Source of the DNA: Defluviitaleaceae bacterium
GTDB taxonomy: Bacteria; Bacillota; Clostridia; Lachnospirales; WRAX01
Reading direction: 5' to 3'
Assembly: GCA_009779935.1 (NCBI GenBank)
Contig: WRAX01000026.1
Coordinates: 1-33,328 of the forward strand
DNA: 33,328 nt
Part shown: positions 1 to 33,328 of the stretch, in pieces
How positions within the stretch are numbered: position 1 is the first letter of the stretch
How the letters are laid out: every line of letters starts with the position of its first letter
The notes under the pieces: generated by a model
What the model saw: only the letters and a program-made list of their open reading frames with translations
Databases searched by the model: none
What the model was told of the DNA's origin: nothing
Translations under genes and position numbers: made by a program

Positions 1-151
1 ATAATCACTAAGAATGGATGATTGATATTTGATATATAGGTTGAGGATTAAACAAAGATGATTTGATGATGAAGCGGAGCAGAGATGTGAAGCTGATGAT
101 GTGTTCGTGTTTGGTTTTGAGGGGGTGGGGGGGTGGTTGTGAAAATAATGC

Positions 152-180
152 TTGCTAAGTGCGAGTTTATATGTTAAGAT
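152..180 (+). promoter_or_regulatory. Candidate promoter of the tRNA cluster
   Basis: TTGCTA (152-157) and TAAGAT (175-180) are separated by 17 bases and end 17 bases before the first tRNA nucleotide. That is the geometry of a sigma-A promoter for a stable RNA with a very short leader. Both hexamers are imperfect, so this is a plausible reading and not a certain one. Confidence 0.45.
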
Positions 181-197
181 AATCCAAGGAACCTTTT

Positions 198-270
198 GCC
201 GACATGGCTCAATTGGCAGAGCAGCTGACTTGTAATCAGCAGGTTTCCGGTTCGAGTCCGGATGTCGGCT
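198..270 (+). tRNA. tRNA-Thr (anticodon TGT)
   Basis: The acceptor strands GCCGACA and TGTCGGC pair perfectly. The anticodon stem GCTGA/TCAGC holds the loop CTTGTAA with anticodon TGT at 231-233, and the T arm carries GGTTCGAGTCC. The mature 3' CCA is not encoded. This is the first of three tRNA genes on this strand. Confidence 0.97.
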
Positions 271-297
271 ATTTTCCAACAAAAGAAAAAGGAAGAC

Positions 298-364
298 TTT
301 TTCATCTTTTGGATGAAAAAAACCGCTCCAAAAACACTGCATTGGAGCGTTGAAGTGGTTTTTT
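298..364 (+). terminator. Two overlapping hairpins between tRNA-Thr and tRNA-Tyr
   Basis: One hairpin pairs TTTTTCATC (298-306) with GATGAAAAA (312-320). A second pairs CGCTCCA (324-330) with TGGAGCG (343-349), with an outer A-run/T-run stem ending in GGTTTTTT (357-364). The A-run near 316-320 is shared, so the full hairpins cannot form together. The second looks like a terminator for tRNA-Thr, but tRNA-Tyr starts only 10 bases later with no clear promoter of its own. It may therefore be a partial terminator or a processing site. Confidence 0.5.
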
Positions 365-374
365 GCACTGTCGA

Positions 375-456
375 GGGAGATTACCCAAGCGGCCAAAGGG
401 GGCAGACTGTAAATCTGTTGTCAGTGACTTCGGTGGTTCGAATCCGCCATCTCCCA
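375..456 (+). tRNA. tRNA-Tyr (anticodon GTA)
   Basis: The acceptor GGGAGAT pairs with ATCTCCC at 449-455. The anticodon GTA is at 409-411 in the loop ACTGTAAAT. A long variable arm (class II tRNA) precedes the T arm GGTTCGAATCC. The gene is 82 nt, as expected for bacterial tRNA-Tyr. Confidence 0.96.
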
Positions 457-493
457 TTAAGCGCACATTGTGCGCTGTTACAATTCTAAATAA

Positions 494-567
494 CGCGGGA
501 TGGAGCAGTCTGGAAGCTCGTCGGGCTCATAACCCGAAGGTCGCAGGTTCAAATCCTGCTCCCGCAA
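494..567 (+). tRNA. Initiator tRNA-fMet (anticodon CAT)
   Basis: Initiator hallmarks are visible: position 1 C faces A at position 72 (an unpaired first acceptor pair), and the anticodon stem ends in three G-C pairs (GGG...CCC) around the loop CTCATAA. The T arm is GGTTCAAATCC. A 27-nt imperfect copy of its anticodon region recurs at 1724-1750, which suggests this locus was once an insertion target or was partly duplicated. Confidence 0.96.
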
Positions 568-573
568 TTGTAT

Positions 574-612
574 AAATAAGGGCTTTCAGTAATATGCTGA
601 AAGCCCTTATTT
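574..612 (+). terminator. Rho-independent terminator after tRNA-fMet
   Basis: A perfect 16-bp stem, 574-589 with 597-612, has a 7-nt loop and an A/T-rich base. It can work in both directions and closes the tRNA cluster. Confidence 0.85.
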
Positions 613-629
613 ATTAAAAATATACCACC

Positions 630-655
630 ATACCTACCGAGATCAAGATAGGTAT
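630..655. repeat. Inverted repeat ATACCTA...TAGGTAT, operator-like
   Basis: Perfect 7-bp arms at 630-636 and 649-655 are separated by 12 bases. They lie immediately before the helix-turn-helix remnant at 659, a place where such regulators often bind their own operator. Function is inferred only from position and symmetry. Confidence 0.35.
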
Positions 656-658
656 ATT

Positions 659-815
659 ATGCAGAAAACATTTGCTGAATGTTTTGGGGTATCCCAAAAA
701 CGAGGCATGGGAGGCTGTACACAATAAGCCTTCTGGTTCTTCTGTAAGGTTATTTCAGCTATTAGAGAAGGATTCTAATCTGCTGAATGATTATGAAATT
801 TTGACAAAAGTATGA
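659..815 (+). pseudogene. Frameshifted, truncated helix-turn-helix regulator remnant
   Basis: Two frames together read as the C-terminal part of an XRE/NadS-like DNA-binding domain. The first frame (from 659) gives FAECFGVSQK. After a shift in the A5 run at 696-700, a second frame (from about 699) gives NEAWEAVHNKPSGSSVRLFQ and then LLEKDSNLL, ending at TGA 813-815. Restoring one A would join the frames. The AWE..., PSG and LLEK motifs are typical of antitoxin-type HTH proteins of the NadS/HigA class. The N-terminal helices are absent, so the copy is truncated as well as shifted. A sequencing error could explain the shift but not the missing start. No partner toxin gene is recognisable nearby. 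Confidence 0.55.
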
Positions 816-891
816 TGTGGTCATTGTGGTTATAATGTGAGATTGATGCGTCATACCAAGAACTATTATTTCAAAAATCGAGGTAGTTTGA

Positions 892-1638
892 ATGAATCGA
901 AACAAAACTGGAAGCTGTAAGTTATGTTGCAAATTTTCCGAGTTGAGAGTGGGCCACGTAATACCCGCTTCTATAATAAAATATGTTAAGAAAAAGACGA
1001 ATAAATCCCAATTTTTTAATAGTTTAGACATGAGGGTTACGGAGGACTTGGCGAAAAAGCGACTTATGTGTGGTTGTTGCGAAAGCTTATTTGGAAAATA
1101 TGAGAAATATTTTATGGAAAAAGTCTATCGCCCAATTTTCGAAAATACTTTAGTGGAGATAAAATATAGTACGGAAAAAGTAAAATATTTTATACTCTCT
1201 ATCGTGTGGAGATATTATTTATGTTACTCCACAAATACATCGTGCAACAAAACTGTTTCAACTCTTGAATATTTAAGAGGTCTTCTATTGGGCGAAAAGC
1301 ATGACAGCATTTCATCTTTGTCTATTCACATGATGCCATTTGAGAGGATTGACGTTTTCCGTGAAATTCCTTTTGAGTTGCCAGGGTCATTCTCATTAGC
1401 AGGGCGAAATAACCATGTAAAGATACAGTTTCCAGGGTTATTACTGGTGAGTTGCGGGGGCAACATTTCAATGGGGGACGAATTTGCAGACTTTGCTGTT
1501 TCTGGTAAAATCGAAAGTATTTATATTGCATCTAAGATGTTGCTCAACGTAGCTTTAGAGCATGTGGAAGGGAACCGCAAAATTCTTGAGAAGCATAATA
1601 ATCGAAATGTGCATACCTACCCCAGCGAATTTTTATGA
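892..1638 (+). CDS. Unknown protein with HNH-like treble-clef zinc motif
   Basis: A 248-residue protein preceded by GAGGTAG seven bases before the ATG. The N-terminus carries C9-x2-C12 followed by H22-V-I-P, and then C60-x2-C63-E64 followed by F67 and Y70-E71. This four-Cys arrangement with a HxIP motif is typical of HNH/treble-clef zinc domains, but the catalytic HNH signature is not complete, so nuclease activity is not shown. From memory, a scattered family of uncharacterised bacterial proteins shares the CxxC...HxIP...CxxCE..F..YE pattern, followed by a region like the YFILSIVWR segment here. I do not know a proven function. The gene is visibly more AT-rich than its neighbours and sits between tRNA-fMet and a partial copy of it, so horizontal acquisition is likely. 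There is no signal peptide and no clear membrane segment. Confidence 0.75.
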   Translation: MNRNKTGSCKLCCKFSELRVGHVIPASIIKYVKKKTNKSQFFNSLDMRVTEDLAKKRLMCGCCESLFGKYEKYFMEKVYRPIFENTLVEIKYSTEKVKYFILSIVWRYYLCYSTNTSCNKTVSTLEYLRGLLLGEKHDSISSLSIHMMPFERIDVFREIPFELPGSFSLAGRNNHVKIQFPGLLLVSCGGNISMGDEFADFAVSGKIESIYIASKMLLNVALEHVEGNRKILEKHNNRNVHTYPSEFL

Positions 1639-1723
1639 ATTTATAAGAGATACTGAAAAATATGACAATATGAAATGCTGTATTTACAGCGTTTTGAAGA
1701 TGTGCGGAAATTAAAAAATTGCG

Positions 1724-1750
1724 GCTCGTATACCTCATAACCCGAAGGTC
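1724..1750 (+). repeat. Partial direct copy of the tRNA-fMet anticodon region
   Basis: An ungapped 27-nt match to tRNA-fMet 516-542. GCTCGT matches, four bases differ (ATAC for CGGG), and then 17 bases from CTCATAACC to AGGTC are identical. The T arm and acceptor do not follow, and the four changes break the anticodon stem, so this is not a functional tRNA. It could be the distal attachment remnant of an element inserted at the anticodon region, or the relic of a second tRNA-fMet. No integrase is present. Confidence 0.6.
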
Positions 1751-1799
1751 ACCGCTTTGTTGCATCTGCAGTCGACGAATATTACCATAAAAGTTGCTA

Positions 1800-1828
1800 T
1801 TGACTTTGTTGATAATTTGTGGTGTAAT
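1800..1828 (+). promoter_or_regulatory. Candidate promoter of the rhomboid gene
   Basis: TTGACT (1800-1805) and TGTAAT (1823-1828) are spaced by 17 bases. A good ribosome binding site (AGAGGTGG) and the ATG at 1846 follow directly. Confidence 0.5.
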
Positions 1829-1845
1829 TATTTTAGAGGTGGAAT

Positions 1846-2430
1846 ATGAAAATCGGCTTTATACAATACAACGCACCTGTGGTGCTAACTTTTGGGATGA
1901 TAGCCCTGATATCTTTGATTTTGAGTATTTTAACTAACGGTGGCTCTAATCTGTTGCTGTTTTCGGTATATCGCAGCAGCCCGGCCGACCCGCTTACATA
2001 CTTCCGTCTTTTTGGTCACATTTTTGGTCATGCAAGCTGGGGGCATTTTTTCAACAACTTTCTGTTGCTGCTCCTAATCGGCCCAATGTTGGAAGAGCGT
2101 CACGGGGCAAAGAATTTGGTTTATGCCATAGCATTTACTGCTTTAATAACGGGCTTGGTTCATATCATATTTTCCCCAAACACAGCCCTGTTGGGGGCAA
2201 GTGGTATTGTATTCATGTTTATGGTTTTGGCGGGTTTTACCAATTTGCGCCAAGGGCGTTTGCCTCTAACATTAATCCTTGTGGTAATCCTGTTTTTAGG
2301 TCGGGAATTTGTTGATGGGTTTCGTCTTGATGATTCCGTGTCCCGTGTAACCCATATTGTGGGCGGCCTTTGTGGTGCTGGGTTTGGATTTTTCCTTAAC
2401 AAGGACACGCTTAAAAAGTCGGGGACTTAA
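1846..2430 (+). CDS. Rhomboid family intramembrane serine protease
   Basis: A polytopic membrane protein of 194 residues with about six hydrophobic segments, the minimal rhomboid core. The family signature is visible: H67-F-F-N-N71 in the second helix (oxyanion/HxxxN motif), the nucleophile in L-G-A-S119-G, and the partner histidine in V-T-H170-I-V-G-G. Rhomboids cleave transmembrane substrates inside the lipid bilayer. There is no extra domain and no neighbour that points to a substrate. It is preceded by AGAGGTGG and its own promoter and is followed by the tRNA-Sec gene with no evident terminator between them, so some read-through into selC is possible. Confidence 0.92.
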   Translation: MKIGFIQYNAPVVLTFGMIALISLILSILTNGGSNLLLFSVYRSSPADPLTYFRLFGHIFGHASWGHFFNNFLLLLLIGPMLEERHGAKNLVYAIAFTALITGLVHIIFSPNTALLGASGIVFMFMVLAGFTNLRQGRLPLTLILVVILFLGREFVDGFRLDDSVSRVTHIVGGLCGAGFGFFLNKDTLKKSGT

Positions 2431-2440
2431 AATTTACCTA

Positions 2441-2469
2441 TTGCATTTTTTGATAGGATGTGCTAACAT
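2441..2469 (+). promoter_or_regulatory. Candidate promoter of the tRNA-Sec gene
   Basis: TTGCAT (2441-2446) and TAACAT (2464-2469) are spaced by 17 bases and end 20 bases before the tRNA. This would allow selC to be transcribed independently of the rhomboid gene. Confidence 0.45.
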
Positions 2470-2489
2470 ATTATCAAAGTAAGTTTTAT

Positions 2490-2584
2490 GGGAGTAGATA
2501 GGTGCTGGTGTGCCTCCTGGTCTTCAAAACCTGTGTTGGCGTGAGAAACGCCTGGGTGGGTTCGATTCCCACATATTCCCGCCA
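2490..2584 (+). tRNA. selC: tRNA-Sec (selenocysteine, anticodon TCA)
   Basis: An unusually long tRNA. The anticodon TCA (2524-2526) sits in the loop CTTCAAA and reads UGA. A six-pair D stem (AGGTGC 2500-2505 with GTGCCT 2510-2515) encloses a four-base loop, and there is a long variable arm with GGCGT/ACGCC. The T arm is GTGGG-TTCGATT-CCCAC. The acceptor GGGAGTA pairs with TATTCCC, followed by G and an encoded CCA (2582-2584). A six-pair D stem with a long variable arm is the family hallmark. It is charged with Ser and converted to Sec by SelA, and delivered by SelB; none of those genes nor selD is in the window. The UGA-containing peroxiredoxin at 12657 is a direct local client. Confidence 0.96.
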
Positions 2585-2609
2585 AAATTTAGGGCTTTGC
2601 CTTAACATA

Positions 2610-2646
2610 AAAAACAGGGCTTCCAGCATTCGGAAGCCCTGTTTTT
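2610..2646. terminator. Bidirectional terminator between selC and gap
   Basis: A perfect 15-bp stem (2610-2624 with 2632-2646) has a 7-nt loop, with an A-run on one flank and a T-run on the other. It ends selC on the plus strand and can also stop gap transcription on the minus strand. Confidence 0.9.
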
Positions 2647-2663
2647 AGTTTTATATACATATC

Positions 2664-2691
2664 TATTCGCAAAAGTTACATTTTGCGAATA
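2664..2691. repeat. Palindrome TATTCGCAAAA...TTTTGCGAATA
   Basis: Perfect 11-bp arms at 2664-2674 and 2681-2691 flank a 6-nt centre. The same TATTCGCAAA word occurs three times in the DnaA-box array at 32351-32461. Here it lies downstream of gap. It may be a protein binding site or an RNA hairpin. Confidence 0.5.
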
Positions 2692-2694
2692 TAT

Positions 2695-2721
2695 TACATC
2701 CCCCATTTAAGGGGAGATGTA
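2695..2721 (-). terminator. Hairpin directly after gap stop codon
   Basis: TACATCCCCC pairs with GGGG-A-GATGTA with one bulged base. It begins two bases beyond the gap stop codon. There is no T-run behind it on the minus strand, so it may protect the 3' end of the mRNA while the terminator at 2610-2646 ends transcription. Confidence 0.45.
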
Positions 2722-2723
2722 TA

Positions 2724-3734
<1,011 letters not shown>

Positions 3735-3740
3735 TTAAAT

Positions 3741-4145
3741 TTTGGAAAGCCAATCTTTGAAATTGAAGTGAAAGCCTGCGGATTTCCTATTTGCAAGGCA
3801 TGTCCGGCACCGCCTCAAACCACATATGTAAGGCGTGGCAGACGTTTTAAGATGCCCAATGGATCCTCATACCCAGCCATATCATCCTGTCTTCCACAAA
3901 GCATGGTAGCGGGCTTTGTGAATTGCAAACCCTTTAATAACAGTGGCGGGTGCAAGTAGGGAAAGTGCCATCAATATCCATTTCGCCCGCAAAAGCCAGA
4001 TAAATAACCGACATAGGAGTATCCCGCCAACAAAAAACTTTCGCCACCAATTATCGACATATGGTCGATCGGGAAGTCGTGCAAACATAAATATTGACTT
4101 GCCTTCACCGCATTCCTCATATTAAATCATTTATCATGCATTCCA
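3741..4145 (-). pseudogene. Heavily decayed alpha/beta-hydrolase copy
   Basis: Read on the minus strand, this stretch matches the start, nucleophile region and end of the neighbouring hydrolase (4163-4985), with the middle deleted. The N-terminal piece (about 4085-4145) still reads MECMIND and has the same ATTCCTCAT region. A nucleophile elbow FLLAGYSYVGY (GxSxG type) survives at about 4000-4050, followed by a TGA. The C-terminal piece (3741-3945) reads FTKPATMLCGRQDD and later GGAGHALQIGNPQAF in one frame, with an in-frame TGA before GGAGH. There are multiple stops and frame changes, so it is not expressed as a protein. It is the older member of a tandem duplication. Confidence 0.75.
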
Positions 4146-4162
4146 TATAAAATTCCTTTCGT

Positions 4163-4985
4163 TTATAAAGTGGTGCGGATTCTGGTAAGCCAATCTTTTA
4201 AGTGAAAATTAAAAGCTTCTGGATTTTCGATTTGCATAAGATGTCCAACTCCATCCAGGGTGGTAAAAGTTAGGTGAGGTAGATGATTTAATAAATCCCA
4301 AGAATCCTTATATCCTGCACTGTTATCCTGTCGTCCCGTAATTATTGTGATTGGTTTTGAGAATTGCAGGTCCACTATCGAAAGTGAAGGAATAACCGTT
4401 TTTGCGATAATTCTCACAAAAATCATAATCAGCTAGTTGGTATGCCGGCAAAATATCAGTTTTGAACCTTATCCACGTCTCCCTTGTCTGCACAACTGCA
4501 TCTTCGAAAAAGTAATTGGAATTTTCCACACCTTCGCCGTCAATGAATTCTTCCAAGCAATCTTCCTTGAAAATTTTTGCTCCTTCGGGAAGCCTGCGTT
4601 TTTTAGAGTCTGCGACCGTGCAGGGGTTAAATAAAAACATACCGCTAATATTCATACCACCTACATATACCATACCCAGCGACACGTAAACACCATAGGA
4701 TGCGGCAATCAACAAAAATTCTTCATCCCCAATAGCTTCGGCAACGAACTTTTTCAATATGTCAAGCATAATGTCGGCATTTTTAATCCAGTCTATTGCA
4801 GGGGTTTTACCCATGCCGGGCATATCCAGATAAATTCTGCGGTATCCTTTGGTGCCCGCAAAAAACGGCTCAAGGCAACCTTTCATCATCCGATGATCTT
4901 CGGTAAAACGGTGTAAGCACAAAACAGGCTTGCCTTCACCGTATTCCTCATAGTAAATTGGCAAATCATTTATGATACATTCCAC
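4163..4985 (-). pseudogene. Alpha/beta-fold hydrolase interrupted by one frameshift
   Basis: The first frame (from 4985, preceded by AGGAGG) runs through the alpha/beta-hydrolase core: DLPIYYEEYGEGKPVL, an LHRFTEDHRMM segment where intact relatives have HG, the D-PGMGKTP strand and the nucleophile strand FLLIAASYGVY. It continues to NGYSFTFD near 4380. The second frame then carries VDLQFSKPITIITGRQD and the catalytic His in DGVGHLMQIE, ending at 4163. One extra base near 4376 (or two missing) separates them. The nucleophile context is AxSxG, not GxSxG, and the oxyanion HG is HR, which suggests relaxed selection rather than only a read error. If the shift is an artefact, the full protein would be about 273 residues. 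Confidence 0.75.
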
Positions 4986-5009
4986 TATTTATAATACCTC
5001 CTGTCACAA

Positions 5010-5031
5010 AAGCCGCCCAAAAGGACGGCTT
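5010..5031 (-). terminator. Terminator-like hairpin after the DUF4405 gene
   Basis: AAGCCGCCC (5010-5018) pairs with GGACGGCTT (5023-5031) across an AAAA loop, with one non-Watson-Crick pair. It lies 20 bases beyond the stop codon of the cytochrome gene on the minus strand. The T tract is better on the plus strand, so strength on the minus strand is uncertain. Confidence 0.6.
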
Positions 5032-5050
5032 AGTGTTTTTGTTGTAAAAT

Positions 5051-5614
5051 CTACTCCGCCTTGGCGGCTGGGGCTGCAGCTGGCTTTGGCTTTGGTTTTT
5101 GTGTAAAGGACAAAAACTTTGCAAAATGCAGGCCAATATGTATGCCCGTAAAGAAAAATGCTGCCCAAGAAGTGAGTGTGTGCCAGAAAGAAATGGCAGA
5201 ATTTGGACCAAGGCTTTCGATAGGGCCAACGCCACCGAAAAGGCCAGGGCCGGGCACGCCGGTTCCAAGGCCCCACAAAATGCCTGTGATGATGGATGCG
5301 GACATGAAGATACATACCAAAATCATCATCCAAAACTTGGCTTTTGTTGCTTGGTTGCCCTTTGCCCAGTTTTGCGCAACACCAGTCAACCACTTAAAGT
5401 TGATGATGATGTGGAAAAGGAAAAGCACGGCAAGGATAGCACCAAAAAGCATATGCCAAGAGGCAAGGTGCCAGTTCCATCCAAACAAATACCAACTTCT
5501 TCCGATACCATCCATACGCATCAGATAAGGGGTAAGCATTAAGCCGATTAGCATGACGAACATCAAAATGTCCACAAAAAGGCTTACACGCTTATGGGTT
5601 TGTTGATTTAGCAT
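5051..5614 (-). CDS. DUF4405-type membrane cytochrome
   Basis: A 187-residue integral membrane protein with four hydrophobic helices. I start it at the ATG at 5614, which has GGAGG at the right distance; upstream in-frame codons lack one. Histidines lie where a b-type haem would be held: H in WNWHLASWHMLFG, H in LFLFHIIINFKWL, H in FWHTLTSWAAFF and H in TGIHIGLHFAKF. This is the pattern of DUF4405 (PF14358), described as a cytochrome often linked to flavinylated electron-transfer proteins; no FMN-binding domain protein is encoded next to it here. The C-terminus is a Lys-Pro-Ala-rich cytoplasmic tail. Its own promoter overlaps a dyad at 5639-5656. Confidence 0.75.
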   Translation of the reverse strand: MLNQQTHKRVSLFVDILMFVMLIGLMLTPYLMRMDGIGRSWYLFGWNWHLASWHMLFGAILAVLFLFHIIINFKWLTGVAQNWAKGNQATKAKFWMMILVCIFMSASIITGILWGLGTGVPGPGLFGGVGPIESLGPNSAISFWHTLTSWAAFFFTGIHIGLHFAKFLSFTQKPKPKPAAAPAAKAE

Positions 5615-5638
5615 AGAAGTTTCCTCCCAAAATTTTAT

Positions 5639-5677
5639 TGTTACGTTATTGTAACAGATTTTGTGGTTGCTCGTCAA
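5639..5677 (-). promoter_or_regulatory. Promoter with overlapping dyad operator
   Basis: On the minus strand TTGACG (5672-5677) and TACAAT (5648-5653) are 18 bases apart. The -10 is covered by a perfect inverted repeat TGTTAC-N6-GTAACA (5639-5656), so a repressor bound there would block the promoter. The spacing does not match Rex (TTGTTAA-N4-TTAACAA) or CRP/FNR sites exactly. Confidence 0.55.
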
Positions 5678-5705
5678 TACTTTTTTGTAAATTATTTAAC
5701 GAAAT

Positions 5706-6068
5706 TCATGGGGTCACATAACTTTCCAAAAAAGTGTGCCACGGAAATTTTGTTGCGCCATTGTCCATGTCCAAAATTTCTACTTGATCGCTTCTCTCGG
5801 CAAAAATTTGTCCGCCTAAAATCGCCCCTGCTTTGAATTTCTCCAAAGTATCAAACTTGTGCTCGTCAAGATAAAATATGGGGTCAAAAAAACCTTGCCG
5901 CCTGTTAAAGTCGCTTACAAGACCCAATTTGTGGCGGGCTCCCTCAAGGTCGATAACAAATTCGCACATACCCTCATTACCATCAACGGCCGCTTGCAAT
6001 ATTTTGATAATTACAGGAATTGGGCAAATTACACGCCCTTTCGGTTTTTTGTTTTTCTTGAAAAGCAT
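5706..6068 (-). CDS. Hypothetical protein
   Basis: A 120-residue soluble protein that I do not recognise. It has a basic start (LFKKNKKPKGR), a block ICPIPVIIKILQAA, an acidic middle and several aromatic residues (GFFDPIFYLDEH, FPWHTFLESY). There is no signal peptide or membrane helix. A weak AGGCGG precedes the ATG. It follows the PLP-enzyme gene by only 11 bases on the same strand, so it is probably the last gene of the miaB operon. Confidence 0.65.
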   Translation of the reverse strand: MLFKKNKKPKGRVICPIPVIIKILQAAVDGNEGMCEFVIDLEGARHKLGLVSDFNRRQGFFDPIFYLDEHKFDTLEKFKAGAILGGQIFAERSDQVEILDMDNGATKFPWHTFLESYVTP

Positions 6069-6079
6069 TATAACACCGC

Positions 6080-7369
6080 CTATTTAGGGATTTCCACCAA
6101 ACCATCCATGTACATCTCGTTAAGTGCCATTATGCAGCCAATTTTACCGTGATGCCATGTTAAGCCACCTTGCACGTACAAATCATAAGGTGGGCGGATT
6201 GGGCCATCACAGGATAGTTCGCTGGTGCTACCTTGGATGAAGGAGCCGGCGGCGGATATGATTGGATCAGCATAACCGGGCATGTACACAGCTTCCGGGG
6301 CATACATGCTATCAACCGGGGCGGCTTTTTGAATGCCACGTGAAAATGCTGTCATGCGCTCGGCGGATCCAAGGCGGATAACCTGCGGCGTATCGGTGCG
6401 GGTTACGCTGGCCGGGGGTGATGTTTTAAAACCAAGACGGCTAAACACCTCATCCATAAAAATGGCGGATTTTACACTGCCTGCCACCATAGACGGGGCA
6501 AGGAAAAAGCCCATTGCCATCGGCTTATTTTCACCAAGTGTTGCACCCAGTTGCAAGCCCATGGCCGGGGAAAACAACTTGCGGGCGGCATTTTCCACAA
6601 AGGTTTGGCCGCCAACTATGTAACCGCCTGTGTTAGCTATACCGCCGCCGGGATTTTTAATAAGCGAGCCAACGATAGCATCCACGCCAACCTGAGTGGG
6701 CTCTAACTTTTCAACAAATTCACCGTAGCAGTTATCAACCATAATAAGCACGTCTTTGCGCACACTACGGACGCATTCTACCATCTTTTTAATTTCCGAA
6801 ACAGGAAAGCCTGTTTGGAAGCTATAACCCTTGGAACGCTGAATCGCCACAACCTTTGTCTGTTTGGTAATGCTGTCGGCTAATTTTTTGTAATCCACAC
6901 CACCATCGGGCAACAAGGCAATTTGGGTGTATTTTACACCATGGTCGATTAGCGAGCCTTGGGTGGGTGTAATGCCGATAACACGATGCAAGGTGTCGTA
7001 AGGTTGCCCTGTGGCATAAATTAACTCATCACCATGGCGCAAGCTACCAAAAAATGCTGTAGACAGGGCATGGGTGCCCGAAATCATTTGCATGCGCACC
7101 ATGGCATAATCTGCACCAAAAGCATCGGCGTAGATGGCATCTATGGTTTCACGCCCGATATCGCCATCACCATAGCCTGTTGTGCCCGCAAAATGGGATT
7201 CGGATAAGCCGGCTTTTATACAAGCGGCAAGCACCTTGGCTTGGTTAAATTCACCAATTTCCTCTACTTCACGAAAGCGTGCTTGTGCTTCTTGCTCCAC
7301 TTTGTTGCAAAACTCAAGTACCTCCGGCTTTATGCCGAACTTTTCTAAAAATAAATCTTGTAATGTCAT
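6080..7369 (-). CDS. Methionine gamma-lyase family PLP enzyme
   Basis: A fold-type I pyridoxal-phosphate protein of the 'aluminium resistance / methionine gamma-lyase related' family (PF06838). The ATG at 7369 has GGAGAAC upstream and gives 429 residues, the usual length; the longer frame from 7468 adds 33 unlikely residues. Visible features include GTTGYGDGDIGRETIDAIYA near the N-terminus, an ISGTHALSTAFFG region, the D-NCYGEFVE strand and the likely Schiff-base lysine in IQRSKGY. Reported relatives are assigned to Cys/Met metabolism mainly by homology, and the substrate here is unknown. It lies downstream of miaA in the mutS operon, a common place for this family in Clostridia. Confidence 0.85.
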   Translation of the reverse strand: MTLQDLFLEKFGIKPEVLEFCNKVEQEAQARFREVEEIGEFNQAKVLAACIKAGLSESHFAGTTGYGDGDIGRETIDAIYADAFGADYAMVRMQMISGTHALSTAFFGSLRHGDELIYATGQPYDTLHRVIGITPTQGSLIDHGVKYTQIALLPDGGVDYKKLADSITKQTKVVAIQRSKGYSFQTGFPVSEIKKMVECVRSVRKDVLIMVDNCYGEFVEKLEPTQVGVDAIVGSLIKNPGGGIANTGGYIVGGQTFVENAARKLFSPAMGLQLGATLGENKPMAMGFFLAPSMVAGSVKSAIFMDEVFSRLGFKTSPPASVTRTDTPQVIRLGSAERMTAFSRGIQKAAPVDSMYAPEAVYMPGYADPIISAAGSFIQGSTSELSCDGPIRPPYDLYVQGGLTWHHGKIGCIMALNEMYMDGLVEIPK

Positions 7370-7461
7370 ATTCTGTTCTCCTTTGTGTATGCGCCACTCC
7401 GTCATTGCAGGCAAAGCGAAGTGGATTTCACTACTAATTATAACCCTAACTACCAACTTGG

Positions 7462-8382
7462 TCAACACTTTTCAATTCGTTTTTTAATCTCCTCGGCAAT
7501 GTGTCCAAAATTTTGATAGTTGTCAACATCCAGCCATATTGCACTGGGAAGCTGGTGTTTGAACCAAGTTATTTGCCGCTTGGCAAAACGCCTTGTGCCT
7601 TGTTTTATGGCATTAACTGCCGCCTCCAAGTCGGTTTCGCCCTGCAAATATGGCACAATCTCCTTATAGCCCAGCCCCTGCATGGAAACCAGTGCGGGGT
7701 CATATCTGTCAAGTAAAAAGCGAACCTCCTCTACCAGTCCTTTTTCCACCATGTCATCCACCCGTTTGTTAATGCGGCTATAAAGGCGGTCACGATGGTT
7801 GTTGAGTATGAAAATATGTGCATCATAGGCGGACGGTCTTGACCGCTGGTTTTGGTTATGGTCGCTTATGCGTTGGCCCGTTACATGATAAAATTCAAGT
7901 GCACGCATCACCCGTTTAATATTGTTTTTATCCAGCACTTGCGCCGAACAGGGATCGTGCTGTTCCAGTATGGTAAAAAGCTGGTCAGCATTCATCATTT
8001 GCAACTTTTTTCGATATTCCGGGTTGGGGTCGGCTTTTTGGTCAAAGTCCACATCATACAGCAGGGCATTAATGTAAAAACCTGTGCCGCCGCAGATTAT
8101 GGGGGTTGCCCCACGGCTGATAATTTGCCCAATCAACTCCTTGGCTGCTGCCTTAAAAATGGCCACATTATAGGGTTGGTCGGGACTTATTTGGTCAATT
8201 AAATGGTGGGGAACACCTTCCATCTCTTTATGTAAAATTTTGGCAGTTCCAATATCCATTCCGTGGTAAATCTGCATAGAATCCGCCGAGATGATTTCCC
8301 CAAAAATCAACTTTGCCAAAGCCACCGCTGTACCGCTTTTGCCTGTGGCTGTGGGTCCGCCAATGATGATAATTTTATCCAA
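7462..8382 (-). CDS. miaA: tRNA dimethylallyltransferase MiaA
   Basis: Transfers the dimethylallyl group to N6 of A37 in tRNAs that read UNN codons. MiaB, encoded upstream in the same operon, then methylthiolates this base. The protein is 306 residues and opens with the P-loop GGPTATGKS, followed by DSMQIYHGMDIGTAK, the family signature. The C-terminal part has KRQITWFKHQ. It begins with TTG at 8382, two bases after the mutS stop; AAGGGG within the end of mutS lies eight bases before. The tight junction implies translational coupling. Confidence 0.96.
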   Translation of the reverse strand: MDKIIIIGGPTATGKSGTAVALAKLIFGEIISADSMQIYHGMDIGTAKILHKEMEGVPHHLIDQISPDQPYNVAIFKAAAKELIGQIISRGATPIICGGTGFYINALLYDVDFDQKADPNPEYRKKLQMMNADQLFTILEQHDPCSAQVLDKNNIKRVMRALEFYHVTGQRISDHNQNQRSRPSAYDAHIFILNNHRDRLYSRINKRVDDMVEKGLVEEVRFLLDRYDPALVSMQGLGYKEIVPYLQGETDLEAAVNAIKQGTRRFAKRQITWFKHQLPSAIWLDVDNYQNFGHIAEEIKKRIEKC

Positions 8383-8384
8383 TA

Positions 8385-10907
8385 TTATCGCCCCTTGCCA
8401 TCTAAATGTTTGTCTATAATATCCAAAACCCTTCTTGCTGTTTCTGCTTCTTTTTTTGTGATGATTTCTGTAAGCAAATGCTCATCAAGGTGCATGCGAA
8501 AGCGTTGCATCACTTCTTTGGCAGTAAGGTAATTTATATTACTATCTTTTGTCAGCGCATCCTCGCCGAAAATGCCCTGCACCACAATTTTGTTGTGCAA
8601 TTGGAGGGAGCGCTCCACAACAGTTTCGGGCAATCCTGCCATTTTCGCCACAAAAATGCCATGGCTTTTGTCGGTGCCACCCTCAACCACTTTCCATAAA
8701 AACTTGATGCTTCCCCCGCTCTCCTCCACCGCCATGGACAGATTAAAAACCCCGCCAATCTTGTTTTCACTTGCGACAAGTTCGTGATAATGGGTGGCAA
8801 AAAGGGTTTTTGCACCAACTTTTTCTGCGATATATTCCAAAACAGAAACGGCAATGGAAAGTCCATCAGATGTGCCCGTGCCCCTCCCTACTTCGTCCAG
8901 TAAAATTAGGCTGTTTGCGGTGGCATTGTCTAAAATATAGGCAAGCTCCGCCATTTCCACCATAAAGGTGGATCTGCCACGGCTTAAATCATCCCCCGCC
9001 CCTACACGTGTAAAAATTTGGTCGCAAATAGTAAGATTGGCAGATTTTGCAGGCACAAAACTCCCTATCTGCGCCATAATTTGAATAAGTGCCGTTTGGC
9101 GCATAAATGTGGATTTGCCCGCCATGTTTGGGCCTGTGATAATTGCAATTTTCTTGTCATGGCTCAAATTCAGGTCATTAGGTTCAAAATTAGGGAAAAG
9201 TTGCTCAATAACAGGATGTCGCCCATCTTTGATTTCTGTGATGCCCTTGGTGTTTAATTTTGGGCAACAATAATTATGTTTGCAGGCAACTTCACCAAGG
9301 GACTGTAAGGCGTCCATATGGGCAAGTATGTGTGCTGTAGATTGTATTCTATGGGCTTCATCGGCAATTTGGTTGCGCAAGTCGTTTAGGAGAGCTTCTT
9401 CCAAATCTGCAATTTCTTGGGTGTTGGTTAAAAGTTGCACTTCCAGCTGCTTTAAGGTTTCAGTGGAATATCGCTGGTGATTTGCCAAGGTTTGTCGTGA
9501 TGTATAACCTTCGGGAATTTTATTACGCTGGCTGTTGGGAATTTCGATATAATATCCAAAAATCTTATTTTGGTTTACTTTTAATCCCTTGATTCCGGTA
9601 TTTACCCGCTGCTCTTGCTCATATTTACCAATCTCATCCAATATCTGAGCCAAATGGCTTCGCAAGTTATCCAGCTTTTGGTGAAAGCCGTTTGCAAAAA
9701 CCCTACCCTCCTCAAAGGAAATTGCCCCACGAATTTTGCACAGCAAGTCCCCCATATAGTCCAAATTATCAGCAAGATATGTATTTAAGCTGGCGGCAAA
9801 GCTCTTTGGTAAATTTTGGATAGCTTCCATTGATTTTTCCAATACTAATATATCCCTTGGCGTGGTTCGTTTGTATGTAATTTTAGCACAAAACCGCTCC
9901 AAATCCCCGATTTTTGCAAGGCTTGCCCTTACATTGTCCCGCAAAGCAGGGTTTTCGGCATATTCTTTCACGGATTTTTGGCGTGTATTGATATCATCAA
10001 CACCAATCAATGGTGACATCATCCATTTACACAACAAACGCCTGCCCATGGGGGTTTTGGTGTCGTCCAGCACCCATAGCAAGCTGCCTTTGCGCTCCTG
10101 CCCTAACATTGTTTCAAAAAGCTCCAAATTTCGCCTTGCAGACTGGTCAAGAGGCATGTAGGTGGATGTGTTGTATAAATTTAGTTTAATGATGTGAGAA
10201 AGGTTGTTTAGCTGGGTTTCATATAAATATTCCAGCAAGCCGCCCCCTGCAGATAAAGCTGGACGAGGTATTGAGCCAAAGGCATCAAATTTCTCCTTAC
10301 CAAAATGATTAATCAGCCGCTCCTGAGCTGTTGAAGGCATAAACGCCCAAAAATGGTAGGTTTTGGTGGGCACATCAAACTCGCAATCATCAAAACCACT
10401 TCCTGCAACAATTTCTGCGGGTCGGATTTTAGTGATTTCATCTAACAACTTGTCCGAGGTGTCAAAACTGGCGGCATAAAAATCCCCGGTAGACACATCA
10501 CAGTAAGCTATTCCGAAGCCTGTATTTTCTGCACAAATGGCGGCGATGTAGCGAGCTTCTCCCTCATCATCAAAAAGTGTGCCGGGTGTAAAAACCCGCA
10601 CAACATTCCGCTCCATAATAGCCTTTCCGCTTTGACCTTGCTGAATTTGTTCGCACAAAGCAACATCATGCCCAAGCTCTACTAATTTGCGAATATACCC
10701 ATCAGCAGAATGATGGGGAACGCCGCACATTGGAGCCTTCCCCTTGCCCGTGTCCCTTTGGGTAAGTTGCAGGCCAAGGGCATCTGCCACAATGTGGGCA
10801 TCTTCAAAAAACAACTCATAAAAATCCCCAAGACGAAAGAAAATCAAAGCATCCTTGTGGGCATCTTTAATTTTTAGATACTGTTGCATCATGGGTGACC
10901 AATTCAT
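8385..10907 (-). CDS. mutS: DNA mismatch repair protein MutS
   Basis: Recognises mismatches and small loops and recruits the repair machinery. The start at 10907 has GGAGG six bases upstream and overlaps the ricA stop codon as ATGA. The product is 840 residues. The mismatch-reading F-Y-E motif is at residues 29-31 (GDFYELFFEDA), the Walker A motif GPNMAGKSTF follows in the C-terminal ATPase, and DEVGRGTGTSDG with FATHYHEL is present. Its usual partner mutL, commonly the next gene, is not here; miaA follows directly. MutL may be elsewhere in the genome. Confidence 0.97.
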   Translation of the reverse strand: MNWSPMMQQYLKIKDAHKDALIFFRLGDFYELFFEDAHIVADALGLQLTQRDTGKGKAPMCGVPHHSADGYIRKLVELGHDVALCEQIQQGQSGKAIMERNVVRVFTPGTLFDDEGEARYIAAICAENTGFGIAYCDVSTGDFYAASFDTSDKLLDEITKIRPAEIVAGSGFDDCEFDVPTKTYHFWAFMPSTAQERLINHFGKEKFDAFGSIPRPALSAGGGLLEYLYETQLNNLSHIIKLNLYNTSTYMPLDQSARRNLELFETMLGQERKGSLLWVLDDTKTPMGRRLLCKWMMSPLIGVDDINTRQKSVKEYAENPALRDNVRASLAKIGDLERFCAKITYKRTTPRDILVLEKSMEAIQNLPKSFAASLNTYLADNLDYMGDLLCKIRGAISFEEGRVFANGFHQKLDNLRSHLAQILDEIGKYEQEQRVNTGIKGLKVNQNKIFGYYIEIPNSQRNKIPEGYTSRQTLANHQRYSTETLKQLEVQLLTNTQEIADLEEALLNDLRNQIADEAHRIQSTAHILAHMDALQSLGEVACKHNYCCPKLNTKGITEIKDGRHPVIEQLFPNFEPNDLNLSHDKKIAIITGPNMAGKSTFMRQTALIQIMAQIGSFVPAKSANLTICDQIFTRVGAGDDLSRGRSTFMVEMAELAYILDNATANSLILLDEVGRGTGTSDGLSIAVSVLEYIAEKVGAKTLFATHYHELVASENKIGGVFNLSMAVEESGGSIKFLWKVVEGGTDKSHGIFVAKMAGLPETVVERSLQLHNKIVVQGIFGEDALTKDSNINYLTAKEVMQRFRMHLDEHLLTEIITKKEAETARRVLDIIDKHLDGKGR

Positions 10908-11158
10908 CTTCCGCCTCCGCAACATCCACCGCACCCGCCGCCGGCTACCTCATCCACGCCTGTTATAGTACGTATCATCCCCACAACACCCTCTACAAGA
11001 ACTCGGTATTCCGCCCTCGCCCTCAAAAATCGCTCTCGGGTATCTGCATTATCTAAATCCTCCTCCAATCGCGCAAAAGCGTGGGCGTAATTCTTAGAAG
11101 CTTCGGATAACAGCAACTCGTCTGCTAAATTGCGGGCTTTTTCTTGATATATTGTCAC
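10904..11158 (-). CDS. RicA/YmcA-like YlbF-family protein with Cys tail
   Basis: An 84-residue, mostly helical protein of the YlbF/YmcA family (PF06133), which in Bacillus forms a complex (RicA-RicF-RicT) affecting RNase Y and sporulation. It starts with GTG at 11158 after GGGGAG, overlapping the miaB stop by four bases, and ends overlapping mutS by four. The order miaB-ymcA-mutS matches Bacillus (with cotE missing). The C-terminus is GGGCGGCCGGGR: three Cys in a glycine-rich tail. Bacillus Ric proteins bind 4Fe-4S clusters, so a metal or cluster role for this tail is a fair inference. It is shorter than Bacillus YmcA (about 143 residues). Confidence 0.8.
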   Translation of the reverse strand: MTIYQEKARNLADELLLSEASKNYAHAFARLEEDLDNADTRERFLRARAEYRVLVEGVVGMIRTITGVDEVAGGGCGGCCGGGR

Positions 11159-12516
11159 ACAATCTCCCCAGTCAAATAAAATGTTTTTGCTTCAATAATT
11201 TTTATTTTTACCAACTGCCCTAAAAGCCTTTCTACGCCTGCAAAATGCACCAGGGAATTGTCATCGGCCCGCCCATTCAGTAAGCCATCTTTGCCAATGC
11301 TTTCTACCAAAACTTCCAGTGTTTGCCCTATCTTTTCGGTCGATATTTCACCCGTAATACGGTTTACCTCCTCCAAAAGGCGGCTAAAACGTTCTTTTAC
11401 AACCTTTTCATCCACTTGGTTTTCCATGGCATCGGCGGGCGTGCCAAGCCGTCGGCTGTAAATAAATGTAAATGCTGATGCAAAGCGTGCGTGGCGCACC
11501 ACATCCAAGGTATCTTGAAAATCCTCCTCCGTTTCACCGGGAAAGCCTACCATAATATCAGTTGTAATGGCAATGCCCGGGATTTGTGACCGTACTTTGT
11601 CAATCAAGTCCAGATACCATTGTTTGGTGTGCCTGCGGTTCATTTCAAACAAAAGCCTGTCCGAACCAGCTTGAAACGGCAAGTGTAGATAGTTGCAAAC
11701 TTTTGGCAAATCACGAATAGCGTTGATAACATCATCATTCATATCCTTAGGGTGGTTGGAAATAAAGCGGATGCGGTTAATCCCATCAACCTGGCTAACC
11801 ATATGCAAAAGTTCTGCAAAGCTTATGCTGCCGGCATAGCTGTTTACATTCTGCCCCAGCAGCATTATTTCCCGCACACCATCTGCTGCCAAAGCCTGTA
11901 CTTCCGCTAAAATATCTTCGGGTTGGCGGCTGCGCTCCCTGCCCCGCACATAAGGCACGATGCAAAATGTGCAGTGGTTATCGCAACCATACATTATGTT
12001 TACCCCGGCCTTGAAAGGATATTCCCGCAAACTGGGCAAGTCCTCCACAATCTCGGGTGCTTCCTGCCAAATATCAACTATTATGCCTTTTGTTTCCATG
12101 CTGCTGTGCAAAAGTTCTGGAAAACGGTAAATATTAAAAGTCCCAAAAATCACATCAACATAAGGATAGGATGTTTTAATTTTTTCTACCACTATGTCTT
12201 GTTGCATCATGCAGCCGCACAAAACAAGTTTTAGGTTGCGGTTTTTGGCTTTGCGCTCCTTAAAATTACCTAAATTGCCATACAGGCGGTTTTCGGCATT
12301 TTCCCGCACGCAACATGTGTTAAAAATTACTAAATCAGCCACATCCTCATCCTCGGTCATCTTATAACCCATTTTGGTCAGCATTCCTGCTAATTTTTCC
12401 GAATCACGGGCATTCATCTGGCAACCATAAGTAACAACCATGGCCTTTGGCGGGTGCGTTAATTTATTGTTTATTTCCAACACTTTATTTAGATAATAAC
12501 TCATCCATTTTTCCAT
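11155..12516 (-). CDS. miaB: tRNA-2-methylthio-N6-dimethylallyladenosine synthase
   Basis: A radical-SAM methylthiotransferase acting on the i6A37 made by MiaA. I start it at the ATG at 12516, with AGGGGG upstream, giving 453 residues. The N-terminal domain holds the auxiliary cluster cysteines (TYGCQMN, FNTCCVREN, VLCGCMMQ). The radical-SAM core has C-x3-C-x2-C in YGCDNHCTFCIVPYVRGRE, and a TRAM-like C-terminus ends in FYLTGEIV. It is the first gene of the operon, behind a clear sigma-A promoter at 12547-12575. Confidence 0.97.
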   Translation of the reverse strand: MEKWMSYYLNKVLEINNKLTHPPKAMVVTYGCQMNARDSEKLAGMLTKMGYKMTEDEDVADLVIFNTCCVRENAENRLYGNLGNFKERKAKNRNLKLVLCGCMMQQDIVVEKIKTSYPYVDVIFGTFNIYRFPELLHSSMETKGIIVDIWQEAPEIVEDLPSLREYPFKAGVNIMYGCDNHCTFCIVPYVRGRERSRQPEDILAEVQALAADGVREIMLLGQNVNSYAGSISFAELLHMVSQVDGINRIRFISNHPKDMNDDVINAIRDLPKVCNYLHLPFQAGSDRLLFEMNRRHTKQWYLDLIDKVRSQIPGIAITTDIMVGFPGETEEDFQDTLDVVRHARFASAFTFIYSRRLGTPADAMENQVDEKVVKERFSRLLEEVNRITGEISTEKIGQTLEVLVESIGKDGLLNGRADDNSLVHFAGVERLLGQLVKIKIIEAKTFYLTGEIV

Positions 12517-12546
12517 AGCAAACAGCCCCCTGTAAATAATAAAAAC

Positions 12547-12575
12547 AGTATACACCTTTTTTCAAAAAAATGCAA
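12547..12575 (-). promoter_or_regulatory. Sigma-A promoter of the miaB operon
   Basis: On the minus strand TTGCAT (12570-12575), 17 bases, then TATACT (12547-12552). It is arranged back to back with the peroxiredoxin promoter starting at 12583, only seven bases away, so the two promoters could influence each other. Confidence 0.7.
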
Positions 12576-12582
12576 GTTTCTC

Positions 12583-12611
12583 TTGCAGTTAATTCCGAGT
12601 TGTGTTATAGT
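12583..12611 (+). promoter_or_regulatory. Sigma-A promoter of the selenoprotein peroxiredoxin
   Basis: TTGCAG (12583-12588), 17 bases, then TATAGT (12606-12611). A start about 12618 would give a leader of roughly 40 nt ending in AAGGAGG before the ATG. Confidence 0.65.
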
Positions 12612-12656
12612 ATTAGTAGGAATTAAAAAATAAGACCATCTAAGGAGGAAAATATT

Positions 12657-13223
12657 ATGATAATGGGCAAAAAAGTTGAACCTTTTACCCTGCAAACCTT
12701 TTGGGATTGCGAGTTTAAGGAAATTACCGAAAAAAATTTGGAAGGCAAATGGTCGGTGCTATTTTTCTATCCATCCGATTTCACCTTTGTTTGACCAACC
12801 GAATTAGAAGATCTGGCAGATCTTTATGAAGAATTTCAAAAAATCGATTGCGAAATTTATGCAATCTCCACCGACACACATTTCACCCACAGGGCTTGGT
12901 GGATTAGTAGCAAACCCCTTAAAAAAATAAAATATCCCATGGTGGGCGACCCCGGCCACCAGCTTTGCAACCAATTTGATTTAATTATCCCAAAAGCTGG
13001 CATTTCCCGGCGTGCAACAATCATTATCAACCCCCAAGGGGAAGTGGAGGCTTACGAGATAAGCGGCGGCGGTATGGGTAGAAATGCCGATGAGCTTTTG
13101 CGCAAGGTGCAAGCAGGCCAATTTATGGCAGCAAATCCCGGCGTGGTTTGCCCTGCCAAGTGGAAGCCGGGTGCAGAAACCATAAATGTGCAGGAAAAGT
13201 TAGCGGAAAAAGTCGAGCGATAG
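12657..13223 (+). CDS. AhpC-type peroxiredoxin, selenoprotein (Sec46 by TGA)
   Basis: A thiol (here selenol) peroxidase reducing hydrogen peroxide and organic or nitrogen peroxides. AAGGAGG precedes the ATG. The frame is open to TAG at 13221-13223 (188 residues) except for one TGA at 12792-12794. The flanks are FYPSDFTFV-U-PTELEDLADL, and AhpC proteins have FTFVCPTELE, so the TGA replaces the peroxidatic Cys and must be read as Sec46. The resolving Cys is present in NPGVVCPAKWKPG near the C-terminus, so this is a 2-Cys-type enzyme. A SECIS-like hairpin follows the TGA at the proper distance, and selC is in the same window. The partner reductase AhpF is absent; thioredoxin (30248) is a possible donor. 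Automated annotation would probably call only the part after the TGA (from 12939). Confidence 0.93.
12807..12825 (+). promoter_or_regulatory. SECIS-like hairpin for Sec insertion
   Basis: GAAGATC (12807-12813) pairs with GATCTTT (12819-12825), including one G-T pair, around the loop TGGCA. There are 20 bases between the TGA and the first loop G. Bacterial SECIS elements need a small apical loop with G among the first two bases, about 16-37 bases after the UGA. This one fits. It lies inside the coding sequence as usual in bacteria. Confidence 0.75.
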
Positions 13224-13224
13224 C

Positions 13225-13260
13225 AAAAAAGACCATGGACTAAAAACCCATGGTCTTTTT
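13225..13260. terminator. Bidirectional terminator, prx / lysR
   Basis: An A-run and GACCATGG (ending 13238) pair with CCATGGTC and a T-run (13248-13260). It ends the peroxiredoxin on the plus strand. On the minus strand it covers the last codons of lysR, whose stop codon (13240-13242) lies in the loop. Confidence 0.88.
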
Positions 13261-14151
13261 ATATTCTTTTGTGAGAAAGTTGATGAAAAGATCTACCAAG
13301 TGGGATCTTGTAAAGCTTTTTTTGTGTACATAGTAAAGTTTGCGCTGGGGAAGGGTGCAAGTTAGCTTCAAAGGCACAACCATTTTCTTGTAAATATAAG
13401 TTTCCACGGCAAAATGCGAAACAATAGAAATACCTAGACCATTCACTACTGCGTTGATAATGCTTTGGGTGTTGTCAAAATTAATGCAATTACTTAGAGT
13501 TTCAGGGTCTATATTTTGCTCTTCAAAAAACTGCTCATACTCACTTCTTGTGCCCGACCCTTTTTCCCGCCCCACAAAGCGGTATTCCCGCAACAGTGCC
13601 CCGAGGGAATATTCTAAACTTTCACAAAAATCATCATTACTGGGGGCTATCAAAACCATACGGTCACATAAAAATTGTGTAAATGTGCACTTTGTACCAT
13701 CTACAATGCTTCCTGCAAAACCAATCTCTGCCTGCCCTGTGGCAATTGCCCGTGAAACACCCAAGGTTGTGGCCTGTTTTACATTAAAGGAAACTTCCGG
13801 ATAAACGTTGTTAAATTGGGCGATGGCACGGGGCAGTATGTATTGGGCTGGCACAGATGAGGCTATAATGTCAATTTCACCGCTAAAATCCCCGGACAGG
13901 CCCTTTATTTTCTCTATTGTCTTAGATTTTAATGCTAACAATTCCTTGGCGTTTTCATAGAAAACTTTGCCGGCCATTGTGGGTAATATTTCTTTGGTAG
14001 AACGGTTTATGAGAACAACGCCCATCTCCCGCTCCAAGGAGCTAACATAGGTGCTAACCGAGGGTTGCGACAAATAAATGGCTTCGGCGGCACGAGAAAA
14101 GCTACCCTTTTCAACCACATTAACAAAGGCTTCCAATTGCTTAAAATCCAT
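13240..14151 (-). CDS. LysR-family regulator, resembling selenium-associated LysR
   Basis: A transcription factor of 303 residues from the ATG at 14151; the longer frame lacks a better start. The winged HTH is at residues 1-60 (MDFKQLEAFVNVVEKGSFSR, AAEAIYLSQPSVSTYVSSLE). The effector domain follows with SVPAQYILP, GFAGS and a GREKGSGTR motif, ending in a basic tail. From memory it resembles the LysR subgroup annotated as selenium-metabolism-associated; I cannot run that comparison. The gene is convergent with the selenoprotein peroxiredoxin and shares its terminator. The effector is unknown; CysL-like regulators of sulfur metabolism are the alternative. Confidence 0.88.
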   Translation of the reverse strand: MDFKQLEAFVNVVEKGSFSRAAEAIYLSQPSVSTYVSSLEREMGVVLINRSTKEILPTMAGKVFYENAKELLALKSKTIEKIKGLSGDFSGEIDIIASSVPAQYILPRAIAQFNNVYPEVSFNVKQATTLGVSRAIATGQAEIGFAGSIVDGTKCTFTQFLCDRMVLIAPSNDDFCESLEYSLGALLREYRFVGREKGSGTRSEYEQFFEEQNIDPETLSNCINFDNTQSIINAVVNGLGISIVSHFAVETYIYKKMVVPLKLTCTLPQRKLYYVHKKSFTRSHLVDLFINFLTKEYKKTMGF

Positions 14152-14223
14152 TGCCTGCCCCCCTATCAAATATTTCAATTACATACATTATAATATTTAA
14201 TAATTAAAAAAGCAAGCTGTTTT

Positions 14224-14290
14224 TGTCAAAAATTTTTCATGTTCTCGCTTGGAAAAAATTACAAAAAATAAGCCCACATGCCTGTATAAT
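14224..14290 (+). promoter_or_regulatory. Candidate Spo0A-type promoter of spoIIGA-sigE
   Basis: A TGTCAAA word (14224-14230, within TTTTTGTCAAAAATTTTT) resembles a 0A box (TGTCGAA) with one mismatch. TATAAT at 14285-14290 is a perfect -10, with no -35 at 17 bases. In Bacillus the spoIIG promoter is driven by Spo0A with sigma-A and an unusual -35 spacing. The -10 ends only six bases before the spoIIGA ATG. Confidence 0.4.
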
Positions 14291-14296
14291 ATTCTT

Positions 14297-15229
14297 ATGA
14301 TTATTGATGTGTATGCTGATGTGGTATTTTTAGTAAATTTTGGGATAAATACCGTGGTGATGGTTTTGGTAAATGCCCTTGGGCGAAGGGCGGCAAAGCT
14401 TTGGCGGCTTGGTCTGGGGGGCGCATTTTCAGCATTATTGTATGTGTTATTGCTGTTTTCGCCTTTGCGATGGATGTTAAACGAATTTACATCCTTTGCA
14501 ATTCTTGCCCCCGGTGTGGTTGTTGCTTTTTCCTTTGGTGGCTGGCGGCGGTTTTTAATAAATTTAGGCTTGGCTTACATATCGGCATTTGCTTTGGGGG
14601 GGCTTGTACTGGTTATTATGAATTTAACGGGTGGACAAGGGCTGTCCACAGCTAATTTCGCAACTGTGCATGCTACACCCTTAAATTTGGCGGTTGCGGC
14701 TGCATTGTCCTTGGTGATGGTAAAATTTGCTAAGCGTTATATTGCAGATAAGGCACTGGATAAACAAATTTTCTGTTGCATCAGTGTGATTGTTGGGGAG
14801 CAAGCAGTACAATTCCGAGCGTTAGTGGACACGGGTATGACGTTGACAGAGCCCATTGGCCAAAACCCCGTCATAATCTCAGAAGTCGGTGCAATCGCCC
14901 ATATTTTACCAAAAGCCATACGCAACCTGTTTTTGCAAGGCCTACAAGATGATTTGGAGGCGGTGACAAAAGCTTTTGGTGAAGCGGGCTGGCAATCCAA
15001 ATTCCGCCTAATCCCTTTTAGAGCAATCGGGCAACAAAACGGTGTAATGTTAGGCTTTCGTCCTGATATGGTTAAGGTTGACGGCGAGATGGTGCAAAGT
15101 GCTATTGTAGCTATCTGTGACTTTGACTTATCAATTAACGATGAGTATGGTGGATTAATTAATCCAATGCTATATAATAAAAAACAGGAGGCACAAAATG
15201 CTGAAAACTCTAAAAAAAATTATACATAA
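14297..15229 (+). CDS. spoIIGA: Sigma-E processing peptidase SpoIIGA
   Basis: A membrane-bound aspartic protease that cleaves pro-sigma-E in the mother cell after a signal from the forespore. The start at 14297 matches the family's first residues ([18 protein letters not shown]); an earlier TTG at 14249 would add 16 unlikely residues. There are five hydrophobic segments up to about residue 155, then a soluble protease domain with the catalytic D178-T-G in ALVDTGMTL. Length is 310 residues, typical. No ribosome binding site is seen before the ATG. The gene overlaps sigE by 32 bases, so the protease and its substrate are translated together. Confidence 0.95.
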
Positions 15230-15914
15230 GGTTAGAATGTGGATGTTAAAAATGCAAGCAGGCACGCTGTACTACATCGGTGGTAGCGACACCCTGCCCC
15301 CGCCCCTAAAACCTGATGAGGAGGCGGAGTGCTTAGCAAAGCTTGAAAATGGCTGTGGAAAAGCCCGTGACACGTTAATAGAGCGGAATTTGCGCCTTGT
15401 GGTTTATATAGCCCGCAAATTTGAAAACACAGGACTGAATGTGGAGGATTTGATTTCAATTGGCACAATAGGCTTAATCAAAGCCATTAACACTTTTAAG
15501 ACCGACAAAAAAATCAAGCTTGCCACCTATGCCAGCCGTTGTATTGAAAATGAAATTTTGATGTATTTGCGCCGCTCTGCTAAACTCAAAAGCGAAGTTA
15601 GTATTGACGAGCCGTTAAATGTGGATTGGGATGGTAATGAACTGTTGTTATCTGATGTTTTAGGTACGGATGTGGACATCATATACAAGGACATTGAGGA
15701 CGAAGCGGATAAGGAGATATTGCGCCTTGCCATGGAAAAACTAACCCAGCGGGAAAAACGCATTATGGAGCTTCGTTATGGCTTGGAGCGTGACGGCGAG
15801 GAAATGACCCAAAAAGAAGTTGCAGATTTGCTTGGCATTTCTCAATCCTACATATCACGGCTTGAGAAAAAAATTATTGGCCGCCTTCGTAAAGAAATCA
15901 GCCGATTTGTGTGA
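15198..15914 (+). CDS. sigE: Sporulation sigma factor SigE (pro-sigma-E)
   Basis: RNA polymerase sigma factor for early mother-cell gene expression. AGGAGG precedes the ATG inside the end of spoIIGA. The 238-residue product begins with an amphipathic basic pro-sequence, followed by [14 protein letters not shown], the cleavage-region motif of pro-sigma-E (about residues 24-37). Region 2 is visible as [17 protein letters not shown] and [14 protein letters not shown], and region 4 ends with [17 protein letters not shown]. Sigma-70 region 4 has the HTH. The pair marks the organism as an endospore former. Confidence 0.97.
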
Positions 15915-15934
15915 AGGCTTTATGTGGACACATA

Positions 15935-16348
15935 TTATCTAACGGATTTTTTAGTAAGGGTAAATTTTTGGAAGCTTTCTATCATCTCGGTTACATGGGC
16001 AAGCTCGTCGGGATTAAAGGTGTCCAAGATACACAAAAGCATCTCGTGACGCTTTTCTTTTTCCATATAGCTGCCGCTATCGTAAGAAACGATAGATTCC
16101 CGTAGACGCATTCCTGTTTCAGGGGCTTTTAGCAGTGTGTTGGGGCAAGTGCCAAAAAACTCACAAATCTCCAAAAGGCTTTCTATGGTTGGGTGGCGTT
16201 TGCCGCCTTCCAACATACTGATGTATGAAGGGGATTTTTCTAAAAACGCCGACAAGGCATTTGCCTTAGCAAAACCTTTTTGCTTGCGCATCCTCTTCAA
16301 GTTGGCTCCAAAGGCTTCCACTTTATATTTTTGTCTTGTGCTTAACAT
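15935..16348 (-). CDS. XRE-family helix-turn-helix regulator
   Basis: A 137-residue DNA-binding protein started at 16348, with AGGAGTG upstream. The HTH spans about residues 11-65: NLKRMRKQKGF, then SAFLEKSPSYISMLEGGKR and PTIESLLEICEFFGTCP. The C-terminal 65 residues are charged and helical, with an ELAHVTEMIESF segment, and may be a dimerisation or sensing part. The gene is convergent with sigE, 20 bases apart, with no terminator seen between them. Targets are unknown. Confidence 0.85.
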   Translation of the reverse strand: MLSTRQKYKVEAFGANLKRMRKQKGFAKANALSAFLEKSPSYISMLEGGKRHPTIESLLEICEFFGTCPNTLLKAPETGMRLRESIVSYDSGSYMEKEKRHEMLLCILDTFNPDELAHVTEMIESFQKFTLTKKSVR

Positions 16349-16437
16349 ATTGTCACTCCTTTGTATCAATTATAACACAGCGCACCAAAAAAATAAATGG
16401 AAAATTGCAATTTTTTAAGGAAAAATGTCGAATAATA

Positions 16438-17199
16438 TCAAAAAATGGTACAAGCATAGAGGGGTTTTTGAGGGTAAACGGCTAAATTCTGCACTTTTAC
16501 CATCTTATTGTCATAAGCAGAATGGATTATTTTACCGTATTCCATCCACATCGCAACATGACCTTCAAAATAAAGCAAATCTCCCGCCCGTGCCACTGCC
16601 GGCGGGATTTTTCGCAAGGGATACCCCTCTTTGTAATGGGCATCACGCCATATGGTGGTTCCGTTAAGGCGATAGGCCATAAATGTAAGCCCGCTGCAAT
16701 CAATACCTTCATGTGTTTTGCCGCCCCAGCGATATTGGGTGCCTATATACAATTTGGCGGTGTTTACAAGGTTTTGGCGTAAGGTCTCTTCATCAAGTTC
16801 AAAAGCGGGCGGTACGGAGGTTTCCAAAAAATGGCTACGTATATGGGCAACCCTGCCATCCACCAACCTAACTGGTGCATATTCCCCAATATTTCCGATT
16901 ACATTAACTATTGCGCCCCTTGGCAATGTTGTAATTACATCTCCCCGCACATGGGGTGCGGCAACTGCATCTATAAGGTTGTGGAAAATGCGGTGGGTTG
17001 CAGTGTTGGTGCTTGCCGCCACCAAGTCTCCCGCTAATATATACCCTTGATAACCATAGTCGGTTTCCACATGGCAAAACTCTCCAAAACGCCCTAAAAC
17101 TTCTACCTGCCATCCATATAAAATTTCGTCCGCCCTTTCGGCAGTTATGCGTGGCTCGGCTAATACAGGCACTATGGGTAGTTTTGCAACCGCCATCAT
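16438..17199 (-). CDS. NlpC/P60 endopeptidase, YkfC-like (cytoplasmic)
   Basis: A cysteine peptidase of the NlpC/P60 family, probably cleaving gamma-D-Glu-diamino acid bonds in murein peptides. Two SH3-like parts cover about residues 10-125. The catalytic domain has C168 in GIDCSGLTF, H214 in FEGHVAMW and H226 in IIHSAYD. Length 253. There is no signal peptide or membrane anchor, which separates it from cell-wall hydrolases and fits the intracellular YkfC type. Its start overlaps the LD-carboxypeptidase stop by four bases (ATGA), so the two enzymes probably act together on recycled peptides. Confidence 0.87.
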   Translation of the reverse strand: MMAVAKLPIVPVLAEPRITAERADEILYGWQVEVLGRFGEFCHVETDYGYQGYILAGDLVAASTNTATHRIFHNLIDAVAAPHVRGDVITTLPRGAIVNVIGNIGEYAPVRLVDGRVAHIRSHFLETSVPPAFELDEETLRQNLVNTAKLYIGTQYRWGGKTHEGIDCSGLTFMAYRLNGTTIWRDAHYKEGYPLRKIPPAVARAGDLLYFEGHVAMWMEYGKIIHSAYDNKMVKVQNLAVYPQKPLYACTIF

Positions 17200-18107
17200 T
17201 CAAGCACCTCAAAAGTATTGTTGGCCGCACTTAGGCGGGCAAAAGCCCCCATGGGCAAAGATGCTGTGGGATAACAATGTCCGCAACGGAAATTAGTCAT
17301 CGTTGGCACTCTAAGTCCAAGACTGCTAACAACTTCGGGGATGGTTAGGTTTTTTTCATGCTCTTTTGGTTCGCAATCCGCAAAATCTCCAAACACCAGA
17401 CCAACACAGTCATCAAGCTTGCCAGCTAACCGTAATTGGTTTAACATTCTATCGATTTTATAAGGCTCCTCCCCCACTTCCTCAATAAACAGGATTTTGC
17501 CTTTGGTGTCAATTTCAAATGCTGTGCCCAGTGAAGAGGTAAGTATCGAAAGGTTTCCGCCGCACAAACGCCCGATTGCAAGCCCTTCTACCGCAAATTC
17601 CCAATTAAACCCCTCGGGATTGGCAAAAACCTGCGCACCCGGTGTAAAAATCTGCTTTGCAAACTTACCCAAGGTGTAACCGTCGGCTCGCACAAAGCCG
17701 GGGGTGGAAAGCATTGGCGTGTGGTATGTAATAAAACCCGCAAGCTGGTTTATGGCGGTGTGCAGTGCTGTTACATCGCTGTACCCAAACAATGGCTTGG
17801 GATTTTGGCGCACCATGCCAAAATCGATTTTATCCAAAATCCTTTGTATGCCATACCCACCACGAATGCAGAAAACCCCCGCAATTTCCTTGTCAGCAAA
17901 TGCCCAGTTGGCATCCTTGGCTCGCAAATCATCGCTTCCCGCCAAATATCCATGGGTTGCCTTGCAACTATCACCTAAAACGGGCACAAGACCTAAGCTT
18001 TTTACAAAATCCACAGCAAAATCCACCAAACAGGGCGTTTCAGGCGGTGATGAAAGGGCCACCAGCGCCACTGCATCACCAGCCATTAAAGATTTTGGAC
18101 GCAACAT
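17196..18107 (-). CDS. Muramoyl LD-carboxypeptidase, S66 family (LdcA/YkfA)
   Basis: Removes the terminal D-Ala from murein tetrapeptides in the cytoplasm. The ATG at 18107 is preceded by AAGGGGG and gives 303 residues, the usual length. The family landmarks are IRGGYGIQRIL, the nucleophile S110 in FGYSDVTAL, the acidic residue in FIEEVGEEPYKIDRML and the histidine in FRCGHCYPTASLPMG. It is the first gene of a two-gene operon with the NlpC/P60 enzyme and is divergent from spoVS. Peptidoglycan recycling or spore-wall turnover is a reasonable setting. Confidence 0.93.
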   Translation of the reverse strand: MLRPKSLMAGDAVALVALSSPPETPCLVDFAVDFVKSLGLVPVLGDSCKATHGYLAGSDDLRAKDANWAFADKEIAGVFCIRGGYGIQRILDKIDFGMVRQNPKPLFGYSDVTALHTAINQLAGFITYHTPMLSTPGFVRADGYTLGKFAKQIFTPGAQVFANPEGFNWEFAVEGLAIGRLCGGNLSILTSSLGTAFEIDTKGKILFIEEVGEEPYKIDRMLNQLRLAGKLDDCVGLVFGDFADCEPKEHEKNLTIPEVVSSLGLRVPTMTNFRCGHCYPTASLPMGAFARLSAANNTFEVLE

Positions 18108-18190
18108 AAAAATTCCCCCTTTACAAATGGGCAACAATATGTTATCATATTAACAGGAAGTTTATATTATGCCACAAGGAGGCAGATTTT

Positions 18191-18451
18191 ATGGAAACCC
18201 TTAAAGTCTCAGCAAACTCGGTTCCTAAGTCCGTGGCAGGTGCCATCGCCGCCGTTGTACGTACCGGCCAGTCGGTGGAGGTGGTGACGATTGGTGCCGC
18301 CGCCGTAAACCAAGCGGTAAAATCCATTGCGATTGCGAGGGGATATGTTGCTCCCAACGGCATCGACCTTGTTAGTATTCCCGCCTTTGCTCAACTGGAC
18401 ATTGACGGTGAATCTAAAACATCCATCAAGTTTGTGGTGGAGCGACGTTAA
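18191..18451 (+). CDS. spoVS: Stage V sporulation protein SpoVS
   Basis: An 86-residue protein with the strongly conserved SpoVS (Alba-like) sequence: METLKVSANSVPKSVAGAI, then AVNQAVKSIAIARGYVAPNG and a C-terminal SIKFVVERR. In Bacillus it affects septation and coat assembly; a nucleic-acid-binding role is inferred from its fold. ACAAGGAGG lies upstream of the ATG. A single-gene unit closed by its own terminator. Confidence 0.96.
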   Translation: METLKVSANSVPKSVAGAIAAVVRTGQSVEVVTIGAAAVNQAVKSIAIARGYVAPNGIDLVSIPAFAQLDIDGESKTSIKFVVERR

Positions 18452-18455
18452 AAAC

Positions 18456-18496
18456 AAGCGCAGACGGGCGTCGATTTCCGCATCTGCGCTTTTTTA
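18456..18496. terminator. Terminator after spoVS
   Basis: AAGCGCAGA (18456-18464) pairs with TCTGCGCTT (18483-18491), followed by a T-run. The inner loop can pair further (CG...CG). It may also stop the minus-strand uptake operon whose last gene ends at 18578. Confidence 0.85.
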
Positions 18497-18577
18497 TTAA
18501 AAATGGTTATGTCACTCAAACATGACGTGGCCGTTATGCTCAAACAACCCCAAAACAGTATCACTAAACTTGTCTTT

Positions 18578-19351
18578 TTATCCGATTGACTGCGTCCCGA
18601 GAACCCACTTCTTTAACGAATTTTGCATATGGGCAGCCACATCCATTTGATAAACTTGGTTCAATACACCACCAGCCACAATATCCGCAGCCTTGCCTGT
18701 GGTGTGGATTTTGCCATCTTTCATCACGACAATTTCATCAGCTAAGGACATGGCGAGGTTAATATCGTGCAAAACACCTACCACTGCCCTGTTGCCTTCC
18801 TTTGACCAAATTTTAAGGTAGTTTACAATTTCTACTTGGCATTTTAGGTCAAGGTGGTTTGTTGGCTCGTCCAGCAGGATTATGCAGGGTTCTTGCGCCA
18901 AGGCACGGGCGAGGAAAACCCGTTGCAATTGTCCGCCTGACAGCTTGGATATACTCCTGTTCTTTAGCTCTAACAGCCCCACCGCCACTAAACTGCGGAA
19001 CACCGCTTCTTTATCCGCATTTGACGGGCTTACCATAAGCCTGTTTTTTATGTGGATGTACCGTCCCATCATCACCGCATCAAACACTGTGTAATCAAAA
19101 TAAATTGCGGGTTGCTGGCTTAACATGGCAATTTTGCCGGCAACCTCCTGCCTTTTCATTTCGGAAATAGGTTTGCCGCCAATTTCCACATCACCTTTGT
19201 GGGGCAAAAGGCCTGCCATCACCTTTAACAAGGTTGTTTTGCCGCAACCATTGGGTCCCACAATGGAAATGTTGCCAATTATTTCCAAGGAAATATTTTC
19301 AAGCACATTTCCTGCCCCGTACCCTGCCGATACATTAGTTAAAGTAATCAT
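18578..19351 (-). CDS. ABC transporter ATPase, FecE/BtuD type
   Basis: The ATP-binding subunit of a cobalamin/iron-siderophore class importer. The ATG at 19351 gives 257 residues. Walker A is GPNGCGKTT, the Q-loop is MLSQQ, the signature LSGGQLQR, Walker [14 protein letters not shown], and the H-loop is in GVLHDINLA. It is the last gene of an operon behind a cobalamin riboswitch, so corrinoid uptake is the likely role. Its start overlaps the preceding Cys-rich gene by 17 bases. Confidence 0.93.
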
Positions 19352-19610
19352 CCACGCCCTCACTTATATGCTCGCTTAATTTCGCAACTATCGTGTCGTA
19401 ATATTCGGGCAAATGAGGTAGATGGCACGCAGAGCAGTCCTTCAACCCACCGTGATACTGAAACCTACCACCGCATTTATCTCCCAACATGTATAAAGGG
19501 CAATAGCAAAAAAGGCAGTTAAAATGTTCCTTGTCGGGCTTTTCGTGGCATGGGAAATATTGACAAGCCGTGTTGTTAAAGAATTTATAACTATTTTTTA
19601 TATCCATCAT
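19335..19610 (-). CDS. Cysteine-rich small domain protein (PF04071-like)
   Basis: A 91-residue protein with about nine Cys: ACQYFPCHE, FNCLFCYCPLY, DKCGG and KDCSACHLPH. The spacing is that of the 'cysteine-rich small domain' family, thought to bind metal and often found with cobalamin biosynthesis or transport genes. The biochemical function is not known. Two neighbouring ATGs (19610 and 19607) are possible; GGAGG lies at the better distance from the second. It overlaps the Dph6-like gene upstream and the ATPase downstream, so it is a genuine operon member. Confidence 0.8.
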   Translation of the reverse strand: MMDIKNSYKFFNNTACQYFPCHEKPDKEHFNCLFCYCPLYMLGDKCGGRFQYHGGLKDCSACHLPHLPEYYDTIVAKLSEHISEGVDDYFN

Positions 19611-20248
19611 ATCACCTCCAACATGGCGTAACCGTCTTTATAATGTCGCTTGCCCCACACAAAATCCACAGGGTAAGCAAACATGGGGGAATTTGATACA
19701 AATGTATGGTATTCGCCATTTTCGCCGCAAATATCCGCCCCTGTGGCAACAATTTTTTTGGCAAGCTCCTTTGTTAGTTGCTTGCCCAAAAATTTTTCAT
19801 CAAGAAATTTTGTGTTTACAACGGTTAGGCTTGCCACAAAACCACTGTCAACAAGTTCGTAAACCACATTTTGACGTGGCATGTCCCATAAGGGAAATAT
19901 CGCTTTAATCCCCACATTATCACAACGCTGGGTGGCCCACTCCCTATGCCCTTCAATATCAATATCCCCAAAAACACAGGCTACTGCGCCTGTTTCCTTG
20001 GCTCGCTTTAATGCTATTTCAAAGTCTTTATTATAATTTTCGGCGGTTGTGTTGGTCAAAATTAGCGGAATACTAAGTGACTGTGATACACGTTTTAGCA
20101 CATTTGACGACAAACCATGGAAAAGGGAGCGGTCTGTGTCTTGGTTGTATGTGGTTATCAGGGCAACCGGTGTGTTGCCCTGACCTGTAAATTTATGCAG
20201 AGCAAGGGCGGATTCCTTGCCGCCGCTATATGACATGGCGAATTTCAT
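19607..20248 (-). CDS. Dph6-type ATP-pyrophosphatase
   Basis: A PP-loop ATP-pyrophosphatase of 213 residues related to diphthine-ammonia ligase (PF01902). The PP-loop S8-G-G-K-E-S is near the start and ENGEYHTFVSNSP is the typical conserved block. In eukaryotes and archaea the family amidates diphthine on EF2; bacteria lack diphthamide, so the substrate here must be different. Placement inside a cobalamin-uptake operon suggests a corrinoid side-chain amidation or remodelling step, which is inference. Four bases separate it from the permease, and it overlaps the Cys-rich gene. Confidence 0.85.
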   Translation of the reverse strand: MKFAMSYSGGKESALALHKFTGQGNTPVALITTYNQDTDRSLFHGLSSNVLKRVSQSLSIPLILTNTTAENYNKDFEIALKRAKETGAVACVFGDIDIEGHREWATQRCDNVGIKAIFPLWDMPRQNVVYELVDSGFVASLTVVNTKFLDEKFLGKQLTKELAKKIVATGADICGENGEYHTFVSNSPMFAYPVDFVWGKRHYKDGYAMLEVI

Positions 20249-20252
20249 AATA

Positions 20253-21275
20253 TCATCTCTTCCGTTTCATAAAATATATTATGGGTAAAAACGGTGCACC
20301 AACTATGGCGGTAATAACGCCTATCGGCAGCTCTGCCGGTGACATCACTGTCCTTGCCACAAGATCTGCCAGCACCATAAAGGTGCCGCCAATTAAAGCG
20401 GACATAGGGATAACAACCTTATGCGCAGCACCAAACAATTTACGTACCACGTGGGGGGCGACCAAGTCAACAAAACCAATTGTGCCCACAAAGGCGATAC
20501 TTCCGCCCGTTAGGGCGGCGGCAAGCACCATCAACCCCGTTTTTGTGCGCTTAGTGGCAACGCCCATTGTCCCTGCCTGCTCTTCCCCGAAGGTCAGTAC
20601 ATCCATTTCCATACTTCGCCGGCTTATAAGTATTATGCACAAAATAGTCAACGGGGCAACGATTGCTATTGTTTGCCAACCCTGTCCCTGAAAACTGCCC
20701 ATTTGCCAAAAAACCATCCTTTGCATACTTTCTCTAAACATGGCGAACATTAAGGTGATTATGGCATTAACAAACAAAGAGATCACCATGCCCATAAGGA
20801 TTATTGTGTGATTACTCATCCCAAAATCCATTTTAGCGGAAATTGCCACCACAATGAAGATGGTGGCAAGCGCAAAGGAAAAACCCAAGATTGGCAGGGT
20901 GAACAAGGTTATCACAGGCAGGGCAAAGCCTAAAAATATAACCATAGATGCACCCAAAGATGCACCGGAGGCAACCCCCAGCGTGTAAGAAGACGCAAGG
21001 GGATTGCGCAAAACCGACTGCATAACCGCACCACTAGCAGACAATGCCCCACCAACGATAAACGCCAAAAGCACCCGTGGCAGTCGCAAATCGATTACAA
21101 TGACGGATGCACTGGGGGCGATATGGGGGGGCAATTCGTTACCGGTGATGGTGTGAATAATGATGTTTAGAATATCCACAGGCGGAATAAAAGTACTACC
21201 AATACCGATCGCTAACAGTATAATCATAAACCCGATTACTGCTGATATTACTATTTTTATTTTTTGATTTGCCAT
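20253..21275 (-). CDS. FecCD-family permease (BtuC-like)
   Basis: The membrane subunit of the importer: 340 residues with about ten hydrophobic helices. Family motifs are visible, including DLRLPRVLLAFIVGGALSAS, MQSVLRNPLASSYTLGVASG, the ATPase-coupling loop around LTFGEEQAGTMGV, and FVGTIGFVDLVAPHVVRKLFG. It forms a dimer with two ATPases in known systems. The start follows the binding-protein stop by one base. The riboswitch favours cobalamin over iron-siderophore as cargo. Confidence 0.94.
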   Translation of the reverse strand: MANQKIKIVISAVIGFMIILLAIGIGSTFIPPVDILNIIIHTITGNELPPHIAPSASVIVIDLRLPRVLLAFIVGGALSASGAVMQSVLRNPLASSYTLGVASGASLGASMVIFLGFALPVITLFTLPILGFSFALATIFIVVAISAKMDFGMSNHTIILMGMVISLFVNAIITLMFAMFRESMQRMVFWQMGSFQGQGWQTIAIVAPLTILCIILISRRSMEMDVLTFGEEQAGTMGVATKRTKTGLMVLAAALTGGSIAFVGTIGFVDLVAPHVVRKLFGAAHKVVIPMSALIGGTFMVLADLVARTVMSPAELPIGVITAIVGAPFLPIIYFMKRKR

Positions 21276-21276
21276 A

Positions 21277-22143
21277 CTAATCTACAAAATATTCGGGATG
21301 TATTGCACGAGCAATTTGCCAAAGAGCCTGCACCACATTGTGGGTTGGGCGGTTGCTGGTATCTGTATCAATTTGATATACACGCCCGCTAACAACTGCG
21401 GCAACGCCCCCCCACCCTGTCCTGTGAAGAATTTCGTCCACGGGGCTTTCTGAATAGTTGGGGTCGGTTGATGTTAGGATGACATCAGGGTTTGCCGTCA
21501 GAACAAATTCATCGGAAATATTAGGCCAACTATCCAAGTGTCCCGTGATATTCTCGCCGCCCGCAATTTCAATCAGTTCATTCAAAAAGGTGCCGCCGCC
21601 AACGGTGAAAAGGGGCCAAATTTCAAAGTACACTGTGGGTCTTTGGGTAATGCCCTGCACAATTTGGTGCACTGCGTCAATTTCTGCATCCATTTGGGCC
21701 ACTAAGGCTTCGCCTGCATCAAATGCGCCCACAATTTCTGCGATTTGGCGTATATCGCTACGGATATCGTCAATAGAGCTACTATCCGCTATGTAAACCA
21801 CATTAATGCCAAGACTTGCAAGGGGTTCAAGGGGGTCGCCGGCAAAGGCGATCATTTCACTTGCTATTACTAAATCAGGGTTAAGTGTGATGATGTATTC
21901 TAAATCAAGCCCCCAAGCAGATAAAGTGGCAATTGTAGGGTCGATACCCGCTATATTTGCCGATGTTTCATCGGTTGCTATAATGCTGTCACCGAAGCCC
22001 AAAGCCACCAAAATTTCCGTTGGCGAAGGCATTATACTTACAATTCCGCCTACTGTGGGGGATGTGGCATCCTCATTATTTCCACAAGCGGAAAAGACTA
22101 CAAAAGTCACAATTAAACCAATGATGCCAAAAAATTTCTTCAT
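21277..22143 (-). CDS. Corrinoid/iron-siderophore binding lipoprotein (BtuF-like)
   Basis: The substrate-binding subunit, 288 residues from the ATG at 22143 (AAGGAGAG upstream). It has a lipoprotein signal with a VFSAC lipobox (Cys20), then a type III periplasmic-binding-protein fold: IVSIMPSPTEILVALGFGD, two lobes and a connecting helix around LVAQMDAEIDAVHQIVQ. It ends in VVQALWQIARAIHPE. The longer upstream frame runs through the riboswitch and is not coding. It is the first gene of the operon and directly controlled by the riboswitch. Confidence 0.92.
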   Translation of the reverse strand: MKKFFGIIGLIVTFVVFSACGNNEDATSPTVGGIVSIMPSPTEILVALGFGDSIIATDETSANIAGIDPTIATLSAWGLDLEYIITLNPDLVIASEMIAFAGDPLEPLASLGINVVYIADSSSIDDIRSDIRQIAEIVGAFDAGEALVAQMDAEIDAVHQIVQGITQRPTVYFEIWPLFTVGGGTFLNELIEIAGGENITGHLDSWPNISDEFVLTANPDVILTSTDPNYSESPVDEILHRTGWGGVAAVVSGRVYQIDTDTSNRPTHNVVQALWQIARAIHPEYFVD

Positions 22144-22186
22144 TCTTAATTCTCTCCTTAGTAAAATATTGAGAAATTTGAACACA

Positions 22187-22222
22187 TAAAAAAGCACAGC
22201 CCTGTTCTCTGCAAAGCTTGCT
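22187..22222 (-). terminator. Expression-platform terminator of the riboswitch
   Basis: On the minus strand AGCA-AGCTTT pairs with AGGGCT-G-TGCT (one bulged G), followed by six T. It stands between the aptamer and the btuF-like start, so ligand binding is likely to cause premature termination. Confidence 0.7.
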
Positions 22223-22231
22223 ACCAAAAAA

Positions 22232-22330
22232 ATGAAGCAGGTTTTCCGACTTATGCAAACGCCAGCGGGATACGTTGCAAATACGGTAGCAGGACTGCTG
22301 GTGGTTCTCACACCAATTGCCCTGTTTCAT
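22232..22330 (-). promoter_or_regulatory. Cobalamin riboswitch aptamer
   Basis: Read on the minus strand, ATGAA and TTCAT close a P1 stem. Inside are the family's conserved parts: CAGGG, GGTGTGAGAACCACC, GCAGTCCTGCTACCGTA (B12-box-like) and AGTCGGAAAACCTGC near the 3' end. At about 99 nt it is compact relative to the classical 200-nt class. It lies between a strong promoter and a terminator in front of the corrinoid uptake operon, so high cobalamin should switch the operon off. Confidence 0.88.
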
Positions 22331-22352
22331 TTTTAAGTATCATACAAATAAC

Positions 22353-22381
22353 AATATACCACGCAAAAACTATCCTGTCAA
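22353..22381 (-). promoter_or_regulatory. Sigma-A promoter of the corrinoid uptake operon
   Basis: On the minus strand TTGACA (22376-22381) is perfect, with a 17-base spacer to TATATT (22353-22358). The transcript starts about 15 bases before the riboswitch P1 stem. Confidence 0.85.
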
Positions 22382-22478
22382 GGGTTTTCAAAAACGGATG
22401 CGGACAACAGTGTGCATCAAGCAAAATCCACACTCCCAAAGGCAACTATCTGCTCCTCTTGTATAACTCTGCACTATT

Positions 22479-22516
22479 AAAAAACACCATCACCGCAGAA
22501 ACATGCAGTGGTGGTG
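22479..22516 (-). terminator. Terminator after the triple-CAP protein gene
   Basis: On the minus strand CACCACCACTGCA pairs imperfectly with TGCGGTGATGGTG around TGTTTC, followed by a T-run. It begins eight bases beyond the stop codon. Confidence 0.8.
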
Positions 22517-22523
22517 CGATTCA

Positions 22524-24335
22524 TTATTGTCGAGATTGTATATCTGCCATAAACATATAAACGGAATTGTCGTACCCATTGTTTGTGGAGCGCATGCCAA
22601 CACCGATAAATCTATGGTCACGTCCCAGCAGAAATTGCATGTGAGAATGGGATTCCATCCAAAAGCCCACAACCTCTTCCGGCGTGCGCCCGCCCCGAGC
22701 GGAATTGCCCCCATCCCAGCGCAATATACCTCCAAATGTAGTGGCAACCTGCACAGAAGCACCACGATGGTTGTCGGGGTTTACCGCATATGGCCCCACA
22801 TTATGACCAATACCATCACCAAAAGTTACTTTTTGATCGGCATAAAAACGTGCTGCCATCATTAGAGCCGGATCCAGCTCAACAGGCACAAGTCCACGCC
22901 TTGTGCGCTCTTGGTTTACAAGGCGCATAACTTCTATTTCAAAAGCGTTTGCGCCGCCCATTTGCCGGTATTCGGCAACCCATTCATCCATTTCGTACCC
23001 TGTCAAACGCCTGTTTGGTGGGGTATGGGTTGGTTGTTGCAGCCTCCCCTTATCTACAAGAAGCGGTGCAAAATGCGGCTGTGCAAGCAGAGTTGTTTCG
23101 TCTTCTGCTGCAAAAATCATGCTAAATTCGGGCACTTGCTGGCCATCCGCAAAGGTCAACCTATATCCAATACCCAGATGGGTTGCATCGGGGTTCATTA
23201 TTTGCTGGTGCGCAGTTGCGGTACCCATCAAAGTGTTAATGACGGTTCCCGGTGACAACACATTGCCGTAGAAGGGGTTTGCACGCTCAATAACAAGAGA
23301 ATCTGTTAAATTAACAACCCTATCGTTTTCCACCCTTAAAAGGGCGATGTGTGCCAAATTGACATCCCAAGCAAGGGGCGGCAAGCCTTCGGCAGCTCTG
23401 TGTCCGTTGACGACTTGGTGCATTTCACGGGCAAATCTAACTTCATCAGATATGGCCGGTGTTCCAAACTTTTGAACCAAGTAGGTTTGGTTGCCTTGTA
23501 TTATGTAAGCAAAAGCTGTATGGGTAACAGATGGGGATAGCAGATTGCTTTCCAGTGTGCTATTTCCTGTAATTCTTCCAAACGCATCGGAAATAATTCT
23601 GGTTCCCGCCATCAAGGTGTTGCCGCCGGGATAAACCATGTTATATCCTGTATCTGCAATCCTACTGGCGTGGGTGGAGCCGTCCGAGCCCACGTTTTGC
23701 GCCACACGGGCACGTGCTGTATCCTCTACATGTCGCTGTGCGGCCTGCTCCAATCCGCCATGCCAAGCAAGAGCCGGCAAGCCGTTGGCAATGCGATGGG
23801 TGTTGGTTAAATTCATCAATTCCCTTGCTGCATCACTTAAATGCGCCGTGGAAAAGGTTTGTGGGGAAGCTGTCATTTGTTGTGGTGTTACGGTCTGGTT
23901 TATCGCCCCGTTGTGAACGGATAATGTGTTAGTTTCGCCGTTCCATAGGGTGATGTATCCCATAGTGTGCACTATTTCGCCTAACGGCAACATAGGTGTG
24001 CCGCCAACAAGCCGTGCCGGCACGCCCAACGTAAAACTTTCACCATTTCGTGTAAATCTATCATCGTCCATTGCGATAATTATTATGTGGTTCCCATTTT
24101 GTAAGGTAATGCGTCGGCTTGCCCTGTGATATGATACGGCAAAACCAAGTTTCTCAAAAACCTCATGCACTGGAACCAAAATGCTGTCGCCCACAGCAAT
24201 GGGGGCTTGCCCTTCAAAATTTACATACCTATCTTCAATCAGCACACTTATCCCGCCGGCATATACTGTCAATGCGCATATAATTGTTGTTAGCGCAGTT
24301 ACAGCAACTGCCACCAACATTTTTCTGATTTTCAT
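22524..24335 (-). CDS. Secreted protein, copper-amine-oxidase-N domain plus three CAP domains
   Basis: A 603-residue exported protein. The ATG at 24335 has AAAGGAG upstream; the longer frame is not used. A signal peptide covers about residues 1-26 (KIRKMLVAV...YAGG). Next comes a Cu_amine_oxidN1-like domain (about 30-130; ILVPVHEVFEKLGF, TPMLPLGEIVHTMGY), used in clostridia as a wall- or surface-associated module. Three CAP/SCP domains follow, beginning near LMNLTNTHRIANGLPALAW, MHQVVNGHRAAEGLPPLAW and VMRLVNQERTRRGLVPVEL. The third is the most complete (AARFYAD, HSHMQFLLGRDHRFIGVG). CAP proteins in sporulating bacteria include YkwD/SafA-like extracellular proteins with unknown activity. Confidence 0.87.
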   Translation of the reverse strand: MKIRKMLVAVAVTALTTIICALTVYAGGISVLIEDRYVNFEGQAPIAVGDSILVPVHEVFEKLGFAVSYHRASRRITLQNGNHIIIIAMDDDRFTRNGESFTLGVPARLVGGTPMLPLGEIVHTMGYITLWNGETNTLSVHNGAINQTVTPQQMTASPQTFSTAHLSDAARELMNLTNTHRIANGLPALAWHGGLEQAAQRHVEDTARARVAQNVGSDGSTHASRIADTGYNMVYPGGNTLMAGTRIISDAFGRITGNSTLESNLLSPSVTHTAFAYIIQGNQTYLVQKFGTPAISDEVRFAREMHQVVNGHRAAEGLPPLAWDVNLAHIALLRVENDRVVNLTDSLVIERANPFYGNVLSPGTVINTLMGTATAHQQIMNPDATHLGIGYRLTFADGQQVPEFSMIFAAEDETTLLAQPHFAPLLVDKGRLQQPTHTPPNRRLTGYEMDEWVAEYRQMGGANAFEIEVMRLVNQERTRRGLVPVELDPALMMAARFYADQKVTFGDGIGHNVGPYAVNPDNHRGASVQVATTFGGILRWDGGNSARGGRTPEEVVGFWMESHSHMQFLLGRDHRFIGVGMRSTNNGYDNSVYMFMADIQSRQ

Positions 24336-24369
24336 AAAACCAACTCCTTTGTATGTCATTAACTTAATA

Positions 24370-24398
24370 ATGTTATCACAAACTAACCTAATTGTCAA
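24370..24398 (-). promoter_or_regulatory. Sigma-A promoter of the triple-CAP gene
   Basis: On the minus strand TTGACA (24393-24398), 17 bases, then TAACAT (24370-24375). Confidence 0.7.
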
Positions 24399-24486
24399 CA
24401 GTTTTTGAGGTTTTTCGTATATTAGCTTTTTATCAAGCCCTCTTGTCACAGGGCAAATATATTGCGAGTTTAGGCAATATTACCTC

Positions 24487-24515
24487 TTTACAAGCGGCGT
24501 GTTTTGTGATATACT
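24487..24515 (+). promoter_or_regulatory. Sigma-A promoter of mecA
   Basis: TTTACA (24487-24492), 17 bases, then TATACT (24510-24515); a leader of about 50 nt leads to the mecA ribosome binding site. Confidence 0.7.
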
Positions 24516-24572
24516 CTTAATTGTTAGCAAGTAGCCAATTGACCATTATGGACAAGTAAAGGAATGGTGGCC

Positions 24573-25277
24573 ATGAAAATTGAGAGAATTAGCGAAAATC
24601 AAATAAAATTTATTCTAACACAAGGGGATTTATCTGACCGTAACATGCACCTTAGCGAGCTTTCCTACGGCTCCATCAAAGCGCAGGAGTTGTTTAGGGA
24701 GATTATGGAGCGAGCAGCAGGTGAGTGTGATTTCCACACATCCAGCGAAACCCCATTAATTATTGAAGCCATACCCGTTTCTCGGGATGGCATAATGGTG
24801 ATCGTAACCAAAGTGGCCAATCGGGAAGAGTTGGATCAGCGTTTCGGCTTCCCGCCCATGCCCTTTTTTAGCGGCAACCAGCAACACATAAATCAACAAC
24901 AGCATCCGCAGCATCCGCCACGTAACCCGCATCAGCCCATACCCCATAATTTTGGCGGTTTGCACGGCAAACCCGTTGTGCCGCAACTTACCAAGCAAGC
25001 CATTTTTGAATTTAATAATTTAGATACGGTTGCGGATGCCTGCGCAAGAATTTCTGGTGTTTACATAGGTGCAAACGCCCTTTATAAGTACAACAACAAG
25101 TACTACCTTGCCATCGACACACACAAAACCCAGCTTCCGCAAGCTCAAGAAAATATCTTGAAGGAGTATGGTAACAAGTTTTCCAGCATGGAAACCTCCA
25201 AGCTATTTTTGACCGAGCATGGAGATGTGGTTGTGGAAGAAAATGCTGTAAAAATCCTTGCGGAAGTTTTGGGATAA
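24573..25277 (+). CDS. mecA: Adaptor protein MecA
   Basis: Delivers substrates to the ClpC/ClpP protease. The product is 234 residues from the ATG at 24573, which has AAAGGA nine bases before; an ATG at 24564 lies too close to it. The N-terminal domain (about 1-85) begins MKIERISENQIKFILTQGDL and has EAIPVSRDGIMVIVTKV, typical of MecA substrate-binding domains. A linker rich in His, Gln and Pro spans about residues 97-125. The C-terminal domain (about 140-234) binds ClpC in Bacillus. In sporulating clostridia the target set is not established. Confidence 0.92.
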   Translation: MKIERISENQIKFILTQGDLSDRNMHLSELSYGSIKAQELFREIMERAAGECDFHTSSETPLIIEAIPVSRDGIMVIVTKVANREELDQRFGFPPMPFFSGNQQHINQQQHPQHPPRNPHQPIPHNFGGLHGKPVVPQLTKQAIFEFNNLDTVADACARISGVYIGANALYKYNNKYYLAIDTHKTQLPQAQENILKEYGNKFSSMETSKLFLTEHGDVVVEENAVKILAEVLG

Positions 25278-25282
25278 AAAAT

Positions 25283-25306
25283 GCGGCCACCAGGGGTCGC
25301 TTTTTT
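25283..25306 (+). terminator. Terminator after mecA
   Basis: GCGGCC (25283-25288) pairs with GGTCGC (25295-25300), with one G-T pair, followed by six T. Confidence 0.8.
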
Positions 25307-25338
25307 ATATTCAGTTATTTGGGCGCATCTAAAACTTG

Positions 25339-25367
25339 TTTACACAATCATCACAAAAGCATATAAT
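25339..25367 (+). promoter_or_regulatory. Strong sigma-A promoter of a small orphan gene
   Basis: TTTACA (25339-25344), a 17-base spacer and a perfect TATAAT (25362-25367). The start point would be near 25374, just before a GGGGAGG site and a GTG codon. Confidence 0.65.
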
Positions 25368-25398
25368 GCAGTATTGGGATATTGGGGAGGAAAGGGCC

Positions 25399-25662
25399 GT
25401 GCTTGACACACAACTATCAACATTATTTTCGGGAGCTTTATTTAGAAAGGTTTTAAGCAACGAACAACTCACCATAATCGAATACAATTTCCTTTTGGGC
25501 GCACTTGTGGGCAACAATATCCCTTTTGAATCGGCTTTTGTTTCGGGTACAAGGAAAAGCCCTGCATCATTTCAGCTCACGATCCATATAAACCCTTCGG
25601 TGACATTGGTGTTGGTGGTATCTTTGGAGCCCGGCTCGTCTGTGTACTCACCAAGCCCTTAG
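25399..25662 (+). CDS. Small hypothetical protein
   Basis: An 87-residue frame starting with GTG at 25399, with GGGGAGG upstream and a good promoter before it. The sequence (VLDTQLSTLFSGALFRKVLS, EQLTIIEYNFLLGALVGN, then a beta-rich end) matches nothing I recognise. There is no signal peptide and no Cys cluster. It lies alone between mecA and tRNA-Leu. An alternative ATG far upstream overlaps the promoter and is unlikely. Evidence for coding is the regulatory context only. Confidence 0.45.
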   Translation: MLDTQLSTLFSGALFRKVLSNEQLTIIEYNFLLGALVGNNIPFESAFVSGTRKSPASFQLTIHINPSVTLVLVVSLEPGSSVYSPSP

Positions 25663-25680
25663 CTTATGTTGCGTTGCTGC

Positions 25681-25728
25681 ATAAAATAAAAACCCCGACA
25701 TCTTTACATTATCAGGGTTTTTATTTTA
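25681..25728. terminator. Bidirectional terminator beside tRNA-Leu
   Basis: A long inverted repeat: ATAAAATAAAAACCC pairs with GGGTTTTTATTTTAT (15 bp), with a short inner loop region. It serves the small gene on the plus strand and tRNA-Leu on the minus strand. Confidence 0.85.
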
Positions 25729-25811
25729 TGCAGTTGACAGGACTTGAACCTGCAAGGGCTATGCCCACAAGATCCTTAGTCTTGCGCGTATACCACTTCC
25801 GCCACAACTGC
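25729..25811 (-). tRNA. tRNA-Leu (anticodon AAG)
   Basis: Acceptor GCAGTTG/CAACTGC with discriminator A. The anticodon stem CAAGA/TCTTG encloses the loop CTAAGGA, giving AAG (plus-strand 25775-25777). A class II variable arm and the T arm GGTTCAAGTCC are present. A34 would need conversion to inosine to read CUC as well as CUU. AAG-type Leu tRNAs are less common in bacteria than GAG. Confidence 0.93.
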
Positions 25812-25876
25812 ACCACTTACTTACAAGCAAAATACATGATACAACAAATGAACAAAAAAGTCAAGAAAAATTTTTG

Positions 25877-26116
25877 TTACAAAGCTTCATACATTTCGGC
25901 GGTTTCTTCTTTGCGCACATGCTCTTTAACTTCCAGCACCCGCACTTTGTGTGTGTTTGTGCCAAAACGTATTTCAATAATGTCACCCACCGCAACATTT
26001 TGGGATGCTTTTGCAACCTTGTCATTAACACTGACCCTGCCGCCATCGCAAGCCTCGTTGGCGAGGGTGCGCCGCTTTATAAGGCGGGATATTTTTAGAT
26101 ATTTGTCCAAACGCAT
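25877..26116 (-). CDS. rqcP: S4-domain RNA-binding protein RqcP (YabO/Hsp15 family)
   Basis: A 79-residue protein almost wholly made of an S4 domain: MRLDKYLKISRLIKRRTLA, then DGGRVSVNDKVAKAS and VGDIIEIRF. In Bacillus RqcP (YabO) helps RqcH add C-terminal Ala tails to stalled nascent chains on 50S subunits. AAAGGGAGAG precedes the ATG. It follows lepB by 18 bases on the same strand, so it is probably expressed from the rplS promoter. Confidence 0.92.
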   Translation of the reverse strand: MRLDKYLKISRLIKRRTLANEACDGGRVSVNDKVAKASQNVAVGDIIEIRFGTNTHKVRVLEVKEHVRKEETAEMYEAL

Positions 26117-26134
26117 AAAACTCTCCCTTTATAA

Positions 26135-26686
26135 TTAATTTACCGCACCAAAGCGGGACAATGGCAACCAGCGAAAATTAACACGCCCAATTATTTGGTC
26201 CCTATGCACATTACCCACTTCTGCAAAGCGGCTGTCCCTGCTAATACCAAGGTTGTCACCCAGCACAAAGAAGGTGCTTTCACCTACGGTTACAGGGAAA
26301 GCTGTTGTGCCCGCAAAGGCATACCCTTGCCCCTGAAAATACACACAATCCAGCCTTTGTCCATTTCGGTAAATATAGCCCGCCACAATGTTTATCACAT
26401 CCCCGGGCAAGCCCACAACCCTTTTGATGAAACTTTCACTATGGTTTGCAGGGCCGGGGAATGCCACAATATCACCAAAACCGGGTTGGCGAAAGACAAA
26501 GGCAAGGCGATTAACAAAAACCCTGTCGCCATGGTAGAGGGTGGGTTCCATTGATGGTCCTTGGATTCTGGCGGATTTAACTACAAAATTATCCAATAAT
26601 AAGTACGCAAAAAGGGCTATGGCAATAGCGATAGCCCAATTTACAACAATACGTACAACGGGGTCGTTGGTAATTTTTTTGAGCAT
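26135..26686 (-). CDS. lepB: Signal peptidase I
   Basis: Cleaves signal peptides of exported proteins at the outer face of the membrane. The 183-residue protein has one N-terminal anchor helix (about residues 12-33), the catalytic Ser45 in GPSMEPTL, the general-base Lys88 in FIKRVVGLPGD, and the GDNLGISRDSR block. It is a standard single-anchor, Gram-positive type. It lies nine bases after rplS, an arrangement common in Firmicutes. Confidence 0.96.
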   Translation of the reverse strand: MLKKITNDPVVRIVVNWAIAIAIALFAYLLLDNFVVKSARIQGPSMEPTLYHGDRVFVNRLAFVFRQPGFGDIVAFPGPANHSESFIKRVVGLPGDVINIVAGYIYRNGQRLDCVYFQGQGYAFAGTTAFPVTVGESTFFVLGDNLGISRDSRFAEVGNVHRDQIIGRVNFRWLPLSRFGAVN

Positions 26687-26695
26687 TGCGTTATG

Positions 26696-27055
26696 CTACT
26701 TTCTCTTCATAATAGCTTCTTTAATTTTTGCTTTTTTGCCCACCCTATCACGCAGATAGAACAGCTTAGCACGGCGCACAACGCCTTTGCGCACAAGCTC
26801 GATCTTCTCAACCCTTGGGGAATGGAGTGGCCAAGTTTTCTCCACACCCACATTGCCGGAAAAACGGCGCACGGTGAAGGTTTCTTGGATGCCGCCGTTT
26901 TGGCGCTTGATAACATATCCTTCAAAAATCTGGATACGTTCACGATTACCCTCTACAATTTTGTTGTGGACACGAATGGTGTCGCCGATGCTGAAGGCTG
27001 GAACATCAGCTTTCAGTTGCTCTTTGCCCAGCTCTTTCAAAATGTTCTGATTCAT
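26696..27055 (-). CDS. rplS: 50S ribosomal protein L19
   Basis: The ATG at 27055 has AGGAGG just upstream; the longer frame is not used. The 119-residue product has [20 protein letters not shown], then [32 protein letters not shown] and a basic C-terminus, all typical of L19 at the 30S-50S interface. First gene of rplS-lepB-rqcP. Confidence 0.98.
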
Positions 27056-27131
27056 ACTTCCTCCTAAAAATAAATGGCTTGATAGATACTCATACACAAA
27101 AGCCAGCGGAGCATCCCTTTAACAAAAAAAT

Positions 27132-27160
27132 ATTATACCACAACCCAACGCCGTGCGCAA
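27132..27160 (-). promoter_or_regulatory. Sigma-A promoter of rplS-lepB-rqcP
   Basis: On the minus strand TTGCGC (27155-27160), 17 bases, then perfect TATAAT (27132-27137). The leader of about 70 nt contains a GGCTT...AAGCC hairpin and may hold an L19-type autoregulatory leader; I cannot confirm the match to the known L19 leader motif. Confidence 0.7.
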
Positions 27161-27229
27161 GCCCTATTTTGCGTTTTTTCGGATAATGTTAAAAAATTTG
27201 TAATATTGAAACATTTTTGTAAAAAGTGC

Positions 27230-27258
27230 TTGACAATGGAAACAAACTGCATTATACT
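27230..27258 (+). promoter_or_regulatory. Sigma-A promoter of the carbonic anhydrase gene
   Basis: TTGACA (27230-27235, perfect), 17 bases, TATACT (27253-27258). The start would be near 27265. Confidence 0.85.
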
Positions 27259-27264
27259 TGTAAC

Positions 27265-27371
27265 AATAAGAGGTGTACGTGAGGGCGCATTGCGCCTGAG
27301 ATAAATTTCCAAGCCATTTCACAGGCTTTGGATGATAAAATCAAAAAAATTATTTTCAAGGAGGTAATACC
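27265..27371 (+). promoter_or_regulatory. Structured leader of the carbonic anhydrase mRNA
   Basis: About 107 nt without coding potential. It has a GC-rich hairpin GGCGC-ATT-GCGCC (27284-27296), a second hairpin CCAAGCC (27309-27315) with GGCTTTGG (27324-27331), and a small TGAT-AAA-ATCA stem just before AAGGAGG. It does not fit a riboswitch class that I can name. It might stabilise the mRNA or sense a ligand. Confidence 0.4.
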
Positions 27372-27941
27372 ATGGCAAAGTATCAAGACCCAGCAGTAAA
27401 AGTAACTTGCCCAGACGAGGCTTTGAAGCTTCTAAAGGATGGTAATGCAAGGTTTGTAGCAAACGGACTTGTTCCAACCGACCACCCAGATGCACTTAAG
27501 AAGACCGGCGAACAGCAATCTCCTTTCGCTTCTATCCTTACTTGTGCTGATAGCCGTTGCTCACCAGAAATTTATTTTGACCAAGGTATCGGCAACATCT
27601 TCGTAGTAAGAAATGCTGGTAACTTCGCTGATAGGGAAGCCATTGGTTCCTTCCAATTTGCTGAGAATGTATTGGGAAGCCAGTGCATCGTAGTTGTTGG
27701 CCACACCCAATGTGGTGCTATCAAAAATGCCCACGCTGGTACAAGAACCACCCTTCCTGAGCTTGATGGTATTTTGATTGACCTTGAGCCAATCGTTAAA
27801 GATGCTGCTGATTGGGAAAAAGATGGCGTTCCTGCCAACGTAAAAGCCCAAGTTGAAGCTTTGAAGAAAGCTCCCGGTATTGCCAAGCCTGTTCATGGTT
27901 GTGTGTACTGTGTTGCCACCGGCAAAATCACTTGGCTATAA
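27372..27941 (+). CDS. Beta-class carbonic anhydrase
   Basis: Interconverts CO2 and bicarbonate. It is 189 residues with a strong AAGGAGG. The zinc ligands C58, H111 and C114 are seen in TCADSRC and VVVGHTQCGA, and the D60-R62 dyad is in the same CADSR block; VVRNAGN follows. The C-terminal helix has two extra Cys (HGCVYCVATG). The codon choice looks more biased to common codons than its neighbours, and the promoter and ribosome binding site are near consensus, which suggests high expression. Confidence 0.95.
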   Translation: MAKYQDPAVKVTCPDEALKLLKDGNARFVANGLVPTDHPDALKKTGEQQSPFASILTCADSRCSPEIYFDQGIGNIFVVRNAGNFADREAIGSFQFAENVLGSQCIVVVGHTQCGAIKNAHAGTRTTLPELDGILIDLEPIVKDAADWEKDGVPANVKAQVEALKKAPGIAKPVHGCVYCVATGKITWL

Positions 27942-27984
27942 GATTCAAACTTTACAAATTAAAAGCTACATAAGGCTTTTGGAT

Positions 27985-28023
27985 GGGGCCGAGAGGTATT
28001 CTGCCTTTCGGCTCTGTTTTTTT
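27985..28023 (+). terminator. Terminator after carbonic anhydrase
   Basis: GGGGCCGAGAGG (27985 onward) pairs with CCTTTCGGCTC up to 28014, with wobble pairs, then seven T. A small AAAGC/GCTTT hairpin precedes it. Confidence 0.8.
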
Positions 28024-28070
28024 CAAAATATGACATTTTTTTGACAATAAAAAAGAGAGGTGTGGTACAT

Positions 28071-28862
28071 ATGTTAACAGCTGATGCTGCCGATAAGAAG
28101 AATACCTTTAAGGTCGCTTTTTTGACCACTGCTTCCATCTTTGTGATGGGTTTTTTGAATGCTTTGGCTCTAAATACCCACGACCTAGGCGCAATGATTT
28201 CTGCCCAGTCTGGTAACGTGGTTTGGTTTGGCTTAAATGCTGCAGGAGGATATTGGGGTGCGTTTTTAGAGAACTTTATGCTCTTTGCCGGTTTTATAGG
28301 TGGTATTGTTTTGGCTCTTTTTCTGTCAAACAAATTTGCAAAAGGTTCTGCCCAAGCCATTTTTAACTGGGTGTTGTTTATTATACCTATTATCGCTTAT
28401 CCTTTGGTGTTGCAGTATGTTGTGCCACCCTTTATATCTTTCTTCATCTTGGCTTTTGCCTGTGGTATGGCTTTGAGGTTTTTCAGAAATATGTATCATT
28501 TGCAGGTAAACAATGCAATGGCAACGGGAAGCGTTATGTTTCTTGGTGTAAGCCTTAAAGATAAAAAGAGCTTTGACCTTTTCTTGTTCTTTGTTCTTGT
28601 TCTTGCTTTTGCTGCTGGTGCATTTTTGTATGGCATACTTGCAAATATCGATGTAAACTTAGGTGCGGACGGTATTCGTTTGGGTATTGGTGAGTCTTAT
28701 ATGGGTCGCCTTTCCGGTATGCAAGGTAGCTACACAGGCGGCAGGATGGCTGTTGTGGGTCGTGAAGTTTATGACAACGTAAGCAACTTGGCTAGAATGA
28801 TTGGTTTGGGGGTTATTTGCCTTATTCCTTTGTTCTTCTGTCCTTCCAAAAAAGCTGCATAA
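28071..28862 (+). CDS. YoaK/DUF1275-family membrane protein
   Basis: A 263-residue polytopic membrane protein starting at the ATG at 28071 (GAGAGGTG upstream). About six hydrophobic helices are visible. The family hallmark is an (S/T)GN block after the second helix (ISAQSGNVVWFGLNAAGG), together with an MALRFFRNMYHLQVNNAMAT segment (usual 'a.gmQn...r' region). The function of the family is not established; a transporter is often suggested. It follows the carbonic anhydrase gene after a terminator, on the same strand, so the pair may be related in function. Confidence 0.75.
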   Translation: MLTADAADKKNTFKVAFLTTASIFVMGFLNALALNTHDLGAMISAQSGNVVWFGLNAAGGYWGAFLENFMLFAGFIGGIVLALFLSNKFAKGSAQAIFNWVLFIIPIIAYPLVLQYVVPPFISFFILAFACGMALRFFRNMYHLQVNNAMATGSVMFLGVSLKDKKSFDLFLFFVLVLAFAAGAFLYGILANIDVNLGADGIRLGIGESYMGRLSGMQGSYTGGRMAVVGREVYDNVSNLARMIGLGVICLIPLFFCPSKKAA

Positions 28863-28875
28863 TAGAATTATATGA

Positions 28876-28902
28876 GGGGGCGTGGATGTCTGCGCCCCTT
28901 TT
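28876..28902 (+). terminator. Terminator after the YoaK-type gene
   Basis: GGGGCG (28877-28882) pairs with CGCCCC (28893-28898), followed by TTTTGTGTTTT. Confidence 0.7.
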
Positions 28903-28923
28903 GTGTTTTGAGGGGATGACGAT

Positions 28924-29742
28924 GTGACGCTGGAATTTTATGATAAAAGCCGAATTTTATTGCAGTCTAGCTTTTTTATTTGCGTGCGCCCCCACCCTGC
29001 CCTGAAACGATATATAGCTAGCTACAATATCACCTTGCCCACAGAAAACACTATGCCCGCAGGATTTACTGTATTACCATCGGGCTGCGCCACCATAACA
29101 ATTACCAATGATGGCAATAGGCTATATTTGGATTTGGAGGGACCAACTGCAAAACCTCATATTTCGGATATTGCGGACAAGTTGCCCCAAATGCTTATCA
29201 CCTTAGAATTTAAGCCGGCCGGACTTTTTGAGATAAATACCATCAGCCAAAACCAGCTTGCAGACGAAATTTTTGGGTTGGATACGGTAAACTCTAAGCT
29301 ATGCAAACTGATCAAAGAAAGTGTGGAAAAATCAACAACACTGCATCAGCTTGTGGACAATCTTGATGCTGCATTGCTGGGCAACCTAAAAGCTGTTAGG
29401 CACCCAAACATAGGGCATATATTGCAAAATATTTTTGATTCGAAGGGCAGCATTAGCGTAAAGTCTCTATCAGAAAGCAGCCACTACAGCCAGCGGCAAA
29501 TTAACAGGATTTTACAACAACATGTGGGTGTTGGCACAAAGCCATTTTTGCGCTTAGTGCGCATCAACAAAGCTTTACACTTGTTAAAAAAACCGCAAAA
29601 CGACCTCAGTTGGGCGTCTGACATGCTGGGCTTTCACGATTTATCACACTTTATTAATGATTTTAAGTCGATATGCGGTACCACACCGGAAGAATACCGA
29701 AAAAACATGTCCGATTTTTACAACAACCCCATCAGATTTTAG
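28924..29742 (+). CDS. AraC-family transcriptional regulator
   Basis: A 272-residue regulator from a GTG start at 28924, with GAGGGG upstream. The N-terminal part (about 1-150) is a beta-rich sensing domain of the DUF6597 kind (VRPHPALKRYIASY, FTVLPSGCATITI). The C-terminal part (about 160-265) carries the two AraC helix-turn-helix units (SVKSLSESSHYSQRQINRIL and LSWASDMLGFHDLSHFINDF) ending with GTTPEEYRKN. It may control the neighbouring YoaK-type or flavin-protein genes, but nothing in the sequence shows its target. Confidence 0.88.
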   Translation: MTLEFYDKSRILLQSSFFICVRPHPALKRYIASYNITLPTENTMPAGFTVLPSGCATITITNDGNRLYLDLEGPTAKPHISDIADKLPQMLITLEFKPAGLFEINTISQNQLADEIFGLDTVNSKLCKLIKESVEKSTTLHQLVDNLDAALLGNLKAVRHPNIGHILQNIFDSKGSISVKSLSESSHYSQRQINRILQQHVGVGTKPFLRLVRINKALHLLKKPQNDLSWASDMLGFHDLSHFINDFKSICGTTPEEYRKNMSDFYNNPIRF

Positions 29743-29776
29743 TGTATAATATCAAAAAACATTGGGAGTGAGAAAA

Positions 29777-30175
29777 ATGATTGAAAAAGCAAACGAATTT
29801 CTAAAAACTTGTGGAAATGGTAGCTTTAGCGTGCTGGATGAGTCCGGACACCCTTCGTCATCAGCAATTTGGCTTATGGGACAGGAAAATGTAAGGGAGA
29901 TTTACTTCTCCACACCTATGGGTTCCAACAAATATAAGCGGCTGCAAAAGAGTGCAAAAGCTGGCATTAACTGTTATTCGGACTTTAACAACCTAACCCT
30001 TGTAGGTGATGCGGTGGTTTTGACCGATCAAGAATCCAAAACAAAACACTGGCAAGAAATGTTTATCCATATTTATCCGGAAGGCCCAACCGACCCAAAT
30101 TACTGCGTTATCAAATTTGCTACAAAGCGTATATCCATGCATATTGACCATCAAAGTTTGGAATTTAACCTGTAA
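29777..30175 (+). CDS. Pyridoxamine-5'-phosphate-oxidase-like split-barrel protein
   Basis: A 132-residue flavin-binding split-barrel protein from the ATG at 29777 (GGGAGTG upstream). The strand order is typical of the PNPOx-like / general stress protein 26 family: FSVLDESGHPSSSAIWLM, IYFSTPMGSNKYKRLQKS, NLTLVGDAVV and CVIKFATKRISMHID. Members bind FMN, F420 or haem, and the exact substrate cannot be told. A -10-like TATAAT is present at 29745-29750 in the end of the araC gene, which could serve it. Confidence 0.85.
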   Translation: MIEKANEFLKTCGNGSFSVLDESGHPSSSAIWLMGQENVREIYFSTPMGSNKYKRLQKSAKAGINCYSDFNNLTLVGDAVVLTDQESKTKHWQEMFIHIYPEGPTDPNYCVIKFATKRISMHIDHQSLEFNL

Positions 30176-30184
30176 AAATTTTCA

Positions 30185-30213
30185 TTGACCAAGAGAGCTT
30201 TGTATGGTAAAGT
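30185..30213 (+). promoter_or_regulatory. Candidate promoter of thioredoxin
   Basis: TTGACC (30185-30190), 17 bases, TAAAGT (30208-30213). The -10 is imperfect; a TATAAAT overlapping region lies just after it. Confidence 0.4.
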
Positions 30214-30247
30214 ATAAATATAAACTCATAAAGCTTTGGAGGTTGCT

Positions 30248-30565
30248 ATGGTTAATATTCTTAATGAAGCAGATTTTGAAAAAGAAGTTTTACAGTCGGA
30301 TAAACCTGTGGTGGTAGATTTTTACGCCACATGGTGCGGTCCATGCAAAATTTTGGAACCTATTTTTGCAGATGTTGCAGGGGAAATGAGCGACAAGGCG
30401 AAATTTTTCAAAATTGACACCGACGACAACAAAGGGGTAAGCAAGCAATTTGGCGTGCGTAGCATCCCTACCTTGATGGTTTTCAAAAACGGGGAAATGG
30501 TGGACAAGCTAATGGGGGTTTTGCCAAAAGAAGAATTGCAAGCTAAAATCTCATCTGTCATTTAA
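30248..30565 (+). CDS. trxA: Thioredoxin
   Basis: A 105-residue dithiol reductase starting at 30248 after GGAGG. The active site W-C30-G-P-C33 is in FYATWCGPCKILEP, and the cis-Pro is in RSIPTLMVFKNGE. Both Cys are encoded by TGC, so this is not a selenoprotein. It could reduce the peroxiredoxin at 12657, as no AhpF is visible, but this is only a possibility. No thioredoxin reductase is adjacent. Confidence 0.97.
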   Translation: MVNILNEADFEKEVLQSDKPVVVDFYATWCGPCKILEPIFADVAGEMSDKAKFFKIDTDDNKGVSKQFGVRSIPTLMVFKNGEMVDKLMGVLPKEELQAKISSVI

Positions 30566-30587
30566 CTGCATCATTTCGGTAATAAGC

Positions 30588-30625
30588 AACAAAAAAGGCG
30601 ACCGTTGATGGTCGCCTTTTTTGTT
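30588..30625. terminator. Bidirectional terminator, trxA / MATE gene
   Basis: A perfect 16-bp stem (30588-30603 with 30610-30625) around a 6-nt loop, with A-run and T-run flanks. It ends trxA on the plus strand and the MATE gene, whose stop codon overlaps it, on the minus strand. Confidence 0.93.
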
Positions 30626-32030
30626 ATGCGTAGTTGTAACGTTTTTTCATAACCTTAAAAAACCCAATAGTTAGTGTGATACCCAGCAATTCTGCAACAG
30701 GCATTGCCGCCCACACGCCATTAAGTCCCCATATATTCGGCAAAACCAGAAAGGCGAGAGTCGGGAAAACCAATGTGCGGAACAAGGATAATAATGACGA
30801 TACCACACCATTATTTAAGGCAGTAAAAAACATTGTGCCAAAGGAATTGTAAGCCATAAGAACAAACGAAACGGCAATGAACATAAAGCCCGTGCGTGCC
30901 ATTTCGTGGATTGGCGTACCAACCTCGAAGCCGTAAACACCGATGAGAGGGTTGACCAGCAAGAAGGCAAGCCCGGTAGCGACCACGGATAAAGCCCCTA
31001 TGATTATCAGGTTATTCTTATAGGACAGTTTTAGGTTGTCCGTGTCACCTTTTCCGAAATTATAACTGGTAATAGGTGCAACCCCCGAAGAGTAGCCGAT
31101 GAATAAAGATGAAAAGATACCCATGCCCGCAAACATAACCGATGCAGCTGCCACTGCCATAAAGTCTGCAACCTCCATCAAAACATTGTTCATAATAACC
31201 ACCACAATGCTGGTGGATAACATGGTAACCATTTCAGATGCGCCATTAATGCAGGTGCGCACCAGTGCTCTAATATCAAATTTTGGCATTACAAAATGCA
31301 AATTGCCCTTGCGGTTGAAGGTGAAAAAAATCAAACCCACCAATGCAGGCAAGGTGTATCCAATGCTGGTTGCGGTTGCTGCCCCTTGCAAGCCCATATC
31401 CATTATGTAGATAAAAAGAAAGTTTAAGCCCGCACTGGTTAAACCGCCCACCAACGCTGTAATTGCGCTGTAATGAGCCTTGCCTGCCGTAATAAGAAAT
31501 TGCTGAAACACCATTCCGAGCACGATAAAAGGCAGAAAATATACCAATGGCATCATATATTCCAATGCCATACTGCGTAGATAAGCATCCACACCTAAAA
31601 TGCCCATTACAAAATCGGGAGCAAAAATGCCAATTAATGCTAATGCGGCAGATACGATAAGTGCCGCAAGGCTTATTAGGCTAAAATTTTGACGCCCTTC
31701 AACTTCCTTGCCTTCGCCAATTTTTTTAGCCACCATGGCGTTGCCACCCACGCCAAGCATAAAACCGATAGCCATAACAAATCCTAAAAACGGGAAAACT
31801 AATGATACTGCCGCCAAAGCCCCTTGGTCAATCCAACGGGAAACAAAAATGCCATCCACAATGCCAAAGGTGCTCATTATCAACATAGATAAAATGGTAG
31901 GTAAAGAAAATTTTAGCAAGTGTGCCTTGGTTGGCGTTTTTGTGATATTCTCCTCCGCCTTGGGACGGGACTGAGCCGCAGCCTTAAAAACAGTTGCATA
32001 TTTTGTGTTCTTTTTATGGTTCCTTGGCAT
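30624..32030 (-). CDS. MATE-family efflux transporter
   Basis: A 468-residue membrane protein with about twelve hydrophobic helices in two halves. AGGAGGG precedes the ATG. The N-terminus (about 38 residues) is hydrophilic and basic. Typical MATE features: SLPTILSMLIMSTFGIVDGI, GGNAMVAKKIGEGK in the first half, and SGVAPITSYNFGKGD in the second. The substrate is unknown; MATE proteins export cationic drugs or metabolites using Na+ or H+. A single gene, no regulator next to it. Confidence 0.93.
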   Translation of the reverse strand: MPRNHKKNTKYATVFKAAAQSRPKAEENITKTPTKAHLLKFSLPTILSMLIMSTFGIVDGIFVSRWIDQGALAAVSLVFPFLGFVMAIGFMLGVGGNAMVAKKIGEGKEVEGRQNFSLISLAALIVSAALALIGIFAPDFVMGILGVDAYLRSMALEYMMPLVYFLPFIVLGMVFQQFLITAGKAHYSAITALVGGLTSAGLNFLFIYIMDMGLQGAATATSIGYTLPALVGLIFFTFNRKGNLHFVMPKFDIRALVRTCINGASEMVTMLSTSIVVVIMNNVLMEVADFMAVAAASVMFAGMGIFSSLFIGYSSGVAPITSYNFGKGDTDNLKLSYKNNLIIIGALSVVATGLAFLLVNPLIGVYGFEVGTPIHEMARTGFMFIAVSFVLMAYNSFGTMFFTALNNGVVSSLLSLFRTLVFPTLAFLVLPNIWGLNGVWAAMPVAELLGITLTIGFFKVMKKRYNYA

Positions 32031-32069
32031 AATGCCCTCCTAAATAAAAAAAATAAAATACCGTGCAAT

Positions 32070-32102
32070 ATTAAAACACCCCCCAGAAAAAAGAGGGTGT
32101 TT
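32070..32102 (-). terminator. Terminator after tRNA-Ser
   Basis: AAACACCC (32074-32081) pairs with GGGTGTTT (32095-32102); on the minus strand the hairpin is followed by TTAATATT. It begins two bases beyond the tRNA. Confidence 0.7.
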
Positions 32103-32103
32103 A

Positions 32104-32191
32104 CGGAGAAGGGGGGATTTGAACCCCCGCGCCGGTTGCCCGACCTACATCCTTAGCAGGGACGCCTCTTCGGCCACTTGAGTACTTCTCC
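32104..32191 (-). tRNA. tRNA-Ser (anticodon GCT)
   Basis: Acceptor GGAGAAG/CTTCTCC with discriminator G, anticodon GCT (plus-strand 32155-32157), a long variable arm and the T arm GGTTCAAATCC. The 3' CCA is not encoded. Length 88 nt, class II. Confidence 0.95.
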
Positions 32192-32324
32192 AATGCACAA
32201 TATACATTATAACGCCTTGGTTGCACTTTGTCAAGAAGTTTTTTGCTATGCTGAATATTTGTTAATGTGATCCAAAAGACAATTCCAAAGCCTTTGTTGA
32301 TGCCAAGGGGTTGTTTGGGTATGA

Positions 32325-32461
32325 TGTGGAAAAGAGGCGGTTATCCACATCAACTATTCGCAAAACAAAATTAAGGCTTGTGGATAACTCGTGGATATTC
32401 AACTATTCGCAAAAACCAAGTGAGACTGTGGACAACTAAGGATTATTCAACTATTCGCAAA
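32325..32461. repeat. DnaA-box cluster built into about 48-bp repeats
   Basis: Two perfect DnaA boxes: TTATCCACA (32341-32349) and its complement TGTGGATAA (32379-32387). Two boxes have one mismatch: TGTGGAAAA (32325-32333) and TGTGGACAA (32427-32435). The word CAACTATTCGCAAA occurs three times (from 32351, 32400 and 32448), each after a box at a similar offset, with a period of 48-49 bases. Between tRNA-Ser and the acetyltransferase gene there is no other coding potential. It resembles an iteron or a DnaA-titration cluster. No dnaA, dnaN, rep or parA gene is in the window. Confidence 0.75.
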
Positions 32462-32480
32462 TTATCACCCCTATTCTAAG

Positions 32481-33233
32481 TTATAGATATGCTGTAATGT
32501 CTGTTACGAAATAATAAGGATCATGCTTCATCTTGGCAATGCCCTTCTCAAGCAATGCGCCCGCATCCACTAAAAAACAATCTGCTTCACCAACCTTTCC
32601 TGTTTTGATGTGTGGATATTCAAGAATATTTTTGATATACTGATATTCCGACCCCCATCCATGAAAATTATGGCCTTTCATGCCTTTCTCGATAATGCAC
32701 CCATTCCCATTATCGACAATATAACGGGTATACGCCTCATTCAAGCAATATGGTGATTGAACTATTTCCTCCACCCCGTGCATAAGGGTGCACGCATGTA
32801 GGACATTGCCAACGAAAAGTATTTTCCCGTTATGGTTCAACATTTTCATAATCGGCGAATTTTTGCCCACCGGTGTTTCGTCTAAAATATGGTTCGCAAT
32901 TAATTTATCAGCATTCTTCCCAAATGCCGATATAGAATGTGTGGGGTGCAGGCTGCGAACAACCCCAGGCATACGCAAAAAACGTCTCGGGATTAAGCCA
33001 TCACAAGGCTCCGTTTCCTTCGCATTGAAATAAGGTTGTTCGGCATTCACATTTGCCCATGTAAACGCAGGGATTAACAAGGCGCCTTCCGAACTGATAA
33101 CGGAAATAACGTCTGTGATAAATTCCTCTGGGGTTTTGTCTGTTTTCAGCGATTTCATGGACGAGTGCATGAAAATCACATCACCCTTATTTAGTCCGAG
33201 GTTCCGTAACTGGCTTTGAAAATTGTTTGACAT
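32481..33233 (-). CDS. AAC(3)-family N-acetyltransferase
   Basis: A 250-residue protein of the aminoglycoside 3-N-acetyltransferase fold (PF02522), preceded by GAGGAGG. Typical features: KGDVIFMHSSMKSL near the start, LLIPAFTWANVN, SLHPTHSISAFGKNA (the conserved HPTHS region) and PVGKNSPIMKM. It uses acetyl-CoA in characterised members. Many chromosomal members of this family act on unknown amines, and resistance is not shown. The gene reads toward the DnaA-box cluster. Confidence 0.87.
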   Translation of the reverse strand: MSNNFQSQLRNLGLNKGDVIFMHSSMKSLKTDKTPEEFITDVISVISSEGALLIPAFTWANVNAEQPYFNAKETEPCDGLIPRRFLRMPGVVRSLHPTHSISAFGKNADKLIANHILDETPVGKNSPIMKMLNHNGKILFVGNVLHACTLMHGVEEIVQSPYCLNEAYTRYIVDNGNGCIIEKGMKGHNFHGWGSEYQYIKNILEYPHIKTGKVGEADCFLVDAGALLEKGIAKMKHDPYYFVTDITAYL

Positions 33234-33328
33234 TTTATGTCCTCCTCGTATAATAAAGTTGTATTTTGTTGTTGCCTAAAAACCATCAATCAAGGTACAA
33301 TGCAAGAAGCGGATAGAGTTCAGAGTAG

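Follow-up and report, generated by a model that had tools for sequence, protein, structure and literature searches.

Selenocysteine (Sec)-containing peroxiredoxins have been known since the description of PrxU from Eubacterium acidaminophilum (Sohling 2001, as cited in reviews), and the TxxU Prx family is listed in reviews of selenoproteins (PMC9312934, PMC13188914, PMC1794560). Two of these (PMC9312934, PMC13188914) also list other thioredoxin-fold selenoproteins, the Prx-like UxxC, AhpC/TSA UxxS and Prx-SUH CxxU proteins, which resemble the protein described here in belonging to the thioredoxin-fold superfamily and in carrying Sec at the redox site, but have other motifs and fall in other subfamilies. 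None of the selenoproteins listed in PMC9312934 and PMC13188914 is described as a typical 2-Cys AhpC with Sec and a distal resolving Cys, and our search of the open-licence literature found no Sec-containing 2-Cys AhpC that retains the distal Cys. Sec-peroxiredoxins as such are known; what is, provisionally, new is an AhpC proper that carries Sec and retains the resolving Cys.

The nearest solved structures to the protein considered here are those of E. coli and Salmonella AhpC (TIGR03137; PDB 4ma9, 1n8j, 4o5r), with which it shares the fold, the length and residues P39, T43, R119, C165 and W169. It differs from them in having Sec for Cys46, an in-frame UGA with a SECIS hairpin, and no adjacent AhpF-like reductase. 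Like PrxU (NF040737, Eubacterium acidaminophilum type), it has Sec at the peroxidatic position, the FTFVUPTE motif and a downstream bacterial SECIS, whereas the PrxU-type proteins form a separate clade, and those read in this analysis lack the resolving Cys and have V[ML]PSGW or a similar motif instead. The gene lies in a stretch of 33,328 nucleotides from a gut-type clostridial bacterium, referred to as the window. We assign a probability of roughly 0.93 to the reading that its product is a functional peroxiredoxin of the AhpC type, with UGA 12792-12794 decoded as Sec under the direction of a hairpin and a catalytic cycle that runs through a selenenylsulfide; here we infer Sec insertion, activity, chemistry and reductant from sequence.

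Results

An ahpC frame with a single in-frame UGA

The features of the window that bear on this reading are as follows.

2490-2584 (+): selC, tRNA-Sec with anticodon TCA (ARAGORN; Rfam RF01852, 69.1 bits against a cut-off of 47)
12583-12611 (+): weak promoter-like TTGCAG-17-TATAGT with an extended -10, found by eye and absent from the consensus scan
12642-12648 (+): ribosome-binding site AAGGAGG, good to strong, ahead of the ATG (read from the sequence)
12657-13223 (+): ahpC reading frame of 188 residues, with Sec46 at an in-frame UGA (TIGR03137, Pfam AhpC-TSA, AlphaFold model)
12792-12794 (+): UGA codon 46, predicted to be read as Sec, at the peroxidatic Cys of AhpC (invariant Cys column; TGA in relatives)
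12807-12825 (+): putative bacterial SECIS, in which 12807-12814 pairs with 12818-12825 around the apical loop GGC at 12815-12817 (fold, recoding test, covariation)
13149-13151 (+): codon of the resolving Cys165 in GVVCPAKW (alignment)
13227-13262: probable terminator acting in both directions, stem GACCATGG/CCATGGTC plus A and T tracts (read from the sequence)
13240-14178 (-): selenium metabolism-associated LysR family regulator, convergent to ahpC (NF040786, 289.9 bits against a cut-off of 250)
30236-30565 (+): thioredoxin (WCGPC), a candidate reductant with a presumed link to AhpC (TIGR01068, 127.7 bits against a cut-off of 96.8)

The frame at 12657-13223 (+) contains one internal stop, the TGA at 12792-12794, which is codon 46 and lies inside FTFV-U-PTELE; the 188-codon reading and coordinates given in the original prediction are exact. 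That prediction had also placed the TGA at the catalytic Cys of AhpC, and alignment with Cys-AhpCs bears this out, as codon 46 falls in an invariant Cys column. A table-11 ORF finder returns only the 94-aa piece at 12939-13223, as had been foreseen for a standard gene finder, and standard annotation shrinks the gene to a 94-codon fragment or a pseudogene.

With Cys placed at codon 46, the product matches the TIGR03137 AhpC model (2.7e-75, 252.3 bits), about 20 bits below the cut-off of 272 bits. The shortfall is attributed to divergence, because the second Sec copy of the source genome scores 285.1 and a Cys ortholog from the same genus (G001) scores 268.3. The same version of the protein contains the Pfam domains AhpC-TSA and 1-cysPrx_C. 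The window protein is ~52% identical to the Salmonella AhpC structure, and its AlphaFold model has a mean pLDDT of 84 and a TM score of 0.91 against Salmonella AhpC. Of the traits of the AhpC-Prx1 group, the PxxxTxxC peroxidatic site with its conserved Arg is present as P39, T43 and R119 with Sec for Cys at 46 (numbering as in Salmonella AhpC), and the C-terminal resolving Cys in VCPxxW is present as C165 of GVVCPAKW, retained as predicted; the alignment shows W169 kept as well.

Relatives with UGA at codon 46

An ahpC gene with TGA at codon 46 was sought in a family set of 16 genomes, four of which yielded six such genes: the window gene, its ortholog in G002, a paralog linked to aroC in each of G000 (the source genome), G001 and G002, and one gene in G004. 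The G002 genome is the public MAG Lab288P1bin137, from sample Lab288 of the gut of the termite Labiotermes labralis (PMC7024585); its ortholog belongs to another species, is 76% identical to the window protein and has TGA at the same codon. Beyond the TGA, the window gene and this ortholog differ at 23, 18 and 65 sites in codon positions 1, 2 and 3, respectively, and this concentration in third positions indicates selection at the protein level past the stop. A conserved UGA/Cys pair among homologs, with conservation on both sides of the UGA, is looked for in bacterial selenoproteins and is found here.

The second Sec-AhpC gene of the source genome (L059/L105; G000:C3:63974-64501, -) is a neighbor of aroC; it has UGA as codon 46 and retains CPAKW, and its TGA-bearing orthologs in G001 and G002 likewise adjoin aroC. 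Resolving Cys165 in its CPAKW context is kept in five of the six Sec-AhpCs, both copies of the source genome included. The exception is the G004 gene (L039; G004:C163:12247-12774), in which the resolving Cys is replaced (VLPAEW); this protein may possibly be on the way to becoming a 1-Sec enzyme like those of the PrxU type.

The Sec-decoding machinery

The original prediction had staked Sec decoding on the presence of selA, selB and selD, and all three were found in the source genome (2.14 Mb, 94% complete), where SelB (363.5 bits), SelA (549.4) and SelD (326.8) score above their curated cut-offs. With selC inside the window itself, the source genome holds the full Sec-decoding set expected for a bacterial selenoprotein. 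The selA gene is also present in the Cys genomes G001, G005, G012 and G015, so missing Sec machinery does not account for their Cys state.

The selD gene of the source genome (L010) itself has two in-frame TGA codons (G000:C4:62481-62483 and 62499-62501), six codons apart in the context MQIDYFQPFYSGG-U-KSAGG-U-DSKLS. A hairpin, TCAGCA-AGTT-TGCTGA, has its loop 18 nt past the second TGA and 36 nt past the first, spacings at which one SECIS could serve both, and SelD of the source genome is possibly, as judged from its sequence, a double-Sec protein.

A putative SECIS hairpin 20 nt past the UGA

The published model of the bacterial SECIS has a loop of 3-9 nt with G within loop positions 1-2, a stem of 4-16 bp, a spacing of 16-37 nt and an MFE of ≤ -7.5 kcal/mol (PMC13188914). 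The hairpin at 12807-12825, GAAGAUCU-GGC-AGAUCUUU, forms 8 pairs 20 nt after the UGA. Its GGC loop, 8-bp stem and 20-nt spacing fit the model, with an energy that is borderline against the limit (MFE -7.5 to -8.2 over the region). Rfam gave no credible match to a known SECIS family here, and the hairpin is judged by the published bSECIS model instead.

Only ~2% of random synonymous recodings are as stable as the real hairpin. A dinucleotide-shuffle test is not significant by itself (z -0.92), and we therefore rely on the synonymous recoding together with covariation. In five of the six Sec-AhpC genes, but in none of 22 Cys genes, a hairpin stable by at least 5 kcal/mol has its loop exactly 20 nt past the UGA position; in the G001:C10 Sec gene the stem is broken. 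Across the four Sec genes with a common register, the helix being defined on the window sequence, both partners have changed in four of the eight stem pairs, and pairing holds in 90.6% of cells in the true register against at most 56% when the register is slid. One compensatory pair in the G002 ortholog comes at the cost of the amino-acid change D55G.

Sec-peroxiredoxins beyond the family

Searches with the exact pattern FVUPTE, which divergent motifs would escape, covered 392 genomes sampled from the order, 391 from the class and 399 from the phylum and found many other Sec-peroxiredoxins, of which 33 from other families could be read. These are PrxU-type proteins or members of a second related clade, and the Cys of VCPAKW occurs in 0/33 of them, the usual motif being V[ML]PSGW. 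The window protein is not a member of PrxU (NF040737), on which it scores 144.8 bits against a cut-off of 270, compared with 328.6 bits for a representative of the PrxU clade. Alignment with AhpC and PrxU-type Sec-peroxiredoxins, suggested with the original prediction, places it within AhpC with the resolving Cys kept; within the sampled genomes the Sec-AhpC form was found in the source family only, in line with its description as uncommon. Among the 33, one long-branched Sec-peroxiredoxin (L069, G136) has APCDW, a C-terminal motif in which a Cys occupies a shifted position and is possibly an alternative resolving Cys. Five further pattern matches (L061, L067, L070, L077 and L110) lie outside any Prx gene and were discarded as chance.

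Phylogeny, synteny and the reductase gene

The Sec-AhpCs fall inside an AhpC clade of 24 rows, mostly Cys proteins, with support of 100/99. Within it, the pair formed by the window protein and its G002 ortholog has as its sister a Cys protein from G001, a member of the same genus, with 98-99% bootstrap. The G001 gene (G001:C18, L032/L102) occupies the same locus, divergent from miaB with mutS beyond, and is the ortholog of the window gene by synteny as well as by tree; unlike the window gene it has TGC at codon 46, an AhpF-like reductase gene next to it, and no such hairpin. The AhpF-like flavoprotein gene that follows it scores 663.8 bits on TIGR03143, just below the cut-off. Across the family and the order, many of the Cys ahpC loci have an AhpF-like neighbor, against 0/6 Sec loci. 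A full-length AhpF homolog turned up in each of G001, G005 and G012; in G000, G002 and G004 the search for full-length AhpF returned just a short TrxB-type protein, an absence that is provisional as some genomes are incomplete.

A single origin of Sec among the AhpCs is borderline in the AU test when all six rows are included (p 0.058) and is rejected without the long-branched G004 row (five rows, p 0.008). On the strength of these two results, two or more Cys/Sec changes among the AhpCs are likely. The Sec form most likely arose within the AhpC clade, from a Cys-AhpC beside an AhpF-like reductase gene. On the simplest reading, Cys with AhpF-like reductase would be the older state, and the line of the window and G002 genes would have undergone both the change from Cys to Sec and the loss of the reductase gene. 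The fuller proposal is that a lineage-restricted and fairly recent conversion of Cys-AhpC to Sec-AhpC took place two or more times within a single clostridial family and was linked to the disappearance of the dedicated AhpF-like reductase; we consider its chances to be evenly balanced. If true, the conversion would have switched the catalytic chalcogen and the reductant while keeping the resolving Cys, and would have left one genus with a naturally occurring pair of Sec and Cys enzymes at the same syntenic locus.

Discussion

Proposed mechanism and alternative readings

In the cycle that we propose, SelB and tRNA-Sec would decode UGA 12792-12794 as Sec, directed by the hairpin at 12807-12825. 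Sec46 would attack and reduce the peroxide, giving a selenenic acid, and would then form a selenenylsulfide with Cys165' of the partner subunit. The selenenylsulfide would be reduced by a thioredoxin/thioredoxin reductase pair, presumably, or by another dithiol system; in the source genome a TrxB gene lies just upstream of selA.

Two readings would dispense with Sec altogether. TGC and TGT each differ from TGA by one base, and the window is a single contig from a draft assembly, so that the gene might be a Cys AhpC misread at one base or a pseudogene with a recent nonsense mutation. The TGA recurs, however, at the same codon in four more genes of the family as well as in the 76%-identical ortholog, which comes from a separate assembly; on this ground we reject a sequencing error, and selection acts on the part beyond the TGA; an error or a decayed gene is therefore highly improbable. 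The frame would equally be open under any code in which TGA is sense, and the UGA could then be read as another amino acid, whether because the code has changed or because leaky readthrough inserts Trp or Cys. We reject an alternative code on the ordinary use of TGA as a stop, which terminates 10 of the 33 ORFs in the window and marks the genetic code as standard, and the complete Sec machinery stands against readthrough with another residue, which leaves this explanation with a similarly negligible chance.

The remaining alternatives accept Sec and concern the hairpin and the chemistry. The conserved E-D-L-A-D-L codons might produce the hairpin as a by-product, the real Sec-insertion signal being something else: the DLADL codons by themselves favor some pairing, partial pairing is seen in the region in some Cys-AhpC genes (L021 and L041), and the dinucleotide-shuffle test is weak. 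The contrast between 5/6 Sec and 0/22 Cys genes, together with the changes on both sides that preserve the stem, one of them at the cost of D55G, makes such a by-product improbable. The tendency of the DLADL codons to pair, along with an amino-acid change (D55G) that preserves the stem, suggests a way for a SECIS hairpin to form on codons already in place. A 1-Sec selenoenzyme, in which Cys165 is idle and the direct reductant of Sec46 is an external thiol, perhaps as in PrxU-type enzymes, deserves more weight but is still unlikely. Sec could make a resolving Cys less necessary; Cys165 is lost in the G004 protein and in PrxU-type proteins, and all 33 Sec-peroxiredoxins read from other families lack a Cys at that position. 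Against it, Cys165 and its CPAKW context are conserved in five of six Sec-AhpCs, and it is the retention of Cys165 in both copies of the source genome that supports the 2-Cys-like selenenylsulfide cycle. A Sec-AhpC with its resolving Cys and a Cys ortholog at the same locus offer a direct test of what Sec buys a 2-Cys peroxiredoxin, and their comparison could address rate, resistance to overoxidation and choice of reductant.

Flanking signals and genes

The "strong own promoter" of the original prediction was not borne out: a sigma-70 consensus scan of the + strand upstream of ahpC reported no promoter-like site, and inspection by eye gave only the weak TTGCAG-17-TATAGT. Downstream, the putative terminator at 13227-13262 sits between the convergent ahpC and LysR genes; its 9-nt loop falls outside the range covered by the scan. 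Elsewhere in the window, an AdoCbl-II cobalamin riboswitch at 22231-22338 (-; 38.1 bits against 36.5) lies just upstream of, and overlaps, the predicted start of a substrate-binding/ABC transporter cluster.

Follow-up and report, generated by a model that had tools for sequence, protein, structure and literature searches.

DnaA boxes interleaved with solitary arms of a dif-like palindrome in the putative terminus region of a Defluviitaleaceae bacterium

Near one end of contig WRAX01000026.1 of a Defluviitaleaceae bacterium (assembly GCA_009779935.1; the window, i.e. the whole stretch of 33,328 nucleotides that was analysed) we found an array in which DnaA boxes alternate with copies of a single arm of a dif-like palindrome. 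Judged from the sequence, this array is very probably a composite of DnaA boxes and Xer arms that is linked to dif and belongs to the terminus region. The evidence comprises: the identity of the arms, their geometry, the nearness of the array to dif in related genomes and the one-way orientation of the arms. As an overall explanation we tentatively prefer a dif-linked composite that is a predicted accessory element for DnaA and the recombinase; that the control of dif/Xer would be the main job of the array is conceivable, and held with a little more reserve.

The preliminary description of this locus had reported two perfect and two one-mismatch DnaA boxes within about 110 bp, as well as a word repeated three times with a period of 48-49 bp, and both observations held. 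The boxes (TTATCCACA when perfect) span 111 bp, and the word CAACTATTCGCAAA starts at 32351, 32400 and 32448, i.e. at intervals of 49 and 48 bp; the 14-mer AACTATTCGCAAAA, with one mismatch in its last copy, proved the better repeat unit (Table 1). The array is situated between the 3' end of an AAC(3)-like ORF and a tRNA-Ser. The proposed genome-wide count of the word returned three copies in 2.136 Mb, all of them in the array, and a generic dispersed repeat was rejected on that count. An RNA hairpin was set aside as well, the arms within the array being direct repeats. Read backwards, the word resembles a Spo0A box minus one base; a Spo0A-type box was dropped after the palindrome and its linkage to a recombinase had emerged.

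Table 1. Coordinates of the array elements and of the dif-like palindrome in the window
Feature	Coordinates	Strand	Remark
DnaA box, one mismatch (TTTTCCACA)	32325..32333	-	
DnaA box, perfect	32341..32349	+	2 bp ahead of first arm; box-N2/3-arm kept in 7/7 array genomes
Solitary arm of dif-like palindrome, AACTATTCGCAAAA	32352..32365	+	
DnaA box, perfect	32379..32387	-	13 bp past arm 1, 13 bp ahead of arm 2
Solitary arm, AACTATTCGCAAAA	32401..32414	+	
DnaA box, one mismatch (TTGTCCACA)	32427..32435	-	12 bp past arm 2, 13 bp ahead of arm 3
Solitary arm with one mismatch, AACTATTCGCAAAT	32449..32462	+	
Dif-like palindrome, ATCTATTCGCAAAA-GTTACA-TTTTGCGAATATAT	2661..2694	strandless	between tRNA-SeC and GAPDH-like ORF (ORF named by eye)

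That such a density is not expected by chance, as had been argued, was borne out by 500 dinucleotide shuffles of the window: the maximum number of boxes (≤ 1 mismatch) per 110 bp was one in 349 shuffles, two in 150 and three in a single one, and four boxes were reached in none of the 500. TTATCCACA is abundant throughout the genome (85 perfect copies, versus 9 for the pattern read backwards), so the boxes alone are less striking than the boxes together with the word. Other close box pairs are found at C7:49928/49953, at C11:47811/47848 and in oriC (C11:12830-12892), and the word is present at none of these. The C7 pair (G000:C7:49928-49961) consists of two perfect boxes in facing orientation at a distance of 25 bp, and it has no arms. 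The gene dnaA (C11:13006-14319), with three perfect boxes just upstream (12830, 12875 and 12884), is encoded on a contig other than that of the window. The array is hence what it had been called, a cluster of several close DnaA boxes away from dnaA, and its density exceeds chance. The suggestion that it forms part of an origin finds no support: dnaA and its three boxes are on C11, and the window's contig holds the dif-like palindrome and a skew maximum, with a switch from + to - as at a terminus, where oriC would adjoin dnaA at a skew minimum.

The repeat had thus been correctly seen, but not recognised as the arm of the dif-like palindrome that starts at 2661 in the same window. The array word equals, letter for letter, the palindrome arm of other families and differs at 1 of 14 positions from the arm of the genome's own dif. 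The sequence AACTATTCGYAAAA occurs in 76 of 196 related genomes, in many of them as an inverted pair 20 bp apart. Searching genome contigs for the pattern AACTATTCGYAAAA-N6-TTTTRCGAATAGTT recovered at least 117 stretches, 80 of which were listed as loci; the hosts among the matches listed include Christensenella, Butyrivibrio, Lachnospiraceae and other Clostridia. In a slightly relaxed form (≤ 3 mismatches) the 34-bp palindrome was present in 125 of the 196 related genomes and single-copy in 119 of these, while the reversed pattern was present in 0 of 196. With ≤ 3 mismatches allowed, the genome contains no palindrome of this kind other than the copy in the window, whose inverted arms flank a centre within the 6-8 bp of a dif site. 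Among the family genomes, none was found in G005, G006, G010, G014 and G015. Many of the copies among the 80 loci listed lie between convergent genes, without a recombinase. A few genomes have multiple copies (11 words in G138, 5 palindromes in G033, 3 palindromes in G136), perhaps reflecting mobile elements that exploit the site. The tRNA-SeC that adjoins the dif-like site was located at 2490-2584 by ARAGORN, and in 20 of the 80 loci listed a LexA-like gene (named by eye) is found within 4 kb of the palindrome.

Clustering of the ORFs flanking the 80 loci listed yielded a tyrosine recombinase as the leading family, whose gene lies no more than 4 kb away in 38 of the 80, with the palindrome on the upstream side of the gene in 38 out of 38 (in two it overlaps the mechanically annotated ORF start). 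The family, including the genome's own recombinase, keeps the residues R-K-H-R-H-Y and matches Phage_integrase. Its best NCBIfam model is XerS, and with 183-203 bits against a cut-off of 267 for the XerS equivalog NF003462 (5/5 proteins under) it is to be regarded as related to XerS and not as a member. A match at 1e-40 was found in 175 of the 196 related genomes, nearly always one per genome. The own recombinase (G000:C22:18244-19308) is the only match in its genome at 1e-3, and its contig is not that of the window. Near this gene C22 shows a second GC-skew maximum (~17.8 kb), which is hard to reconcile with a single terminus, except as a local skew. Arms (≤ 2 mismatches) were also found around the recombinase gene start in 14 of the 38 listed loci, 13 of them in gene orientation, as expected if one arm alone can be bound; these single arms probably serve autoregulation.

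On the window's contig the GC skew switches from + to - at 2.6 kb, the cumulative maximum being at 2560, 100 bp from the palindrome. In G119, a single contig, the palindrome is found at 1,587,351 of 3,120,417 bp, with dnaA at 122, and the skew is +0.09 in the 10-kb bin before it and -0.17 in the one after; the recombinase gene is located away from it, at 454,067. The distance from palindrome to dnaA amounts to ~52% of the circle in G040 and ~50% in G051 (genome sizes rounded). Two other genomes fit less well: the word and the recombinase are at about 38% of the circle in G036, and the recombinase is at about 24% in G058. Within the family, the skew maximum is 30 bp from dif in G001 and 0.5 kb in G011, in G008 and G012 the switch is weaker or displaced by 3-4 kb, and none is seen at dif in G002. 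Because the palindrome is single-copy, linked to a recombinase and positioned roughly opposite dnaA in three single-contig genomes, it behaves like dif; overall it fits a dif site, with recombination by the linked recombinase as a prediction.

On the question whether the cluster is conserved in relatives, it was found to recur in some of them: the array was recovered from 7 of the 16 family genomes, which represent four genera (the own genome, G001, G002, G008, G011, G012 and G014). The composite TTATCCACA-NN-arm (≤ 1 mismatch) occurs in 6 of 16 family genomes and in none of the order's 376 other genomes; G012 falls outside this pattern by a 3-bp gap between box and arm. With 2 mismatches one outside genome (G243) and one match in a coding region (G015) were added. 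Eight outside genomes match when 3 mismatches are allowed; these are attributable to chance, as the reversed control gives no fewer matches. The spacing within the array is likewise kept: box-N2/N3-arm in all seven array genomes, box-N13-arm in five (own twice, G001, G002, G008, G012) and arm-N12/N13-reversed box in four (own, G001, G002, G012; the gap is 16 in G008). No array was seen in nine of the 16 family genomes, there being none around dif in G003, G004, G007, G009 and G013 (where dif is about 200 bp from the contig end) and no further ones around the words on the contigs of G013, G004 and G014. In a recombinase tree of 14 rows, which includes six of the seven array genomes, the array-less G004 and G013 group with array genomes (100/100 for the group of eight) and 3 label changes are needed. 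A single origin of the array is neither demonstrated nor excluded. In the 80 listed loci of other families, 18 solitary extra arms (≤ 1 mismatch) were counted in 605 kb, none of them with a DnaA box (≤ 1 mismatch) within 70 bp, and perfect boxes were not enriched near dif in these families (1 in 145.6 kb within 1 kb, versus 2 in 459 kb elsewhere).

Array and dif share a contig in 6 of the 7 array genomes, a linkage to the core site like that of Xer accessory sequences; the seventh array is on a contig of 3.25 kb. Their distance is 0.3-4.3 kb in five contigs and 29.6 kb in the window. On the six contigs that contain both, all 26 solitary arms (≤ 1 mismatch) are oriented away from dif, whichever side of it they lie on, in units that are not independent, as arms share arrays and species share a genus. 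Among more divergent copies the ratio of away to toward was 2:4 at exactly 2 mismatches, 33:19 at exactly 3 and 220:190 at exactly 4, so that base-composition skew accounts for just a mild bias. In G004, which is without a box cluster, three of four arms point away from dif and one toward it, for a total of 29/30.

Linkage to dif and polarity together favour a role in dif or terminus biology over one for the neighbouring genes, which differ within one genus. The earlier proposal that the array regulates the acetyltransferase or tRNA-Ser fails as a general function, as it precedes a response-regulator gene in two species of one genus (G001, G002) and a ThrE-like operon in four genomes (G008, G011, G012, G014; genes named by eye). 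A site tied to tRNA-Ser was rejected, the tRNA-like matches of G002 being on C22 and its array on C9. More generally, DnaA and an arm-binding protein might regulate whichever gene follows, for which the recurrence of these two gene contexts and the single arms at recombinase starts could be cited. This operator model is nonetheless improbable, and the array is probably not a local promoter: the following genes vary within a genus, no gene start is met in the window in the direction of the arms before the contig ends 866 bp downstream, and dif linkage and polarity are left unexplained.

For a dif-linked accessory element, we propose that DnaA would occupy the boxes and that the arm would be the target of the one XerS-like tyrosine recombinase that the genome encodes. 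With the boxes most probably marking the former and the arms the latter, both would be brought into one nucleoprotein complex, and the fixed spacing across four genera most probably marks such a joint complex. DnaA occupancy could then affect the recombinase, through its local concentration or its access to dif, and the element would link the replication cycle to the resolution of dimers or the handling of the terminus. Our best guess is that DnaA and recombinase, bound together, tune dif recombination or the DnaA supply; a DnaA that steers the recombinase and a recombinase that aids a DnaA reservoir would look the same in sequence. Two more specific variants we consider unlikely: in one, dif recombination would be under direct gating by DnaA; in the other, the two proteins together would block forks or DNA translocases near dif from one direction only. 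The start of the chromosome cycle would in that case be coupled to its end via a single piece of DNA. The location of the own recombinase gene on another contig and the 29.6 kb between the own array and its dif speak against the accessory element, as do the nine family genomes in which no array was seen (G004 and G013 among them, despite their grouping with array genomes), the displaced or missing skew switch in G008, G012 and G002, the ThrE-like operon that follows the array in four genomes, the non-independence of the arms in the polarity count and the one arm of G004 that points toward dif.

Titration of DnaA by the array is possible. A main role as a DnaA reservoir or inactivation site, in which the recombinase would merely shape the complex like IHF at datA, is about as unlikely as the gate or barrier. 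Four boxes in 111 bp, two of them perfect, would suit a reservoir, as would the fixed spacing relative to a second protein site, which recalls datA/DARS2 in the accessible accounts of these loci, and the accessible text of PMC5295017 reports that B. subtilis is sensitive to the removal of six extra-origin clusters. The B. subtilis clusters are, however, oriC-proximal in the available part of PMC13220808, whereas the array is at the terminus, and simple titration needs neither dif arms nor polarity nor nearness to dif. A reservoir at the terminus would double late in the cycle.

The array could also be a relic, namely the iteron/DnaA-box origin of a plasmid- or phage-like element that had inserted itself at dif. 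Its layout does resemble that of plasmid origins, elements integrate at dif according to the accessible text of PMC5357621, and the palindrome was encountered in 13 stretches of a viral collection, which would be either bacterial flanks or elements that use this dif. We regard a relic as very improbable, given that the array is kept in four genera with fixed spacing, viral contigs contain no exact copy of the composite, the array has no BLAST match in plasmids and no replication gene was noted by eye among the neighbouring ORFs.

The roles of DnaA and of Xer-type recombinases are usually placed at the two extremes of the chromosome cycle. If the accessory-element reading is true, the array would be their physical meeting point, and it hints at a link between the beginning and the completion of replication; the idea is testable now that the palindrome, the recombinase and the array have been identified. 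XerS/difSL, XerH/difH, XerL and the six DnaA-box clusters of B. subtilis are covered by PMC5357621, PMC3025954, PMC5295017, PMC9765430 and PMC13220808, and the accessible text of these five sources holds no DnaA-Xer composite. A description of the palindrome/recombinase pair or of the array was not found in the open literature that was searched, which is weak evidence as most subscription journals and all of bioRxiv fall outside that set; the pair appears to be widespread in Clostridia and apparently undescribed there.

The plasmid Xer sites cer and psi have accessory sequences with ArgR, PepA or ArcA sites near the core, and the array resembles them in placing extra DNA, predicted to bind proteins, near an Xer core site. 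It differs in being chromosomal, in its distance (0.3 to 30 kb) and in having DnaA boxes and recombinase half-sites in place of the ArgR/PepA/ArcA sites. In E. coli, datA and DARS2 combine DnaA boxes with the site of a second DNA-binding protein (IHF/Fis) at set distances. As far as the available accounts of these loci go, the array is similar in joining boxes to a putative second-protein site at set distances; its second site is the arm of a chromosomal dif-like palindrome, not an IHF/Fis site, and its location is the terminus. With XerS/difSL of streptococci and lactococci the system shares one Xer-type recombinase that is often encoded beside its site. In the accessible text of PMC5357621, the arms of difSL are unequal and its centre measures 11 bp, in contrast to the symmetric 14-bp arms and 6-bp centre of the palindrome, and difSL is described without solitary arms or DnaA boxes. 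XerL/dif of the Legionellales, in the part of PMC9765430 that is accessible, is alike in its single recombinase, its uninterrupted symmetric arms and a gene that can be far from the site, and differs in recombinase and lineage, with 0 occurrences of 'DnaA' in that paper. The DnaA-box clusters of B. subtilis are likewise groups of close boxes outside oriC in a Firmicute; in the available descriptions they are oriC-proximal, whereas the boxes of the array lie near the terminus and alternate with dif arms at constant distances, the array being polar relative to dif.
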